DNA of 64,000 bases from Embleya scabrispora. GTDB lineage: Bacteria; Actinomycetota; Actinomycetes; Streptomycetales; Streptomycetaceae. The position numbers and the translations under genes are program-made. Location of the stretch: assembly GCF_002024165.1 (NCBI RefSeq), contig NZ_MWQN01000001.1, forward strand, positions 4,257,501 to 4,321,500, written 5' to 3'. Of the stretch, positions 1-64,000 are shown piece by piece. Every line of letters starts with the position of its first letter. Within the stretch, counting starts at the first letter, position 1. The notes below the pieces were generated by a model. It searched no databases. It worked only from the letters and a program-made list of their open reading frames with translations, and had not been told where the DNA came from.

Positions 1-1797
<1,797 letters not shown>

Positions 1798-1921
1798 GTT
1801 GCTACGCGTCCACTGTGTGGTTCCCGAACCGCAATCGGTTTCGGGGAACCTGTTTGATAATTGAATCACCGCATGTGATTTCTGGTTCACCGAACGGCCC
1901 ATGGTTGTGGGTTCGATGGTT

Positions 1922-2039
1922 TTCCGGTGGTCTTGGCGGAGAGGAAACGCCCGGTCTCATTCCGAACCCGGAAGCTAAGCTCTCCAGCGCCGATGGTACT
2001 GCACTCGAAGGGGTGTGGGAGAGTAGGACGCCGCCGGAA
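1922..2039 (+). rRNA. rrf: 5S ribosomal RNA
   Basis: A 118-nt sequence with the standard bacterial 5S core: CCGAACCCGGAAGCTAAGC, GCGCCGATGGTACTGC and GGGAGAGTAGGACGCCGCC. The 5' TTCCGG (1922-1927) and 3' CCGGAA (2034-2039) close the terminal helix, which sets the ends. It follows 23S by about 124 nt on the same strand, as expected in a 16S-23S-5S operon. Confidence 0.96.
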
Positions 2040-2050
2040 TCTACGTGTGA

Positions 2051-2083
2051 AAGGCCCGCCCCCTTTTCGGGGGCGGGCCTTTT
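2051..2083 (+). terminator. rRNA operon terminator
   Basis: A near-perfect hairpin: AAGGCCCGCCCCC, a short TTTTC-type loop and the complementary GGGGGCGGGCCTTTT, followed by a T-rich stretch. It lies 11 nt after 5S rRNA and is a classic intrinsic terminator for the rrn operon. Confidence 0.93.
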
Positions 2084-2154
2084 GCGTTTTCCGGGCCCGG
2101 TTTCCCTTTTCCGGTGGGGGATGTGGGTGTGGGAGCCGGGTGTGGTGGGGGCCG

Positions 2155-2365
2155 GGCGGCTGGTGCGGGGCTGGTCCGGGTCGTGGAGTGGGCCGCCGCC
2201 GGTGGTGTGGGGCTGTGGGGTGGGCCGTTCGTCGTGGCGGGTGCCCGGGTCGGGGGGAAGAGCGGCCGGGGGCGGGTGGCGGGGAGGGGGTCGGGTTGGG
2301 TTCCGCCGGACTGGCGTTCCCGGGTGGGTGGGGTTTGGTTCGGCGTGCGTTGCGTCTGGGGTTGC
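2155..2365 (+). repeat. Left arm of long inverted repeat
   Basis: This arm matches, in reverse complement, 2838-3045. Exact blocks include 28 nt at 2292-2319 against 2886-2913, 20 nt at 2237-2256 against 2951-2970, and 18 nt at 2217-2234 against 2973-2990, joined by diverged stretches of similar spacing. The arms are about 200 bp with a spacer of about 470 bp. No transposase is visible between them. Origin unknown. Confidence 0.85.
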
Positions 2366-2837
2366 GGGTGGCCGGTGCGGGGTTTGTCCGGTGACAGAGG
2401 TCGGCCGCCGCCGGCGTTCGAGGCTCCGAGACGAGGGGTCCTCGATGGAACGCGCGCCTTGCTCACCGAAAACCGGCTGGCAGCGGGGGCGGGGAGGGCG
2501 GCCGGGTCGAGTCCTCCGGGGAACCTTCCCGAGTGGGCCGCGTGTTTACGGCCGGCGGCGGCATGTGGGTGACGAAGGATCACGAACCCGGATCGCGATC
2601 GGCGGTTGCGGCCTTCGAGCTTCGGTGACCTTCGGTTTTGTGGCGTCGGGGCGGAAGGTCGAGCGTCGAGTGCCGGGGTTTCGTGCGCTGAGACCTCATT
2701 GAGGCCGTCGAGGAGACCGAAAGTGCCCGGTGAGGGCCCGAACCGGATCCCGAGACACCCCAAAACCCTCCCCCTTCGCACTGACCTGCGGTTTTCCCTC
2801 ACACCCAGGCCACGACACCCCACGCCGTCCGGTTTCG

Positions 2838-3045
2838 AACCCCACCCCCCTGCAAACGCACGCCAAACGAACCCGACCCACTCGAGAACGCCAGTCCGGC
2901 GGAACCCAACCCGGCCCTCCTCTCTGCCGCCCGCCCCCGGCCGCTTTTAACCCCCGACCCGGGCACCCGCCCCGACGAACGGCCCACCCCATAGCCGCCG
3001 GCGGTCAACCACGCGTGCCGGACCAAGCCCGCACCAGCCGGCTCG
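2838..3045 (-). repeat. Right arm of long inverted repeat
   Basis: Partner of 2155-2365, read on the opposite strand. Block order and spacing are kept, so this is one diverged inverted duplication rather than chance GC-rich similarity. Confidence 0.85.
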
Positions 3046-3307
3046 CAACCCAAGGGCAACAGCACGCCGGAAACGCCCCACCCCGTGCCTGGGAGCGCAT
3101 GAGGGCGGGGCCGTGGGGGCTGAGTGGTCGTGGCGTTGGCGTGCGGGGACGTCGAGCGGCGTGGTGGGCGTGTGATGCTCGGGGCGGGCCATGACTTGCC
3201 GGCTGCCGGGGCGCGGCGGTGCCCGGCCGAGTTGGGTGTGCGCAGCCGGGTTGGTGGCGCCGTCTGGGTGGCGGAGACGGATCCGGCCCCGGATCCGGTC
3301 CCGGCTT

Positions 3308-4603
3308 TTACAACCGGCCCGCCAGCTTCAGTGCCAGGTACATGTCCGTGACCGCCGACGCCAGTTCGCCCGGTGGTGCGTCCACCACTGTGACGTTTCG
3401 GCGGCGGAGGTCGGCTGCCGTGGTGCGGCGTTCGGCCAATTCCTTTTCCGCGGCGGCGGCTTCGTAGACGGCGGTTGCGTCGCCTCGGTGGGCTGCCATG
3501 TGGGTGATCGCCGGGTCGGCGACCGCGGCTACGATCACCTCGTGTCGGGCGGCCAGTTGCGGGAGTACCGGCAGGATGCCCTCTTGGACGGCCTCGCGTT
3601 CCAGGCCGGTCATCAGCACGATCAGTGAGCGGCGCGGGGAGCGGCGGAGGATTTCCGCGACCAGGCCGCGGGCGTCGGGTTCGACCAACTCCGGTTCCAG
3701 CGTGGCCATCGCCTGGACGAAGGCGGGGAGTATCCCGTTTCGGGGCGCGCGGCGGACCTCGGCGCGGACCCGGCGGTCGTAGGCGAGCAGGTCGACCCGG
3801 TCGCCCGCGTGGTTCGCCACCGCCGTCAGCAGCAGGGTCGCGTCCATCGCGGCGTCCAGGCGCGGGATGTCGCCGATTCGGCCCGCGGAGGTGCGGCCGG
3901 TGTCCAGGACGACCAGGATGTGCCGGTCGCGTTCGGGGCGCCATGTGCGCACCACGACGCCCTGGTTGCGGGCGGAGGCGCGCCAGTCGATCGACTTCGC
4001 GTCGTCGCCGGGCACGTACTCGCGGAGCGTGTCGAATTCGGTGCCGGCGCCCCGGGTGAGCAGGGCCGAGCGGCCGTCGAGTTCGCGCAGGCGTTCCAGC
4101 TTGGAGGGGAGCAGGCGGCGGCTGGGGAAGCCGGGCAGGACGCGCAGGCGCCACGGCACCAGGTGCGAGCCCTGGCGGGCGGCCAGGCCGAGGGGGCCGA
4201 CGGAGCGCAGGGTGACCCGGTGGGCGTGCCGGTCGCCGCGGCGGGTCGGGGTCATCGTGGTGGTGACGCGGCGGCGTTCGCCGGCGGGTACGGCCAGGTC
4301 GTGGCGCTGCGTGGTGGTGCCGGTGCTCGGCGGCCAGGCGTCGCGCAGTCGGCCGCGCAGTGCCCGGGTGCCGGGGTTGGTCACGGTCAGCGTCACCTCG
4401 GCGGATTCGCCGAGGCGGACCGCGGTGTCGCCGGCGCGGGTGAAGGTCAGGTCGCGGACGCCGGCGGCGAGCAGCAGGTCGGTGAGTACGCCGAGCAGAA
4501 GCAGGCCCTCGACCACGGCCAGGCCGAGCAGCGAGGGCAGCAGCAGGCCGACCACCAAGGCGCCGATTGCCGCGGCCAGTACGGCGCGTCCGGTCAGGGC
4601 CAT
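3308..4603 (-). CDS. DUF58 domain membrane protein
   Basis: A 431-residue protein. The N-terminus has two closely spaced hydrophobic segments (about residues 5-50), then a beta-rich region, then the DUF58 signature GDDAKSIDWRASARN followed by a von Willebrand A-like part (ILVVLDTGRTS). DUF58 proteins nearly always sit next to MoxR AAA ATPases. They are thought to be membrane-linked substrates or adaptors for MoxR in envelope or complex assembly, but the biochemical role is unknown. It is the last gene of the five-gene minus-strand cluster, 6 nt after moxR. ATG start at 4603. Length and motif fit the family, so the family call is firm and the function is inferred. Confidence 0.93.
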   Translation of the reverse strand: MALTGRAVLAAAIGALVVGLLLPSLLGLAVVEGLLLLGVLTDLLLAAGVRDLTFTRAGDTAVRLGESAEVTLTVTNPGTRALRGRLRDAWPPSTGTTTQRHDLAVPAGERRRVTTTMTPTRRGDRHAHRVTLRSVGPLGLAARQGSHLVPWRLRVLPGFPSRRLLPSKLERLRELDGRSALLTRGAGTEFDTLREYVPGDDAKSIDWRASARNQGVVVRTWRPERDRHILVVLDTGRTSAGRIGDIPRLDAAMDATLLLTAVANHAGDRVDLLAYDRRVRAEVRRAPRNGILPAFVQAMATLEPELVEPDARGLVAEILRRSPRRSLIVLMTGLEREAVQEGILPVLPQLAARHEVIVAAVADPAITHMAAHRGDATAVYEAAAAEKELAERRTTAADLRRRNVTVVDAPPGELASAVTDMYLALKLAGRL

Positions 4604-4609
4604 GGGCGG

Positions 4610-5574
<965 letters not shown>

Positions 5575-5578
<4 letters not shown>

Positions 5579-6825
5579 GTCGTGCGTACCTGCCTTATCA
5601 GCGCGTCGAGGTCGGCGGACAGGGTGACGAGGGCCTCGTCGCTCTCCGGGATCGCACCGTACAACAGGGCGTGCACGTGTGCGGACGTGTGGTCGGTGCG
5701 GGCGGTGATCGCGGCGGTGAGCGCGGCCTCGCCGGTGTCGCCGCCGAGCAGGCGCGCGAGGTGTTCGCGGGCGGCGGCGCGGAGCAGTTCGGCGGCGGTG
5801 TCCCGGGCCCGGCCGCGGCGGTACAGCCGGGCGCGGCCCTCGACGGTCTCGGCGGCGCGGACCACGACCGGCAGCGGTTCGGTCACGACCGGGCCGAGCC
5901 GGCGGGCCCGCCACAGCGCGAGCAGGACGGCGGCGACGGCCAGTTGGGCCGCGCCCCAGCGCCAGCCGGCGGGGAGCAGGTCCCACAACGAGTCGTCGGC
6001 GGGTGGGAGTTCGCCGCTGCCGGGCAGGTACCAGACCAGGTGCGGGTGGGCGCCGAGCAGGTTCAGGGCCAGCGCGGCGTTGCCGTGCGCGTCCAGGCGG
6101 TCGTTGGTGAGCATGGTGCCGGAGCCGAGTACGACCGTGTCCCTACCGGGGCCGGCCGGGGCGAGCACCAGGGTGGGCAGCCCCGCGTACGGGTAGCAGC
6201 CGGTGGCGGCGGGGAACGGGCCGAGGTCGAAGCGTCCGCCGCCGACGTCGGCGCTGCCCGCGCGTTGCGCCGCCGGGAGCCGGCAGTCCGGGTCCAGCTC
6301 GCGGCCGGAGGTGTCGCGGGCGGTGCGTACGCCGGGGGCCAGCGCGGTGAGCGCGGCCTGGTCGGGGCGGATCAGCACGGTGCGGGCCGGCGCGGCGGCG
6401 GCGAGGCGGGCCAGGTGCGCGTCGGTGATCAGGTCGGGGTAGGCCACCACGAGCGTGGTGTCGGGGCGGATCGCGCGCTCCGCCTCGTCGGCCGAGCGGA
6501 CCAACTCCACTTCGACGCCTCGGGCACGCAGCAGTTGGGCCACCGCCTTGCTGCCGGCCTTGCCGGTCGAGCGCGGGTCGAGGCGGCCCTCGTGGCGGTC
6601 GCCCTGGACCAGTACAAGGGCGGAGACGACGACCACCACGAGGGCGACCAGGGCCAGCGGGACGCGCAGGCGGCGCCAGGTCTGCTCGGCGGTGCGGCCG
6701 AGGGGTGTGGGAGCGGGCAGGGCGGGGCCGGATGCGGCCGTGCCGGAGATGCCCGAGCTGTCCGGCGCGGGGGAGTCCGGTGCCGCGGGACCCGGTGCGC
6801 CGGGGCCCGCCGTGTCGGCGCTCAT
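5575..6825 (-). CDS. DUF4350 domain membrane protein
   Basis: A 416-residue protein with a proline- and alanine-rich cytoplasmic N-terminus, one transmembrane helix (about residues 50-72, VPLALVALVVVVVSALVLV), an extracytoplasmic domain of about 190 residues with the DUF4350 pattern (STGKAGSKAVAQLLRARGVEV), and a second hydrophobic helix (AAQLAVAAVLLALW) followed by a charged tail. DUF4350 proteins accompany MoxR/DUF58/DUF4129 clusters in actinobacteria; their function is unknown. It overlaps DUF4129 and moxR by 4 nt on each side, which suggests translational coupling. Confidence 0.9.
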
Positions 6826-7487
6826 CCGGGGATCCGTTCGGCGGCGCGCGGGCGGGCGGCGGCGCAGCGGGTGTCGAGGTCGCGCAGCCGGTCGTCCAGG
6901 GCCCGGTCGGCGGTCCGGCCGCCGTAGTGCACGTCGTCGAAGATGGCGGCCGCGGCGCGCAGGTCCGCGGCGACCTCGGGCAGCGCCCGGCCGCCCTCGA
7001 CGGCGGCCTCGTCGGCGGTGCGGCCCGGGCGTACGTCCAGCACGGCGCGTTCCTCCAGGTCCCGCACGATCGCGCGGAAACGTTCCCGGACCGCCTCGTC
7101 CCAGCGGCCGGCCGCGGCGTGTGCGTCGGCCGCCGCGCGGTGTCGGGCGGCGGGCATCGGGCCGTGCTCGCCGTACAGCGGCAACTCGGCGCGCCGGGCC
7201 GTGCGCAGGGGCCCCAGCCGCAGCCGCAGCAGGACGAGCGCGCCGATCAGCACGAGCACGATCACCGCGAGGCCGGTGAAGCCGCCGGGGGTGTTGTCGC
7301 CCGCCCGGGAGACCAGGTCGCCGAGGCGGTCGAAGAGCCAGTCCAGGATCCGGCGGACCGGGTTGGGGTCGTCGCGGTGGTACTCGACCCGGGACAGCTC
7401 GTCCCGGGCGGCATCCCGCGCGTCGTCGCGCGGGATGTCCACCGGTGCCCAGTCCCGGGGCAGGAGCGGGAGCGCGAGTCGGGTCAC
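6822..7487 (-). CDS. DUF4129 domain protein
   Basis: A 221-residue protein with one central transmembrane helix (FTGLAVIVLVLIGALVLLRL) and a cytoplasmic C-terminal DUF4129 part, including WDEAVRERFRAIVRDLEER and RTADEAA. In other proteins this domain follows transglutaminase-like folds; alone its role is unknown. The start is GTG at 7487, which overlaps the stop of the upstream gene by 4 nt (GTGA); the long upstream open frame is a shadow of that gene. It ends in an ATGA overlap with DUF4350. Membership of the MoxR cluster is clear from order and spacing. Confidence 0.9.
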   Translation of the reverse strand: MTRLALPLLPRDWAPVDIPRDDARDAARDELSRVEYHRDDPNPVRRILDWLFDRLGDLVSRAGDNTPGGFTGLAVIVLVLIGALVLLRLRLGPLRTARRAELPLYGEHGPMPAARHRAAADAHAAAGRWDEAVRERFRAIVRDLEERAVLDVRPGRTADEAAVEGGRALPEVAADLRAAAAIFDDVHYGGRTADRALDDRLRDLDTRCAAARPRAAERIPG

Positions 7488-9211
7488 GCGGGCGTGGGTC
7501 CCGCGGCCGACCCGGTGCCGGTCTCCTCGTCCAGGACGCCGGCCGCGCGGGCGAGTTCGAGGTCGAGTGCCTCGCGGCGGATGCGCTGGTCGATGTAGAG
7601 CAGCGCGGTCGCGCCGGCGGCGAAGGGGTACAGCAGCGCGGAGGCGATCACCGCGCCGATGCCGGTGATCAGCAGGTCGACGAACGTGGGGTCGGGGATG
7701 TCGGACGTCTTGGAGGCGGTGATCGCGGTGAAGCCGTCGGAGACGAGCAGGAACGGCATCTGGATGATGCCGCCGACGATCGCCATGATCAGCCAGATCA
7801 GCAGCAGGATGCCGCACACGCGCCACCACGAGCCGGTGACGAGCTTGCGCGAGCGCTCCAGGGCCTTGCGGACCGTCTGCTTCTCCAGCATCAGGACGGG
7901 GCCGGCGAGGGTCAGGCAGACGTACAGGTAGATCGCCGCGACCACGCCGCCGATCAGGCCGGGGAGCAGCAGCAGCGCGCCGAGCCCGTCGGCGCCGACG
8001 GCGAGCAGGACCAGACCCGGCAGGATCGCCACGAGCAGTGTGCCGACGGGGACCAGCCAGGTCGCGAAGGTGACCCCGAGCAGGCGCGGCAGCAGCGGGC
8101 GGACCGCCTTCCAGGCCTGGGCCGCCGACATGGACTTGGCGATCACCGCGCGGCTGACCACGACGGTGAGCATCCCGGTGGCGGCGATCTGGCCGAGGGT
8201 GGAGACCACGATCGGCACGATCAGTACGGCGGAGGTGTCGCGCAGGTAGCGCCACAACTCCTCCCCGGTGGGGTCGTCGGAGAGGTCGCCGGGGGAGAAC
8301 TCGCGGTTGAGCAGCCAGGTGGCCGGCACCTCGAGGCACTGGGTGAGCAGGGCGATCACGACGGCGATGCCGATCATGACCTTCCAGTGCGTACGCATCG
8401 CGGCGAACGCGCCGTCGAGGATCTCGCCGACGCTCAGCGGGCGCAGTGGGATCACGCCGGGCTTGGCGGCCTGGACGTAGGGGCCGTTCCAGCCGGGGGG
8501 CGCGCCCCAGAGGGGCTGGGTGCCGCCCCAGCGCGGGTCGGATGCGGCGCCGGGGTGATCGGCGCCCTGGTGCGGGGGTCCCCAGCCGGCGGCCGGGCCC
8601 TGGTGGGGCGGCCCCCAACCGGCGGCGGGGGGCTGGACCGGCGCCCAGCCCGGTGCGGGGGCCTGCGGCGCGGGCCGGTGGGACTCCGGGCCGGCGGGCT
8701 TGTCGAGCGAGGTCGGCTTGTCCGGGGCGCCCGGTCCGTCCGAGGGCGCGGCCTCGCCCGAGGTGGTCGGCTCGGAAGCGGCCGGTGCGCCCGGGGTGGC
8801 GCGATCGTCTGTGGCTCCCGATCGGTCCGACGTGGTGGGGCCGTCCGTCGTGCCCGGTCCGTCCGAGGGTGTGGCCTCGTGCGAGGCCGTCGGCTCGGAG
8901 GTGGTCGGTGCGCCCGGGGAGGTTGCCCCGAGGGAGGTCGGCTCGCCTGCGGAGGTCTGCTCCGGGCCGGCCGTCCCGTCCGAGGCCGTCGCTCCGTCCG
9001 CGCCCGCCGCGTCGCCTGAGCGTGACTCCGCAACTGTGGCCGCCGGGTCGGCCGGGGACGAGGGTGGCGCGGTTGATTCCGGCTCGGAGGCCGGGGGCGC
9101 CGCGCGCTCGGGCTCGGGCGCGGATCGGTCGGGTGACGTGGCGTCGTCCGCCGGGCGTGCTGCGTCCGGCCCCGGGGCGTCCGGGGTGGGCCGGCCGGGC
9201 GAGTCCGTCAT
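7484..9211 (-). CDS. GDPD-associated membrane-domain protein with long disordered N-terminus
   Basis: A 575-residue protein. Residues 1 to about 285 are low complexity (Pro, Ala, Ser, Thr, Asp, Glu, then Gly/Trp-rich GWGPPHQG repeats). The rest is a polytopic membrane domain with about six hydrophobic segments, beginning near PLSVGEILDGAFAAMRTHW, the hallmark of the membrane part of glycerophosphodiester phosphodiesterase-like proteins. No catalytic GDPD domain is present, so it is probably not an enzyme. ATG at 9211 was chosen because it is the first good start facing the mtrA intergenic region. It is first in the MoxR cluster and divergent from mtrA. Confidence 0.88.
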   Translation of the reverse strand: MTDSPGRPTPDAPGPDAARPADDATSPDRSAPEPERAAPPASEPESTAPPSSPADPAATVAESRSGDAAGADGATASDGTAGPEQTSAGEPTSLGATSPGAPTTSEPTASHEATPSDGPGTTDGPTTSDRSGATDDRATPGAPAASEPTTSGEAAPSDGPGAPDKPTSLDKPAGPESHRPAPQAPAPGWAPVQPPAAGWGPPHQGPAAGWGPPHQGADHPGAASDPRWGGTQPLWGAPPGWNGPYVQAAKPGVIPLRPLSVGEILDGAFAAMRTHWKVMIGIAVVIALLTQCLEVPATWLLNREFSPGDLSDDPTGEELWRYLRDTSAVLIVPIVVSTLGQIAATGMLTVVVSRAVIAKSMSAAQAWKAVRPLLPRLLGVTFATWLVPVGTLLVAILPGLVLLAVGADGLGALLLLPGLIGGVVAAIYLYVCLTLAGPVLMLEKQTVRKALERSRKLVTGSWWRVCGILLLIWLIMAIVGGIIQMPFLLVSDGFTAITASKTSDIPDPTFVDLLITGIGAVIASALLYPFAAGATALLYIDQRIRREALDLELARAAGVLDEETGTGSAAGPTPA

Positions 9212-9564
9212 GTCGATTGCGCTCCTCGTCCTGATGGGTGGTGACTCATCGTGGCATGCCCGTGCGGCCCCTTGGTGAACGGGCGGCCGGCGGATCCGAA
9301 CGACGGGCCGGGCGGGCCGGCCGGGTGGACAACGACGGGCGCCCGGCCGCACGTTCCGGATGGCGTCCGGCGCCGGCCGCGAGGGTCGTGTCGATGGCCC
9401 GAAACGTCCGTTGCGTGCCCGGTCGGGACGGCGTACCTTCCGGCATTCGGGGTGACTCCGCACTCCATGGGCATGCCAATCGTCAGAGAAAAGTACGTTT
9501 TGTTCCCCGAGGACGCGGCCGGAATCGGTCGGATGAGTGCAGGTCACAATCCGGTAATGCGACG
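9212..9564. promoter_or_regulatory. Divergent intergenic region upstream of mtrA and the MoxR cluster
   Basis: About 350 bp separating two divergently transcribed operons, so promoters for both must lie here. I could not confirm specific promoter boxes or an MtrA-binding direct repeat by eye. No gene is seen. Confidence 0.5.
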
Positions 9565-10251
9565 ATGAGCCACATGAAGGGACGCGTCCTCATCGTTGAC
9601 GACGACACCGCACTGTCCGAGATGCTCGGCATCGTGCTGCGTGGCGAAGGGTTCGAGCCGTCGTTCGTGGCGGACGGCGACAAGGCACTCCAGGCATTCC
9701 GGGACGTCAAACCGGACCTGGTGCTGCTCGACCTGATGCTGCCCGGCCGCGACGGCATCGACGTCTGCCGCCAGATCCGTGCCGAGTCCGGCGTGCCGAT
9801 CGTGATGCTCACCGCCAAGAGCGACACGGTCGACGTCGTGGTCGGCCTGGAGTCCGGAGCAGACGACTATGTGATCAAACCGTTCAAGCCCAAGGAGCTT
9901 GTCGCTCGTGTGCGGGCCCGCCTGCGCAGAGCCGAGGAACCCACCCCGGAGCAACTGGTGATCGGCGATCTGGTGATCGACGTGGCCGGCCATGCCGTGA
10001 AGCGGGACGGGCAGAACATCGCGCTGACCCCGCTGGAGTTCGACCTCCTTGTCGCACTCGCCCGCAAGCCCTGGCAGGTGTTCACCCGCGAGGTACTGCT
10101 CGAACAGGTCTGGGGATACCGACACGCGGCCGACACCCGCCTGGTGAACGTCCATGTCCAGCGGCTGCGCTCGAAGATCGAGCGTGACCCCGAGCGTCCG
10201 GAGACGGTGGTCACGGTGCGCGGGGTCGGCTACAAGGCGGGACCGGCCTGA
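9565..10251 (+). CDS. mtrA: Response regulator MtrA
   Basis: A 228-residue OmpR/PhoB-type response regulator. The receiver domain (about residues 6-118) has the acidic pair in VLIVDDD, the phospho-acceptor Asp56 in LVLLDLMLP, Thr in MLTAKS and Lys in VIKPFKP. The C-terminal winged helix (about 130-225) ends GVRGVGYKAGP. In actinobacteria MtrA pairs with MtrB and controls cell-wall, division, DNA replication and development genes. I chose ATG at 9565; a second ATG lies three codons on (9574), and neither has a strong ribosome site. It is followed after 16 nt by mtrB. Sequence and synteny make this identification secure. Confidence 0.98.
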   Translation: MSHMKGRVLIVDDDTALSEMLGIVLRGEGFEPSFVADGDKALQAFRDVKPDLVLLDLMLPGRDGIDVCRQIRAESGVPIVMLTAKSDTVDVVVGLESGADDYVIKPFKPKELVARVRARLRRAEEPTPEQLVIGDLVIDVAGHAVKRDGQNIALTPLEFDLLVALARKPWQVFTREVLLEQVWGYRHAADTRLVNVHVQRLRSKIERDPERPETVVTVRGVGYKAGPA

Positions 10252-10267
10252 CCTTGAGATCGTCCCG

Positions 10268-12052
10268 GTGAGCACCGCACAGCGGTCGCCCTCCCCGTCG
10301 GCCTGGTCCCTCGCCCTGCGTCGTGTGCGCGGCGGCGTGGGCCGTGTCATGGCGCTGTGGAACAGGTCGATCCAGTTCCGCGTCGTGGCCACCACCCTCG
10401 TGCTGTCCGTCGCCGTCACGGTGCTGCTCGGGGTGGTGGTGGTCGGCCAGGTCCGCAACGGCCTGCTCGACGCGAAGGTGGCCTCCGCCCGGTCCCAGGC
10501 CCAGGGCGGCTTCGCCGATGCCCGTACGCAGGCCGACGAGATCGCCACCAGCCCCGGCCGGCACGTCCAGGTGCCCACCGGCATGCCCGCCGGCACACCG
10601 GCAACCGGCAACCGGGTGAACACCGGCGACTGGCTCAACGCGCTGGTCAAGCAGCTCTCCAGTGGCGGCCAGGGGGTGTACGACGTGGCCGCGACCAGTC
10701 AGGACACGGTGGACAGCCCACCCGGGTCCGGCCGCAGCCCCCGCGCGTCCGGCGACGTGGTCCCCGACGCCAGCGTGCCGGCCGAACTGCGCCGCGAGGT
10801 CGGCCTCAAACACGGGGTGGCGCTGCTCCAGTACACCCAGATCGTGCGCGAGGGCCAGCACGGCGAGGGCCCGGCGGAGACCACCCGCGAGGCGGGCCTG
10901 GTGGTCGGCGCCCAGTTGGAGGACCCCGACGGCGGGTCGTACCAGCTGTACTACTTCTTCTCCTTCGGTCCCGAGGAGAAGACCCTGGGCCTGGTGCGCA
11001 GCACGCTGGCCACCGCCGGGGTCTTCCTCGTGCTGCTCCTGGTGGCGATCGCGGCGCTGGTGACCCGGTGGGTGGTCACCCCGGTGCGGATGGCGGCCCG
11101 GATCGCCGAGCGGTTGGCGGCGGGCCGACTGGAGGAGCGGATGCGGGTGGTCGGCGCGGACGACCTGGCCCGGCTGGGCTCGTCGTTCAACAAGATGGCG
11201 TCCAACCTGCAGAACCAGATCAGACAGCTGGAGGAGTTGTCCCGGGTGCAGCGCCGGTTCGTCTCCGACGTCTCGCACGAACTGCGCACCCCGCTGACCA
11301 CCGTGCGGATGGCCGCCGACGTGCTGCACGAGGCGCGCGAGGACTTCGACCCGGCCACCCGGCGCTCGGCCGAACTGCTGCAGAACCAGCTGGACCGGTT
11401 CGAGGCCCTGCTGTCGGACCTGTTGGAGATCAGCCGGTTCGACGCGGGCGCGGCGGTGCTCGACGCCGAGCCGGTGGACCTGCGCGACCTGGTGCGGCGG
11501 GTGGTCGAGGGCGCCGAACCGCTGGCCGAGCGGCGCGGCAGCCGGCTCGTGGTGCGCGTGCCGGACAAGCCGTGCGTGGCCGAGGTCGATCCCCGGCGGA
11601 TCGACCGGGTGCTGCGCAACCTGGTGGTCAACGCGATCGAGCACGGCGAGGGGCACGACGTGGTGGTCACCGTCGCCGCCGGCGAGGACTCGGTCGCGGT
11701 GGCCGTGCGCGACTACGGCGTGGGCCTCAAGCCCGGCGAGTCCTCGCTGGTGTTCGCCCGGTTCTGGCGGGCGGATCCGGCCAGGGCGCGGACCACCGGC
11801 GGTACCGGCCTGGGCCTGTCCATCGCGCTCGAGGACGCGCATCTGCACGGCGGCTGGCTCCAGGCCTGGGGCGAGCCGGGCGGCGGCTCGCAGTTCCGGC
11901 TGAGCCTGCCCAAGACCGCGGGCGGCGAGCTGGTGCGGTCCCCGCTGCCGTTGGAGCCCGAGGACTCGCGGGCCAATCGGGGCCTGGGTCCGGCGGGCTC
12001 GCCGTATCGGCGCGGCGTACGTACGGCCGGTTCCGCGGGAGGCAGTCGATGA
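10268..12052 (+). CDS. mtrB: Sensor histidine kinase MtrB
   Basis: A 594-residue membrane histidine kinase, partner of MtrA. Order of parts: short cytoplasmic N-terminus; first transmembrane helix (about 36-60); extracytoplasmic sensor of about 180 residues; second transmembrane helix (about 245-268); HAMP; HisKA with SHELRTPLT and phospho-acceptor His337; HATPase_c with N-box NLVVNAIEHG, G1 DYGVG and G2 GTGLGLS. The start is GTG at 10268, 16 nt after mtrA. It ends with an ATGA overlap into lpqB, so MtrB and LpqB are probably coupled in translation, as expected because LpqB modulates MtrB. Confidence 0.97.
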   Translation: MSTAQRSPSPSAWSLALRRVRGGVGRVMALWNRSIQFRVVATTLVLSVAVTVLLGVVVVGQVRNGLLDAKVASARSQAQGGFADARTQADEIATSPGRHVQVPTGMPAGTPATGNRVNTGDWLNALVKQLSSGGQGVYDVAATSQDTVDSPPGSGRSPRASGDVVPDASVPAELRREVGLKHGVALLQYTQIVREGQHGEGPAETTREAGLVVGAQLEDPDGGSYQLYYFFSFGPEEKTLGLVRSTLATAGVFLVLLLVAIAALVTRWVVTPVRMAARIAERLAAGRLEERMRVVGADDLARLGSSFNKMASNLQNQIRQLEELSRVQRRFVSDVSHELRTPLTTVRMAADVLHEAREDFDPATRRSAELLQNQLDRFEALLSDLLEISRFDAGAAVLDAEPVDLRDLVRRVVEGAEPLAERRGSRLVVRVPDKPCVAEVDPRRIDRVLRNLVVNAIEHGEGHDVVVTVAAGEDSVAVAVRDYGVGLKPGESSLVFARFWRADPARARTTGGTGLGLSIALEDAHLHGGWLQAWGEPGGGSQFRLSLPKTAGGELVRSPLPLEPEDSRANRGLGPAGSPYRRGVRTAGSAGGSR

Positions 12053-13824
12053 GGCGGATCACCCCGTTCCTGGCCCTGCTGTGCGTGCTGTGCGCGCTCG
12101 GCGGCTGTGCGTCGATGCCGCACAGCGGCAGCGTGCGCGAGGCGGCCAAGGGCGGCACCAAGGACCAGGGCCCGGAGCAGCAGGTACGGGTGTTCGCCGT
12201 GCCGCCCAAGCCCGGCGAGCAGCCGTACGGCATGGTGGCCGGCTTCCTGGAGGCGGTCACCAGCGACGAACCCGACTACACCACCGCGCGCGCCTATCTG
12301 ACCCCGGAGGCCCGGGCCAAGTGGGTGCCCACGCGCGAGATCGTGGTGCTCAACACGATCGCGAAGATCGAACTCGTGGCCGGCGCCGACGAGCGGACCT
12401 ATCGGGCGGAGGTCTCCGGCACCCGGGTCGGCACCGTCGACAGCCGCAACGCCTACCAGCCCGAACAGCAGGTGGGCGCGCCCTACCTGGCGACGTTTCA
12501 ACTGCACCTGGGTACCGACAACCAGTGGCGGATCGCCGACCTGCCCGACGGGTTGATCCTGTCCAACGCCGAGTTCCACCGGATCTACCGGTCGGTCAAC
12601 ACCTACTGGTTCGCCACGTCGATGCCGCTGGGCCAGGACGTCCTGGTGCCCGATCCGGTCTATCTGCGCAGCCGGGTGGGGCTGACCTCGGCGCTGGTGC
12701 GGCAACTGATGAACGGCCCCACCGACTGGCTGCGGCCGGTGGTGGAGACCGCCTTCCCGGCCGGCACCGAGCCCGCCGACCGGGTGGTGTCGATCGAGGA
12801 CAACCGCACCGCCCGGGTCCAGCTCAACCGGCAGGCCAGACTCGCGCAGGGCAAGGGCTGCGAGCGCATGGCCGCGCAACTGCTGTTCACGCTGCGCCAG
12901 GTCTCGGGGGTGGACTCGGTCTCGATCACCGGCGGCGGCACGCCGATGTGCCTGCTCTCCGACGACGACGCGGCGCACTACGACCCCGCGCGGGCGGCCA
13001 AGACGCCCGGGCCCACGGGCTACTTCATCGCCAAGGGCGGCATGGTCAACGTGGTGCCCGGTGCGAACGGCAACCCGCCGGCGCTGCCGGGGCCCTTCGG
13101 CGACGGCACCTACAAGGTGGACCAGATCGCCGTCTCGCGGGACCAGTTCCGGCGCCGGATCGCGGGCATCGACACCGGCGGGCGCAAGTTGTGGGTCGGC
13201 GACGTGGACGGTCACGGCGAGGCCCAGGAGTGGCTGAACACCGCGCCCGGGTCGCTGTCGAGCCCGACCTGGGACGGCCGCGGCGTGTTGTGGGCGCTGG
13301 ATCGCACCAGGAACGCCGAGCAGGTGCTGGCACTGTACGAGGACGAGCGGCGCCAGATCACCAAGGTCGCGGTCGACGTGGAAGGCATCCCCGCGGCCCG
13401 GATCACCGACCTGCGGTTGTCCTCGGACGGCGTGCGTGCGGCGCTGGTCCTGAACACCGGGCAGGTGCTGGTCGGCCGGGTCGAGCGGCGCGTGAGCAAC
13501 GGGGTCGCGGCCATCACCATCGCCGCGCCGCGCTCGGTGCTCCCCTCGCTGGTCGAGGTCAAGGCGATCTCGTGGAACGGTGCGGACCGGCTGGTGGTGC
13601 TCGGCAAGGAGGGCCAGGGCGCGCTGCAGCCGCAGATCGTGGACATCGACGGCGGCATCTCGATCTCGGTCGCCTCGGTCAACGGCATGCTGCACATCGC
13701 CGCGCCGGACGGCGCCGACCAGCCGCTGCTGGCCGACTCCGGCGAGCAGAACATCTACCAGCTGTCCCAGGGCAACAACTGGACCAAGGTGCACAGCGGC
13801 ACGTACCCGGTCTACCCGGGGTAG
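12049..13824 (+). CDS. lpqB: Lipoprotein LpqB
   Basis: A 591-residue lipoprotein that in actinobacteria binds the extracellular part of MtrB and tunes MtrAB signalling. The signal peptide ends in the lipobox LGGC with acylated Cys20. It is followed by a GerMN-like domain (about 190-310, including LVRQLMNGPTDWLRPVVETA) and a C-terminal beta-propeller-like region (from about 330, with RITDLRLSSDGVRAALV). It overlaps mtrB by 4 nt. Family length and synteny agree fully. Confidence 0.97.
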   Translation: MRRITPFLALLCVLCALGGCASMPHSGSVREAAKGGTKDQGPEQQVRVFAVPPKPGEQPYGMVAGFLEAVTSDEPDYTTARAYLTPEARAKWVPTREIVVLNTIAKIELVAGADERTYRAEVSGTRVGTVDSRNAYQPEQQVGAPYLATFQLHLGTDNQWRIADLPDGLILSNAEFHRIYRSVNTYWFATSMPLGQDVLVPDPVYLRSRVGLTSALVRQLMNGPTDWLRPVVETAFPAGTEPADRVVSIEDNRTARVQLNRQARLAQGKGCERMAAQLLFTLRQVSGVDSVSITGGGTPMCLLSDDDAAHYDPARAAKTPGPTGYFIAKGGMVNVVPGANGNPPALPGPFGDGTYKVDQIAVSRDQFRRRIAGIDTGGRKLWVGDVDGHGEAQEWLNTAPGSLSSPTWDGRGVLWALDRTRNAEQVLALYEDERRQITKVAVDVEGIPAARITDLRLSSDGVRAALVLNTGQVLVGRVERRVSNGVAAITIAAPRSVLPSLVEVKAISWNGADRLVVLGKEGQGALQPQIVDIDGGISISVASVNGMLHIAAPDGADQPLLADSGEQNIYQLSQGNNWTKVHSGTYPVYPG

Positions 13825-13943
13825 CGCCCGCGTCCGCAGCCCGTGCGCGCCCGGAGCCCGTCCGCCACGGCGCGCCATGACCGGATCGGGTGGTTGCGCG
13901 TGCGGCCGGGCCGTTTCGGGGCGCGGCGTGCGAGCTTGGGGAT

Positions 13944-14825
13944 ATGGAACGGCGTCGGGTGTTCGCGACATGGGCCGACCTGGTGTTGCCCGTGTGCTGC
14001 GCGGGCTGCGCCGCGCCGGGCGCGCAGTTGTGCGCCGCCTGTCGGGCGGTGTTCGTCCCGGCGGCGCGGCCGGCCGATCCGGTGCCCGCGCCCGAGGGGC
14101 TGCCGCCCGTACACGCGGTCACCGCCTACCAGGGGCCGGTGCGCTCGGTGCTCGCCGCCTACAAGGAGCACGGCGCGCGCCGCCTGGCCCGCCCCCTGGG
14201 GGATGCGCTGGCCCGGGCGGTGGCGGCCGGCCTCGCCGACCCGGCCGGGCCGTGCCTGCTGGTCCCGGTGCCGTCGACCCGCGCCGCGGTGCGTCGGCGC
14301 GGTCGGGACGCCACCCGGGAACTGGCGCTGCGCGCGGCCGCCCGGTTGCGCGCGGCCGGAGTCCCCGCGCGGGTGCTCCCGGCACTCCGGCATACCCGTC
14401 GGATCCGGGATCAGGCGGGCCTTTCGGCACATGAACGGAGGATGAACGTCCGCCGATCAATGATCGTTTCGGGCAGGTTGGCGCCCTTGTTTACGGGCAT
14501 TAGTGTGGTGATCGTCGTCGATGATGTTTGCACCACCGGCGCAACTCTCGCGGAGGCGACCCGTGCGGTCCGAGCCGTGGGAGGGCGAGTCGAGGCGGCG
14601 GCCGTGGTGGCCGCGACCGCCCGGCGGCGCGGGACGGAGCAGGGCCGTCGGCGACCTGGTCGGTCGGATGGGTGCCCACCCCTCCGGCATGGCGCAATGG
14701 ATGGAGTTCTGCGTGGACATTGTCGTCAAGGGCCGCAAGACCGAGGTACCCGAGCGTTTTCGCAAGCACTGTGTCGAGAAGCTGGACAAGATCCGCAAGC
14801 TCGACGACAAGGTGATCAGCGTTGA
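13944..14825 (+). CDS. comF: ComF-family phosphoribosyltransferase-like protein
   Basis: A 293-residue protein. The N-terminal zinc-ribbon half has paired cysteines (VCCAGCAAPG and LCAACRAV). The phosphoribosyltransferase half carries the PRPP-binding loop VIVVDDVCTTGATLAEA. ComF takes part in DNA uptake in competent bacteria; its role in actinomycetes is not established. ATG at 13944 gives the usual N-terminus. Family similarity stops near residue 232. The last 60 or so residues are Arg/Gly/Gln-rich, and the frame runs 113 nt into hpf. This is either a lineage-specific tail or the result of a small frameshift near the true end. Confidence 0.88.
   Translation: MERRRVFATWADLVLPVCCAGCAAPGAQLCAACRAVFVPAARPADPVPAPEGLPPVHAVTAYQGPVRSVLAAYKEHGARRLARPLGDALARAVAAGLADPAGPCLLVPVPSTRAAVRRRGRDATRELALRAAARLRAAGVPARVLPALRHTRRIRDQAGLSAHERRMNVRRSMIVSGRLAPLFTGISVVIVVDDVCTTGATLAEATRAVRAVGGRVEAAAVVAATARRRGTEQGRRRPGRSDGCPPLRHGAMDGVLRGHCRQGPQDRGTRAFSQALCREAGQDPQARRQGDQR
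14703..14706 (+). promoter_or_regulatory. Ribosome binding site deciding the hpf start
   Basis: GGAG at 14703-14706, 6 nt before the GTG at 14713. No comparable site precedes the upstream ATG at 14689. It lies inside the comF frame, so hpf can be translated from the comF transcript. Confidence 0.6.
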
Positions 14826-15393
14826 CGTCGAGGTGACCAAGGAGCGGAACCCGCGGCTGGCGGAGCGCTCGGACCGGGTGGAGATCACGCTGAACACGCG
14901 TGGCCCCGTCATCCGGGGCGAAGCCGCCGCGTCCGACCCCTACGCCGCACTCGACCTGGCGTGCGCGAGACTCGAGGCACAGTTGCGCAAGGCCGCCGAC
15001 CGGCGGCGCGTGCACCATGGTCACCGCTCCCCCGTCTCGGTGGGCGCGGCCACTGCGGAGATCAATCACGCCGATCGGCTCAATGGGGCCGTGGTGGCGT
15101 CCGCGGAAGACATCGAGGCTGTGAAGAACGGCGAACTGAGGCCCCAGCCGCACATGGCGGGCCCGATCGAGGTGGATGGCGAAGGCCCCCTCGTGGTTCG
15201 CGAGAAGGTACACGCCGGGCGTCCGATGGCGCTCGACCAGGCGCTGTACGAGATGGAGTTGGTAGGCCACGACTTCTATCTGTTCATCGATTCGAGCACC
15301 AAGTGGCCGAGTGTGGTGTACCGCCGGCACGGCTACGACTACGGTGTGATCCACCTCAAGCCCGAGGACCGCGAGGACGGCGGACCGCAGTAG
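14713..15393 (+). CDS. hpf: Ribosome hibernation promoting factor, long form
   Basis: A 226-residue long-form HPF. The N-terminal S30AE/HPF domain (MDIVVKGRKTEVPERFRKH-like start, about residues 1-100) binds the 30S decoding region. A linker leads to the C-terminal dimerisation domain (about 165-220, with MALDQALYEMELVGHDFYLF) that joins two ribosomes into 100S dimers in stationary phase or stress. I chose GTG at 14713 because GGAG (14703-14706) lies 6 nt upstream and the product starts as in streptomycete homologues. ATG codons at 14689 and 14701 are in frame alternatives. A clear terminator follows. Confidence 0.95.
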   Translation: MDIVVKGRKTEVPERFRKHCVEKLDKIRKLDDKVISVDVEVTKERNPRLAERSDRVEITLNTRGPVIRGEAAASDPYAALDLACARLEAQLRKAADRRRVHHGHRSPVSVGAATAEINHADRLNGAVVASAEDIEAVKNGELRPQPHMAGPIEVDGEGPLVVREKVHAGRPMALDQALYEMELVGHDFYLFIDSSTKWPSVVYRRHGYDYGVIHLKPEDREDGGPQ

Positions 15394-15433
15394 TCGCGGT
15401 CGGGCCGTCGTCGCGCGCCCTCTGGTCGTGATT

Positions 15434-15465
15434 CGACGCCGAAACCCTTCGGGGTTTCGGCGTCG
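15434..15465 (+). terminator. Terminator after hpf
   Basis: Strong hairpin CGACGCCGAAACCC / GGGTTTCGGCGTCG with a tight TTC loop, 40 nt past the hpf stop. Confidence 0.88.
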
Positions 15466-15612
15466 GTTGCGTCTTCGACCCTGGCGTTGCCTGGCGAATG
15501 TTCCGCTTCGCAAGTACGTTCCGTACATAACGCCCATCAGGGCCTGGTGTCGTGGCGATCACGTGGGATCATGTCCTGGACACGGATCGTGCCGACCCAG
15601 GGGGGAAACACG

Positions 15613-16323
15613 GTGGGTGAACAGTCTGTTCCGACCCGCGTGGAGCACGGCTCAGCGGGCGAACCGATTCGCGTGCTGGTGGTCGACGACCACGATCTGT
15701 TTCGCCGGGGTCTGGACATCGTGCTCGCGCCGGAGCCGGACATCACGGTGGTCGGCGAGGCCGGGGACGGCGCCGAGGCGCTGGAGGCCGCGCAGGACCT
15801 GCTGCCCGACATCGTCCTGATGGACGTGCGCATGCCCAGACGCGGCGGCATCGAGGCGTGCACCGCGATCAAGGAGGTCGCGCCCAGCACCCAGATCATC
15901 ATGTTGACGATGAGCGAGGAAGAGGCCGACCTCTACGACGCGATCAAGGCCGGCGCGACCGGATACCTGCTCAAGGAGATCTCGCACGGCGAGGTGGCCT
16001 CGGCGATCCGCGCGGTGGCCGACGGGCAGTCGCAGATCAGCCCGTCGATGGCGGTCAAGCTGCTGACCGAGTTCAAGTCGATGAGCCGGCGCGACGACGA
16101 GCGCCGCCTGGTGCCGGCGCCGCGGCTGACCGACCGCGAGATCGAGGTGCTGCGCCTGGTGGCCACCGGGCGCAACAACCGCGACATCGCCAAGCAGTTG
16201 TTCATCAGCGAGAACACCGTGAAGAACCACGTGCGCAACATCCTCGAGAAATTGCAGCTGCATTCGCGCATGGAGGCCGTGGTCTACGCGATGCGGGAGA
16301 AGATCCTGGAGATCGGCGACTGA
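15613..16323 (+). CDS. NarL/LuxR-family response regulator
   Basis: A 236-residue two-component regulator. The receiver domain (about residues 19-135) has VLVVDDHDLFRRGL, the phospho-acceptor Asp71 in DIVLMDVRMP, and Lys in GYLLKEI. The LuxR-type helix-turn-helix (about 165-230) contains LTDREIEVLRLVATGRNNRDI. No histidine kinase gene lies next to it, so the partner and signal are unknown; the same orphan arrangement after hpf is known in streptomycetes. GTG at 15613, after the GGGGG run at 15601-15605, gives the natural N-terminus. An earlier ATG would add unrelated residues. Confidence 0.94.
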   Translation: MGEQSVPTRVEHGSAGEPIRVLVVDDHDLFRRGLDIVLAPEPDITVVGEAGDGAEALEAAQDLLPDIVLMDVRMPRRGGIEACTAIKEVAPSTQIIMLTMSEEEADLYDAIKAGATGYLLKEISHGEVASAIRAVADGQSQISPSMAVKLLTEFKSMSRRDDERRLVPAPRLTDREIEVLRLVATGRNNRDIAKQLFISENTVKNHVRNILEKLQLHSRMEAVVYAMREKILEIGD

Positions 16324-16325
16324 AT

Positions 16326-16346
16326 CGGGGCGCCTCCGGTGCCCCG
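16326..16346 (+). terminator. Possible terminator after the response regulator
   Basis: Small hairpin CGGGGC / GCCCCG directly after the stop, with further GC-rich dyad sequence to about 16370. It lies between convergent genes and could serve both strands. Confidence 0.55.
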
Positions 16347-16401
16347 ACCCGGGCCCTCCCGGGTGGGCCGGACGCGCGCACGCCCGGCCGACCCGCGGGC
16401 G

Positions 16402-17610
16402 TCAGCCCGCGAGCAGCGCGGTCAGCCGCGCCCGGGTGCTCTCGTGGTCCAGCGCCTCGATCCGCACGTCGTCGCACCCCACCCATCCGGCGGCCGCGCG
16501 CAGCGCGTCGGCCGCGCCGGCCAGCACCCGCTCGCCGACCGCGGCGCCGGCCTCGAAGGACATGCGCCGCGCCACCAGGGTGCGTCCCTCCCGGGCCGGG
16601 TCCACCCGACCGACCAGTCGCCCGCCCACCAGGATCGGCATCACGAAGTAGCCGTGCACCCGCTTGGCGGCCGGCACATACGCCTCCAGGCGGTGTTCGA
16701 AGCCGCCGAACACCCGGGCGGTGCGCGGGCGATCCCACACCAGTGAGTCGAACGGCGACAAGAGGGTGGCGCGATGACGCCCACGCGGCGGCGCGGCGAG
16801 CGCGTCGGGGTCGGCCCACACGCCCTCGCGCGCGGCGCGTGCGCCCCAGCCCGCGACCGCGACCGGGACCAGGCCGCTGCCGGGCAGGGCGGCGTCGACC
16901 TGCGCCCGGGTCAGCCGGTACTGGTCCATCAGGTCGGCCCGGGTGGCCACCCCGAGCTGGCGGCCCGCCAGGCGCACGAGGCGGCGCAGGCACTCCGCGT
17001 CGTCGGGCTCCTCGGCCAGCAGGGTCGCCGGGACCACACGTTCCGGCAGGTCGTACACCCGCTTCCAGCCGTCGCGGCGCACGCAGACCACGTCGCCGAA
17101 GGCCAGCGCGCGCTCGACGGCGATCTTGGTCTCGCTCCAGTCCCACCACTCGCCCTTGTTCTTGGCGCCGCCGAGCGCGGTCGCGGTGAGCGGGCCCTCG
17201 GTGCGCAGGCGTCCCAGGACGGTGTCGAACGACTCCTTCGACACCTGGTGGCCCCACAGGTGACCGCGGCCCCGATAGTGCCGGCGGCGGAAGGCGAAGT
17301 CCGGCCAGGTCGACATCGGCAGCACACAGGCCGCGTGCGACCAGTACTCGAACGCGGTCTCGCCGGACCAGTAGGCGCTCTCGACGGTGGAGCGGCCGAC
17401 CGGGCCGAGCCGCGAGTAGGGCACCAGCTCGTGCGAGCGGGCCAGCGTGGAGATGGTGTCGAGTTGTACCGCGCCCAGCGAGTGCAGCACGCCGAGCACG
17501 CCCGCCCGGCGATCGGGGGCACCCAGCAGGCCCTGCGCGGCCAGCACGATGCGGCGGGCCTCGTCGGCGGTCAGCTCGGCGTCCGGCGTGAAGGTCGGCT
17601 GTGAGGTCAT
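16402..17610 (-). CDS. YcaQ/AlkX-like winged-helix DNA glycosylase
   Basis: A 402-residue protein of the HTH_42 (YcaQ) family, built of tandem winged-helix domains. Near the N-terminus it carries VQLDTIST, matching the Q-phi-D catalytic signature of AlkX/YcaQ glycosylases, which unhook interstrand crosslinks and remove bulky N-alkylated bases. It also has YSRLGPVG and the conserved EYWSHAA segment. The related AlkZ gives self-resistance in streptomycete producers, but there is no biosynthetic cluster nearby, so housekeeping repair is likelier. ATG at 17610 was chosen; upstream frame is unlike the family. Family call is strong, substrate inferred. Confidence 0.87.
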   Translation of the reverse strand: MTSQPTFTPDAELTADEARRIVLAAQGLLGAPDRRAGVLGVLHSLGAVQLDTISTLARSHELVPYSRLGPVGRSTVESAYWSGETAFEYWSHAACVLPMSTWPDFAFRRRHYRGRGHLWGHQVSKESFDTVLGRLRTEGPLTATALGGAKNKGEWWDWSETKIAVERALAFGDVVCVRRDGWKRVYDLPERVVPATLLAEEPDDAECLRRLVRLAGRQLGVATRADLMDQYRLTRAQVDAALPGSGLVPVAVAGWGARAAREGVWADPDALAAPPRGRHRATLLSPFDSLVWDRPRTARVFGGFEHRLEAYVPAAKRVHGYFVMPILVGGRLVGRVDPAREGRTLVARRMSFEAGAAVGERVLAGAADALRAAAGWVGCDDVRIEALDHESTRARLTALLAG

Positions 17611-17638
17611 GGCCGCCACCTTAGAACGTGTGTTCGCA

Positions 17639-18178
17639 TCAGGTGTCCGTGGCGAGCCGAGCGTGCAGATGTACGTCGGTGAACTCCTCGCCGAAGCCGG
17701 TGAGGCAGCCCCGCAGTACTCCTTCGAGTGCATATCCCGACGCGTTCGCGACCGCGCACGAGGCGGTGTTGGCCACCGCGTGGCGCAGTTCGAGGCGATG
17801 CAGATCCAGCGCGCCGAACGCCCAGCGGGTGAGCGCGCCGACCCCGTGCCGGGCCACTCCCCGGCCGCGCGAGGACTTCAGGGTCCAGTAGCCGACCTCG
17901 GCCGAGCGCCACTGCGGCGACACCTTCCACAGCGCCACATGGCCGTGGACCTCGCCGCTCACCGCGTCCATCACCGCGAAGGAGGGCCCGTCGCCGCTCG
18001 CCCAGCGCTGCTCGCGCGCGGCCAGCCACGCGTGTGGATCCTCGTCCTCGGGCACCGGCGGGCGGCGCGCGATCGACGCGTCGGCGAGCGCGCCGGCGAT
18101 CACCTCGACGTCGTGTTCGTTCCAGGGCCGGAGCTGAAAGCGCCCCGCCGCGATCTCCACAGGTTCCATGCCGGTCAC
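17639..18178 (-). CDS. GNAT N-acetyltransferase (RimJ/RimL type)
   Basis: A 179-residue acetyltransferase of the GNAT fold, nearest to RimJ/RimL-like enzymes that acetylate protein N-termini or small amines using acetyl-CoA. The acetyl-CoA loop region is [20 protein letters not shown], followed by the strand [15 protein letters not shown] typical of RimL proteins. Start is ATG at 18178 or at 18169, three codons later. It is divergent from secA across about 130 bp. The substrate cannot be told from sequence. Confidence 0.88.
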
Positions 18179-18308
18179 TGTGCCGGCTCGCGAGGCTCGA
18201 TCCGGGCTTGCCTCCTCGCATACGATGGCCGTATCGGCGGGACGGGCCCCGCCGTGCCGTCACGTCCGAAAGGCGGGCGGGCGCCGTCGGGCAAGGAGCT
18301 CATCCAGC

Positions 18309-21077
<2,769 letters not shown>

Positions 21078-21093
21078 GCGGGGTCCTCATGCG

Positions 21094-21300
21094 GGTCCTC
21101 ATGCGCCGGACGGGCTGAGCGGACGTTGGTGGGCGGTGGTCGTGGCTGGTGGCGTGGGTCGGTTTGGGCCGGCCTGCGGCCCGCCGGTCCTCATGCGCCG
21201 GACGGGCTGAGAGGGCGCCGTTGGCGGCGGTTGTGGATGGCGGCCTCGGTCGGGCTTTGGCGGCCTGCGGCCTGCTGTCCTCAAGCGCCGGACGGGCTGG
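21094..21300. repeat. Imperfect 91-bp tandem repeat with GCGCCGGACGGGCTG core
   Basis: Three copies of the core TCCTCATGCGCCGGACGGGC (21096-, 21188- and, with AAG for ATG, 21279-) lie 92 and 91 nt apart, and the sequence between copies is also similar (GGCCTGCGGCC just before each later copy). This GCGCCGGACGGGCTG motif recurs between genes in Streptomyces genomes (recalled knowledge). No gene is seen here. Confidence 0.8.
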
Positions 21301-21333
21301 AGTTTGGTGGCGTAGGACTTTGAGGGCCCACCC

Positions 21334-21962
21334 CTCGTGCCCTACGCCCCGCGCCTAGCGCTTCGCGTCCTGCGCCTCGTGCCTCGTGCCCTGCGCCTCG
21401 CGCCCCGCGCCTCGCGCCTTCCGCCTCGTGCCATGCGCCCCGCGCCTCGCGCCTTCCGCCTCGTGCCATGCGCCCCGCGCCTCGCGCCTTCCGCCTCGTG
21501 CCATGCGCCCCGCGCCTCGCGCCTTCCGCCTCGTGCCATGCGCCCCGCGCCTCGCGCCTTCCGCCTCGTGCCATGCGCCCCGCGCCTCGCGCCCTGCGCC
21601 TCGCGCCTCGTGCCTCGCGCCCTGCGCCTCGCGCCTCGTGCCTCGCGCCCTGCGCCTCGCGCCTCGTGCCTCACGCCCTGCGCCTCGCGCCTCGTGCCCC
21701 GCGCCTCGTGCCCCGCGCCTCGTGCCCTGCGCCCCGCGTCCCGCGCCCCGCGCCTCGTGCCCTGCGCCCCGCGCCTCACGCCCCGTGCCCCGCGCCTCGT
21801 GCCCTGCGCCCTGCGCCTCGTGCCCTGCGCCCCGCGCCTCACGCCCCGTGCCCCGCGCCTCGTGCCCTGCGCCCTGCGCCTCGTGCCCTGCGCCCCGCGC
21901 CTCGCGCCTCGTGCCCCGCGCCTCGTGCCCTGCGTCCCGTGCCCTGCGCCTCGCGCCTCGCG
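21334..21962. repeat. Heptanucleotide minisatellite (consensus YGCCYYG), about 90 units
   Basis: Roughly 630 bp built from 7-nt units such as CGCCTCG, TGCCCTG and CGCCCCG. Higher-order arrays are visible: five exact 35-nt units (CCATG landmarks at 21431, 21466, 21501, 21536, 21571), then a 28-nt unit repeated about four times (21587-21700), then a 63-nt unit repeated twice (CCTCACG at 21774 and 21837). Since 7 is not a multiple of 3, every frame on both strands stays open and codes a 7-residue repeat; I treat these as non-coding. The strands are strongly biased, C-rich on the plus strand. Confidence 0.93.
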
Positions 21963-22020
21963 TGGGGGATGGTGGGTGGGGGAGGGCCCGGGCCTGGGTT
22001 GGTTCGGGCCCTCTTTGTTT

Positions 22021-22635
22021 TCAGGTCAGTTCGTCGTGTTCCAGGGCTGTGCAGAGCCAGGTGTTGGTGGGGTGGCGGGTGGGGGCGTCGCGTTCCAGGC
22101 GGAAGGCCACTGTGAGGACCCAGGATGGGGCGCGTAGGCGGGCGTAGCCCTCGGCGATGCCTTCGGCGGGGGCGTGGCCGCCGCAGGACTCCACCCGTAG
22201 GTGTCCGACCCCGCGGGCGGCGAGGCGGCGGATCAGGTGTTGTGTGGTGCCGTAGACGGGGGCGGAGGCGTACGGGCGCAGCTGGGTGAGGGCGCGGCGG
22301 CCCGAGGCGATTTCGGCGAGCGCGTGGGCCAGTCGTCGAGAGCGCAGCCGGGCTTCGGTCGGGTCCGGTTCGGCCAGGGCCGGGACCAGGCGCAGCGCGG
22401 GGCGCGGGTTGGGTTGTGGCGCGAGCCGGGAGCCCGGCCGGGAGTCGGATCCGTGTTCGGGGTGGGGCAGCGGGTGCGGGGCGTGGGCCAGGTTGCCGTG
22501 GGTGAGGGTGCCGTGGTGTCCCCACGGGCGCAGCGGGATCACCTCGGCGACGGCCGGAGTGTCGAAGGGGGTTTCGCCTGCGGGGGCTCGGACCACGTAC
22601 AGGTGTGGTGGCGAGCCGGTGTTCGTGTGGACCAT
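22021..22635 (-). CDS. Rv3235-family hypothetical protein
   Basis: A 204-residue protein. The N-terminal half is Pro/His-rich and variable. The C-terminal half (about 95-204) matches the Rv3235 family found next to secA in mycobacteria and streptomycetes, with RALTQLRPYASAPVYGTTQH and a final WVLTVAFRLER segment. The function is unknown; gene order suggests a link with SecA or cell growth but nothing more. ATG at 22635 follows a good ribosome site (GGGGAGG on the coding strand, just downstream of 22635). It points toward the minisatellite and secA. Confidence 0.82.
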   Translation of the reverse strand: MVHTNTGSPPHLYVVRAPAGETPFDTPAVAEVIPLRPWGHHGTLTHGNLAHAPHPLPHPEHGSDSRPGSRLAPQPNPRPALRLVPALAEPDPTEARLRSRRLAHALAEIASGRRALTQLRPYASAPVYGTTQHLIRRLAARGVGHLRVESCGGHAPAEGIAEGYARLRAPSWVLTVAFRLERDAPTRHPTNTWLCTALEHDELT

Positions 22636-22877
22636 GGGTCCTCCCCGTGAAGCGGATGTGCCGGTTGTGGCGCACGTCGTCCCGCTCGTTCCCCCGACCG
22701 GGACGTGTGCAGGCACTTCCTAGCCGGCCGGCGCCGCGCGGTCAACCATTCGTCTGGTCGGCGCTGCGATTACGCTGACGCGCGTCGACTCACGCGTGGT
22801 GGCGCCGGGTCGGCCCTCGTTTCGGCGCCCTTCGTCCCCGAAGGAGTGTCCGGATTTCACTCGATTGGAGTCGCCCG

Positions 22878-23339
22878 ATGCGCGTGTTCATCCCTACGAC
22901 GCCCGCCGGCCTGGCCGCGGTGCACGCCGCCGGCGGGGTCGAGTCGGCGCCGCTGCCGGCGTACGCGGTCACCGAGGCGTTTCGCGCGTGGTACGGGAGC
23001 GACGACGAGGAGGAGTTGGAGTACGGCGCGCTGACCCGTGCCGCCGAGGGTTCGCTGCGGTTGCTCGCGGCCGAACCGGGCGCGGTGCGTCGGGTCGTGC
23101 TCGCGGCGGACGTGCCGGACGCGCTGGTGGCCGAGCGGGCGCAGGACGGCCCGGGCGCGGTCCTGGTCGACGCGCGCGTGCCGCGCAAGCGGATCGCGGC
23201 GGTGCACATGGACACCGCCGACGCGGAGGAAGCGGTCGCCGCGGCGCTGGCGGGCGGGCTCACCGACGAGCTGATCGAGGCCGCCGAGGAGCACGAGCTG
23301 CTGTGGTTCGCGACACAGGAGCTGGCCGATCTGCTGTGA
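22878..23339 (+). CDS. DUF6912-like hypothetical protein
   Basis: A 153-residue acidic protein beginning MRVFIPTTPAGLAAVHAAGG and ending EEHELLWFATQELADLL, both ends matching a family found beside secA in Streptomyces (recalled as DUF6912). No signal peptide, membrane segment or catalytic motif is visible. It lies 26 nt upstream of the HAD gene on the same strand and is probably co-transcribed with it. Function unknown. Confidence 0.83.
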   Translation: MRVFIPTTPAGLAAVHAAGGVESAPLPAYAVTEAFRAWYGSDDEEELEYGALTRAAEGSLRLLAAEPGAVRRVVLAADVPDALVAERAQDGPGAVLVDARVPRKRIAAVHMDTADAEEAVAAALAGGLTDELIEAAEEHELLWFATQELADLL

Positions 23340-23365
23340 CGGCCGGCAGGGCACAATCAAGGTCC

Positions 23366-24025
23366 ATGACGAATCGGAATCCGCACCTGGTATGGGACTG
23401 GAACAGCACCCTGTTCCACGACTTGGACGCGATCATCGAGGCCACCAACGCCTCGTTCGCGCTGATCGGACTGCCGCCGATGACGCTGGAGCGTTATCGG
23501 GAGCTCTACTGCGTGCCGGTGCCGAAGTTCTACGAGAAGGTCGTCGGCCGGGTCCCGGACGCGGCCGAGTGGATCCGTCTCGACCAGGCCTTCCAGGAGG
23601 TCTACACCGTGCACAGCGCGCGCTGCGAGCTCGCCGTCGGCGCGGACGAGCTGCTGCACGCCTGGCAGCGCGAGGGCGGTACCCAGTCGCTGCTGTCGCT
23701 GACCGCGCACGAGGCGCTGATGCCGTTCGTGCGCCGGTTCGGGATCGAGGAGCGCTTCGTCCGCGTGGACGGGCGGGTGGGTCCGCCGGGCGGGGGCAAG
23801 GCCGAGCATCTGGTGCGGCACCTGGCCGCGCTGGAGCGGGACCCGGCCGACGTGGTGCTCATCGGCGACGCCGCCGACGACGCGGCGGCCGCGCTGCACG
23901 TGGGCGCGCGGGTGGTGCTGTACGCGGGCGGTTCGCACGCGCGGGCCGGCCTGGAGGGGGTCGGGGTGCCCGTGGTGGATTCGCTCGCCGAGGCGGTCGA
24001 GCTCGCGCGTACCTACGTGCGCTGA
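23366..24025 (+). CDS. HAD-superfamily hydrolase with DWNST motif I
   Basis: A 219-residue HAD protein, probably a small-molecule phosphatase. Motif I is VWDWNSTLFHD: the nucleophile Asp is kept but the usual second Asp (acid/base) is Asn. Motif II lies in LLSLTAHE, motif III is the conserved Lys near GGGKAEHL, and motif IV is VVLIGDAADD. The C1 cap includes FYEKVVGRVPD. From memory streptomycete relatives also have DWNGT, so Asn is a family trait rather than a lesion. ATG at 23366; an ATG/CACAAT arrangement just upstream allows a very short leader. The substrate is unknown. Confidence 0.86.
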   Translation: MTNRNPHLVWDWNSTLFHDLDAIIEATNASFALIGLPPMTLERYRELYCVPVPKFYEKVVGRVPDAAEWIRLDQAFQEVYTVHSARCELAVGADELLHAWQREGGTQSLLSLTAHEALMPFVRRFGIEERFVRVDGRVGPPGGGKAEHLVRHLAALERDPADVVLIGDAADDAAAALHVGARVVLYAGGSHARAGLEGVGVPVVDSLAEAVELARTYVR

Positions 24026-24069
24026 CCCCCTCGCGCATCGATTGTCCGGTTCGTGGGCATTGCGCACCC

Positions 24070-25698
24070 ATGGATGCTGTGACCCGGGTGCCCCGGCCGA
24101 GCAACGAACCCGTCCACGGCTACGCGCCGGGCAGCCCCGAGCGGGCCCGCCTGCGGGAGCGGCTCACCGCGTTGTCGGCCGCACCCGTGGACCTGCCGCA
24201 CACCATCGGCGGCGAACACCGGATGGGCGCGGGCAAGCGGGTGCAACTCGTCCAGCCGCATCGGCGCGCGGGCGAACTGGGCACCCTCGCCAACGCGACC
24301 CACGACGACGCGCGGGCGGCGCTGACCGCGGCGAAGGAGGCCGCGCCCCAGTGGCGCGCGCTCGACTTCGACGACCGGGCGGCGATCCTCCTCAAGGCGG
24401 CCGACCTGCTCGCCGGGCCGTGGCGCGAGACCATCGCCGCCGCGACCATGCTCGGTCAGGGCAAGACGGCGCAGCAGGCGGAGATCGACGCGCCGTGCGA
24501 ACTGATCGACTTCTGGCGGTTCAACGTCGATTTCGCCCGGCGGATCCTGGCCGAGCAGCCGATCAGTTCCCCCGGGGTGTGGAACCGGCTGGACCACCGG
24601 CCGCTGGAAGGCTTCGTGTACGCGGTCACCCCGTTCAACTTCACCGCCATCGCGGGCAACCTGCCGACCGCGCCCGCGCTGATGGGCAACGTGGTGTTGT
24701 GGAAGCCCTCGCCCACGCAGGCGCTGGCCGCGCACCACCTGATGCGGCTGTTGGAGGCGGCGGGTCTGCCGCCGGGGGTGATCAACCTGCTGCACGGCGA
24801 CGGTGTGGCGGTCTCCGACGTGGCGCTGGCCGACCCGGACTTCGCGGGGCTGCACTTCACCGGGTCGACGGCGACCTTCAAGCGCCTGTGGCGGGGCATC
24901 GCCGACAACCTCGACGCCTACCACGGCTACCCCAGGATCGTCGGCGAGACCGGCGGCAAGGACTTCGTGGTCGCGCATCCCAGCGCCGACCACGACGTGT
25001 TGCGCACGGTGCTGGTGCGCGGCGCGTTCGAGTACCAGGGCCAGAAGTGTTCGGCCGCCTCGCGCGCCTACATCCCGCGCTCGATCTGGGAGAGCGAGTT
25101 CCGGGACGCGTTCCTGGCCGAGGTGGACGGGTTGTCGATGGGCGACGTGACCGATCTGAGCCACTTCATGGGCGCGGTGATCGACGAGCGCGCGTTCGCC
25201 AAGCTCAAGGCGGCGATCGACCGGGCGCACGCCACCGACGGTCTGCGGGTGCTCGCGGGCGGGACCTACGACGACGCGGTGGGCTGGTTCGTGCGGCCCA
25301 CCGTGGTGCTCGCCGAGGATCCGTGGGACGAGGTGTTCACCACCGAGTACTTCGGGCCGTTCCTGGGCGTGCACGTGTACGAGGACCGCGACTGGGACAC
25401 GATGCTGCGGCAGATGGAGTCGGCCGCGCCGTACGCGCTCACCGGCTCGGTGATCGCCCGCGATCGGCGCGCGCTGGCGCAGGGCACCGACTTCCTGCGC
25501 TTCGCGGCGGGCAACTTCTACCTCAACGACAAGCCCACCGGCGCGGTGGTGGGGCAGCAGCCGTTCGGCGGCGCGCGGGCGTCCGGCACCAACGACAAGG
25601 CCGGCGCGATGCAGAACCTGATGCGCTGGACCAGCACCCGCACGATCAAGGAGACGTTCGACCCGCCGACCGACTACCGCTATCCGCACATGGGCTGA
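24070..25698 (+). CDS. pruA: L-glutamate gamma-semialdehyde (P5C) dehydrogenase
   Basis: A 542-residue aldehyde dehydrogenase oxidising glutamate-5-semialdehyde (from P5C, the product of proline dehydrogenase) to glutamate with NAD+. Key parts are the general-base Glu in VGETGGKDFVV, the catalytic Cys in GQKCSAASR, the cofactor motif FTGSTATFKRLW and the C-terminal PFGGARASGTNDKAG that marks this subfamily. ATG at 24070 lies 44 nt after the HAD gene. No proline dehydrogenase gene is nearby. The product glutamate is the substrate of the NAD-glutamate dehydrogenase just downstream. Confidence 0.95.
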   Translation: MDAVTRVPRPSNEPVHGYAPGSPERARLRERLTALSAAPVDLPHTIGGEHRMGAGKRVQLVQPHRRAGELGTLANATHDDARAALTAAKEAAPQWRALDFDDRAAILLKAADLLAGPWRETIAAATMLGQGKTAQQAEIDAPCELIDFWRFNVDFARRILAEQPISSPGVWNRLDHRPLEGFVYAVTPFNFTAIAGNLPTAPALMGNVVLWKPSPTQALAAHHLMRLLEAAGLPPGVINLLHGDGVAVSDVALADPDFAGLHFTGSTATFKRLWRGIADNLDAYHGYPRIVGETGGKDFVVAHPSADHDVLRTVLVRGAFEYQGQKCSAASRAYIPRSIWESEFRDAFLAEVDGLSMGDVTDLSHFMGAVIDERAFAKLKAAIDRAHATDGLRVLAGGTYDDAVGWFVRPTVVLAEDPWDEVFTTEYFGPFLGVHVYEDRDWDTMLRQMESAAPYALTGSVIARDRRALAQGTDFLRFAAGNFYLNDKPTGAVVGQQPFGGARASGTNDKAGAMQNLMRWTSTRTIKETFDPPTDYRYPHMG

Positions 25699-25708
25699 GC
25701 GGTCGGGC

Positions 25709-26272
25709 TCAGGCCGGTGCCTTGGCGCGCAGGACCTGGACGAACTCGCGCATCCAGGCCGGGTGGTCGACCCAGCCGCGGGCGGAGACCAGGGTGCCGT
25801 CGACCACCGCCTCGCCGTCCACCCAGGTGGCGCCCGCCGCCCGTACGTCGGGCGCGATCGCCGGGTAGGCGGCGGTGCGGCGCCCGTTCAGCACCCCCGC
25901 GGCGGCGCTGACCAGCGGGCCGTGGCAGATCTGCGCGACCGGCTTCTCGGCCGTGAAGAAGTGCCGCACGATGCGCTGCACCACCGGGTTGTTGCGCAGG
26001 TACTCCGGAGCCCGGCCGCCCGGCAGCACCAGCGCCACGTAGTTCTCCGGCCGCACCTCCACGAAGGCGAAGTCGGCCGGCCACGTGTAGCCGGGCTTCT
26101 CGGTGAACGTGTCGTAGCCGTCGACGAAGTCGTGCACGACGAAGTTGAGCTTCTTGCGCGAGGGCCCGGCCACGTGTACGTCGTAGCCCTCCTCGCGCAG
26201 CCGCTGGTACGGGTAGAGCACCTCGAGCGATTCCGCCGCGTCGCCCGTGATCAACAGCACCTTCTTGGCCAT
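25709..26272 (-). CDS. DJ-1/PfpI-family protein
   Basis: A 187-residue class-I glutamine amidotransferase-like protein of the DJ-1/PfpI family. The nucleophile elbow is AQICHGPL with Cys before His, and the family glycine-rich strand is ALVLPGGRAPEYLR with an acidic residue nearby. Members act as deglycases, chaperones or proteases; sequence alone does not say which. ATG at 26272 follows GGGGAGA on the coding strand. Convergent with pruA (10 nt apart) and divergent from the glutamate dehydrogenase gene. Confidence 0.88.
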   Translation of the reverse strand: MAKKVLLITGDAAESLEVLYPYQRLREEGYDVHVAGPSRKKLNFVVHDFVDGYDTFTEKPGYTWPADFAFVEVRPENYVALVLPGGRAPEYLRNNPVVQRIVRHFFTAEKPVAQICHGPLVSAAAGVLNGRRTAAYPAIAPDVRAAGATWVDGEAVVDGTLVSARGWVDHPAWMREFVQVLRAKAPA

Positions 26273-26673
26273 GACGATCGTCTCCCCACCGAGTTCGTCC
26301 GCCCGCGTTGCGTCGTTGCTCCCGCACCCAAGGTGCCCCGAGCGTCCGTCCCGGGGCAATGGGCAATCGCCGGCGCTTCGGAACCCGGGGGCTCAGGGCG
26401 AGAGTGCTACGGGGTGTCCGGGCATAACCGAAAATTACTTACAGGGTGATCCGAGATCCCCTCTCGGCGGCCGAGGACCACGCGAGTAGCCTGACGATGC
26501 GGCGACGCCGTGCGGGTCGCGGGCCGAGACGACGGAGTCCCGGAACCACCACCGACGCGCCGACGTCGCCTGAAACAGGTACTCGCGACAAAGCGGGTAC
26601 CGGCAGTACACGGCCGGGCACGCCCGGGGACGGCAATGGTCACGCAACGGCGCGCGACAGGAGCGGCAGCATC
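26273..26673. other. Divergent intergenic region before the glutamate dehydrogenase gene
   Basis: About 400 bp between two divergent genes, so it should hold both promoters. An A/T-richer patch (26425-26450, AACCGAAAATTACTTACAGG) stands out in the high-GC background and is a likely site of regulation. An in-frame extension of the gdh frame to 26446 exists but is R/P-rich and unlikely to be translated. Confidence 0.45.
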
Positions 26674-29600
26674 ATGCAGAGCAAGCTGGACGAGGCGAAG
26701 GCGGAGCTTCTCGCCCGAGCGGCGGACGCGGCACGGGCGGCATCGTCACAGCACGGAGGCGGCGGGCCCGAGGGCCCGAACCGGGTGGACCTCGATGTCC
26801 TCCTGTCCCGCTATTACCGGCACACCGCACCCGACGACCTGATCGACCGCGACCCGGTCGACGTATACGGTGCGGCGATCTCGCACTGTCGACTCGCGGC
26901 GGAGCGCCCCCAGGGCACCGCACGGGTCCGGGCGTACACACCCACGGTGGAGGAGAACGGGTGGGCGTCGGGGCACACCGTGGTCGAGGTGGTCACCGAC
27001 GACATGCCCTTCCTGGTGGACTCGGTCACCAACGAACTCTCCCGCCAGGAACGCAGCATCCACGTGGTGATCCACCCCCAGTTGATCGTCAGGCGCACCA
27101 TCGCCGGCGAACTGTTGGAGATCGTGGACACCACCGACGCACACGGTGTGCCCGAGGACGCGCTCGTCGAGTCCTGGATGCACATCGAGATCGACCGCGA
27201 AACCGACCGCGAGGACCTGCGCGCGGTGGAGAGCGGGTTGCAGCGGATCGTCAGCGACGTGCGCGAGGTGGTCGAGGACTGGGCCAAGATGCGCGACACG
27301 TCGCTGCGGCTGGCCGACGAACTCGCCAACGACCCGCCGGCGACGCTGCCGGAGGAGGAGATCGGCGAGGCGTGGGAGCTGCTGCGCTGGCTCTCCGAGG
27401 ACCACTTCACCTTCCTGGGATACCGCGAATACGACCTGGTCTGCGAAAACGACGAGGACGTGCTGCGCGCGGTGCCCGGCACCGGGCTCGGCATCCTGCG
27501 CGCCGACCAGGACCTGTCGGCGTCCTTCAGCCGACTGTCCACCCGGGCCCGGGCCAAGGCCCGGGAGAAACAGTTGCTGATCCTGACCAAGGCCAACTCG
27601 CGGGCCACCGTGCACCGCTCGGCCTACCTCGACTACATCGGCGTGAAGAAGTTCGACGCGGCCGGCAACGTGATCGGCGAGCGGCGCTTCCTGGGGCTGT
27701 TCAGCTCCGCCGCCTACACCGACAGCGTGCAGCGCATCCCCGTGGTGCGCCGCAAGGTGCACGCGGTGCTGGACAAGGCCGGCTTCCCGCCGGTCAGCCA
27801 CGACGGCCGGGACCTGCTGCAGATCCTGGAGACGTACCCGCGCGACGACCTGTTCCAGATCGCCGTCGACGAACTGCACGACATCGTGATCAGCGTGCTC
27901 TACCTCCAGGAGCGGCGCCGGTTGCGGCTGTTCCTGCGCAAGGACGAGTACGGCCGGTTCTACTCGGCCCTGGTCTACCTGCCGCGCGACCGGTACACCA
28001 CCGAGATCCGGCTCAAGATGCAGGACATCCTGCTCGCCGAGCTGGCCGGCTCCGTCGTCGACTACACCGCGCGCAACACCGAGTCCGTGCTCGCCCGCCT
28101 GCACTTCACCGTGCGCGTGCCCACCGGCGCCGAACTCGGCGACCCGGACGTGGACTACATCGAGCGCCTGCTCTCCGAGGCCACCCGCTCCTGGATCGAC
28201 GACTTCGGCGAGGCCCTCGTCGCCGAATGCGGCGAGGAGAGCGCGTCCGAACTGTCCCGCCGCTACGCGCACGCGTTCGGCGAGGGGTACAAGTCGGACT
28301 TCCCGCCCCGGACCGCGGTCGCCGACCTCAAGCGGGTCGAGGAACTGACCCCCGAGGCGGACTTCACGCTCCACCTGTACGAGCCGATAGGAGCACTGCC
28401 GGGCGAGCGGCGCTTCAAGATCTACCGCATCGGCGACTACGTCTCGCTGTCCGAGGTGTTGCCGATCCTGCAGCGGATGGGTCTGGAGGTCGTCGACGAG
28501 CGGCCCTACGAACTGCACCGCGCCGACGGCACCGTGGCGTGGGTGTACGACTTCGGTCTGCGCTACGACGCCTCGGCGATGTACGGGCAGCCCGAGGACG
28601 TCAAGGAGCTGTTCCAGGACGCGTTCTCGGCGACCTGGACCGGGCGCGCGGAGAACGACGGGTTCAACGCGCTGGTCTTCCGGGCCGGGCTGACCTGGCG
28701 CCAGGCGATGGTGCTGCGCGCCTACGCCAAGTACCAGCGGCAGGCCGGGGTCACGTTCGGGCAGGACTACATCGAGGGCGTCCTCGTCTCCAACCCGCAC
28801 ACCACCCGACTCCTGGTGAACCTGTTCGAGGCCCGCTTCTCGCCCGGCCACCAGCAGGCCGGCACCGAGTTGGTGGACGGCATCGTGGAGGCCATCGAGG
28901 GTGCGCTCGACCAGGTCGCCAGCCTGGACGAGGACCGCATCCTGCGTTCCTTCCTGGCGATGATCAAGGCCACCTTGCGGACCAACTTCTTCCAGCACCG
29001 CGAGGACGGCGAGGCGCACGACTACCTCTCGCTGAAGTTCGACCCGCAGGAGATCCCGGACCTGCCGGCGCCGCGGCCCCGGTTCGAGATCTTCGTCTAC
29101 TCGCCCCGGGTCGAGGGCGTGCACCTGCGCTTCGGCGCGGTCGCGCGCGGCGGGCTGCGCTGGTCCGACCGGCGCGAGGACTTCCGCACCGAGATCCTGG
29201 GCCTGGTCAAGGCGCAGATGGTCAAGAACACGGTGATCGTGCCGGTCGGCGCCAAGGGCGGATTCGTCTGCAAGCAACTGCCCGACCCGAGCGACCGCGA
29301 GGCCTGGCTGGCCGAGGGCGTCGCCTGCTACCGCACCTTCATCGGCGCCCTGCTCGACATCACCGACAACCTCGTCGACGGCGAGGTCGTGCCGCCGGCC
29401 GACGTGGTGCGCCACGACGGCGACGACACCTACCTGGTGGTGGCCGCCGACAAGGGCACCGCGACGTTCTCCGACATCGCCAACGCGGTGGCCGAGTCGT
29501 ACGGGTTCTGGCTCGGCGACGCGTTCGCCTCCGGCGGCTCGGCCGGCTACGACCACAAGGGCATGGGCATCACCGCCCGCGGCGCGTGGGAGTCGGTCAA

Positions 29601-31557
29601 GCGGCACTTCCGCGAGCTGGGCCACGACACGCAGACCGAGGACTTCACCGTCGTCGGCATCGGCGACATGTCCGGCGACGTGTTCGGCAACGGCATGCTG
29701 CTCTCCGAGCACATCCGGCTGATCGCCGCGTTCGACCACCGGCACATCTTCCTGGACCCGAACCCGGAGGCGGCGGCCTCCTTCGCCGAGCGCCGCCGGT
29801 TGTTCGACCTGCCGCGCAGCTCGTGGGCGGACTACGACACGAGCCTGATCTCGGCCGGCGGCGGTGTGTACCCGCGCACCGCGAAGTCGGTGCCGATCAG
29901 CGCGCAGGTGCGCCAGGCCCTCGGACTGCGCGACGGGCTCGTCCGGCTCACCCCGGCCGAACTGATGAAGGCGATCCTGCAGGCCCCCGCGGACCTGTTC
30001 TGGAACGGCGGCATCGGCACCTACATCAAGTCGAGCGGCGAGTCGCACGCCGACGTCGGCGACAAGGCCAACGACGCCATCCGGGTCAACGGCGCCGACC
30101 TGCGGGTCAAGGTCGTCGGCGAGGGCGGCAACCTGGGCTGCACCCAGCTGGGCCGGGTCGAGTTCGCGCTCGCGGGCGGGCGGATCAACACCGACGCGAT
30201 CGACAACTCGGCGGGCGTGGACACCTCGGACCACGAGGTGAACATCAAGATCCTGCTCAACCAGGTCACCGCGGCCGGCGACATGACCGGCAAGCAGCGC
30301 AACCAACTGCTCGCGCAGATGACCGACGAGGTCGGCCGGCTGGTCCTGGCCGCCAACTACGGCCAGAACTGGGCGCTGGCCAACGCGGTGGCACAGGCGT
30401 CCAGCCTGCTGCACGTGCACATGCGCTACATGCGCCGGATGGTCCGCGACGGGCACCTCGACCGGGAGATCGAGTTCCTGCCGACGGATCGTCAACTGCG
30501 CGAGCGGCAACAGAACGGGCAGGCGCTGACCCAGCCCGAACTGGCCGTGCTCCTGGCCTACACGAAGATCGTGATGGCCCAGGACCTGATCGCCTCCGAC
30601 CTGCCCGACGACCCGTTCCTGGCCCGGGAGTTGTACCGCTACTTCCCGAGCGCGCTGCGGGCGCGGTTCGTCGAGCAGATGGACCGGCACCCGCTGCGCC
30701 GGGACATCATCACCACCGTCGTGGTGAACGAGGTGGTCAACCTCGCGGGCATCACGTTCATGTTCCGCATGCGCGAGGAGACCGGCGCCTCGGCGGAGGA
30801 GGTTGCCCGGGCGCACATCACCGCGCGCGAGATCTTCGGCGCGGACCGGATCATGGGCGCCATCGCGGCATTGGACAACAAGGTCCCGGCCGAGATGCAG
30901 ACCACCCTGCGGCTGCACAGCCGGCGGCTGATCGAGCGGGCCACCCGCTGGTTCCTGGGCAGCCGGCGCGAGATCGACATCGCCGCGCAGGTGGAGCTGT
31001 TCCGCGACGGCGTGGCCGAGGTGATCGCACACCTGCCCAAGGTGCTGCGCGGCTCGGACCTGGCCTGGATGGACGGGCTGTACGAGCAGTTCACCGCGGC
31101 GGGCGTGCCCACCGAACTGGCCACCGCGGTGGCCGGGATGTCCTCGGCGTACGCGGCCCTGGACATCGTCGAGGTGGCGACCGAATCCGATCGCGGCGTG
31201 GTCGACGTCGCCCAGGTGTACTTCGACATCGCCGACCGGCTGCCGATCGCGCACCTGCTCGACCGCATCATCGAACTGCCGCGCAGCGACCGGTGGAAGT
31301 CGATGGCGCGGGCCTCGCTGCGCGAGGACCTGTACGCGGCGCAGGCCGGGCTCACCGCCGACGTGCTCGCCTCCGGCGAGCCGGAGGACACCCCGGAGCT
31401 GCGGTTCAAGGCGTGGGAGCACAAGAACGCGCCGGTCCTGGTGCGGGCGCGGTCCACGCTGGAGGAGTTGCAGGAGGCGGAGAGCTACGACCTGGCGACG
31501 CTGTCGGTCGCCATGCGGGTGATCCGTACGCTGCTGCGCACGGGCGCCAAGAGCTGA
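26674..31557 (+). CDS. gdhB: NAD-specific glutamate dehydrogenase, large (L_180) type
   Basis: A 1627-residue NAD-glutamate dehydrogenase of the 180-kDa class first described from Streptomyces clavuligerus. It deaminates glutamate to 2-oxoglutarate and ammonia. Long N-terminal ACT-like regulatory segments occupy roughly residues 40-700. The catalytic domain is central: RGGLRWSDRREDFRTE, QMVKNTVIVPVGAKGGFVCK (substrate-binding lysines), then the Rossmann part with GGGVYPRTAKSVP and GGNLGCTQLGR. A C-terminal helical domain follows. ATG at 26674 has AGGAG (26659-26663) 10 nt upstream. A terminator follows the stop codon. Length matches the class. Confidence 0.97.
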   Translation: MQSKLDEAKAELLARAADAARAASSQHGGGGPEGPNRVDLDVLLSRYYRHTAPDDLIDRDPVDVYGAAISHCRLAAERPQGTARVRAYTPTVEENGWASGHTVVEVVTDDMPFLVDSVTNELSRQERSIHVVIHPQLIVRRTIAGELLEIVDTTDAHGVPEDALVESWMHIEIDRETDREDLRAVESGLQRIVSDVREVVEDWAKMRDTSLRLADELANDPPATLPEEEIGEAWELLRWLSEDHFTFLGYREYDLVCENDEDVLRAVPGTGLGILRADQDLSASFSRLSTRARAKAREKQLLILTKANSRATVHRSAYLDYIGVKKFDAAGNVIGERRFLGLFSSAAYTDSVQRIPVVRRKVHAVLDKAGFPPVSHDGRDLLQILETYPRDDLFQIAVDELHDIVISVLYLQERRRLRLFLRKDEYGRFYSALVYLPRDRYTTEIRLKMQDILLAELAGSVVDYTARNTESVLARLHFTVRVPTGAELGDPDVDYIERLLSEATRSWIDDFGEALVAECGEESASELSRRYAHAFGEGYKSDFPPRTAVADLKRVEELTPEADFTLHLYEPIGALPGERRFKIYRIGDYVSLSEVLPILQRMGLEVVDERPYELHRADGTVAWVYDFGLRYDASAMYGQPEDVKELFQDAFSATWTGRAENDGFNALVFRAGLTWRQAMVLRAYAKYQRQAGVTFGQDYIEGVLVSNPHTTRLLVNLFEARFSPGHQQAGTELVDGIVEAIEGALDQVASLDEDRILRSFLAMIKATLRTNFFQHREDGEAHDYLSLKFDPQEIPDLPAPRPRFEIFVYSPRVEGVHLRFGAVARGGLRWSDRREDFRTEILGLVKAQMVKNTVIVPVGAKGGFVCKQLPDPSDREAWLAEGVACYRTFIGALLDITDNLVDGEVVPPADVVRHDGDDTYLVVAADKGTATFSDIANAVAESYGFWLGDAFASGGSAGYDHKGMGITARGAWESVKRHFRELGHDTQTEDFTVVGIGDMSGDVFGNGMLLSEHIRLIAAFDHRHIFLDPNPEAAASFAERRRLFDLPRSSWADYDTSLISAGGGVYPRTAKSVPISAQVRQALGLRDGLVRLTPAELMKAILQAPADLFWNGGIGTYIKSSGESHADVGDKANDAIRVNGADLRVKVVGEGGNLGCTQLGRVEFALAGGRINTDAIDNSAGVDTSDHEVNIKILLNQVTAAGDMTGKQRNQLLAQMTDEVGRLVLAANYGQNWALANAVAQASSLLHVHMRYMRRMVRDGHLDREIEFLPTDRQLRERQQNGQALTQPELAVLLAYTKIVMAQDLIASDLPDDPFLARELYRYFPSALRARFVEQMDRHPLRRDIITTVVVNEVVNLAGITFMFRMREETGASAEEVARAHITAREIFGADRIMGAIAALDNKVPAEMQTTLRLHSRRLIERATRWFLGSRREIDIAAQVELFRDGVAEVIAHLPKVLRGSDLAWMDGLYEQFTAAGVPTELATAVAGMSSAYAALDIVEVATESDRGVVDVAQVYFDIADRLPIAHLLDRIIELPRSDRWKSMARASLREDLYAAQAGLTADVLASGEPEDTPELRFKAWEHKNAPVLVRARSTLEELQEAESYDLATLSVAMRVIRTLLRTGAKS

Positions 31558-31570
31558 TCGACGCGAACGA

Positions 31571-31610
31571 CCGCCGGCCCGGAACCCCCAGGGGTTCCGG
31601 GCCGGCGGCC
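31571..31610 (+). terminator. Terminator after glutamate dehydrogenase gene
   Basis: Long near-perfect hairpin GCCGGCCCGGAACCCC / GGGGTTCCGGGCCGGC, 14 nt past the stop. It lies between convergent genes, so it probably acts in both directions. Confidence 0.9.
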
Positions 31611-31635
31611 TGCGGTGCGGTGTTCCGCGCGTCTT

Positions 31636-32061
31636 CTACGGTTCGAGCATGAGCAGTTCGTGTCGGCTGCGCTCGCGCACGGCCCACCAGCACGGCAGGT
31701 AGACCACCGCCGGCACCCCGGCCACCAGGATCGACCACGTCGGACAGGCCATCAGTATCGCCACCAGCGCGACGAACACGTGGATCAGGCCCACCGCGGC
31801 CGCGCGTCCCAGCGCGCCGGTGCCGCGCCGCAGCGCGTCGCGCACCCCGACCACGCCGAAACCGCACATCACGGCGATGCCCGCGCACAACACCGACGCG
31901 ATCAGCAGCAGATCACCGAGCCCCTCCAGGCTCTTGCGGTCGTCGCGCACCGCGAACGACATCACCGCCAAGGTGCCCGCGCCCGCGCTCATCAGCAGTG
32001 TCTCGACGGCCAACGCGATCAGCAGCGTGCGGAGAAAACCGATCCGACGACTTCCCCTCAT
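31636..32061 (-). CDS. Small hypothetical membrane protein
   Basis: A 141-residue protein with four hydrophobic segments: FLRTLLIALAVETLLMSAG, LGDLLLIASVLCAGIAVMCG, AAAVGLIHVFVALVAILMAC and SILVAGVPAVVYLPCW. Short charged loops separate them, so it should be an integral membrane protein with both ends inside. No family motif is recognised. ATG at 32061 is preceded on the coding strand by GGGGG about 3-8 nt upstream. The long open frame that continues upstream into the ABC operon is a shadow. Convergent with the glutamate dehydrogenase gene. Confidence 0.78.
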   Translation of the reverse strand: MRGSRRIGFLRTLLIALAVETLLMSAGAGTLAVMSFAVRDDRKSLEGLGDLLLIASVLCAGIAVMCGFGVVGVRDALRRGTGALGRAAAVGLIHVFVALVAILMACPTWSILVAGVPAVVYLPCWWAVRERSRHELLMLEP

Positions 32062-32270
32062 TGTTCCCCCGAAATGACGTTTGCCCCCCGTTTGATGCGC
32101 CCCCGAACCGGTTTCGCAACAGGGGTGGCACCCTACGCCTTCGGACGATGCCACACGGAATCGCGTTCCCGACGGCGGTATCCGTAACGAGTCCGGCACG
32201 AAACGCCGAGGCCGCGAGGCGGTTGCCCGGATGTTCCCGGACCGCCCCGCGGCCGTTGCCCACCGGTCGA

Positions 32271-33188
32271 CTACTTCACGGCGCCCGCCATCACGCCCTG
32301 CACGAAGTAGCGCTGGAAGCCGAAGAACACGAGCACCGGGACGATCAGCGACAGGAACGCTCCGGGGGCCAGCACGTCGATGTTGGCGCCGAACGCCCGG
32401 GACTGCGACTGCAGGGCCACCGTCAGCGGCGCCGATTCGGTGTCCGCGTAGATCAGCGCGATCAGCATGTCGTTCCACACCCACAGGAACTGGAAGATGC
32501 CGAGCGAGGCGATCGCGGGCAGCCCCAGCGGCAGGATGACCCGGAAGAAGATGGTCAGGTCCGTACCGCCGTCCATCCGCGCGGCCTCCAGCAGATCGCG
32601 GGGGATGCCCGCGAAGTAGTTGCGGAGCAGGAACACCGCGAACGGCAGGCCGAACGCGACGTGGAAGAGCACCACGCCGGTGATCGTGCCGAACAGACCG
32701 GTGTCCCCGTACAACTTCGAGATCGGGATCAGCGCCACCTGCACCGGCACCACGAGCAGCCCGACCACGACCAGGAACAGCCAGTCCCGACCGGGGAATT
32801 CCAGCCAGGCGAAGGCGTAGGCGGCGAGCGAGCCGATCAGGATCACCAGGAGCGTGCTGGGCACGGTGATCCAGATCGTGTTGAAGAACGCCCGGGTCAT
32901 GTCCTTGTTGTCGAGCAGCTTGTCGTAGTTCGAGAAGGTCAGGTCGCTTGGCTTGCCGAGCACCTTCCACCAGCCGGACTTGCTCATCTCCTGCGGATCG
33001 CGCAGCGAGGACACCAGCAGGCCGAACGTGGGCATCAGCCAGAACAGCGCGATCAGCGCCAGCAGGACCGCCGCCAGGCCGCCGCCGGTGCGGCCGACGA
33101 TCCGCGAGGCGAGGCCGCGCTTGATCCCCATCTCCGGTCGTGGCGGCGGGGAGGGCTTCGTCAGGTCGGGGGCCGCGGGCGCGCTCAC
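32271..33188 (-). CDS. Carbohydrate ABC transporter permease (MalG type)
   Basis: A 305-residue inner-membrane subunit of a carbohydrate importer. It has six predicted helices, starting with LAAVLLALIALFWLMPTFGL, and the permease EAA loop EAARMDGGTDLTIFFRVILP that contacts the ATPase. GTG at 33188 overlaps the upstream permease stop by 4 nt (GTGA). Last gene of the operon ATPase - binding protein - MalF-type permease - MalG-type permease. The product ends GVMAGAVK, the usual end of MalG-like subunits. Confidence 0.94.
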   Translation of the reverse strand: MSAPAAPDLTKPSPPPRPEMGIKRGLASRIVGRTGGGLAAVLLALIALFWLMPTFGLLVSSLRDPQEMSKSGWWKVLGKPSDLTFSNYDKLLDNKDMTRAFFNTIWITVPSTLLVILIGSLAAYAFAWLEFPGRDWLFLVVVGLLVVPVQVALIPISKLYGDTGLFGTITGVVLFHVAFGLPFAVFLLRNYFAGIPRDLLEAARMDGGTDLTIFFRVILPLGLPAIASLGIFQFLWVWNDMLIALIYADTESAPLTVALQSQSRAFGANIDVLAPGAFLSLIVPVLVFFGFQRYFVQGVMAGAVK

Positions 33189-34546
33189 CGGTTCTCCCTT
33201 CGGAAGCGACGGATGTTGAACAACATCGCCGGCAGCACCAGCAGGAACAGCAGGATGCCGATGGCACTGCCCAGGCCCTGGTTGTTGCCGCCGCCGAAGG
33301 AGGCGATGTACATCTGCAGGGCCAGGACGTTGGCCTCCTTCTGCGACGAGCCCAGCGAGATGATGTACACCAGGTCGAAGATCTTCAGCACGTTGATCAC
33401 CAGGGTGACCATCACCACCACGAGCACCGGCGCGAGCAGCGGGATGGTGACCCGGCGAAAGACCTGCCACTCGGTCGCGCCGTCCACCCGGGCCGCCTCC
33501 AGCGCGTCCCGGGGGATCGCGGCCAGGCCCGCGGCGATCAGCACCATCGCGAAGCCGGCCCACATCCAGATGTAGGCGCCGATGATCGCGGCGGTGATCA
33601 GGTTCGGCCCGAGCCAGTCGTAACCGGCGAACGACTTGGCGAAGTTGGACGCGGCCAGGCGCAGTTGCACCGGGCCGTCCTTGGCGGCGGACGCGGGCAG
33701 GGTGAACGAGCCGTCCTTGCCGGTGGTGGTGCTCGCGACGGTGTGTCCGCCCCGGACCGCCTCCACCTTCACGCCCGGCAGCCCCTTCTCACCCGGGTCG
33801 ACCACGCCGGGTTTGCCGGCGTTGCCCTTGCTGAAGTCGACCCAGACCACGCCGCCCAGGCCGCCGGCGGGCGGCACGCCGGGCCGGGCGTTTCGCGCGT
33901 CGCCGGGGATCTTGTCCGCGGGCAGCGCCACCAGCGGCAGCAGCGCGGTGCCGTCGGCCGCGGTGCCGGCCTTGGTGAGGAAGCCGCCGCCCTGGGGGGC
34001 GAGTACGGCGTCGTTGCGCGGGCGGGCGCCCGGATACGGCGCGCCCTCGCTGAACATGTCGTGCACGCCGGTCATCACCGCGTTGGCCACGCCCTGGTCC
34101 GGGTCGCGGTCGTACACCAGCCGGAAGGTGATGCCGGCGGCCAGCATGGACACCGCCATCGGCATGAACACGATCAGCTTGAACGCGGTGGCGAAGCGCA
34201 CGCGTTCGGTGAGCACCGCGAAGACCAGGCCGAGCGCGGTGACCGCGGCGGGCACCACCAGGACCCAGATCAGGTTGTTCTTCAGCGCGGTGAACGTGTT
34301 GTCGTCGGTGAACAGTTCCTTGTAGTTGTCGATGCCCACGAAGTCCGACCAGCCGTCCGCGCCGAACAGGCTGCGGATCAGCGACCACACGATCGGATAG
34401 GCGACCAGGACGGCGAGCATGACGACGGCCGGCAGCAGGAACAGCCAGCCGAGCAGGGTGCCCGAACCGAGCCCGCGCGGGGTGCGCGCGGGCGTCGGCT
34501 TTGTCTTCTCGGGCACCGCGACCTGTGCGGGTGCCTTGTCACTCAT
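33185..34546 (-). CDS. Carbohydrate ABC transporter permease (MalF type) with inserted extracellular domain
   Basis: A 453-residue permease, about 130-150 residues longer than usual. Helices 1-3 are normal (LLGWLFLLPAVVMLAVLVAY; NNLIWVLVVPAAVTALGLVF; LIVFMPMAVSMLAAGITF). An insert of about 150 residues follows (roughly 155-310) before the helix ITAAIIGAYIWMWAGFAMVL. The EAA loop EAARVDGATEWQVFRRVTIP is intact. The insert contains GLPGVKVEAVRGGHTVASTT then GKDGSFTLP, the look of a prealbumin-like or SdrD B-type beta-sandwich. By topology it should face outside, where it could dock the binding protein. Start ATG 34546. Confidence 0.92.
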   Translation of the reverse strand: MSDKAPAQVAVPEKTKPTPARTPRGLGSGTLLGWLFLLPAVVMLAVLVAYPIVWSLIRSLFGADGWSDFVGIDNYKELFTDDNTFTALKNNLIWVLVVPAAVTALGLVFAVLTERVRFATAFKLIVFMPMAVSMLAAGITFRLVYDRDPDQGVANAVMTGVHDMFSEGAPYPGARPRNDAVLAPQGGGFLTKAGTAADGTALLPLVALPADKIPGDARNARPGVPPAGGLGGVVWVDFSKGNAGKPGVVDPGEKGLPGVKVEAVRGGHTVASTTTGKDGSFTLPASAAKDGPVQLRLAASNFAKSFAGYDWLGPNLITAAIIGAYIWMWAGFAMVLIAAGLAAIPRDALEAARVDGATEWQVFRRVTIPLLAPVLVVVMVTLVINVLKIFDLVYIISLGSSQKEANVLALQMYIASFGGGNNQGLGSAIGILLFLLVLPAMLFNIRRFRRENR

Positions 34547-34555
34547 GGCCGTCGA

Positions 34556-35899
34556 TCACCCGGCCGAGTAGGCCTTGGCGGCGTCCGCCTCCAGCTTGGC
34601 CTGCGCCCCCGCGACATCGGAGGGATTGCGCAGGAAGTCCTGGAGGTCGCGCCACTCGCCTTCGCCCTTGGTGCCGCCGAAGGCCGCAGGCGCCTGGTCG
34701 GAGAGGTCGAAGCGGAAGTCCTCGCCCGCCGCGATCAGGTTCTTCGCGATCCCGCGCGTGGTGTCGTCGCGATAGGCCGCGAAGTCCAGGTTCTTGTTCG
34801 GCGAGAGGTAACCGCCCTGCTCCGCCCACACCTTGGCCGCGTCCGGCGAGGCCAGGTACTTCAGCAGCGCCTGGGCGCCGGGGGAGTCCTTCATCGCCAC
34901 CGCCACGTCGCCGCCGGTGACCACCGGCGCCTTGCCGGTGCCGACCGCGGGGAAGCCGAAGAACTTCGCGTCGGTGCCGATCTTGGCCTTGGTGTCCTTG
35001 ATGATGTTGGTGCCGATGAAGTCGCCGCCCGCGATCATGCCCGCCTTCGCCGGGTCGCCGAACGCCTGCGGTACGGACGCGGGGAACTCGGTCTGGAGCA
35101 CGCCGCCGGAGCCGCCGGGGAACCAGTCGCTCTTGCCGAAGACCTGGGCCAGCGTCTCCAGGGCGGTCTTCACCGAGGGGTCGGTCCACGGGATCTTGTG
35201 CTTGGCCAGTTGGTCGTACTTCTCCGGGCCCGCCTGGCTCAGGTAGATGTTCTCGAACCAGTCGGTGAGCACCCAGCCGTCGGCGCCGCCGATCGCGAAC
35301 GGCGGTGTGCCCGAGTCGGAGATCAGGCCCGCGTTCTTGAGCAGGTCGTCCCAGGTCTTCGCCTCGGTCGCGCCGGCGTTCTCGTAGACCTTGGCGTTGT
35401 ACCAGATCAGCGACTTGTTGGCGCCCTTGTAGTACACGCCGTAGAGCTTGTCCTGGTAGGAGCCGAGCTTTTGCCACTGGCCGGAGAAGTTGGCCTGCAC
35501 GGTCTGCTGCACGTCGGGCGCGAGCGGCTTGATCCAGCCCTTTTGCGCGAACTGCTGGAGTACGCCCGGCTGGGCCAGGAACGCCACGTCCGGCGGCGCG
35601 TTGCCCTCGACCCGCTGACCCAGGAACGTGGAGGCGCTGTCACCGGTGGGGATGAACTCGGTCTTGGCCCCCGTACGCTTCTCGAAGTCGGCGAGCACCT
35701 TCTTGAACGCGGCCTGTTCGTCACCGGTCCACACCGCCGCGACGCTCACCGTGGTGCCGTCCAGCCGGGGTACCGGCGCACCGCCGCCGCTCGGCGTCGA
35801 GTCGCTCTTCTTGTCCTTGCCGTCGCCGTCGTCGCTGCAGGCCGCGAGACCCATGGCGAGCATCGAGGCGACCGCCAAGGCGCCCACAAGCCGCTTCAC
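34556..35899 (-). CDS. Extracellular sugar-binding lipoprotein of ABC importer
   Basis: A 447-residue solute-binding protein of the carbohydrate family (SBP_bac_1). The signal peptide ends in the lipobox LAAC with Cys21, so the mature protein is a lipoprotein on the outer face of the membrane. A Gly/Ser/Asp/Lys-rich linker follows, then the two-lobed binding fold ([39 protein letters not shown]). Overall pattern recalls AglE-like alpha-glucoside-binding proteins, but the substrate is only a guess. The start overlaps the ATPase gene by 4 nt; the first permease follows after 9 nt. Confidence 0.92.
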
Positions 35900-37107
35900 G
35901 CATCCTCCGTAATGGACAGACCCGTCTCCGGGTCGAAGAAGTGCAGCCGGTCGGTCGCCACCCGCATCACCACGCCGGCGCCCTCGCGGGCGCGGGTGCG
36001 CGGGCCGAAGCGGGCCACGAGTTCGGAGTGCGCCGCGTCCGGATCGGGCACCTGCTCCTCCGCGCCGACGTCGCGCGCCAGTTCCTGGACGTCCTCGGTC
36101 ACCGCCGGCGGCGCGTCGAGGCTCACATGGACCAGCACCTCGGAACCCATCGCCTCGACCAGGTCGGCCTCGGCCCGCAACACCGCGCCCGGCGCGGGCT
36201 CGGCGCCCTCCAGGGCGGCGTCGTGCAGGTCCTCGGGCCGGATGCCGACGATCAACGAACGCCCGGTGTATCCGGCCAGCGCCGGCCGGGCGGCGAGCAC
36301 CTCGGCAGGCACGGACAACCGCTGACTGCCCACGTCCACCGCGAAGTCGCCCGCCTTGTCGCGGGTCAGCCCGCCGGTGAGCAGGTTCATCGCGGGCGAG
36401 CCGATGAAGCCGGCCACGAACAGGTTGACCGGGTGGTCGTACAACTCCTGGGGTGGCGCGACCTGCTGGAGCACGCCCTTCTTCATCACCGCGACCCGAT
36501 CGCCGAGGGTCATCGCCTCGGTCTGATCGTGCGTCACATACAGCGTGGTGACGCCGAGTTCGCGGGTCAGCCGGGCGATCTGGGCGCGCATCTGCACGCG
36601 TAGCTTCGCGTCGAGATTGGACAGCGGTTCGTCCATCAGGAACGCCTGGGGCTCACGGACGATCGCCCGGCCCATCGCCACCCGTTGCCGCTGTCCGCCG
36701 GAGAGTTGGCGCGGTTTGCGGCCCAGGTGCTCGGCCAGACCCAGCGTCCGTGCCGCCCGGTCGACCCGCTCGCGGATCTCCGCCTTGGGCAATTTCCGCA
36801 ATCGGAGCCCGAATCCGATGTTGTCCCGCACGTTCAGGTGCGGATACAGGGCGTAGCTCTGGAACACCATCGCCACGTCCCGATCCCGCGAGGGGATCCG
36901 GTTGACCACCCGGTCCCCGATGCTGACCGTGCCCTCGCTGATCTCCTCCAGGCCGGCCACCATGCGTAACGCGGTGGTCTTGCCACATCCGGACGGACCG
37001 ACCAATACCAGGAACTCTCCGTCCGCAACGGTCAGATCGAGCGAGGTGACCGCTCTCGTGCCGTCGGTGTAAACCTTTCCGACCCCATCCAGAACCACTT
37101 CCGCCAC
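35896..37107 (-). CDS. ABC transporter ATP-binding protein (MalK/UgpC type)
   Basis: A 403-residue ATPase of the carbohydrate-importer type. Walker [11 protein letters not shown]-loop FQSYALYP, signature LSGGQRQR, Walker [13 protein letters not shown], switch His in LYVTHDQ. The C-terminal regulatory domain (about 240-403) contains the expected [10 protein letters not shown], as in MalK/MsiK/UgpC. Many streptomycete sugar importers rely on a shared MsiK ATPase encoded elsewhere, so an operon with its own ATPase is notable. First gene of the operon; promoter should lie in 37108-37270. Confidence 0.95.
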
Positions 37108-37271
37108 GAATTTCCCCCGAGGGTGGACAGATGTCGCCTTCCGATGTCCTGTCGTACGCCTGGTGTGGCGTTCGCCACAAGCCCTGCCCCGCGCAACGAG
37201 CCTTATTCGTGACTTTCGATCATCAGTGCGTGATGGGGAGACGGATGCCGGTCGCGCTCCGTATGCTGACC

Positions 37272-37350
37272 GTGCCGCGACTGGCGTACACGTGGAATGA
37301 CCACGGGGGAGCGGCGGTTCCGCCGACGAGGTGTCGTCCGCCTGGGCACC
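37272..37350 (+). ncRNA. ZTP (pfl) riboswitch upstream of glyA
   Basis: Matches the pfl motif consensus as I know it: GACTGGCG (37279-), GTGGAATGACCACGGGGGAG (37292-37311), a variable linker hairpin (GGCGG TTC CGCC), and the invariant 3' element CCGCCTGGGCA (37338-37348). The class senses ZTP/ZMP, the purine intermediate that builds up when 10-formyl-THF is short, and turns on one-carbon genes. It lies 38 nt upstream of serine hydroxymethyltransferase, a standard target. Class and target fit well. Confidence 0.9.
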
Positions 37351-37380
37351 CGGCTCACATTCAGCTGTGAACCGAGCCGG
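37350..37380 (+). promoter_or_regulatory. Hairpin covering the glyA ribosome binding site
   Basis: CCGGCTC (37350-37356) can pair with GAGCCGG (37374-37380), with a smaller inner stem between. The 3' side of this stem includes the first GG of the ribosome site GGAGGA (37379-37384). This would be a translational expression platform for the riboswitch; inferred from pairing only. Confidence 0.6.
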
Positions 37381-37387
37381 AGGAATG

Positions 37388-38635
37388 ATGGACCGTCATG
37401 TCGAACTCGGCCGTACCGACCCGGAGATCGCGTCGCTCGTGCGGGCCGAGGAGGTGCTGCAGCAGGACACGCTGCGGCTGATCCCGAGTGAGAACTACGT
37501 CTCGGCCGCCGTGTTGGAGGCGACCGGGACGGTGCTCACCAACAAGTATTCCGAGGGATATCCCGGCCGGCGCTACTACGAAGGCCAGCAAAACGTCGAC
37601 CCGATCGAGAACATCGCGCGCGAGCGGGCGAAGTCGCTGTTCGGCGTGGACCACGCCAACGTGCAGCCCTACTCGGGCTCGCCGGCCAACCTCGCGGTCT
37701 ACCTCGCCTTCGCCCGGCCCGGTGACACGGTGCTGGGCATGGCGCTGCCGAGCGGCGGACACCTCACCCACGGCTGGGGCGTGTCCGCGACCGGGACGTG
37801 GTTCCGGGGCGTGCGCTACGGGGTGCGCGCGGACACCGGGCGCACCGACCTCGACGAGGTGCGCGACGTGGCCCTGCGGGAGCGGCCGAGGCTGATCTTC
37901 TGCGGTGGTACGGCCGTGCCGCGCACGGTGGACTTCGCCGCGTTCGCGGAGATCGCCCGCGAGGTGGACGCGATCCTGGTCGCGGACGTGGCGCACATCG
38001 CCGGGCTGATCGCGGCCGGGGTGCACCCCTCGCCGGTCCCGCACGTGGACGTGGTGTCCACGACCACGCACAAGACGCTGCGTGGCCCGCGCGGGGCGAT
38101 GCTGATGTGCCGCGCCGAGCATGCCAAGGCGATCGACAAGGCGGTCTTCCCGGGCCTGCAAGGGGGCCCGCACAACCACACCACGGCGGCGATCGCGGTC
38201 GCGCTGCGCGAGGCGGCGACGGAGGACTTCCGGGCCTATGCGCGCCAGGTGGTGGCGAACGCGAAGCGACTGGGGGAGGAACTGGCCGCGCGCGGCTTCG
38301 AGTTGGTGTCGGGCGGGACGGACACGCACCTGCTCTTGGTGGACCTGACGCGGCGCGCGGTGCCGGGCAAGGTCGCGGCGCGGGCGCTGGATCGAGCGGG
38401 GATCGTGGTCAACTACAACACGGTGCCGTTCGACACCCGGTCGCCGTTCGATCCTTCGGGGATCCGGTTGGGGACGCCGGCGCTGACGTCGCGCGGCGTG
38501 GGGGAGGACGACATGGCGTTGGTCGCGGGGTGGATCGATCGGGTGGTCGGGGGATCGGAGGACGAGGAGGCTCGCGTGCGGGGTGAGGTGCGGGAGTTCC
38601 TGGGGCGGTTTCCGGCGCCCGGGTTGCCCTTGTAG
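37388..38635 (+). CDS. glyA: Serine hydroxymethyltransferase
   Basis: A 415-residue PLP enzyme converting serine and tetrahydrofolate to glycine and 5,10-methylene-THF. Diagnostic parts: [26 protein letters not shown], and the PLP lysine in [13 protein letters not shown] (Lys229), with [13 protein letters not shown] supplying the PLP-binding Asp and His. The start is ATG at 37388 or the adjacent 37385; spacing from GGAGG (37379-37383) slightly favours 37388. Regulation by the upstream ZTP riboswitch is expected. Streptomycetes often have two glyA genes; I cannot tell which this is. Confidence 0.96.
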
Positions 38636-38749
38636 TCGGTTGGCTCGGGTGGGGTGTACCCGCCCGTTGCGCTTGGTGTTCGGGCTTCGGGACCACCGCG
38701 TTCGGGGCGGCGCTTCGGCCTGTTGGGCTTGGTGGCTGCCGGGGTTGGG

Positions 38750-41368
38750 CTACCGGGCCTTTTGGGTCAGGTGCAAAGGGGCCCTGGGCCATAGGCGCGA
38801 TTGCAGTGGGGTGCCCAGTTGTTCGGCGGCGCGGCGGACCGCGCCGGTGAGCAGGGCCAGGTCGGTGGGGCCGTTGCCGCCGCCGACCGGGGTGGGGCGG
38901 CGGGCCAGGCGGTTGCCCATCTCCTGCCACTCCTGGCGGACGACGGTGGGTCGCAGCGTGGCCGTGCGCGGCATCCGGCCGGTCACCCGGCCGCCCTGGA
39001 AGGGGATCACCGCGCCGTCGCGGCCGCGCACGAAACCCCGGCCCGGGTAGTCCTCGTCCACGCCTGCCGCGTCCTCGACGTCGATCAGCACGCGGGAGGA
39101 CTGCGGATCGTCCACGCGCAGGGCGATCCGCAGTTCGGCGCCCGCCGCGGCCTCGATCTCCAGGCTCCGGGCGGGCCGGCCCGTGGTCACCAGCAGGTGT
39201 ACGCCGTGCGCGCCGCCGCGGTGGGCCACGTCGGCGAGGCCCTTGACGCACCCCGGGTAGGTCTCGGCCAACAGGTCTATGTCGTCCACCGCCACCACGA
39301 GGCGGGGCAGCGCCCCGTCGGGGCCCGCCCGGTACGCCTCGAACGAGGTGCCGCGCAGCAGTCCCTCGCGGCGGTCCAACTCGTCGCGCACGGCGGCGAT
39401 CGCGTCGCCCGTGGCCGAGACGTCGGCGGGCGAGCCCACCACGTGCGGCAGATCGGACAGCCCCTCCGGACCCCGGACCAGCGCGATGGCCAACTCGTCG
39501 GGCCGGTTCGCCACCGCGAGCGAGCACAACACGGAGGCCAGCAGCTCGGAGCGGCCCGAGCGGGCGGCCCCGCCGATCACCACGTGCGGACCCTCGGTGG
39601 ACAGGTCGACGGTGATCGCCCCGCGCGCGTCCGAGCCGAGCACCGCGCGCGGCGAGTGGCCCGCCTCGCGCCAGCCCGCGAGCAGCTTGGCGGGGGTGAG
39701 CAGGTCCAGGTTGAGCAGGTCGAGCAGGCGCACCGACTCGGGCAGCGGCGAGGTGACCCGGCGGGTGGCCTCGCGCAGCGGGGCCAGCGCGCGGGCGAAG
39801 CGGTCCGCCCAGGCGGAGGACACCGCGTCGGCGACCACGTCGGTCAAGCGGCGGGTGCCCGGTCCGAGCAGGTCGATCCGGGTGCCCACCTCGCCGGTGA
39901 CGTGGGCCACCGCCGAGCACTGCGCCGGCAGGTCCTCGGCCCGCTCGTCCAGGCACAGCGCGTGAACGCCGGCCGCGGGACCCTCGACCAGGAGCCGGAC
40001 GATCTCCGGCCGGGCGGCCAGTCGGCCGGCGCCGTCGAGCACGACCACGGTGCGCCGGGCCGGCACCCGCTCGGCGGTGTCGACGCGATCGAGCAGTTCG
40101 CCGGCGCGGGCCAGCACCTGCTCCGGGCCCAGGCCGACCAGGAGTCGGCAGTCCTGGCCCTCGCCCGGCCGCAGATGCGGCAACCAGCGGGCCCAGGACC
40201 AGTCGGCGGCGGTGGCGGCGTCGGCACACAGCACGACCAGTTCGACGTCCTGCGGTCCGTGCAGCCCGGCGAGTTGGGCGACCACCGAGCGGGCCAGACC
40301 GAGCAGCCGAAGCCGCGGTCCGGCCAGGCCGAGGACGGTGTCCTTGATCGAGACGGTGACCGGTACCGAGAACGCGGTCAGCGTGCGCTCCGCGCCGTCG
40401 ACGGCCGAGGCCGGCGGCTCCACCAGGGTCACCCGCGACGGCAGGTCGCCCACTCCCAGGCGCACGCTCAGCGCCTCCGGGTGGCCGGCCGCGCGCTCCC
40501 AGATCCGGCCCGCCGGACCCGGCTCGCCGGTGGCCAGCGCGTCGAGCAGCAGTGTGGCCGGGTCGGGCGACTGGTCGCGGCGCCAGCGCACCTCGTCGAG
40601 CAGCGCCGAGCGGGCCGCGGCCTCGATCGTCTCCCGCTCGGTGCCGCCCGCCTTGCGGCGCAGCGCGAACGGCCGGCGCCGGCCGGGCGCCTCCTCGGGC
40701 AGTTCGAAGCGGGCCCGGGCGGGCACCGGCAACTGCGCGCGGGCGACCCGGCGGACCTCGATGTGGCCGGCGCCGTCGGCCCGCGCCGGGGCGCCGGAGG
40801 CGTCGTCGGGCGAGCCGTAGGGCTGGGGCAGGAACGTCTGCAGGGTGGACTCGCCGACCCGCAGCAGCGATCCCGGCGGCAGGTCGACCGGTTCGCGTCC
40901 CACCGGCATGCCGTCCACGGTGGTGCCGTTGGTCGAGTCGAGGTCGGCGACCCGGATGCGACCGGGCTCTATCCACAGTTCGGCGTGCAGCCGGGACAGG
41001 TCCGGATCGCCCAGACGCACCTCGGCCTCGGGCGCGCGGCCGATCCGTACCCCGCCCTGGTGCAGCAGGTGCACGCCACCCGCGTCCGGCCCGCCCACCA
41101 CCCGCAGTTGCGCGGACCCGGCGGAGGGGGAGGGGGAGCCGAGCGCGTCGACGGTGATCAGGGCGCCGTCCACCAGGGGTGGTCGGCCCACGGGGGTGTC
41201 GTCGCGCAGCCGCACGTCGCCCACCCAAAAACGCCGGCCGTCGGTACCGGAGGCGGTCCGCAGCGCGCCGGCGATCCCCGCGAAGGTCGTCCCGGACGGC
41301 GCGGTGACGAGCACGTCGGCGCCCGGTCCGGTCCGCTGCGGTCCGTGCACGGTGAGCCGGATCTGCAT
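38750..41368 (-). CDS. FHA domain FtsK/SpoIIIE-type ATPase
   Basis: An 872-residue protein. The N-terminus (about 1-80) looks like a small ubiquitin-like region. An FHA domain follows (about 90-160: GGVRIGRAPEAEVRLGDPDL, SRLHAELW, DLDSTNGTTVDG), which binds phospho-threonine. The C-terminal half is FtsK/SpoIIIE-like. Its P-loop is GGAARSGRSELL, with Arg for the usual Lys, and Walker B-like VVAVDDIDLL follows. EccC-like ATPases of type VII secretion are relatives, but there are no WXG100 genes here and no transmembrane pair is obvious. It is divergent from two Ser/Thr kinases that could phosphorylate its ligands. ATG at 41368. Confidence 0.85.
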   Translation of the reverse strand: MQIRLTVHGPQRTGPGADVLVTAPSGTTFAGIAGALRTASGTDGRRFWVGDVRLRDDTPVGRPPLVDGALITVDALGSPSPSAGSAQLRVVGGPDAGGVHLLHQGGVRIGRAPEAEVRLGDPDLSRLHAELWIEPGRIRVADLDSTNGTTVDGMPVGREPVDLPPGSLLRVGESTLQTFLPQPYGSPDDASGAPARADGAGHIEVRRVARAQLPVPARARFELPEEAPGRRRPFALRRKAGGTERETIEAAARSALLDEVRWRRDQSPDPATLLLDALATGEPGPAGRIWERAAGHPEALSVRLGVGDLPSRVTLVEPPASAVDGAERTLTAFSVPVTVSIKDTVLGLAGPRLRLLGLARSVVAQLAGLHGPQDVELVVLCADAATAADWSWARWLPHLRPGEGQDCRLLVGLGPEQVLARAGELLDRVDTAERVPARRTVVVLDGAGRLAARPEIVRLLVEGPAAGVHALCLDERAEDLPAQCSAVAHVTGEVGTRIDLLGPGTRRLTDVVADAVSSAWADRFARALAPLREATRRVTSPLPESVRLLDLLNLDLLTPAKLLAGWREAGHSPRAVLGSDARGAITVDLSTEGPHVVIGGAARSGRSELLASVLCSLAVANRPDELAIALVRGPEGLSDLPHVVGSPADVSATGDAIAAVRDELDRREGLLRGTSFEAYRAGPDGALPRLVVAVDDIDLLAETYPGCVKGLADVAHRGGAHGVHLLVTTGRPARSLEIEAAAGAELRIALRVDDPQSSRVLIDVEDAAGVDEDYPGRGFVRGRDGAVIPFQGGRVTGRMPRTATLRPTVVRQEWQEMGNRLARRPTPVGGGNGPTDLALLTGAVRRAAEQLGTPLQSRLWPRAPLHLTQKAR

Positions 41369-41710
41369 GCGCGCCCTCCCTCCTCCGAGCAGAAAACAAG
41401 AGGCATCCTCGCACCCACGACCGTCATGTCGCCCACGGCCGGACGGACGAAGGTTCTTGTCCGAATTTCGACCGCAAACGACCGGGTCGCCGGCGAATCG
41501 CCCGAACACGGGAGCGACCCCGACCCCCACCGCGCCGCCCCACGACGTCGACCCCCGTGTCGAGTATCCGCCGAGAACCCGATCGGACGAGGTTCGACCC
41601 CGGCGGCCGAACCGTACCTGCGATCGATGCGTCCCTACCCGAGTACCACCTAGGGTGGGAGGCAACCCGGCACCACCGCCCAGGTGGCGGACAGGACAGT
41701 GGGGAGCGGC
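41369..41710. promoter_or_regulatory. Divergent intergenic region between the FHA gene and the kinases
   Basis: About 340 bp between divergent genes, presumably with both promoters. CTAGGGT (41651-41657) resembles an actinomycete -10 box for the kinase side; no partner box was clear. Short open frames here are not gene-like. Confidence 0.4.
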
Positions 41711-43255
41711 GTGGACCGGCCGGTCGGCAGCAAGTATCTGCTCCAGGAGACCCTGGGGCGCGGAGCCAGTGGCACCGTCTGGCGCGCGAGCGTGCGCGAC
41801 TCCGGCGAGGTGGTCGCGGTCAAGGTGCTGCGCGAGGAGTTGGGTACCGACCCGGACGTGGTCACCCGCTTCCTGCGCGAGCGCTCGCTGCTGCTCAACC
41901 TGCGCCACCCCAACCTCGTACACGTGCGCGACCTCGTCGTCGAGGGCGAGACGCTCGCCCTCGTGATGGACCTGATCGACGGTCCCGACCTGCGCACCTA
42001 CCTGCGCGAGAACGGCCCGCTCCCGGCCGCCCCCGCAGCGCTGACGATGGCTCAGATCTGCGACGCGTTGAGCGTGACACACGCCGACGGGGTGATACAC
42101 CGCGACCTCAAACCGGCCAACATCATGCTGGCCCGCAACGGCGACTCGCTCTACCCGATGCTGACCGACTTCGGCATCGCCCGGCTCGCCGACTCGCCCG
42201 CGCTCACCCGCACCCACGAACTCGTCGGCACCCCCAGCTACGTGGCCCCGGAGACCGCCGAGGGCCGCCCGCTCACCCCCGCCGTGGACGTCTACGCGGC
42301 GGGCGTGGTGCTCTACGAACTGGTCGCCGGACACCCGCCGTTCCGCGACACCAACCCGATCGCGCTGCTGCACCACCACCTGACCGAGCTGCCGGCGCGG
42401 CCGGCGGGAATGCCCGACGCCTACTGGCTGATCACCGAGCGCTGCCTGGCCAAACAACCCGAGGTGCGGCCCGACGCGGCGGGCCTCGGCCGCGCGTTGC
42501 GGATGGCCGCCGACGTGGTCTCCGGCGCGCGGCCCGACGACGGCTCGATCGCACAGGTGCTGGCCGCGAGCGCGTTCGGCGCCCGAGCCGGCGGCGGGGC
42601 CGCCGACGCCACCCGCGCGCTCCCGCAGACCCGGGCCGGCTACCCGAGCGCGCCGACCACTCCGCCGCCGACGCCGCCGGCACCGCCCGCGTCGCCGAAC
42701 GCCACCCGGGTGATGAGCACGCAGCCGCCCGGCTACCCGCAACCGCAGCAACCGCCGCCCACACGGCCACAACCGGCGCAGCAGGCCCCGCACCACCCGC
42801 CGCCCGCCTACGCCGAGCCGGTGCAGCACAGCCGGCCCGGCCCGCCGGCGCAGGCCGACCCCGGCCCGCCGCCGCCCCCACCGCCCCCGTCGCGCTACCG
42901 CCGCGACGAGGCGGCCGAACGCGAGCCCCGACGCCGACCGCGCGCGGTGCGCGAGCCGGAGGAGCCCAGGGAGCGCGAGCCGCGCGATCGCCGCGAACGC
43001 GAGCCGCGCCGGCGGCGGTTCCGGCTCACCAGCATTCCCGGCGTGGGCTGCACCATCGGCTGTCTGCTGCGGCTGGTCATCATCGCCGCGGTCCTGTTCG
43101 CCGTCTACTGGTTCAGCCCGCTGCACGACTGGGTGAACTCCGCGATCGACACCTTCGATACCGTTCGAGGCTGGTACGACGACGTCAAGGACTTCGTCAC
43201 CGGCAACGACGGCGGCGACAAGGGCGACGGCAGCGGCGGTGGCGGCAAGAACTGA
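41711..43255 (+). CDS. pkaA: Transmembrane Ser/Thr protein kinase (PkaA-like)
   Basis: A 514-residue Hanks-type kinase. Catalytic domain about 1-265: glycine loop LGRGASGTVW, Lys in VVAVKVL, HRDLKPANIML with catalytic Asp132, DFG in LTDFGIARL, and APE in YVAPETAEG. A Pro-rich linker (about 300-400) and an Arg/Glu-rich stretch follow, then one transmembrane helix near the C-terminus (LRLVIIAAVLFAVYWF) and a short extracytoplasmic tail rich in Gly/Asp. GTG at 41711 follows GGGGAG (41701-41706); ATG at 41684 is possible. Symbol by synteny with prfB and a second kinase; experimental role unknown. Confidence 0.9.
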   Translation: MDRPVGSKYLLQETLGRGASGTVWRASVRDSGEVVAVKVLREELGTDPDVVTRFLRERSLLLNLRHPNLVHVRDLVVEGETLALVMDLIDGPDLRTYLRENGPLPAAPAALTMAQICDALSVTHADGVIHRDLKPANIMLARNGDSLYPMLTDFGIARLADSPALTRTHELVGTPSYVAPETAEGRPLTPAVDVYAAGVVLYELVAGHPPFRDTNPIALLHHHLTELPARPAGMPDAYWLITERCLAKQPEVRPDAAGLGRALRMAADVVSGARPDDGSIAQVLAASAFGARAGGGAADATRALPQTRAGYPSAPTTPPPTPPAPPASPNATRVMSTQPPGYPQPQQPPPTRPQPAQQAPHHPPPAYAEPVQHSRPGPPAQADPGPPPPPPPPSRYRRDEAAEREPRRRPRAVREPEEPREREPRDRREREPRRRRFRLTSIPGVGCTIGCLLRLVIIAAVLFAVYWFSPLHDWVNSAIDTFDTVRGWYDDVKDFVTGNDGGDKGDGSGGGGKN

Positions 43256-43404
43256 CGCGAAGTCATCCCCCGGTCGCCCGCGTCGAGGACGACCTCGTAC
43301 ACGCCGTCCTGTCCGACGGTCCCCGGATTCGGGGGCCGGCCGCGTAGGGTGCGGTCGGGGAAGTCCGCTGTGAGCACCACGCTCGCTGGGTCCACGGAGC
43401 TGCT

Positions 43405-45462
43405 TTGGCACGCAAGATCGGTAGCCGATACGTCGCCCTGAAGGTGCTCGGGCGCGGCGCCAGCGGGACCGTCTGGCAGGGCGAGGGCCCCGAGGGACCC
43501 GTCGCGATCAAGCTGCTGCGCGAAGACCTCGCGTCCGACCAGGTGTTGGTCGCCCGCTTCGTACAGGAGCGCACCGCGCTGACCAGTCTCGACCACCCCA
43601 ACATCGTGGGCGTGCACGACCTGGTCGTCGACGGCACCGACCTCGCCCTGGTGATGGACCTGGTGATCGGCCCCGACCTGCGGGCCCGGCTGGAGCGCGA
43701 ACGGGTGCTCACCCCGCGCCTGGCCGCCGCGATCGTCGCCGACGTCGCCGACGGCCTGTCCGCCGCACACGCGGAAGGGGTGATCCACCGCGACGTCAAG
43801 CCCGAGAACATCCTGATCGACACCTCGGGCGGGGTCTCCCGGGCCCGACTCACCGACTTCGGCATCGCGCGCCTGGTCGACGCGCCGCGCCGCACCCGGG
43901 CCACCCGGATCATCGGCACGCCCGACTACCTGGCCCCCGAGATCATCGAGGGCCTGCAGCCGACGGCCGCGGTGGACGTGTACGCGCTGGCCACCGTCCT
44001 GTACGAACTGCTCACCGGCTGGACGCCGTTCGGCGGCGGACACCCCGGCGCGGTGCTGCGCCGCCACGTCACCGAACCGGTGCCCGGCATCCCCGGGCTG
44101 CCCGACCCGCTCGCCGCGGTGCTCGCGTCCTGCCTGTCCAAGGCGCCCGCCGCGCGGCTGACCGCCCGCGAGTTCGGCGAGCGGCTGCGCTCGGCGCTGC
44201 CCGCGCTGATCGGCCTGCCCGCGTTCGACGTCCCCGACCCCAACGGCACCGCGGGCCGCCAGGACACCCCCGTGCCGCGCCCGGCCGGCGTGGTCCCGCT
44301 GGTCTCCGGCATCTCCGAGGCCGCCGACGGCAGCCGGGACACGCATACCAACCTGACCCGCCCGGTGTTCGAGGAGGCGGTCCCGGTGCAGTCGCACCGG
44401 CGCGGCAAACCGGCGCGCGGCGGCCGGCGCCGGTGGGTCGCGGTGCTCGGCGGCGTGCTGGCCGTGGTCGTGATCGGCGCGGGCGCGATGTGGTTGGGCA
44501 AGGACGACGACGACCCGGCCCGCCCCGCCGGACAAAGCTCCGGGTCGCCCACCGACACCGCGCCCGGACCGGCCCGCGGCTCCGAAGGACCGTCGCCGCA
44601 GCGGGCCCCCGGCAGCTACGCGTGGGCCGCGTTCGCACCGCTGCCCGCCGCGCCCGTGCTGCTCCAGGGCGGCCCCGCCGCGGCCCGGGTCGACGCGGAC
44701 CGCAGCTACCTCGTGCAGCGCGACGGCGACGGCGGGCTCTGGTACGTCGTCGGCGACGGCGCGCGCTGGGGCGAATGGCGCAGGCTGCCCACCTTCCGCA
44801 CCACCGACGACCCCGCGGCGGTGGCCACCGGACCCGGTCGGATGGACGTGTTCGCCGTCGGCGCGAGCGACAAACTGCTGTATCGCGCCACGTTCGCCGA
44901 CGGCCGCTTCGGCGAGTGGACCAGGACCGACGCCAAGACCAAGCTCACGGGCGCGCCCGCGGCGGTGGCCACCGGCGACCGGATCGACATCGTGGCCCGC
45001 ACCGCGAGCGACGGCCTGGCCGCCGGGTCGCTCACCGGCGGCGGCTGGAGCGGCTTCACCACGGTGCCCAGCGCCGGCCGGATCGAGGCGGCGCCCGCGC
45101 TGACCGCGAGCGGCCCCGGCACGCTGGACGCCTTCGTGGTGCGCGCGGGCGACCACGCGGTGCTGCACATTCCCAGCGTCGACGGCACCTGGCGCGAGCC
45201 GGAGCGGGTCAACCTCGCCGCGTCGGCGCGCCCGGCCGCCGCCTGGAGCCAGGTCCGCGGCCTGGTCGTACTGGCCCGCGACGGCAACGGGCGACTGCTC
45301 GGCGCGGTGCCCGGCGAGGGCGGCTGGCGGCCGGTCGACCCGAACACCGCCAGCGCCGACGCCCCCGCCGCGGCGGCCGTCGGCGCCGACCGGGTCGACG
45401 TGTACGTCCGCGCCGACAACGGCCGCCTGCAGGCCGCCGCGTCGACCCCCGACGCGGGCTGA
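43405..45462 (+). CDS. pkaB: Transmembrane Ser/Thr kinase with extracellular propeller-like domain (PkaB-like)
   Basis: A 685-residue kinase. The kinase domain (about 1-265) has LGRGASGTVW, VAIKLL, HRDVKPENILI, TDFGIARL and YLAPEIIEG. One transmembrane helix (about 350-372, WVAVLGGVLAVVVIGAGAMW) separates it from an extracellular domain (about 415-685). That domain has repeating blades with a GGLWYVVG ... WGEWRRLP rhythm, the look of PLL-like lectin or DUF346 beta-propellers, a plausible wall-sugar sensor. The start codon is TTG at 43405, with GGAG at 43397-43400. It lies 149 nt after pkaA and 37 nt before prfB. Symbol rests on synteny. Confidence 0.9.
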   Translation: MARKIGSRYVALKVLGRGASGTVWQGEGPEGPVAIKLLREDLASDQVLVARFVQERTALTSLDHPNIVGVHDLVVDGTDLALVMDLVIGPDLRARLERERVLTPRLAAAIVADVADGLSAAHAEGVIHRDVKPENILIDTSGGVSRARLTDFGIARLVDAPRRTRATRIIGTPDYLAPEIIEGLQPTAAVDVYALATVLYELLTGWTPFGGGHPGAVLRRHVTEPVPGIPGLPDPLAAVLASCLSKAPAARLTAREFGERLRSALPALIGLPAFDVPDPNGTAGRQDTPVPRPAGVVPLVSGISEAADGSRDTHTNLTRPVFEEAVPVQSHRRGKPARGGRRRWVAVLGGVLAVVVIGAGAMWLGKDDDDPARPAGQSSGSPTDTAPGPARGSEGPSPQRAPGSYAWAAFAPLPAAPVLLQGGPAAARVDADRSYLVQRDGDGGLWYVVGDGARWGEWRRLPTFRTTDDPAAVATGPGRMDVFAVGASDKLLYRATFADGRFGEWTRTDAKTKLTGAPAAVATGDRIDIVARTASDGLAAGSLTGGGWSGFTTVPSAGRIEAAPALTASGPGTLDAFVVRAGDHAVLHIPSVDGTWREPERVNLAASARPAAAWSQVRGLVVLARDGNGRLLGAVPGEGGWRPVDPNTASADAPAAAAVGADRVDVYVRADNGRLQAAASTPDAG

Positions 45463-45487
45463 GTCCCGAGTCGGGCCGCCGTCCACT

Positions 45488-45493
45488 TAGGAT
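45488..45493 (+). promoter_or_regulatory. Candidate -10 box for leaderless prfB transcript
   Basis: TAGGAT ends 6 nt before the GTG start of prfB. That spacing would put the transcription start on or next to the GTG, the geometry of leaderless genes common in actinomycetes. No convincing -35 box was seen. Confidence 0.4.
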
Positions 45494-45499
45494 GGGTGC

Positions 45500-46612
<1,113 letters not shown>

Positions 46613-46653
46613 CCGCGGCCGGCCGCCGGAAATTCCGGTGAACAAGTCGATTT

Positions 46654-46698
46654 CACGGCCCGGGGCCCCCACGATTCGGCGGGGGTTCCGGGCCGTGT
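46654..46698 (+). terminator. Terminator after prfB
   Basis: Hairpin CACGGCCCGGGGCCCCC / GGGGGTTCCGGGCCGTG around an ACGATTCGGC loop, about 40 nt past the stop. Confidence 0.88.
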
Positions 46699-46767
46699 GG
46701 CGTTGCGCTTTCGTGCCGATTTTCGCGGCGAATCGGAATTAACCCCCGCAACCCTCTCCGAACGCCC

Positions 46768-46797
46768 TTGACGCGGCATCCGCCCGGTTACCAGTCT
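46768..46797 (+). promoter_or_regulatory. Candidate promoter for the LADTG repeat protein gene
   Basis: TTGACG (46768-46773) is a good -35 box; CAGTCT (46792-46797, 18-nt spacer) or TACCAG (46789-46794) could be the -10 box. The leader would then be about 150 nt. By-eye call only. Confidence 0.3.
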
Positions 46798-46949
46798 GAA
46801 CAGCGGCATTACCGCGACGCATCCGATCAAGGGGAGTCCGAGGCGCATCGACAGATGGCACGGACGCGCGTCGGGTGATGCCCAACGGCGTTTGGGACCC
46901 CACCCGCGCCGGCGCGGATACGGGGATCTCATCCAACTGGGGTTAATTG

Positions 46950-47981
46950 ATGTCAACCAAAATGCGCGTCCGGACGGCTCGGATAGCCGCCGCCGCGCTG
47001 TTCGCGGCGGGCGCGTCCTTCGCGGTCGCCGGTGTGGCGAGCGCGACGGACGGCGGTCCGGACGACGGGTGCGAGCAGACGCACACGTGCCCGGGCGGCC
47101 CCGGCGGCGCCTCGACGGGTACGTCGACCGGTACGTCCACGGGCACGTCGACGGGCACCTCCACCGGTACGTCGACCGGTACGTCCACGGGTACCTCGAC
47201 CGGTACCTCGGCGGGCACGTCCACCGGCACCTCGACGGGGACCTCCACCGGCACGTCGACGGGTACCTCGACCGGTACGTCGACGGGGACGTCCACGGGC
47301 ACCTCCGCGGGTACCTCGACCGGCACGTCCACGGGGACCTCGACGGGCACCTCCACCGGTACGTCGACCGGTACGTCCACGGGTACCTCGACCGGTACCT
47401 CGGCGGGCACGTCCACCGGCACCTCGACCGGTACGTCGACGGGGACCTCGACCGGCACTTCGGCCGGTACGTCGACGGGGACGTCCACCGGTACCTCGAC
47501 GGGCACCTCGTCGGGTACTTCGACGGGCACGTCGACGGGCACGTCGGCCGGGACCTCCACGGGCACCTCGACCGGTACGTCCGCGGGCACCTCGACGGGC
47601 ACGTCGTCGGGCACCTCGGCCGGGAGCACCAAGGGCAACTCGGGCGGCTCGGGCGACACCAGCAAGGGCAACTCGGGCGGCAGCACCGGTGGCAACACCT
47701 GTGACGCCACGCACGCCTCCGGCGGGCTGGACCTGAACTGCGGCGGCGACGGGAACACCCGGACGAGCAGCGGCAACGACCAGCAGAACGCCCCCGTCCG
47801 CGACTTCGGCGGCGGCGACACCGCACCGGCGCAGCAGGCCGCGAAGAAAGAACTGGCCGACACCGGTTCCGGCGCCAACATGGCGTTCCTGATCGTCGGC
47901 GGTGCCGCGATGGCGGCCGGTGGCTTCACCTTCACCGTGCTCCCCGCGCGGCTTCGGCGCCGCCAGGCCGAGGCGGCCTGA
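46950..47981 (+). CDS. Secreted Thr/Ser/Gly-repeat protein with LADTG sortase signal
   Basis: A 343-residue surface protein. The Sec signal peptide ends near AVAGVASA before TDGG. A short Cys-containing segment (CEQTHTCPGGPGG) follows, then about 43 tandem GTST/GTSA/GTSS tetrapeptides (nt 47115-47630), a Gly/Asn/Ser linker with one CDATHASGGLDLNC segment, and a sorting signal: LADTG, a hydrophobic helix (MAFLIVGGAAMAAGGFTFTV) and RLRRR. LAxTG is the motif used by streptomycete class E sortases. It is therefore probably wall-anchored and, being so Thr/Ser-rich, may be glycosylated. I used ATG 46950; a TTG lies one codon earlier. Specific function unknown. Confidence 0.88.
   Translation: MSTKMRVRTARIAAAALFAAGASFAVAGVASATDGGPDDGCEQTHTCPGGPGGASTGTSTGTSTGTSTGTSTGTSTGTSTGTSTGTSAGTSTGTSTGTSTGTSTGTSTGTSTGTSTGTSAGTSTGTSTGTSTGTSTGTSTGTSTGTSTGTSAGTSTGTSTGTSTGTSTGTSAGTSTGTSTGTSTGTSSGTSTGTSTGTSAGTSTGTSTGTSAGTSTGTSSGTSAGSTKGNSGGSGDTSKGNSGGSTGGNTCDATHASGGLDLNCGGDGNTRTSSGNDQQNAPVRDFGGGDTAPAQQAAKKELADTGSGANMAFLIVGGAAMAAGGFTFTVLPARLRRRQAEAA
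47115..47630 (+). repeat. 12-nt coding tandem repeat (GTST units)
   Basis: About 43 copies of a 12-nt unit of the form GGNACNTCNACN. A block of about 85 nt at 47159-47243 recurs almost unchanged 192 nt (16 units) downstream, at 47351-47435, evidence of recent block duplication within the array. Confidence 0.9.
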
Positions 47982-47992
47982 GTCGAAGACTT

Positions 47993-48020
47993 GTGCCCCG
48001 GCGCGGCGGTGCCGGGGCAC
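47993..48020 (+). terminator. Terminator after the repeat-protein gene
   Basis: Hairpin GTGCCCCGG / CCGGGGCAC closing a GC-rich loop, 12 nt past the stop. Confidence 0.8.
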
Positions 48021-48245
48021 TGAATCCGCCGTCCCGGTGTTCCGAGCCGGGCGCACCGCGGTCATCGCGAGTGCGTCTGTGAAACGGTCGGCCCGGAACC
48101 GGGGGCGGTGGGCGGTTCCCGCGGTACGCGGTCGGGCCCTGTGCCCGGCCCGAGAACGGGGCGCCCGCTCGGATCGGTCCGCGCCGGACAGCTGCCGGCA
48201 AGGGCGGGTCCGGGTTCCGGAAGCCGCGGAGCACCGCTGCACAGC
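48021..48245. other. Interval without recognised gene
   Basis: Part of a 355-bp gap between convergent genes (47982-48336). Apart from the hairpins at its ends I see no gene or motif here. Confidence 0.5.
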
Positions 48246-48276
48246 GCGAAGGCCCTGGGGGCACCCAGGGCCTTCG
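48246..48276 (-). terminator. Terminator after the zinc-ribbon gene
   Basis: Hairpin CGAAGGCCCTGGG / CCCAGGGCCTTCG with a GGCA loop, 60 nt past the end of the minus-strand gene. It is symmetrical and may act on both strands. Confidence 0.75.
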
Positions 48277-48336
48277 TCGTGTCCGGTCTCGGCCTGTGCC
48301 GGGCTCTCTCTCGGCGGCCGGCGCGCTTCGGGCGGC

Positions 48337-48519
48337 TCAGCCGCCCACGCGGGCCAGCAGCAGCGCACACGCCAGGACGAGCAGGGCGAGTGCCGCCAGC
48401 ATCGCGGGGTTGATCCCGCCGGAGCCCCGGAGGCGTTCGCGACTGGCCCGGCACGTCGGGCAACGACCCTCCGTGACCAGTCCGGCGCAGTTCGCACACA
48501 CCAGGCGGTCCAAGGTCAT
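48337..48519 (-). CDS. Small zinc-ribbon membrane protein
   Basis: A 60-residue protein. The N-terminus carries two CxxC pairs (LVCANCAG and GRCPTCRA), the pattern of a small zinc ribbon. A single transmembrane helix occupies the C-terminus (AMLAALALLVLACALLLARV). ATG at 48519 is preceded on the coding strand by GGAGGAG at good spacing, which supports translation despite the short length. A gene like this lies between prfB and ftsE in Streptomyces, so it is conserved, but its role is unknown. Confidence 0.8.
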   Translation of the reverse strand: MTLDRLVCANCAGLVTEGRCPTCRASRERLRGSGGINPAMLAALALLVLACALLLARVGG

Positions 48520-48755
48520 CTCGACTCCTCCGCCTCGATTGCTCCGTTATCACGCATCGATACGCATAACGCTCACGACGCGGCGGGAAGTTCCCGTCCG
48601 CCTCCACTGTGCCGCTTACACTCACGGAATGGCCATGCCCGACGACCACTCTGTTCGAGCCTGGGCGCCCGGCTCCCGACAGTGTGGTCCCTTGGCCTCC
48701 TCTGTGCCCCCAGCTGCATGCCCTGCCCCCTACACTGGCGCACCGTGATGCAACC

Positions 48756-49445
48756 GTGATCCGATTCGACAACGTCAGCAAGACCTACCCGAAGCAGCCG
48801 CGCCCCGCGTTGCACGACGTCTCCCTCGAAGTGGAGAAGGGTGAGTTCGTCTTCCTCGTCGGGTCCTCGGGCTCGGGTAAGTCCACCTTCCTGCGGCTGG
48901 TCCTCAAGGAGGAGCGGCCGTCCCTGGGCAACATCTTCGTGGCGGGCAAGGACCTCGGCCGACTGTCCAACTGGAAGGTGCCCGCGCTGCGCCGCCAGGT
49001 GGGCACGGTCTTCCAGGACTTCCGCCTGCTGCCGAACAAGACGGTGTACCAGAACGTCGCGTTCGCGCTCGAGGTGATCGGCAAGCCTCGGGGCACGATC
49101 CGCAAGGTGGTACCGGAGGTTTTGGACCTGGTGGGGCTGGGCGGCAAGGAAGAGCGCATGCCCGGCGAGCTGTCCGGTGGTGAGCAGCAACGGGTGGCGA
49201 TCGCCCGGGCCTTCGTGAACCGGCCGATGATCCTGATCGCCGACGAACCCACCGGCAACCTCGACCCGCAGAACAGCGTCGGCATCATGAAGCTGCTCGA
49301 CCGGATCAACCGGACGGGCACCACGATCCTGATGGCCACGCACGACCAGGCGATCGTGGACCAGATGCGCAAGCGCGTCATCGAGCTGGAGCAGGGCCGA
49401 CTCGTCCGCGACCAGTCTCGCGGCGTGTACGGCTACCAGCACTGA
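48756..49445 (+). CDS. ftsE: Cell division ATP-binding protein FtsE
   Basis: A 229-residue ABC ATPase that with FtsX forms a divisome complex controlling wall hydrolases. Walker [10 protein letters not shown], signature LSGGEQQR, Walker [13 protein letters not shown] and switch His in MATHDQ are intact. GTG at 48756 gives the conserved start [14 protein letters not shown]. FtsX follows after 56 nt. The identification is secure. Confidence 0.97.
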
Positions 49446-49501
49446 TCCACCGGACCACCCCGGCGCGGCAGTCCGGCCGCGCCCCTAGCGACTAGGACAT
49501 C

Positions 49502-50407
49502 ATGCGCGCCCAGTTCGTCCTCTCGGAGATCGGAGTCGGTCTCCGCCGGAACCTGACCATGACGATCGCGGTGATCGTCAGTGTCGCGCTGTCCCTCACG
49601 CTGGCCGGAGCGGGTCTGCTGCTGCGGGTTCAGGTGAACGAGATGAAGGACTTCTGGTACGACCGGGTCGAGGTCTCGATCTTCCTGTGCGGCAAGAGCG
49701 ACCACGGGCCCGGTTGTGAGGGCGGCGAGGTCTCGAACGAGCAGCGTGAGGGGTTCCGCGCGGAACTCAGCCGGATGCCCCTCGTGGAGAAGACCTACTA
49801 CGAGACCAAGCAGGAGGCGTTCCAGCACTTCAAGGAGCAGAACAAGGAATCGCCGATCTCCGGCAGCGTGACCGCCGATCAGCTGCCGGAATCCTTCCGG
49901 GTCAAATTGAAGGACCCGACCAAGTACCAGGTGGTGGCCAGCGCGTTCCAGGGGCGCCCGGGTGTGCAGTCCGTCCAGGACCAGCGCAAGATCCTGGAGC
50001 CGTTCTTCAAACTGCTGAAGAACGCGCAGTGGGCGGCGCTCGGGGTGATGGTCTTCATGCTCCTGGTGGCGATCCTGCTGATCGTCAATACCGCCCGGGT
50101 GTCCGCGTTCAGCCGCCGGCGGGAAACCGGGATCATGCGCCTGGTCGGCGCGTCGAACCTGTACATCCAATTGCCGTTCATCATGGAATCGGCGATCGCC
50201 GGGCTGCTGGGCGGTCTGATGGCGACCGGGTTGTTGAGCGCCGGGTTCTACTTCGGGGTGAAACAGGGGCTCGGTCAGCAGTTCAGCGCGTTCGATCTGA
50301 TCGGCTGGGGCCCGGTGTTGATGACCCTGCCGTGGCTGATCGTGTTCGGCGCGGTGATGTCGGCGATCGCGTCGTTCTTCACCCTGCTGAAGTACCTCAA
50401 GGTCTGA
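49502..50407 (+). CDS. ftsX: Cell division protein FtsX
   Basis: A 301-residue membrane protein with the FtsX layout: one N-terminal helix (MTIAVIVSVALSLTLAGAGL), a large extracytoplasmic loop (about 45-175) and three C-terminal helices, ending FFTLLKYLKV. The loop is the part that recruits and activates peptidoglycan hydrolases in other bacteria. It contains a Cys pair (FLCGKSDHGPGC). ATG at 49502. The next gene on this strand encodes an M23 hydrolase, a likely partner. Confidence 0.96.
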   Translation: MRAQFVLSEIGVGLRRNLTMTIAVIVSVALSLTLAGAGLLLRVQVNEMKDFWYDRVEVSIFLCGKSDHGPGCEGGEVSNEQREGFRAELSRMPLVEKTYYETKQEAFQHFKEQNKESPISGSVTADQLPESFRVKLKDPTKYQVVASAFQGRPGVQSVQDQRKILEPFFKLLKNAQWAALGVMVFMLLVAILLIVNTARVSAFSRRRETGIMRLVGASNLYIQLPFIMESAIAGLLGGLMATGLLSAGFYFGVKQGLGQQFSAFDLIGWGPVLMTLPWLIVFGAVMSAIASFFTLLKYLKV

Positions 50408-50440
50408 GCACCGGCCGGACACCGGCTACCCGGAGCGGCC

Positions 50441-50478
50441 CGAGAGCCCCGCGGCGCCACGGCGCGGCGGGGCTCTCG
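50441..50478 (+). terminator. Terminator after ftsX
   Basis: Long hairpin CGAGAGCCCCGC / GCGGGGCTCTCG with a GC-rich interior, 34 nt past the stop. The next gene (50579) therefore probably has its own promoter. Confidence 0.85.
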
Positions 50479-50578
50479 AACGTCTGTATGCGGCCGGATG
50501 GGTTTCGTGTGGGTTCGTATTACTTCCATACCGGTGTGTTCAGTGGCAATTCATGTGCGTTCCGCGTTTCTTGTGATC

Positions 50579-51835
50579 ATGCGCAGAACTCGGACCAGGC
50601 GACTCGGATTGTCGGTGCTCGTGGTGATCACGGCCGCCGCGGTGGGTTTCGTGCCCGCGTACGCCGACGGCGACGGCGACGGGGACGTGCGGGCCCGGAA
50701 GCAGCGCGCCGACGCGGCGGCCCGGGACATGCGGGCCGACCTGGACGCGTCGCTGGCCCGGTTGTCCGCGGCGGAGAAGGCGTACGCCGAGGCCGAGGCG
50801 GCCGCGCCGGGGGCCCGGGCCGCGGCCGACGCCGCCCGGGCGAAGGTGGCCGAGGCGCGGGCCCGTACCGCCGAGCTGAGCCACGGCGTGGAGCTGGCGG
50901 ACGCCGCGGTGACGACCGCGGAGGCCGAGTTGCGCGACGTGGCCGCCTCGACCCAGGCGGTGCGCGACGACGTGGCGCAGTTGGTGGGTCGGGCGTACCG
51001 CAGCGGGCAGATGGCGCAGTTGTCGATGATCCTGCGCGCGCAGACCCCCGCGGAGCTGCTGAGCAGCCTGGAGAGCTATCGGCGCATGGTGCAGACGGAC
51101 CACGAGACGATCGCGCGCCTGGAGCGCACCCGGGACGCGGTGGAGGCCCGCCGGGCCGAGCTGGAGCGGCGCCGCGAGGAGGCCCGGCGCAGGCACGCCG
51201 AGGCCGGGCGGAACCTGGCCGAGGTGGTCGCGCTGGAGAAGACCGCGACCGAGGCGGCGGCGAGGGTGACCGCGCTCGGCGCGCAGCGCGAGGCCGCGCT
51301 GGTCACCGCGCGCGAGGAGAAGGCGGCCGACCAGCAGCGCTACGAGGCGATCCGCACCGAGCAGAAGCGGCTGACCGAGCTGGTCAACCGCAGCAACGCG
51401 CCCGCCCGCGGGGTCGGGTCGCAGCCGTCCTCGGCCAAGGGCGGCGCGCTGTCCTACCCGGTCCGCGGCTCGATCAGCTCGGGCTTCGGGATGCGCTACC
51501 ACCCGATCCTGGAGTACACGAAGCTGCACACCGGCACCGATTTCGCGGTCCCCGAGGGCACCGCGGTGGCCGCCGCCCGCGAGGGCACGGTGGTGCAGAC
51601 CGGCTACAACGCGGCGTACGGCTACCGCGTGGTGCTCTCCCACGGGCGGGTCGGCGGCGTCGCGCTGACCACGACGTACAACCACCTGTCCCGGATCACC
51701 GTGCGCGAGGGGCAGCGGGTGGCCCGGGGCGGCCAGGTCGGCCGCTCCGGCAACACCGGCTGGTCCACCGGCGCGCACCTGCACTTCGAGGTGCTGGTGG
51801 ACGGCGACTTCGTCGACCCGGTCCTGTGGATGTAG
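50579..51835 (+). CDS. Secreted coiled-coil M23 peptidoglycan hydrolase, FtsEX-linked
   Basis: A 418-residue exported protein. Signal peptide [18 protein letters not shown], cut after PAYA. A long helical coiled-coil region (about 40-270) rich in Ala, Glu and Arg follows, then a LytM/M23 metallopeptidase domain (about 290-418) with zinc ligands in [12 protein letters not shown] (HxxxD) and HLHFEV (HxH). This is the domain layout of E. coli EnvC, whose LytM domain is degenerate; here the metal ligands are intact, so it should be an active endopeptidase. Location right after ftsX suggests FtsEX control. ATG 50579 was chosen for the signal peptide; no strong ribosome site is seen. Confidence 0.92.
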
Positions 51836-51884
51836 CCCCCGTCGGGGTAATGGGCTTGCGGCCATGCGCGAGAATACAGAGATC

Positions 51885-52364
51885 ATGGCGAAAGAGATCG
51901 GGCGCAAACTCATCGCCCAGAACAAGAAGGCGCGGCACGACTACCTGATCGAGGACACCCTCGAGGTCGGGCTCGTGCTGACCGGCACCGAGGTCAAGTC
52001 GCTGCGGGCCGGCAAGGCGTCCCTGGTGGACGGCTTCGCGAGCATCGACGGCGGCGAGGTGTGGCTGCACAACGTGCACATCTCGGAATACTCCCAGGGC
52101 ACGTGGACCAATCACACGGCGCGGCGCAAGCGGAAGTTGCTGCTGCACCGGCACGAGATCGACAAGCTGGTCCAGTCGACCCAGGAGACGGGCCACACGC
52201 TGGTGCCGCTGAGCCTGTACTTCAAGGACGGCCGGGCGAAGCTCGAACTGGCGCTGGCCAAGGGCAAGAAGAACTACGACAAACGACAGACCCTGCGCGA
52301 ACAGCAGGACAGGCGGGAGACGGAGCGCGTGATGTCGAAGTACGTGCGCGGCCGTAGCCACTGA
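51885..52364 (+). CDS. smpB: SsrA-binding protein SmpB
   Basis: A 159-residue tmRNA partner that carries tmRNA into stalled ribosomes. Family marks: [51 protein letters not shown] and the basic C-terminal tail ([19 protein letters not shown]) that mimics the codon-anticodon helix. ATG at 51885 gives the standard [10 protein letters not shown] start; ATG at 51864 would add 7 residues. The tmRNA gene follows within 150 nt. Confidence 0.96.
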
Positions 52365-52398
52365 ACCGGCGGCGAGGGTGACCGGCGGGGAATGAAGT

Positions 52399-52426
52399 GG
52401 ACCGGTCCGACGTTGGACCGTACGAT
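52399..52426 (+). promoter_or_regulatory. Candidate ssrA promoter
   Basis: TACGAT (52421-52426) resembles a -10 box with TGGACC (52399-52404) at a 16-nt spacing as a weak -35 box. Tentative. The transcript would carry an about 75-nt leader removed by 5' processing. Confidence 0.35.
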
Positions 52427-52507
52427 GTGCCTGGTTCGGCTCGAGCAAGCGTGGCGAGTCGGGCCGTCGAGCAGGACACCCTCGGGTGGTTGCTTGAAAA
52501 TTCAATA

Positions 52508-52876
52508 GGGGGTGATCGGTTTCGACTGCGGCTGTCGAAGCAGAGGAAGCGAGCCGAGGAAGCGACAATGATCTCGTTAACCATATGTCGCAAACAAATA
52601 ATCGCCGATACCAAGCGCGATTCCTTCGCCCTCGCTGCCTAAGCGAGTATCCGAAGGTGTCAGACCGGGTGCGTCCCCGCCCCGGACCCTGGCATAATCT
52701 AGGGGACTTCACCGCCCGACCCGGTTACGGGGTCGTTCGGGACAAAAAACAGTAACTGGGCCCGTCGGTGTCTTGTCCACGTGAACACCGGGGCCGAGAA
52801 AATCGTTGTGGACTGCGCTCGGAGAAGCTCTGGTTCCGCACCGTAGGACGCGGGTTCAATTCCCGCCACCTCCACC
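52508..52876 (+). ncRNA. ssrA: Transfer-messenger RNA
   Basis: A 369-nt tmRNA. The tRNA-like ends pair: 5' GGGGGTG (52508-52514) with 3' CACCTCC (52867-52873), followed by the discriminator A and CC. The T-arm is GGGTTCAATTCCCGC. The 5' conserved GATCGGTTTCGAC is present. The mRNA part runs 52604-52642, and the pseudoknot region follows. It rescues stalled ribosomes with SmpB and tags the products for proteolysis. The 3' CCA is not fully encoded. Terminator follows. Confidence 0.95.
52604..52642 (+). other. tmRNA tag reading frame (ADTKRDSFALAA)
   Basis: GCC resume codon, 12 codons ADTKRDSFALAA and a TAA stop. The ALAA end is the usual protease recognition signal. The common Streptomyces tag as I recall it is longer (ANTKRDSSQQAFALAA), so this one looks four residues shorter. 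Confidence 0.85.
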
Positions 52877-52896
52877 CCTGTTGAAAAGCAGTGAAA

Positions 52897-52930
52897 GCAG
52901 AGCCCGGTGTGTCCGCACACCGGGCTCTGC
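52897..52930 (+). terminator. Terminator after tmRNA
   Basis: Hairpin GCAGAGCCCGGTGTG / CACACCGGGCTCTGC with a TCCG loop, 20 nt after the mature end. Confidence 0.92.
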
Positions 52931-52972
52931 TTCGTTCTGCCGCGCTGGGCGTTTGAGGCGGTCCCGGCATAC

Positions 52973-53005
52973 GAAAGCGGCGGTCCCCTGGGGGCCGCCG
53001 CTTTC
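52973..53005 (+). terminator. Second hairpin after tmRNA
   Basis: GAAAGCGGCGG / CCGCCGCTTTC with a short CCCC-GGGG interior, ending in TTTC. It may back up the first terminator or act on the minus strand. Confidence 0.75.
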
Positions 53006-53306
53006 TGCGTCGAGGACACCGACCCGCCAATGCTCGCCTCTCGGCAAGTGGTCCCTCGTGGGGACTAATGGTTGGGCCCGGGGGCTTGGATCGAGCCGGT
53101 GTCGTCGACCAGCGTAACCGACCGTCCCGTCGAGGCCGGGAGGATCGGCGAAGGACGAGGATCACAGTTTGCGTGGTCGGGGAGTCCGGGTAGGGGCGGG
53201 CCCCGGCTGCCCCGGCCGGCACGCCGATGTCCACGAAGTGAGACCATCGGGAGCGATGCGACGTCGTGGGAAACGGGCGTCGCAGCGATCGGAGGAGAAA
53301 GAGTTC
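53006..53306. other. Intergenic region before malic enzyme
   Basis: About 300 bp of upstream sequence for the malic enzyme gene. No gene, tRNA or clear motif is seen apart from the ribosome site at its end. Confidence 0.5.
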
Positions 53307-54713
53307 ATGCCCGCAGCGCCCAGCGCCTCGTACTCGATCACGGCTCGACTGGAGGTCCCCGCAGGGGGTCCGTCGGTCAGTCGGCTCACCAACACGGTGG
53401 AATCCGCCGGGGGGTCGATCACCGCGCTCGACGTCACCGCGTCCGGCCACGAGCGCCTGCGGATCGACGTCACGATCGCCGCTACCTCGACCGATCACGC
53501 CGACCGGCTCGTGGAGGCGATCCGCGAGATCGAGGGCGTCACCCTCGGCAAGGTCTCGGACCGCACCTTCCTGATGCACCTCGGCGGCAAGATCGAGATG
53601 CAGTCCAAGCACCCGATCCGCAACCGCGACGACCTCTCGATGGTCTACACCCCGGGCGTGGCGCGGGTGTGCCTGGCCATCGCGGAGAACCCGGACGACG
53701 CGCGCCGGCTGACCATCAAGCGCAACACCGTCGCGGTGGTCACCGACGGCTCCGCGGTGCTCGGCCTGGGCAACATCGGCCCCAAGGCCGCGCTGCCGGT
53801 CATGGAGGGCAAGGCGGCCCTGTTCAAGCGCTTCGCGGGGATCGACGCGTGGCCGATCTGCCTGGACACCCAGGACCCGGACGAGATCGTCCGGGCCGTG
53901 CAGGTGATGGCGCCGGGCTTCGCCGGGATCAACCTGGAGGACATCTCCGCGCCGCGCTGCTTCGAGATCGAGCGCCGGCTCCGCGAGACGCTGGACATCC
54001 CGGTCTTCCACGACGACCAGCACGGCACCGCGATCGTGGTGCTCGCGGCGCTCACCAACGCGCTGCGGGTGGTCGGCAAGAAGATCCAGGACGTGCGCAT
54101 CGTCATGTCGGGCGCGGGCGCGGCCGGCACCGCCATCCTCAAGCTGCTCCTCTCCGCGGGCGCGGGCCACGTGGTGGTCGCGGACGTGCGCGGCGTGGTG
54201 CACACCGGGCGCGAGGACCTGGGCACGGACCTGCGCTGGATCGCCGAGCACACCAACGAGCAGGGCCTGACCGGCACGCTCAAGGAGGCCGTGGTCGGCG
54301 CGGACGTCTTCGTGGGCGTGTCGGCGCCGAACGTACTCGACGGCTCCGACATCGCCGCGATGGCCGCCGACTCGATCGTGTTCGCGCTGGCCAACCCGGA
54401 TCCCGAGGTGGACCCGGCGGCGGCCCTGGAGCACGCCGCGGTGGTCGCCACCGGGCGCAGCGACTTCCCCAACCAGATCAACAACGTGCTGGTCTTCCCG
54501 GGCGTCTTCCGCGGCCTCGTGGACGCGCAGAGCCGGCACATCAGCGACGACATGCTGCTCGCGGCCGCGCGGGCGCTGGCGTCGGTGGTCTCCGACGACG
54601 AAGTCAACCCGAACTACATCATCCCGAGCGTTTTCCACCCGGAGGTCTCCTCGGTGGTCGCCGCGGCGGTGCGGGACGCGGTGTTGGCGGAGCGTCAGAA
54701 CCCTGCGGGATGA
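53307..54713 (+). CDS. NAD(P)-dependent malic enzyme with ACT domain
   Basis: A 468-residue malic enzyme converting malate to pyruvate and CO2. An N-terminal ACT-like domain (about 1-80, SITARLEVPAGGPSVSRL) precedes the catalytic parts: NRDDLSMVYTPGVARVC, the metal and malate site in INLEDISAPRCFEIERRL and VFHDDQHGTAIVVLA, and a Rossmann fold (IVMSGAGAAGTAILKLLL). ATG at 53307 has GGAGGAG (53291-53297). The ACT domain suggests allosteric control by an amino acid or similar ligand. NAD or NADP preference cannot be told safely by eye. Confidence 0.95.
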   Translation: MPAAPSASYSITARLEVPAGGPSVSRLTNTVESAGGSITALDVTASGHERLRIDVTIAATSTDHADRLVEAIREIEGVTLGKVSDRTFLMHLGGKIEMQSKHPIRNRDDLSMVYTPGVARVCLAIAENPDDARRLTIKRNTVAVVTDGSAVLGLGNIGPKAALPVMEGKAALFKRFAGIDAWPICLDTQDPDEIVRAVQVMAPGFAGINLEDISAPRCFEIERRLRETLDIPVFHDDQHGTAIVVLAALTNALRVVGKKIQDVRIVMSGAGAAGTAILKLLLSAGAGHVVVADVRGVVHTGREDLGTDLRWIAEHTNEQGLTGTLKEAVVGADVFVGVSAPNVLDGSDIAAMAADSIVFALANPDPEVDPAAALEHAAVVATGRSDFPNQINNVLVFPGVFRGLVDAQSRHISDDMLLAAARALASVVSDDEVNPNYIIPSVFHPEVSSVVAAAVRDAVLAERQNPAG

Positions 54714-54948
54714 TCGTCGTACTGTCGGTCCGTATCCCGGTTGCGGGGCCCCCCGAACGGCCCCGTAATCTGCCGGAACCGCGAAATCACGGGGCTTTCC
54801 CAGTGATTTGGCGTGTCCTTGATTAGCTTCCGGGCATGGATGAGTGCAGGATTCGTCCCCGGGGCAAGAACAGCGAGTTGGACTGAACCACGTTTGCGAC
54901 CACGTTCCGTGGTCGTCGGCGGAGGTCAGCAAGACACGGGAGTGACAC

Positions 54949-55230
54949 ATGAACCGCAGTGAGCTGGTGGCCGCCCTCGCGGAGCGCGCCGACGTGACCC
55001 GCAAGGACGCGGACGCCGTACTGAGCGCGCTCGCCGACGTGGTCGGCGAGATCGTCGCCAAGGGCGACGAGAAGGTCTCCATCCCGGGCTTCCTCACCTT
55101 CGAGCGCACCCACCGTGCCGCCCGCACCGCGCGGAACCCGCAGACCGGCGACCCGATCGACATCCCCGCCGGCTACGGCGTCAAGGTTTCGGCGGGCTCG
55201 AAGCTCAAGGCCGCGGCCTCGGGCAAGTAA
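54949..55230 (+). CDS. hupA: DNA-binding protein HU
   Basis: A 93-residue HU-type nucleoid protein: MNRSELVAALAERADVTRKD helical part, then the DNA-binding arm with GFLTFERTHRAARTARNPQT. It lacks the long Lys/Ala-rich C-terminal tail of the sporulation HU (HupS), so it is the vegetative HupA type. ATG 54949. A strong terminator follows. Confidence 0.96.
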   Translation: MNRSELVAALAERADVTRKDADAVLSALADVVGEIVAKGDEKVSIPGFLTFERTHRAARTARNPQTGDPIDIPAGYGVKVSAGSKLKAAASGK

Positions 55231-55253
55231 GTCCGTAGCAGCCCCGGTGGAAA

Positions 55254-55295
55254 CCGGAAGGGCGGCTTCCCCAGCGGGGGAAGCCGCCCTTCCGG
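55254..55295. terminator. Bidirectional terminator between hupA and murA
   Basis: Near-perfect hairpin CCGGAAGGGCGGCTTCCCC / GGGGAAGCCGCCCTTCCGG between convergent genes. Confidence 0.93.
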
Positions 55296-55399
55296 CGTTG
55301 TGGGGCCCGAGCGGCCCCGCGCGGCCCTCCTCGGGCCCCTGAGACCCCGGGAAGGGGCCATCGTGCACCGAGGGGCCGCGGGAAACGGCCGACGAACGG

Positions 55400-56743
55400 C
55401 TAGGCGACGCTCTCGGCGACCCGCATCGGCAGCTCCACGCGGGCGCCCAGCGCCTCCAGCTTGGCCTGGAAGTCCTCGTAGCCGCGCTCGATCAGGTCGA
55501 TGCCGGTGACCCGTGAGGTGCCCTCCGCGGCGAGCGCGGCGATCAGGTACGAGAAACCTGCCCGCAGGTCGGGGATGTCCAGGTCGGTGGCGTGCAGCTT
55601 GGCCGGCCCGGAGATGACCGCGGAGTGCTGGAAGTTGCGCTGGCCGAACCGGCAGGGCGTACCGCCCAGGCACTCGCTGTAGAGCTGGATCGTGGCGCCC
55701 ATCTGGTTCAGCGCCGAGGTGAAGCCGAGCCGCCGCTCGTACACCGTCTCGTGCACGATCGACAGCCCCGTGGCCTGGGTCAGCGCGACCACCAGCGGCT
55801 GCTGCCAGTCGGTCTGGAAGCCGGGGTGCACGTCGGTCTCCAGGGCGATCGCGTTGAGCGGCCCGCCCGGGTGCCAGAAGCGGATGCCCTCGTCCTCGAT
55901 CGAGAACGCGCCGCCGACCTGCCGGAAGACGTTCAGGAACGTCATCATGTCCAGCTGGCGGGCGCCGCGGACGTAGATGTCACCGTGCGTGGCCAGGGCC
56001 GCACAGGCCCACGACGCGGCCTCCAGCCGGTCCGGCAGGGCGCGGTGGTCGTAGCCGCCGAGCTTGGCGACGCCCGTGATCCGGATCACCCGGTCGGTGG
56101 TGACCGAGATGATCGCGCCCATCTTCTGGAGCACGCAGATCAGATCTATGATCTCCGGCTCCACCGCCGCGTTGGACAACTCGGTGGTCCCCTCCGCGCG
56201 CACCGCCGCGAGCAGCACCTGCTCGGTGGCGCCCACGCTGGGGAACGGCAGCCGCACCTTCGCGCCCTCGAGGCCGTTGGGCGCCTCGATGTAGAGCCCC
56301 TCGGGGCGCTTGGTGATCACCGCGCCGAACTCGCGCAGCACGCTCAGGTGGAAGTCGATCGGCCGGTCGCCGATCATGCAGCCGCCCAGGTCCGGGATGA
56401 ACGCGCGGCCGAGGCGGTGCAGCAGCGGGCCGCAGAGCAGGATCGGGATCCGGCTGGAGCCGGCGTGCGCGTCGATGTCCGCGACGTTGGCCTGTTCCAC
56501 CTGGGTGGGGTCCATCAGCAGTTCGCCGGGCTCGTCGCCGTCGCGCACCGCCACGCCGTGCAGTTGCAGCAGGCCCTTGACGATGCGCACGTCGCTGATC
56601 TCCGGGACGTTGCGCAGTCGGCTCGGCGCCTCGCCCAGGAGGGCGGCCACCATCGCCTTGGGCACCAGGTTCTTGGCCCCCTTGACCCGAACCTCGCCTT
56701 CCAGCGGGGAACCGCCGTGAACCAAGAGCACGTCGTCTTGCAT
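55400..56743 (-). CDS. murA: UDP-N-acetylglucosamine 1-carboxyvinyltransferase
   Basis: A 447-residue MurA, which transfers enolpyruvate from PEP to UDP-GlcNAc in the first committed step of peptidoglycan synthesis. The N-terminal VKGAKNLVPKAMVAALL holds the catalytic Lys. The PEP-loop LGGCMIGDRPIDFH retains the Cys that fosfomycin alkylates (Asp in mycobacteria). ATG at 56743 gives the usual start MQDDVLLVHGG; the upstream extension is not family-like. Convergent with hupA. Sequence-based identification is firm. Confidence 0.96.
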   Translation of the reverse strand: MQDDVLLVHGGSPLEGEVRVKGAKNLVPKAMVAALLGEAPSRLRNVPEISDVRIVKGLLQLHGVAVRDGDEPGELLMDPTQVEQANVADIDAHAGSSRIPILLCGPLLHRLGRAFIPDLGGCMIGDRPIDFHLSVLREFGAVITKRPEGLYIEAPNGLEGAKVRLPFPSVGATEQVLLAAVRAEGTTELSNAAVEPEIIDLICVLQKMGAIISVTTDRVIRITGVAKLGGYDHRALPDRLEAASWACAALATHGDIYVRGARQLDMMTFLNVFRQVGGAFSIEDEGIRFWHPGGPLNAIALETDVHPGFQTDWQQPLVVALTQATGLSIVHETVYERRLGFTSALNQMGATIQLYSECLGGTPCRFGQRNFQHSAVISGPAKLHATDLDIPDLRAGFSYLIAALAAEGTSRVTGIDLIERGYEDFQAKLEALGARVELPMRVAESVA

Positions 56744-56903
56744 GAATCCTCGCACTTCTGTGGGTGCCGGAACCGACAGGGAAGATGGGCCGACAGCGCT
56801 ACACGGTAGTCGGATCCGCACCGGTCCCGTGGCGGGTTGTGGTGCCGACGAGGCCCGGGGAACCCGGGGAAAAGCGGCGTCGTGCCGTGGACGAGGAGTG
56901 CGG

Positions 56904-57290
56904 ATGGCCGGGGGAACATGGGGCGGCAGGCTCGCGTACTGCGCGTTCGCGGCGGCGGTGCTGGTAAATCTCTACCTCCTGTTCAATCCCGGCAGTCCGG
57001 GTGACCCGGCGCCGTTCGTTCCACATCGTGACAAGATCGTGCATTTTCTCTCCTTCGCCGCCATTGCCTGGACGGGTCGGCGTGTCGGAATCGGTGCGCT
57101 GCCGCTCGGCGCGCTGCTCGTGGGGCACGCGGTGGAGAGCGAACTGGTCCAGCACTTCCTGCTGCCGCACCGCAGCGGCGATCCGTGGGACGTGCTCGCG
57201 GACGTGTGCGGGATCGGCGCCGGCCTCGCCCTCGCCGGCCGACTTCCTCGCCGGGCGGCGCACCCTGACGCGGCGGTTGCGGGATCATGA
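56904..57290 (+). CDS. VanZ-like membrane protein
   Basis: A 128-residue VanZ-type protein with about three hydrophobic segments and the family pattern HRDKIVHFLSFAAIA, ESELVQHF and GDPWDVLADVCGIGAG. VanZ proteins are linked to teicoplanin resistance in some operons, but most chromosomal copies have no known role. ATG at 56904 has GAGGAG (56892-56897) 6 nt away. It ends in an ATGA overlap with the next gene. It is divergent from murA. Confidence 0.88.
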   Translation: MAGGTWGGRLAYCAFAAAVLVNLYLLFNPGSPGDPAPFVPHRDKIVHFLSFAAIAWTGRRVGIGALPLGALLVGHAVESELVQHFLLPHRSGDPWDVLADVCGIGAGLALAGRLPRRAAHPDAAVAGS

Positions 57291-57853
57291 GCCCTATGAC
57301 CGAGGTATCGCTCACCGGACGCCTGCTCGTGGCCACGCCCGCGCTGGCCGATCCGAACTTCGACCGGTGTGTGGTCTTCCTCCTGGAGCACGACGAGGAC
57401 GGCACCCTCGGCGTGGTGATCAACCGACCCAGCCCGGTGGACGTCGACGACGTGCTCGTGCCCTGGTCCAAGATCGTCAGCGAGCCGTCCGTGGTGTTCC
57501 AGGGCGGGCCGGTCGCGATGGACTCGGCGCTCGCCATCGCCTCGGTACCGGGCGGCGCGGAGCCGCTGGGGTGGCGTCGGGTGCACGGCGGTCTCGGGCT
57601 GGTGGACCTGGACGTGCCGCCGGAGCTGGTGGCCGCCGACTTCGGGTCGATGCGGGTCTTCGCGGGCTACGCGGGGTGGGGTCCCGGGCAGTTGGAGACC
57701 GAGCTGCGGTCGGGCGCGTGGTACGTGGTCGACTCCGAGCCGGGGGACGCCTTCACGCCGACGCCGGATCGGTTGTGGCGGGCGGTACTGCGGCGGCAGG
57801 TGGGCGAGTTGGCCATGGTCGCCACGTACCCGGAGGACCCGACGTTGAATTAG
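57287..57853 (+). CDS. YqgE/AlgH-family protein
   Basis: A 188-residue protein of the UPF0301 (YqgE/AlgH) family: LTGRLLVATPALADPNFDRC, GVVINRPSP, VFQGGPV and GYAGWGPGQLETEL. Function is not settled; some relatives affect regulation. The first ATG (57287) overlaps the VanZ stop codon; a second ATG at 57296 is equally possible. Confidence 0.92.
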   Translation: MSPMTEVSLTGRLLVATPALADPNFDRCVVFLLEHDEDGTLGVVINRPSPVDVDDVLVPWSKIVSEPSVVFQGGPVAMDSALAIASVPGGAEPLGWRRVHGGLGLVDLDVPPELVAADFGSMRVFAGYAGWGPGQLETELRSGAWYVVDSEPGDAFTPTPDRLWRAVLRRQVGELAMVATYPEDPTLN

Positions 57854-57986
57854 CGCGGTCGCCAGGGTGGTGGGCGGGCCGGCCGTGGGTGTGCTCGGTG
57901 GGGTGGTCGTGGGTGTGGCCGACGGCGCGTCGCCGGTGTGCTCGGCGCTCGTGCGCACGCGCCGATCGATGCGGCCGGCGTCTGGC

Positions 57987-57992
57987 TATCCT
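57987..57992 (+). promoter_or_regulatory. Candidate -10 box for leaderless DUF3039 transcript
   Basis: TATCCT ends 7 nt before the ATG at 58000, close to the geometry seen for prfB and the MFS gene. No clear -35 box. Confidence 0.4.
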
Positions 57993-57999
57993 GGTGGGT

Positions 58000-58302
58000 A
58001 TGACCACTCCCCAGAGCTTCCCGGAGCCGGAGCACGGGACGGGCACCGGCACGCTGATCGAGGAGACGCCGAAGCTCTCCCACGGCGACGGTGACCACGA
58101 ACGCTTCGCGCACTACGTCCAGCGCGACAAGATCATGGAAAGCGCGATGTCCGGGAGCCCGGTCATCGCTCTTTGCGGGAAGGTCTGGGTGCCGGGTCGC
58201 GACCCGAAGAAGTACCCGGTCTGCCCGATGTGCAAGGAGATCTACGAGACCATGCCTGCGGGCGGGTCGGGTGACAAGGACAAGAGCGGCGGCAAGCAGT
58301 AG
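58000..58302 (+). CDS. DUF3039 protein
   Basis: A 100-residue protein with the actinobacterial DUF3039 core HYVQRDKIMESAMSGSPVIA and a CxxC motif in YPVCPMCKEIYE (a likely half of a metal site with the Cys in ALCGKVW). N- and C-terminal ends are charged and disordered. Function unknown. Terminator follows. Confidence 0.92.
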   Translation: MTTPQSFPEPEHGTGTGTLIEETPKLSHGDGDHERFAHYVQRDKIMESAMSGSPVIALCGKVWVPGRDPKKYPVCPMCKEIYETMPAGGSGDKDKSGGKQ

Positions 58303-58338
58303 CGGTAGTGGCGGCGGCAGTCGCTGAGGTGTGCTGGG

Positions 58339-58368
58339 GGCGTCGGCCGGTTCGGTCGGCGCCTCTTT
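58339..58368 (+). terminator. Terminator after DUF3039 gene
   Basis: GGCGTCGGCC and GGTCGGCGCC pair over 10 bp (including G-U pairs) around a GGTTC loop, followed by TCTTT. Confidence 0.8.
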
Positions 58369-58570
58369 GCGTGGTGCGTGGTGCGTCGTGTGGGTGGGTG
58401 GTCTCGGCCGGGTGGGTGGCGCCGGTCTGGTCGGGTCGGGATGTGACTCTCTGTTCATCCGATGTGTTTGGGTTCCGGGGCCCGGTTCACCGGGTGGGGT
58501 TTCGGCTTGGCTCAAATCTCGGCCGGGTCCGCTCGTTTCGTGGCCGCGTGGCAATAGGGTGGGCGGCGCT

Positions 58571-59422
58571 GTGGACGCGACGATCTTGATGCCGTTGTCG
58601 CTCGACGAGGCCGTGGACGCCCTCGCGCGCGATCCCCGGGCACTGCCGGTGGCCGGGGGGACCGACCTCATGCCCCGTGTCAACGCCGAACTGGTGCGAC
58701 CGTCGGCCCTGGTGGGCCTGGCGAAGGTCGCCGACCTGCGGCGATGGGGTTACGAGGACGGTTTCGCCATGCTTGGCGCCGGGCTCACCTGGGCCCGGCT
58801 CGCGGACGCGGACCTGGCCGCGCTCGTCCCGGCGCTGGCCGCCGCCGCCAACGAGGTGGGCACCGCGCAGGTCCGCGCGATGGGCACGCTCGGCGGCAAC
58901 ATCCTCGCGAGCGGCCGGCCCGCCGACTCGCTGCCCGTACTCGCGGCCCTGGAGGCCACCGTGTCGTGCCGTTCGCCCGGCGGGGTGCGCGAGGTCGCAC
59001 CGCACCTGCTCGAGCCCCGGTCCGGTCCGATCGCCGAACAGCTTTTGCGGCCGGGGGAGTTGATCACCGGCGTGCGGGTGCCGCTGCTGCGCGGGGTGCA
59101 GGAGTTCGTCAAGGCCCCGGTGGGCGCGGGCCGCCATCTGACCCTGGCCCTGGTGGCCGGACCCGTGGTCGGCGACGTGCGGTGCGCGGTCGGCGGGGCG
59201 CACCCCGGGCCGGTGCGCGCGTTCGGGGCCGAGCAGTGGTTGGCGGGGCGGATGGACGCGCGCACCGGGCGGCTCGCGGACGCGCGCGACGCGGCCGACT
59301 TCGGCCGGCTCGTCGCCGACGAGGTGCGCCCCGAGGCCGAGCAGCGGGCCGCCCGCGCGCATCTGCGGCACGTGGTCGCGGTGTGCGCGCGGCGCGCGGT
59401 ACAACGGGCGTTCGGCGGATGA
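58571..59422 (+). CDS. Molybdenum hydroxylase FAD subunit (xanthine dehydrogenase type)
   Basis: A 283-residue FAD-binding subunit of a xanthine dehydrogenase/CO dehydrogenase-type enzyme (CoxM/XdhB-like). FAD-contact motifs are PVAGGTDLMPRV and MGTLGGNILASGRPAD. Start GTG at 58571 (VDATILMPLSL) has GGGTGG about 8 nt upstream; GTG at 58559 is also in frame. ATGA overlap with the iron-sulfur subunit. Moves electrons from the Fe-S centres to NAD or another acceptor. Substrate of the enzyme unknown. Confidence 0.92.
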   Translation: MDATILMPLSLDEAVDALARDPRALPVAGGTDLMPRVNAELVRPSALVGLAKVADLRRWGYEDGFAMLGAGLTWARLADADLAALVPALAAAANEVGTAQVRAMGTLGGNILASGRPADSLPVLAALEATVSCRSPGGVREVAPHLLEPRSGPIAEQLLRPGELITGVRVPLLRGVQEFVKAPVGAGRHLTLALVAGPVVGDVRCAVGGAHPGPVRAFGAEQWLAGRMDARTGRLADARDAADFGRLVADEVRPEAEQRAARAHLRHVVAVCARRAVQRAFGG

Positions 59423-59997
59423 GCGGGCCCGGATTCGGGGACGCCCTCGGGGGCGACGCGACCCCGACGACGTCGTACGTGCTGCGGGTCAACGGCGAGG
59501 CCCGGCTGATCGAGAACGCCTGGATCGGCGAGAACCTGCTGTACGTGCTGCGCGAGCGGCTCGGCCTGCCGGGCGCCAAGGACGGCTGCGGGCAGGGCGT
59601 ATGCGGCACCTGCACCGTGCAGGTGGACGGGGTCGCGGTGGCCGCGTGCCTGATCGCCGCGGCCACGCTGGGCGATCGTGAGGTCCGCACCATCGAGGAC
59701 CTGGACAACGACCCGGAGACCGCCGGCGTACAGCGCGCGCTGATCGAGGCCGGCGCGGTGCAGTGCGGGTTCTGCGTGCCGGGTGTGGTCGCGTCGGTGT
59801 GCGCGCTGCTGGCCCGGGTGGCGGAGCCGAGCGAGGTGGAGATCCGGCGGGCGCTCGACGGGCATCCGTGCCGATGCGCGGGGCCGCATCCGATGGTGGA
59901 CGCGGTGCGGATCGCGGCGCGCCGGCGGGTTCCGCGCGAGACCCACTCGACGATGATGTTCAACGTGATAGCGCCGCCGTCCGGCGGCGCCGAGTGA
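59419..59997 (+). CDS. Molybdenum hydroxylase [2Fe-2S] subunit
   Basis: A 192-residue electron-transfer subunit with two [2Fe-2S] sites. The plant-type ferredoxin cluster is bound by GCGQGVCGTCTV plus the Cys in VAACLIAA; the second by QCGFCVPGVV and HPCRCAGP. Both are complete. Starts at ATG 59419 overlapping the FAD gene, and ends 13 nt before the molybdopterin subunit. The unusual C-terminal tail (HSTMMFNVIAPPSGGAE) is not a known motif. Confidence 0.93.
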   Translation: MSGPGFGDALGGDATPTTSYVLRVNGEARLIENAWIGENLLYVLRERLGLPGAKDGCGQGVCGTCTVQVDGVAVAACLIAAATLGDREVRTIEDLDNDPETAGVQRALIEAGAVQCGFCVPGVVASVCALLARVAEPSEVEIRRALDGHPCRCAGPHPMVDAVRIAARRRVPRETHSTMMFNVIAPPSGGAE

Positions 59998-60010
59998 GCG
60001 GGCGGAACCG

Positions 60011-62182
60011 GTGATCGGCGAGTCCGCGCCGCGTCCCGACGGTGACGCCAAGGCCCGGGGGCGGTTCTCGTACACCGGCGACCTGTGGGCGCCGGGGTTG
60101 CTGTGGTGCGTGCTGGTGCGCTCGCCGCACCGGCACGCGCGGATCCTGGGCGTCGACGCCGGAGCGGCCTACGCGGTGCCGGGGGTGCGCGGCGTGGTCA
60201 CCGCCGCCGACCTGCCCGCGGGGGCGTGTCACGGGGCGATCGTGGCGGATCGGCCGGTACTGGCCGACGGCGTGGTGCGGTTCGCCGGGGAGGCGGTCGC
60301 GGCGGTGGCGGCGGAGACCCTGCAGGCGGCGCGGGCCGGCGCCGCGGCGGTGCTCGTGTCGTACCAGCCGCTGGAGCCGGCCGTCGACCCCGAACACGCC
60401 TTCGCCGGGCCGCCGTTGCATCCGGACGGGAACGTGCTGCGGCACATCGCGCTGCGGCACGGGCGGCCGGTCAGGGTGCGCCGGGACGGTACGCCCGTGG
60501 AGGAGGTGGTGGTCGAAGGGCTGTACGAGGTGCCGGTGCAGTATCAGGCCAATCCGGCCACCGACGCGGCGCTCGCGCTGCCCTCGCCCGACGGCGGGGT
60601 CGAATTGCACGTGGCCACGCCGTATCCGCACGCGGACCGCGATCAGGTCGCCGAGTGTCTGGGGCTGCCCGCCGGCATGGTCCGGCTGATGCCCACCGGC
60701 GCGGGCGGCTCCGGGGGCAGCCGCGAGGACGTCGGACTGACCACCGTGGTGGGGCTGTTGGCGCTGCGGACGGGGCGGCCGGTCAAGGCGGTGCTCGATC
60801 GGGACGAGTCGCTGCGCGCGGGCGGGCATCGGCACGCGGCGCGGATGAAGTACACGCATCGGGCGGACCGGGACGGCCGGCTGCTCGCGGTGGAGGCGCA
60901 GATCATCCTGGACGGCGGCGCGTACGCCGGGGTGTCGGCGGAGGTGGTCGGGCGGCTGATCGGGTGTGCGGCGGGGCCGTACATGGTGCCGTACGCGGCG
61001 GTGGACGCGTGGGCGGTGCGGACCAACAACGCGCCGGCCGGGGCGATGCGGGGGCCGGGCGCGGTGCAGGTGTGCTTCGCGCACGAGGCGCAGATGGACA
61101 AGCTGGCGGACGCGCTGGGGATGGACCCGGTGGAGCTGCGGCTGCGCAACGCGCTGAGCAGCGGGACGATGTTGACGACGGGTCAGGTGCTGGACGGGCC
61201 GGTGCCGGTGGGGGCGGCGTTGCGGGCGGTGGCCGAGGCCGCGCCGCCGGCGGCGCCGCCCGCGCCGGGGACGTTGCGCGGGACGGGGTACGCGGTCGGG
61301 CTGATGCCGCTCCTGGGGATCGAGGGGGCCGACGAGTCGTCGACGGCGACGGTGCGGCTCGACGGCGGGGTGGTGACGGTGACGTGCGCGGCGGTCGAGG
61401 TCGGGCAGGGCTTCGTGACCCTGGTGCGGCAGATCGTCCACGAGGTGCTGGGGGTGCCGGACGCGATCGTGCTCCAGGCCGGGACCGCGCTGCCGACGGC
61501 CGGGGCGCCAGGGGTGGGGCGGCACACGTGGCTGACCGCGGGGGCGGTGGAGCAGGCGGCGCGGGAGATTCGGGAGCGGCTGTTGGCGCCGGTGGCGGCG
61601 CGGTACGGGATGACGGCGCGGTTGCTGGATGTGCGCGACGGGCGGATCCGGTCCTACGACGGGCTGATCGACCTGCCGGTGGACGTGATGTACGAGGACA
61701 CGGCGACGGTGACCACGGCGGGCGCGTGTCGGGCGCCGAGCACGGAGCCGTTGGACGACGCGGGGCAGGGCAACGCGTATCCGGCGGTGGCGTTTTCGGC
61801 GTGTCGGGTGGTGGTGGACCTGGATCCGGAGTTGGGCACGATCCGGGTGGTGGACGTGACCGGGGCCTACGACGCGGGGCGGGTGCTGGATCCGGCGCAG
61901 GCTCGGGTGCGGGTGGAGAGTTCGGTGGCGATGGGGGTGGGGCTGGCACTGACGGAGGACGCCGAGGCGGTGTGGGCGCCGCCCGGGCCGTGGGACGTGC
62001 CGTCGGTGCGCGTCGCCGCGTGGATCGAAGAGCCGCAACCGGGCGCCCCCTTCGGCGCGAAGGGCCTCGGCGACGCCGCGGTCGTCCCGGTCCCGGCAGC
62101 GCTGGCCGCAGCCGTCCGCGACGCAACGGGCCTGGAAATCCCCCGCCTCCCCATGCGCCCACGAGACGTGGTGGCGGACTGA
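60011..62182 (+). CDS. Molybdenum hydroxylase molybdopterin-binding subunit
   Basis: A 723-residue catalytic subunit of the xanthine dehydrogenase family. It has the a/b hammerhead domain (about 12-115) and the molybdopterin-binding domain, with Mo-pocket loops TGAGGSGGSREDVGL, NNAPAGAMRGPGAVQVCFA and EVGQGFVTLV. Near the C-terminus the usual GxGE active-site motif reads KGLGDAAVVP, with Asp for Glu. GTG at 60011 was chosen by spacing; no strong ribosome site is visible. The organisation FAD, Fe-S, Mo in three genes is normal. No maturation factor (XdhC) is encoded nearby, and substrate specificity is unknown. Confidence 0.9.
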   Translation: MIGESAPRPDGDAKARGRFSYTGDLWAPGLLWCVLVRSPHRHARILGVDAGAAYAVPGVRGVVTAADLPAGACHGAIVADRPVLADGVVRFAGEAVAAVAAETLQAARAGAAAVLVSYQPLEPAVDPEHAFAGPPLHPDGNVLRHIALRHGRPVRVRRDGTPVEEVVVEGLYEVPVQYQANPATDAALALPSPDGGVELHVATPYPHADRDQVAECLGLPAGMVRLMPTGAGGSGGSREDVGLTTVVGLLALRTGRPVKAVLDRDESLRAGGHRHAARMKYTHRADRDGRLLAVEAQIILDGGAYAGVSAEVVGRLIGCAAGPYMVPYAAVDAWAVRTNNAPAGAMRGPGAVQVCFAHEAQMDKLADALGMDPVELRLRNALSSGTMLTTGQVLDGPVPVGAALRAVAEAAPPAAPPAPGTLRGTGYAVGLMPLLGIEGADESSTATVRLDGGVVTVTCAAVEVGQGFVTLVRQIVHEVLGVPDAIVLQAGTALPTAGAPGVGRHTWLTAGAVEQAAREIRERLLAPVAARYGMTARLLDVRDGRIRSYDGLIDLPVDVMYEDTATVTTAGACRAPSTEPLDDAGQGNAYPAVAFSACRVVVDLDPELGTIRVVDVTGAYDAGRVLDPAQARVRVESSVAMGVGLALTEDAEAVWAPPGPWDVPSVRVAAWIEEPQPGAPFGAKGLGDAAVVPVPAALAAAVRDATGLEIPRLPMRPRDVVAD

Positions 62183-62386
62183 CACCACCCGGAGAAACCC
62201 CCCACGAACAAACCCCGACCGCGCCTCCGGCCCGCATCGCGGTACACCCGGCGGCCCGCGCCTTCCCCCGTCGTGTCCGCTCCCGCATCGCCCGCCGCAC
62301 GGGCGGTCGCACGCGTTCGCACGCCGGTCGGCGGGGTTGAGAAGGCGGGGCGATTGCATTGATAAGTAGGGCGATATGACAGGGCC

Positions 62387-62392
62387 TAGGCT
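62387..62392 (+). promoter_or_regulatory. Candidate -10 box for leaderless MFS transcript
   Basis: TAGGCT ends 6 nt before the GTG at 62399; no ribosome site is visible in the gap, which supports a leaderless mRNA. No -35 at normal spacing was found. Confidence 0.4.
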
Positions 62393-62398
62393 GTCGCG

Positions 62399-63808
62399 GT
62401 GACAGCCGTAGGGGAGTCGAAGTCCGCGCGCCGGGACGCCGCGAAGTCCGACGATCGGGAGCCCGGGGTACTGACCCGTCCCTATCGCCACCTCACGCTC
62501 GGGATCGTGTCGGTCGTGCTGCTGATCGCCTTCGAGGCGATGGCCGTCGGAACCGCGATGCCGGTGGCGGTCAAGGAACTGCACGGCGTGCCGCTGTATG
62601 CGCTGGCGTTCTCCGCCTTCTTCACCAGCAGCCTGCTCGCCATGGTGCTCTCCGGCGAGTGGTGCGACGCTCGTGGACCGCGACTGCCGCTGTTCGGGGG
62701 GATCGGGACGTTCGCGGCCGGCCTCGTGCTGGCCGGTACCGCACAGTCGATGTGGCCGTTCGTCGTCGGCCGGGCCGTCCAGGGCCTCGGCGGCGGGCTC
62801 GTGATCGTGTCGCTGTACGTGGTGGTCGGAAAGGCGTATCCGTCCACGCTGCGTCCGCGCGTGTTCTCGGCGTTCTCGGCGGCGTGGGTGCTGCCCTCGA
62901 TCGTCGGGCCGCCGGTGTCCGGCCTGGTCACCGATCACCTCGGCTGGCGCTGGGTGTTCCTGGCCATCCCGGTGCTCGTCGTGTTGCCGATCGTGATGAT
63001 GCTGCCGCAACTCGAGCGGATGACGGGCGAGCGGGACCCGGACGCGCGGATGAACCGGCGTCGACTCGGCGCGGCGGGTGGTGCCTCGGTGGGCGCGGGC
63101 ATGCTGCAGTACGGCGGCCTGAACCTGGACGCGGTGGGCATACCGCTCGCGGTCGCCGGGTTCGCGCTGATGGCCGTGACGGTGCCCCGACTGCTGCCGC
63201 GGGGCACGTTGCGCGCGGGGCGCGGACTGCCGGCGGTGATCCTGTCCCGGGGCGTGCTCGCGGGCGCGTTCTTCGCGGTCGAGTCCTTCGTACCGCTCAT
63301 GCTGACCAGCGAACACGGCCTGTCCCCGACCCAGGCCGGCCTGACCCTGACGGTGGGCGCGCTGTCCTGGGCGATCGGATCGTGGTATCAGGGCCGCTCG
63401 CCGCGCGAACGCCGCCCCGGGCTGGTCCGGATCGGCTTCCTGCTCGTGGCGGTCGCGATCGGCGGGGCACTGCTCGCCCTGGTCCCGGGCATGTCGCCCT
63501 ACACGGTCACGGTGGGCTGGTTCTTCGGCGGCCTCGGCATGGGCCTGGCCGTCTCATCGGTGAGCGTCCTCACCCTCGACCTGTCCACCCCCGAGGAATC
63601 CGGCACCAACTCCTCGTCCCTCCAGGTTGCCGACACCCTGGGCAACATCGTTATGGTCGGCCTCGCCGGTGCCATCTTCGCCGCCCTCCACGAGGGCACC
63701 GGCAGGGACGCCGGTGTCTTCACCCTGATCTTCGCCATCATGCTCGTCACCGCCCTGCTGGGCGCCGTGCTGGCCCCGAGAGTTCGCCCGCCGCATCCCA
63801 AGTCCTGA
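62399..63808 (+). CDS. MFS transporter, 14-helix drug-exporter-like
   Basis: A 469-residue major facilitator protein with about 12-14 hydrophobic segments. The cytoplasmic loop 2-3 signature is GEWCDARGPRLPLFGG, and motif C-like AAWVLPSIVGPPVSGLVTD occurs in the fifth helix, which marks drug/H+ antiporters. The N-terminal 35 residues are soluble and charged. Substrate unknown. GTG 62399 is the natural start, possibly leaderless. Not obviously linked to the molybdenum hydroxylase 217 nt upstream. Confidence 0.9.
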   Translation: MTAVGESKSARRDAAKSDDREPGVLTRPYRHLTLGIVSVVLLIAFEAMAVGTAMPVAVKELHGVPLYALAFSAFFTSSLLAMVLSGEWCDARGPRLPLFGGIGTFAAGLVLAGTAQSMWPFVVGRAVQGLGGGLVIVSLYVVVGKAYPSTLRPRVFSAFSAAWVLPSIVGPPVSGLVTDHLGWRWVFLAIPVLVVLPIVMMLPQLERMTGERDPDARMNRRRLGAAGGASVGAGMLQYGGLNLDAVGIPLAVAGFALMAVTVPRLLPRGTLRAGRGLPAVILSRGVLAGAFFAVESFVPLMLTSEHGLSPTQAGLTLTVGALSWAIGSWYQGRSPRERRPGLVRIGFLLVAVAIGGALLALVPGMSPYTVTVGWFFGGLGMGLAVSSVSVLTLDLSTPEESGTNSSSLQVADTLGNIVMVGLAGAIFAALHEGTGRDAGVFTLIFAIMLVTALLGAVLAPRVRPPHPKS

Positions 63809-63820
63809 TCCGCCCCACCC

Positions 63821-64000
63821 GTGATCCGGGCCCGCTCGGGCCTGGCACCGGATCGACGCGGTGACATCCCCATCCGCCGGCATGTTGCGGGTCGTAACGA
63901 GACCGTCGAGTTGATCGGGTTTCGCGTTGTCGAGCACGACGTGCCGATCGACCCGGACGTTCGAACGGTGGACGAACTCATGGGAGTCGAATCGGTGGCT
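63821..64000 (+). CDS. Hypothetical protein, truncated by window end
   Basis: An open frame of 60 codons running off the end, from GTG at 63821, 12 nt after the MFS stop. The translation (ending RTVDELMGVESVA, with GRNETVELIGFRVVEHDVP) has a normal residue mix, unlike antisense shadows in this GC-rich DNA. No family is recognised. It may be co-transcribed with the MFS gene. A later start is possible. Confidence 0.5.
   Translation, partial: MIRARSGLAPDRRGDIPIRRHVAGRNETVELIGFRVVEHDVPIDPDVRTVDELMGVESVA

Follow-up and report, generated by a model that had tools for sequence, protein, structure and literature searches.

A layered heptanucleotide minisatellite in the convergent gap between secA and a DUF6459 gene of Embleya sp. 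NF3

The DNA described here (the window, 64,000 nucleotides) belongs to strain NF3, which is given as Streptomyces scabrisporus, now Embleya sp., in PMC5813959. In the window, secA and a gene for a DUF6459 protein converge on a gap of 943 bp, which holds a long array of heptamers. Copies of a short element, spaced by about 91 bp, lie to the left of the array, and the interval between the array and the DUF6459 gene contains a GC-rich hairpin. The features of the locus are as follows.

18309–21077, + strand: secA, the upstream convergent gene, recognized by Pfam SecA domains (earliest start in the ORF list, 18168)
21094–21299, + strand: tandem repeat of 91 bp in 2.3 copies, in which the element GTCCTCAWGCGCCGGACGGGCTG occurs three times (TRF, sequence reading)
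21339–21961, no strand assigned: heptamer array, 89 units of GCCYYGY, C-rich on the + strand (TRF, autocorrelation, unit-by-unit scoring)
21402–21590, no strand assigned: exact 35-nt super-unit, 5.4 copies (exact-copy analysis)
21584–21667, no strand assigned: exact 28-nt super-unit, 3.0 copies (exact-copy analysis)
21752–21898, no strand assigned: exact 63-nt super-unit, 2.3 copies (exact-copy analysis)
21983–22013, + strand: GC-rich hairpin with a T-rich tail, beyond the array (folding, terminator scan)
22021–22635, − strand: gene for a DUF6459 protein, the downstream convergent gene (PF20060; the longest ORF starts at 22716)

The array runs from 21339 to 21961 in one unbroken phase of 7, without an indel, and the roughly 90 units and 630 bp reported in the first-pass annotation are thus confirmed, corrected to 89 in-phase units. 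Scoring covered 90 frames, the last of which, GTGGGGG, is not counted as a unit, and 70 of them match the pattern GCC[CT][CT]G[CT] exactly; the commonest heptamers are GCCTCGT (20), GCCCCGC (17), GCCTCGC (16), and GCCCTGC (15). Rare or non-unit frames number nine, and four of them fall within the first five frames of the array, a crowding at this edge that is as expected if edges exchange less. Autocorrelation peaks at lags of 35 (0.81), 63 (0.80), and 105 (0.81), and TRF scores the array at 618, 540, and 515 for periods of 105, 35, and 28 nt, respectively. The super-units of 28, 35, and 63 nt are each a multiple of 7; their layering had been described before and stands, with the copy numbers (five, about four, and two) amended to those listed above. 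The longest exact run comprises 22 units at a lag of five, compared with a maximum of 8 across 5000 shuffles of the unit order, and together with the exact nested copies it supports the earlier proposal that the layering arose by slippage or unequal exchange. The strand bias noted at the same time is borne out as well, with 54.6% C and 27.8% G on the + strand.

The same gap differs in each of the relatives compared, with one genome taken per Embleya species. Embleya hyalina carries there an unrelated 30-bp array of 7.3 copies (TRF) that is G-rich on the secA strand, a skew opposite to that of the NF3 array. In E. scabrispora the gap is short and has no TRF array, and in a fourth Embleya genome (G003) no TRF array is found within 900 bp of secA, so that heptamers are absent from the secA gap in all three other Embleya genomes examined. 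This absence, together with the exact copies, makes the recent activity suggested in the first-pass annotation plausible. Two further loci, chosen because they bear arrays and hence not a random sample, behave in a similar way: upstream of a sigma-factor-like gene, NF3 has a 15-mer in 22.7 copies and E. hyalina has a 60-mer and a 29-mer (7.4 copies), with no array there in E. scabrispora, and upstream of an NAD-binding epimerase-like gene E. hyalina has heptamers in 51 copies and NF3 has 29- and 59-mers. The NF3 15-nt array (stretch L003, 1499–1835) lies in a divergent gap between O-methyltransferase-like and sigma-factor-like genes; these genes, like the epimerase-like one, were named from sequence. 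For the family as a whole, 41 genomes matched secA, and of the 30 loci among the matches listed, four without the motif were dropped; seven of the remaining 26, NF3 and E. hyalina included, have a TRF array with a score of at least 100 starting no more than 900 bp from the stop codon. The units of these seven arrays are all different and some of the arrays perhaps lie outside the gap, so the recurrence of arrays beside secA across the family is suggestive only.

An alternative in which a frame of the array encodes a repetitive low-complexity protein draws on the + strand ORFs of 266, 253, and 215 aa, none of which has a Pfam match. It had been stated that all six frames are open, which is inexact: over 21339–21968 two frames are free of stops, three have a single stop each, close to the left end of the array (+ strand, 21356; − strand, 21344 and 21357), and one − frame has three (21673, 21778, and 21841). 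Open frames are in any case trivial here, since the 7-nt unit is poor in stops and each frame reads all seven of its phases. With no counterpart in the orthologous gaps either, a coding role has almost no chance of being correct; the array appears to be non-coding on all these counts, and it serves as a warning for gene callers.

The NF3 assembly comprises 10,958,352 bases in 8 contigs. A false expansion or collapse of the array would be favored by its being seen in a single assembly and by the indels that a consensus made from PacBio reads alone may carry, although the phase does not break through 89 units. The PacBio reads, about 2.0 Gb with an N50 of 28,885 bases, should span the array, making misassembly unlikely; the genome announcement that reports them gives a total of 10,760,685 bp, different from the assembly figure (PMC5408122). 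We therefore give an assembly artefact an extremely small chance.

The hairpin to the right of the array folds with −31.4 kcal/mol (z −4.9) and has its T-rich tail on the secA strand, which makes it a likely terminator for secA transcription, even though the terminator scan taken alone does no better than chance (one found versus 0.6 expected); E. hyalina and E. scabrispora have hairpins at the equivalent place with less T-rich tails. As the hairpin is located beyond the array, transcription from secA may traverse the array before ending, and the 3′ transcript of secA may include it. Such a long 3′ RNA, C-rich, poorer in G, and rich in YC, could load Rho and thereby separate the converging transcripts. 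The composition of the secA strand and the T-tailed hairpin beyond the array agree with a role of this kind, as does the report that in S. avermitilis only some 25% of the ends of transcripts have a U-rich motif (PMC8780764). However, congeners lack the array, the 30-bp array that occupies this gap in E. hyalina is skewed the other way, and the predicted RNA is well folded rather than open (z −3.45, 20 shuffles). A role in ending transcripts accordingly has only a small chance.

The strand bias had been proposed to favor quadruplexes or R-loops; in the corresponding alternative, such structures of the G-rich strand would have a part in secA expression or genome instability. G4Hunter scores are indeed raised, reaching |1.2| at 24% of array positions versus 2.7% of the window, and the − strand of the array has 37 runs of three or more G; many canonical motifs are not found, the four-run motif occurring once on the − strand and never on the + strand. 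Judged by these counts, the quadruplex potential of the array is moderate. An R-loop driven by secA is not favored, because it needs a G-rich transcript and the secA transcript is C-rich; secA transcription places G on the template strand, where it does not favor R-loops, and the hairpin separates the DUF6459 gene from the array. Since the array is not conserved either, an effect through quadruplexes or R-loops has a very small chance.

Slipped hairpins were considered as a drive for growth of the array and rejected. In the RNA fold, 4-bp stems recur every 7 nt. The DNA of the array, folded as three segments on both strands, does not exceed its shuffles in stability (z −1.3 to 1.7), and the units of 96 non-coding arrays, at a mean percentile of 0.60, fold worse than words drawn at random from intergenic DNA. 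Among the rearrangements of each unit, ranked by hairpin, GCCTCGC is first of 15 on one strand and seventh on the other, GCCCCGC is first of 3 on both, GCCCTGC is fourth and eighth of 15, and the most frequent unit, GCCTCGT, is 19th and 14th of 30.

A search for the array in the genomes of relatives, run with a 300-nt piece, gave many matches without establishing kinship: the piece matches 80 of 120 genomes, and a control that was reversed but not complemented matches 84 of 120, the own genome being included in both. Most of the cross-genome matches thus reflect shared GC-rich, low-complexity composition and not a family, and a heptamer family across relatives is rejected. In some genomes the forward match is the stronger (E. 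hyalina, 5e-61 versus 2e-22; G067, a member of the same family, 6e-32 versus 4e-10), and in others the reversed one (G062, 7e-23 versus 4e-10; G080, 1e-20 versus 2e-6). The strongest resemblance beyond NF3 is to the 51-copy GCCTCGC heptamer array of E. hyalina, which is at a different locus, and G067 has an array with 7-, 28-, and 35-nt layering; given these two arrays, some sequence preference is possible. Within the NF3 genome, ten further matches were obtained at E ≤ 0.001, some of them overlapping, the strongest 72% identical. No second array of the GCCYYGY unit is found among the match loci read (seven of the ten matches), which have irregular repeats or units of 5 or 15 nt.

Comparison with described repeat classes places the NF3 array among the heptamer-derived satellites, or minisatellites. 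Cyanobacterial STRRs are heptanucleotide tandem arrays in intergenic positions with one unit dispersed over many loci; the NF3 array shares the heptamers and the intergenic position, but the other NF3 arrays read carry different units and the same-unit array occurs at one place among these loci, so a dispersed STRR-like family is not the appropriate class. The intergenic tandem arrays of mycobacteria (VNTR/MIRU) are likewise found in an actinomycete and vary in copy number between strains, with units longer than those of NF3. The array is not a CRISPR array, its units being contiguous and without spacers, nor, with its single non-overlapping canonical motif, a G-quadruplex minisatellite. REP and BIME elements are dispersed palindromic units, from which the array is set apart: it is not dispersed, and its DNA folds no better than shuffles. 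Rfam returned for the array a single chance-level match (E 0.85). In turn, bacterial satellites derived from heptamers have been described by Subirana and Messeguer, who proposed local duplication errors and list S. coelicolor with 38 satellites (PMC6749651). The NF3 array resembles the satellites presented there in its short head-to-tail units, its heptamer origin, and the existence of non-coding examples, and it has the corresponding properties: head-to-tail copies beyond chance, larger units built from mutated short ones, a non-coding position, and restriction to one lineage at one locus. The Chloroflexus heptamer GATAGRA of the same source makes up 22 satellites in one genome, whereas the NF3 unit is found at one place, with layered super-units. 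For two strains of S. albulus, TRF counts of 1,159 and 1,022 minisatellites are given (PMC9195005), which, like the NF3 array, are TRF-detected tandem arrays of a GC-rich streptomycete; the comparison extends to these counts, not to heptamers or convergent gaps. The literature search, which mostly did not reach subscription journals, found no named element of this kind, and the first-pass annotation had known of none in actinomycetes; that claim of an exceptional array is weakened by the heptamer-derived satellites already published and by the S. albulus counts. The array fits the published class as a handsome example and is no new class.

On this evidence the array is very probably a non-coding, lineage-specific, GC-rich minisatellite that slippage and unequal recombination have produced in a weakly constrained gap. 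A short stretch of heptamers downstream of secA would have grown by replication slippage. Blocks of 4, 5, and 9 units would then have been copied, either through unequal recombination within the locus or through larger slips, yielding the nested super-units of 28, 35, and 63 nt; we infer both steps from the anatomy of the array. It would persist because it lies between two converging gene ends, past both stop codons and where no promoter is expected, and weak constraint between converging genes would account for its location. Judged solely by its non-conservation, the array probably has no selected function. Several points speak against this explanation: the species is represented by one strain, the excess of arrays in convergent gaps is weak outside a 464-kb region (see below), the heptamer array of E. 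hyalina and the layered one of G067 allow for some sequence preference, and the NF3 15-mer array lies in a divergent gap.

Several other repeats were observed in the course of this work. The element GTCCTCAARCGCCGGACGGGCTG, present at 21094–21299 of the window and often tandem itself, also occurs across NF3 and E. hyalina. Its 15-base core has 93 exact copies in NF3, 65, 14, and 34 in three congeners, and 0–5 per genome in 37 others; the reversed control has 0–5 in all 41. The exact 13-base core occurs 22 times within 464 kb of NF3, with 21 of the copies in convergent gaps, arranged in tandem and filling six gaps, all of them convergent; in E. hyalina there are 21 such cores in five convergent gaps, seven in one tandem gap, and one in or overlapping a gene. 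A 26-nt array of about 23 copies in NF3 (L075, 1779–2432), TGAGGCCAACCAGCCCGGCCGGCGCT, is a head-to-tail variant of this element in a gap called tandem by a home-made gene caller. No name for the element was found in the literature search; in place and dispersion it resembles REP elements, which are described as frequent between convergent genes (PMC1525189).

At 46947–47981 of the window (+ strand) lies a 344-aa ORF with a long TGTS-type Thr/Gly/Ser repeat in units of 24 and 36 nt (47105–47618). It has a signal-like stretch at the N-terminus and LADTG plus a hydrophobic stretch at the C-terminus, and it resembles a sortase-anchored surface protein. Irregular GC-rich repeats of more than 1 kb are found about 8–10 kb from the first base of a second NF3 contig of 1,247,984 bases (C2; stretches L004 and L006); the 1,248-kb contig of NF3 is described as related to the secondary replicon EEC1 (PMC13152386).

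The secA array is one of many. A sample of 0.864 Mb of NF3, made up of the window and 40 further stretches, has 47 arrays with a TRF score of at least 100. Of these, 30 are intergenic; the heptamer array ranks third in length among them and, with two longer ones in the same sample, is not exceptional in its own genome. Periods divisible by 3 are found in all 17 coding and in 15 of the 30 intergenic NF3 arrays, and in five of seven coding and 11 of 19 intergenic arrays in 0.4 Mb of G067. A privileged period of 7 is rejected, as neither sample has an excess: non-coding stretches of period 7 number two in the 0.8-Mb sample of NF3 (three of period 12, two of period 5) and four in the 0.4 Mb of G067 (nine of period 15, five of period 10).

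Arrays with a TRF score of at least 100 were also counted per gap of at least 60 bp, with genes taken from the home-made caller, which is based on codon usage. In a contiguous 464-kb region of NF3 they occupy 11 of 47 convergent gaps, compared with 5 of the 146 tandem gaps (p 0.0001) and 1 of the 65 divergent ones (p 0.0003); without the secA gap the convergent count is 10 of 46 (p 0.0003 and 0.0006, respectively). In 400 kb of E. hyalina, a largely orthologous region, the counts are 8 of 38 convergent, 3 of 126 tandem, and 1 of 54 divergent. Of the 40 sampled NF3 stretches, three overlap the contiguous region and were left out; in the other 37, arrays are present in 6 of 63 convergent gaps, in 10 of 235 tandem gaps (p 0.12), and in 2 of 103 divergent gaps (p 0.054). 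When the NF3 sample is pooled with G067, the convergent excess has p 0.03 relative to tandem gaps and p 0.0009 relative to divergent ones. The preference for convergent gaps is thus clear in one NF3 region and unproven genome-wide.

Comparison of 287 orthologous gaps of NF3 and E. hyalina, with arrays scoring at least 60, reveals that 11 have an array in both species, 21 in one, and 255 in neither. For the 49 convergent gaps among them the counts are 8, 8, and 33 (odds ratio 17.6, p 0.0003), and this sharing has p 0.0009 without the secA gap, 0.01 in the longer array-free gaps, and 0.07 in the shorter ones. At three of the eight shared convergent sites, and at five of the 11 in all orientations, secA included, the arrays have no sequence match; at the other six of the 11 they do match, so part of the sharing is due to common descent. 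We can speculate that particular convergent gaps in Embleya are lasting tandem-repeat factories, in which the site keeps an array as its unit is replaced; the array of the secA gap would then come from a local process and not from tolerance alone, and head-on transcription, supercoiling, or the GTCCTCAARCGCCGGACGGGCTG element would be examples of such a process. This idea is tentative and, on balance, unlikely: several of the shared arrays are weak (about two copies), one region was compared, the convergent excess is weak outside the contiguous NF3 region (p 0.12), and tolerance, or turnover of units in an old array, would mimic the same pattern.

Taken alone, the secA array is a local curiosity. 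The non-coding minisatellites of Embleya to which it belongs are common, differ between close species, and are gathered between converging genes at least in the region compared. They are candidate markers for strain typing, and they could serve to test, in a natural setting, whether repeats in GC-rich bacteria grow because of head-on transcription or are only tolerated by it.
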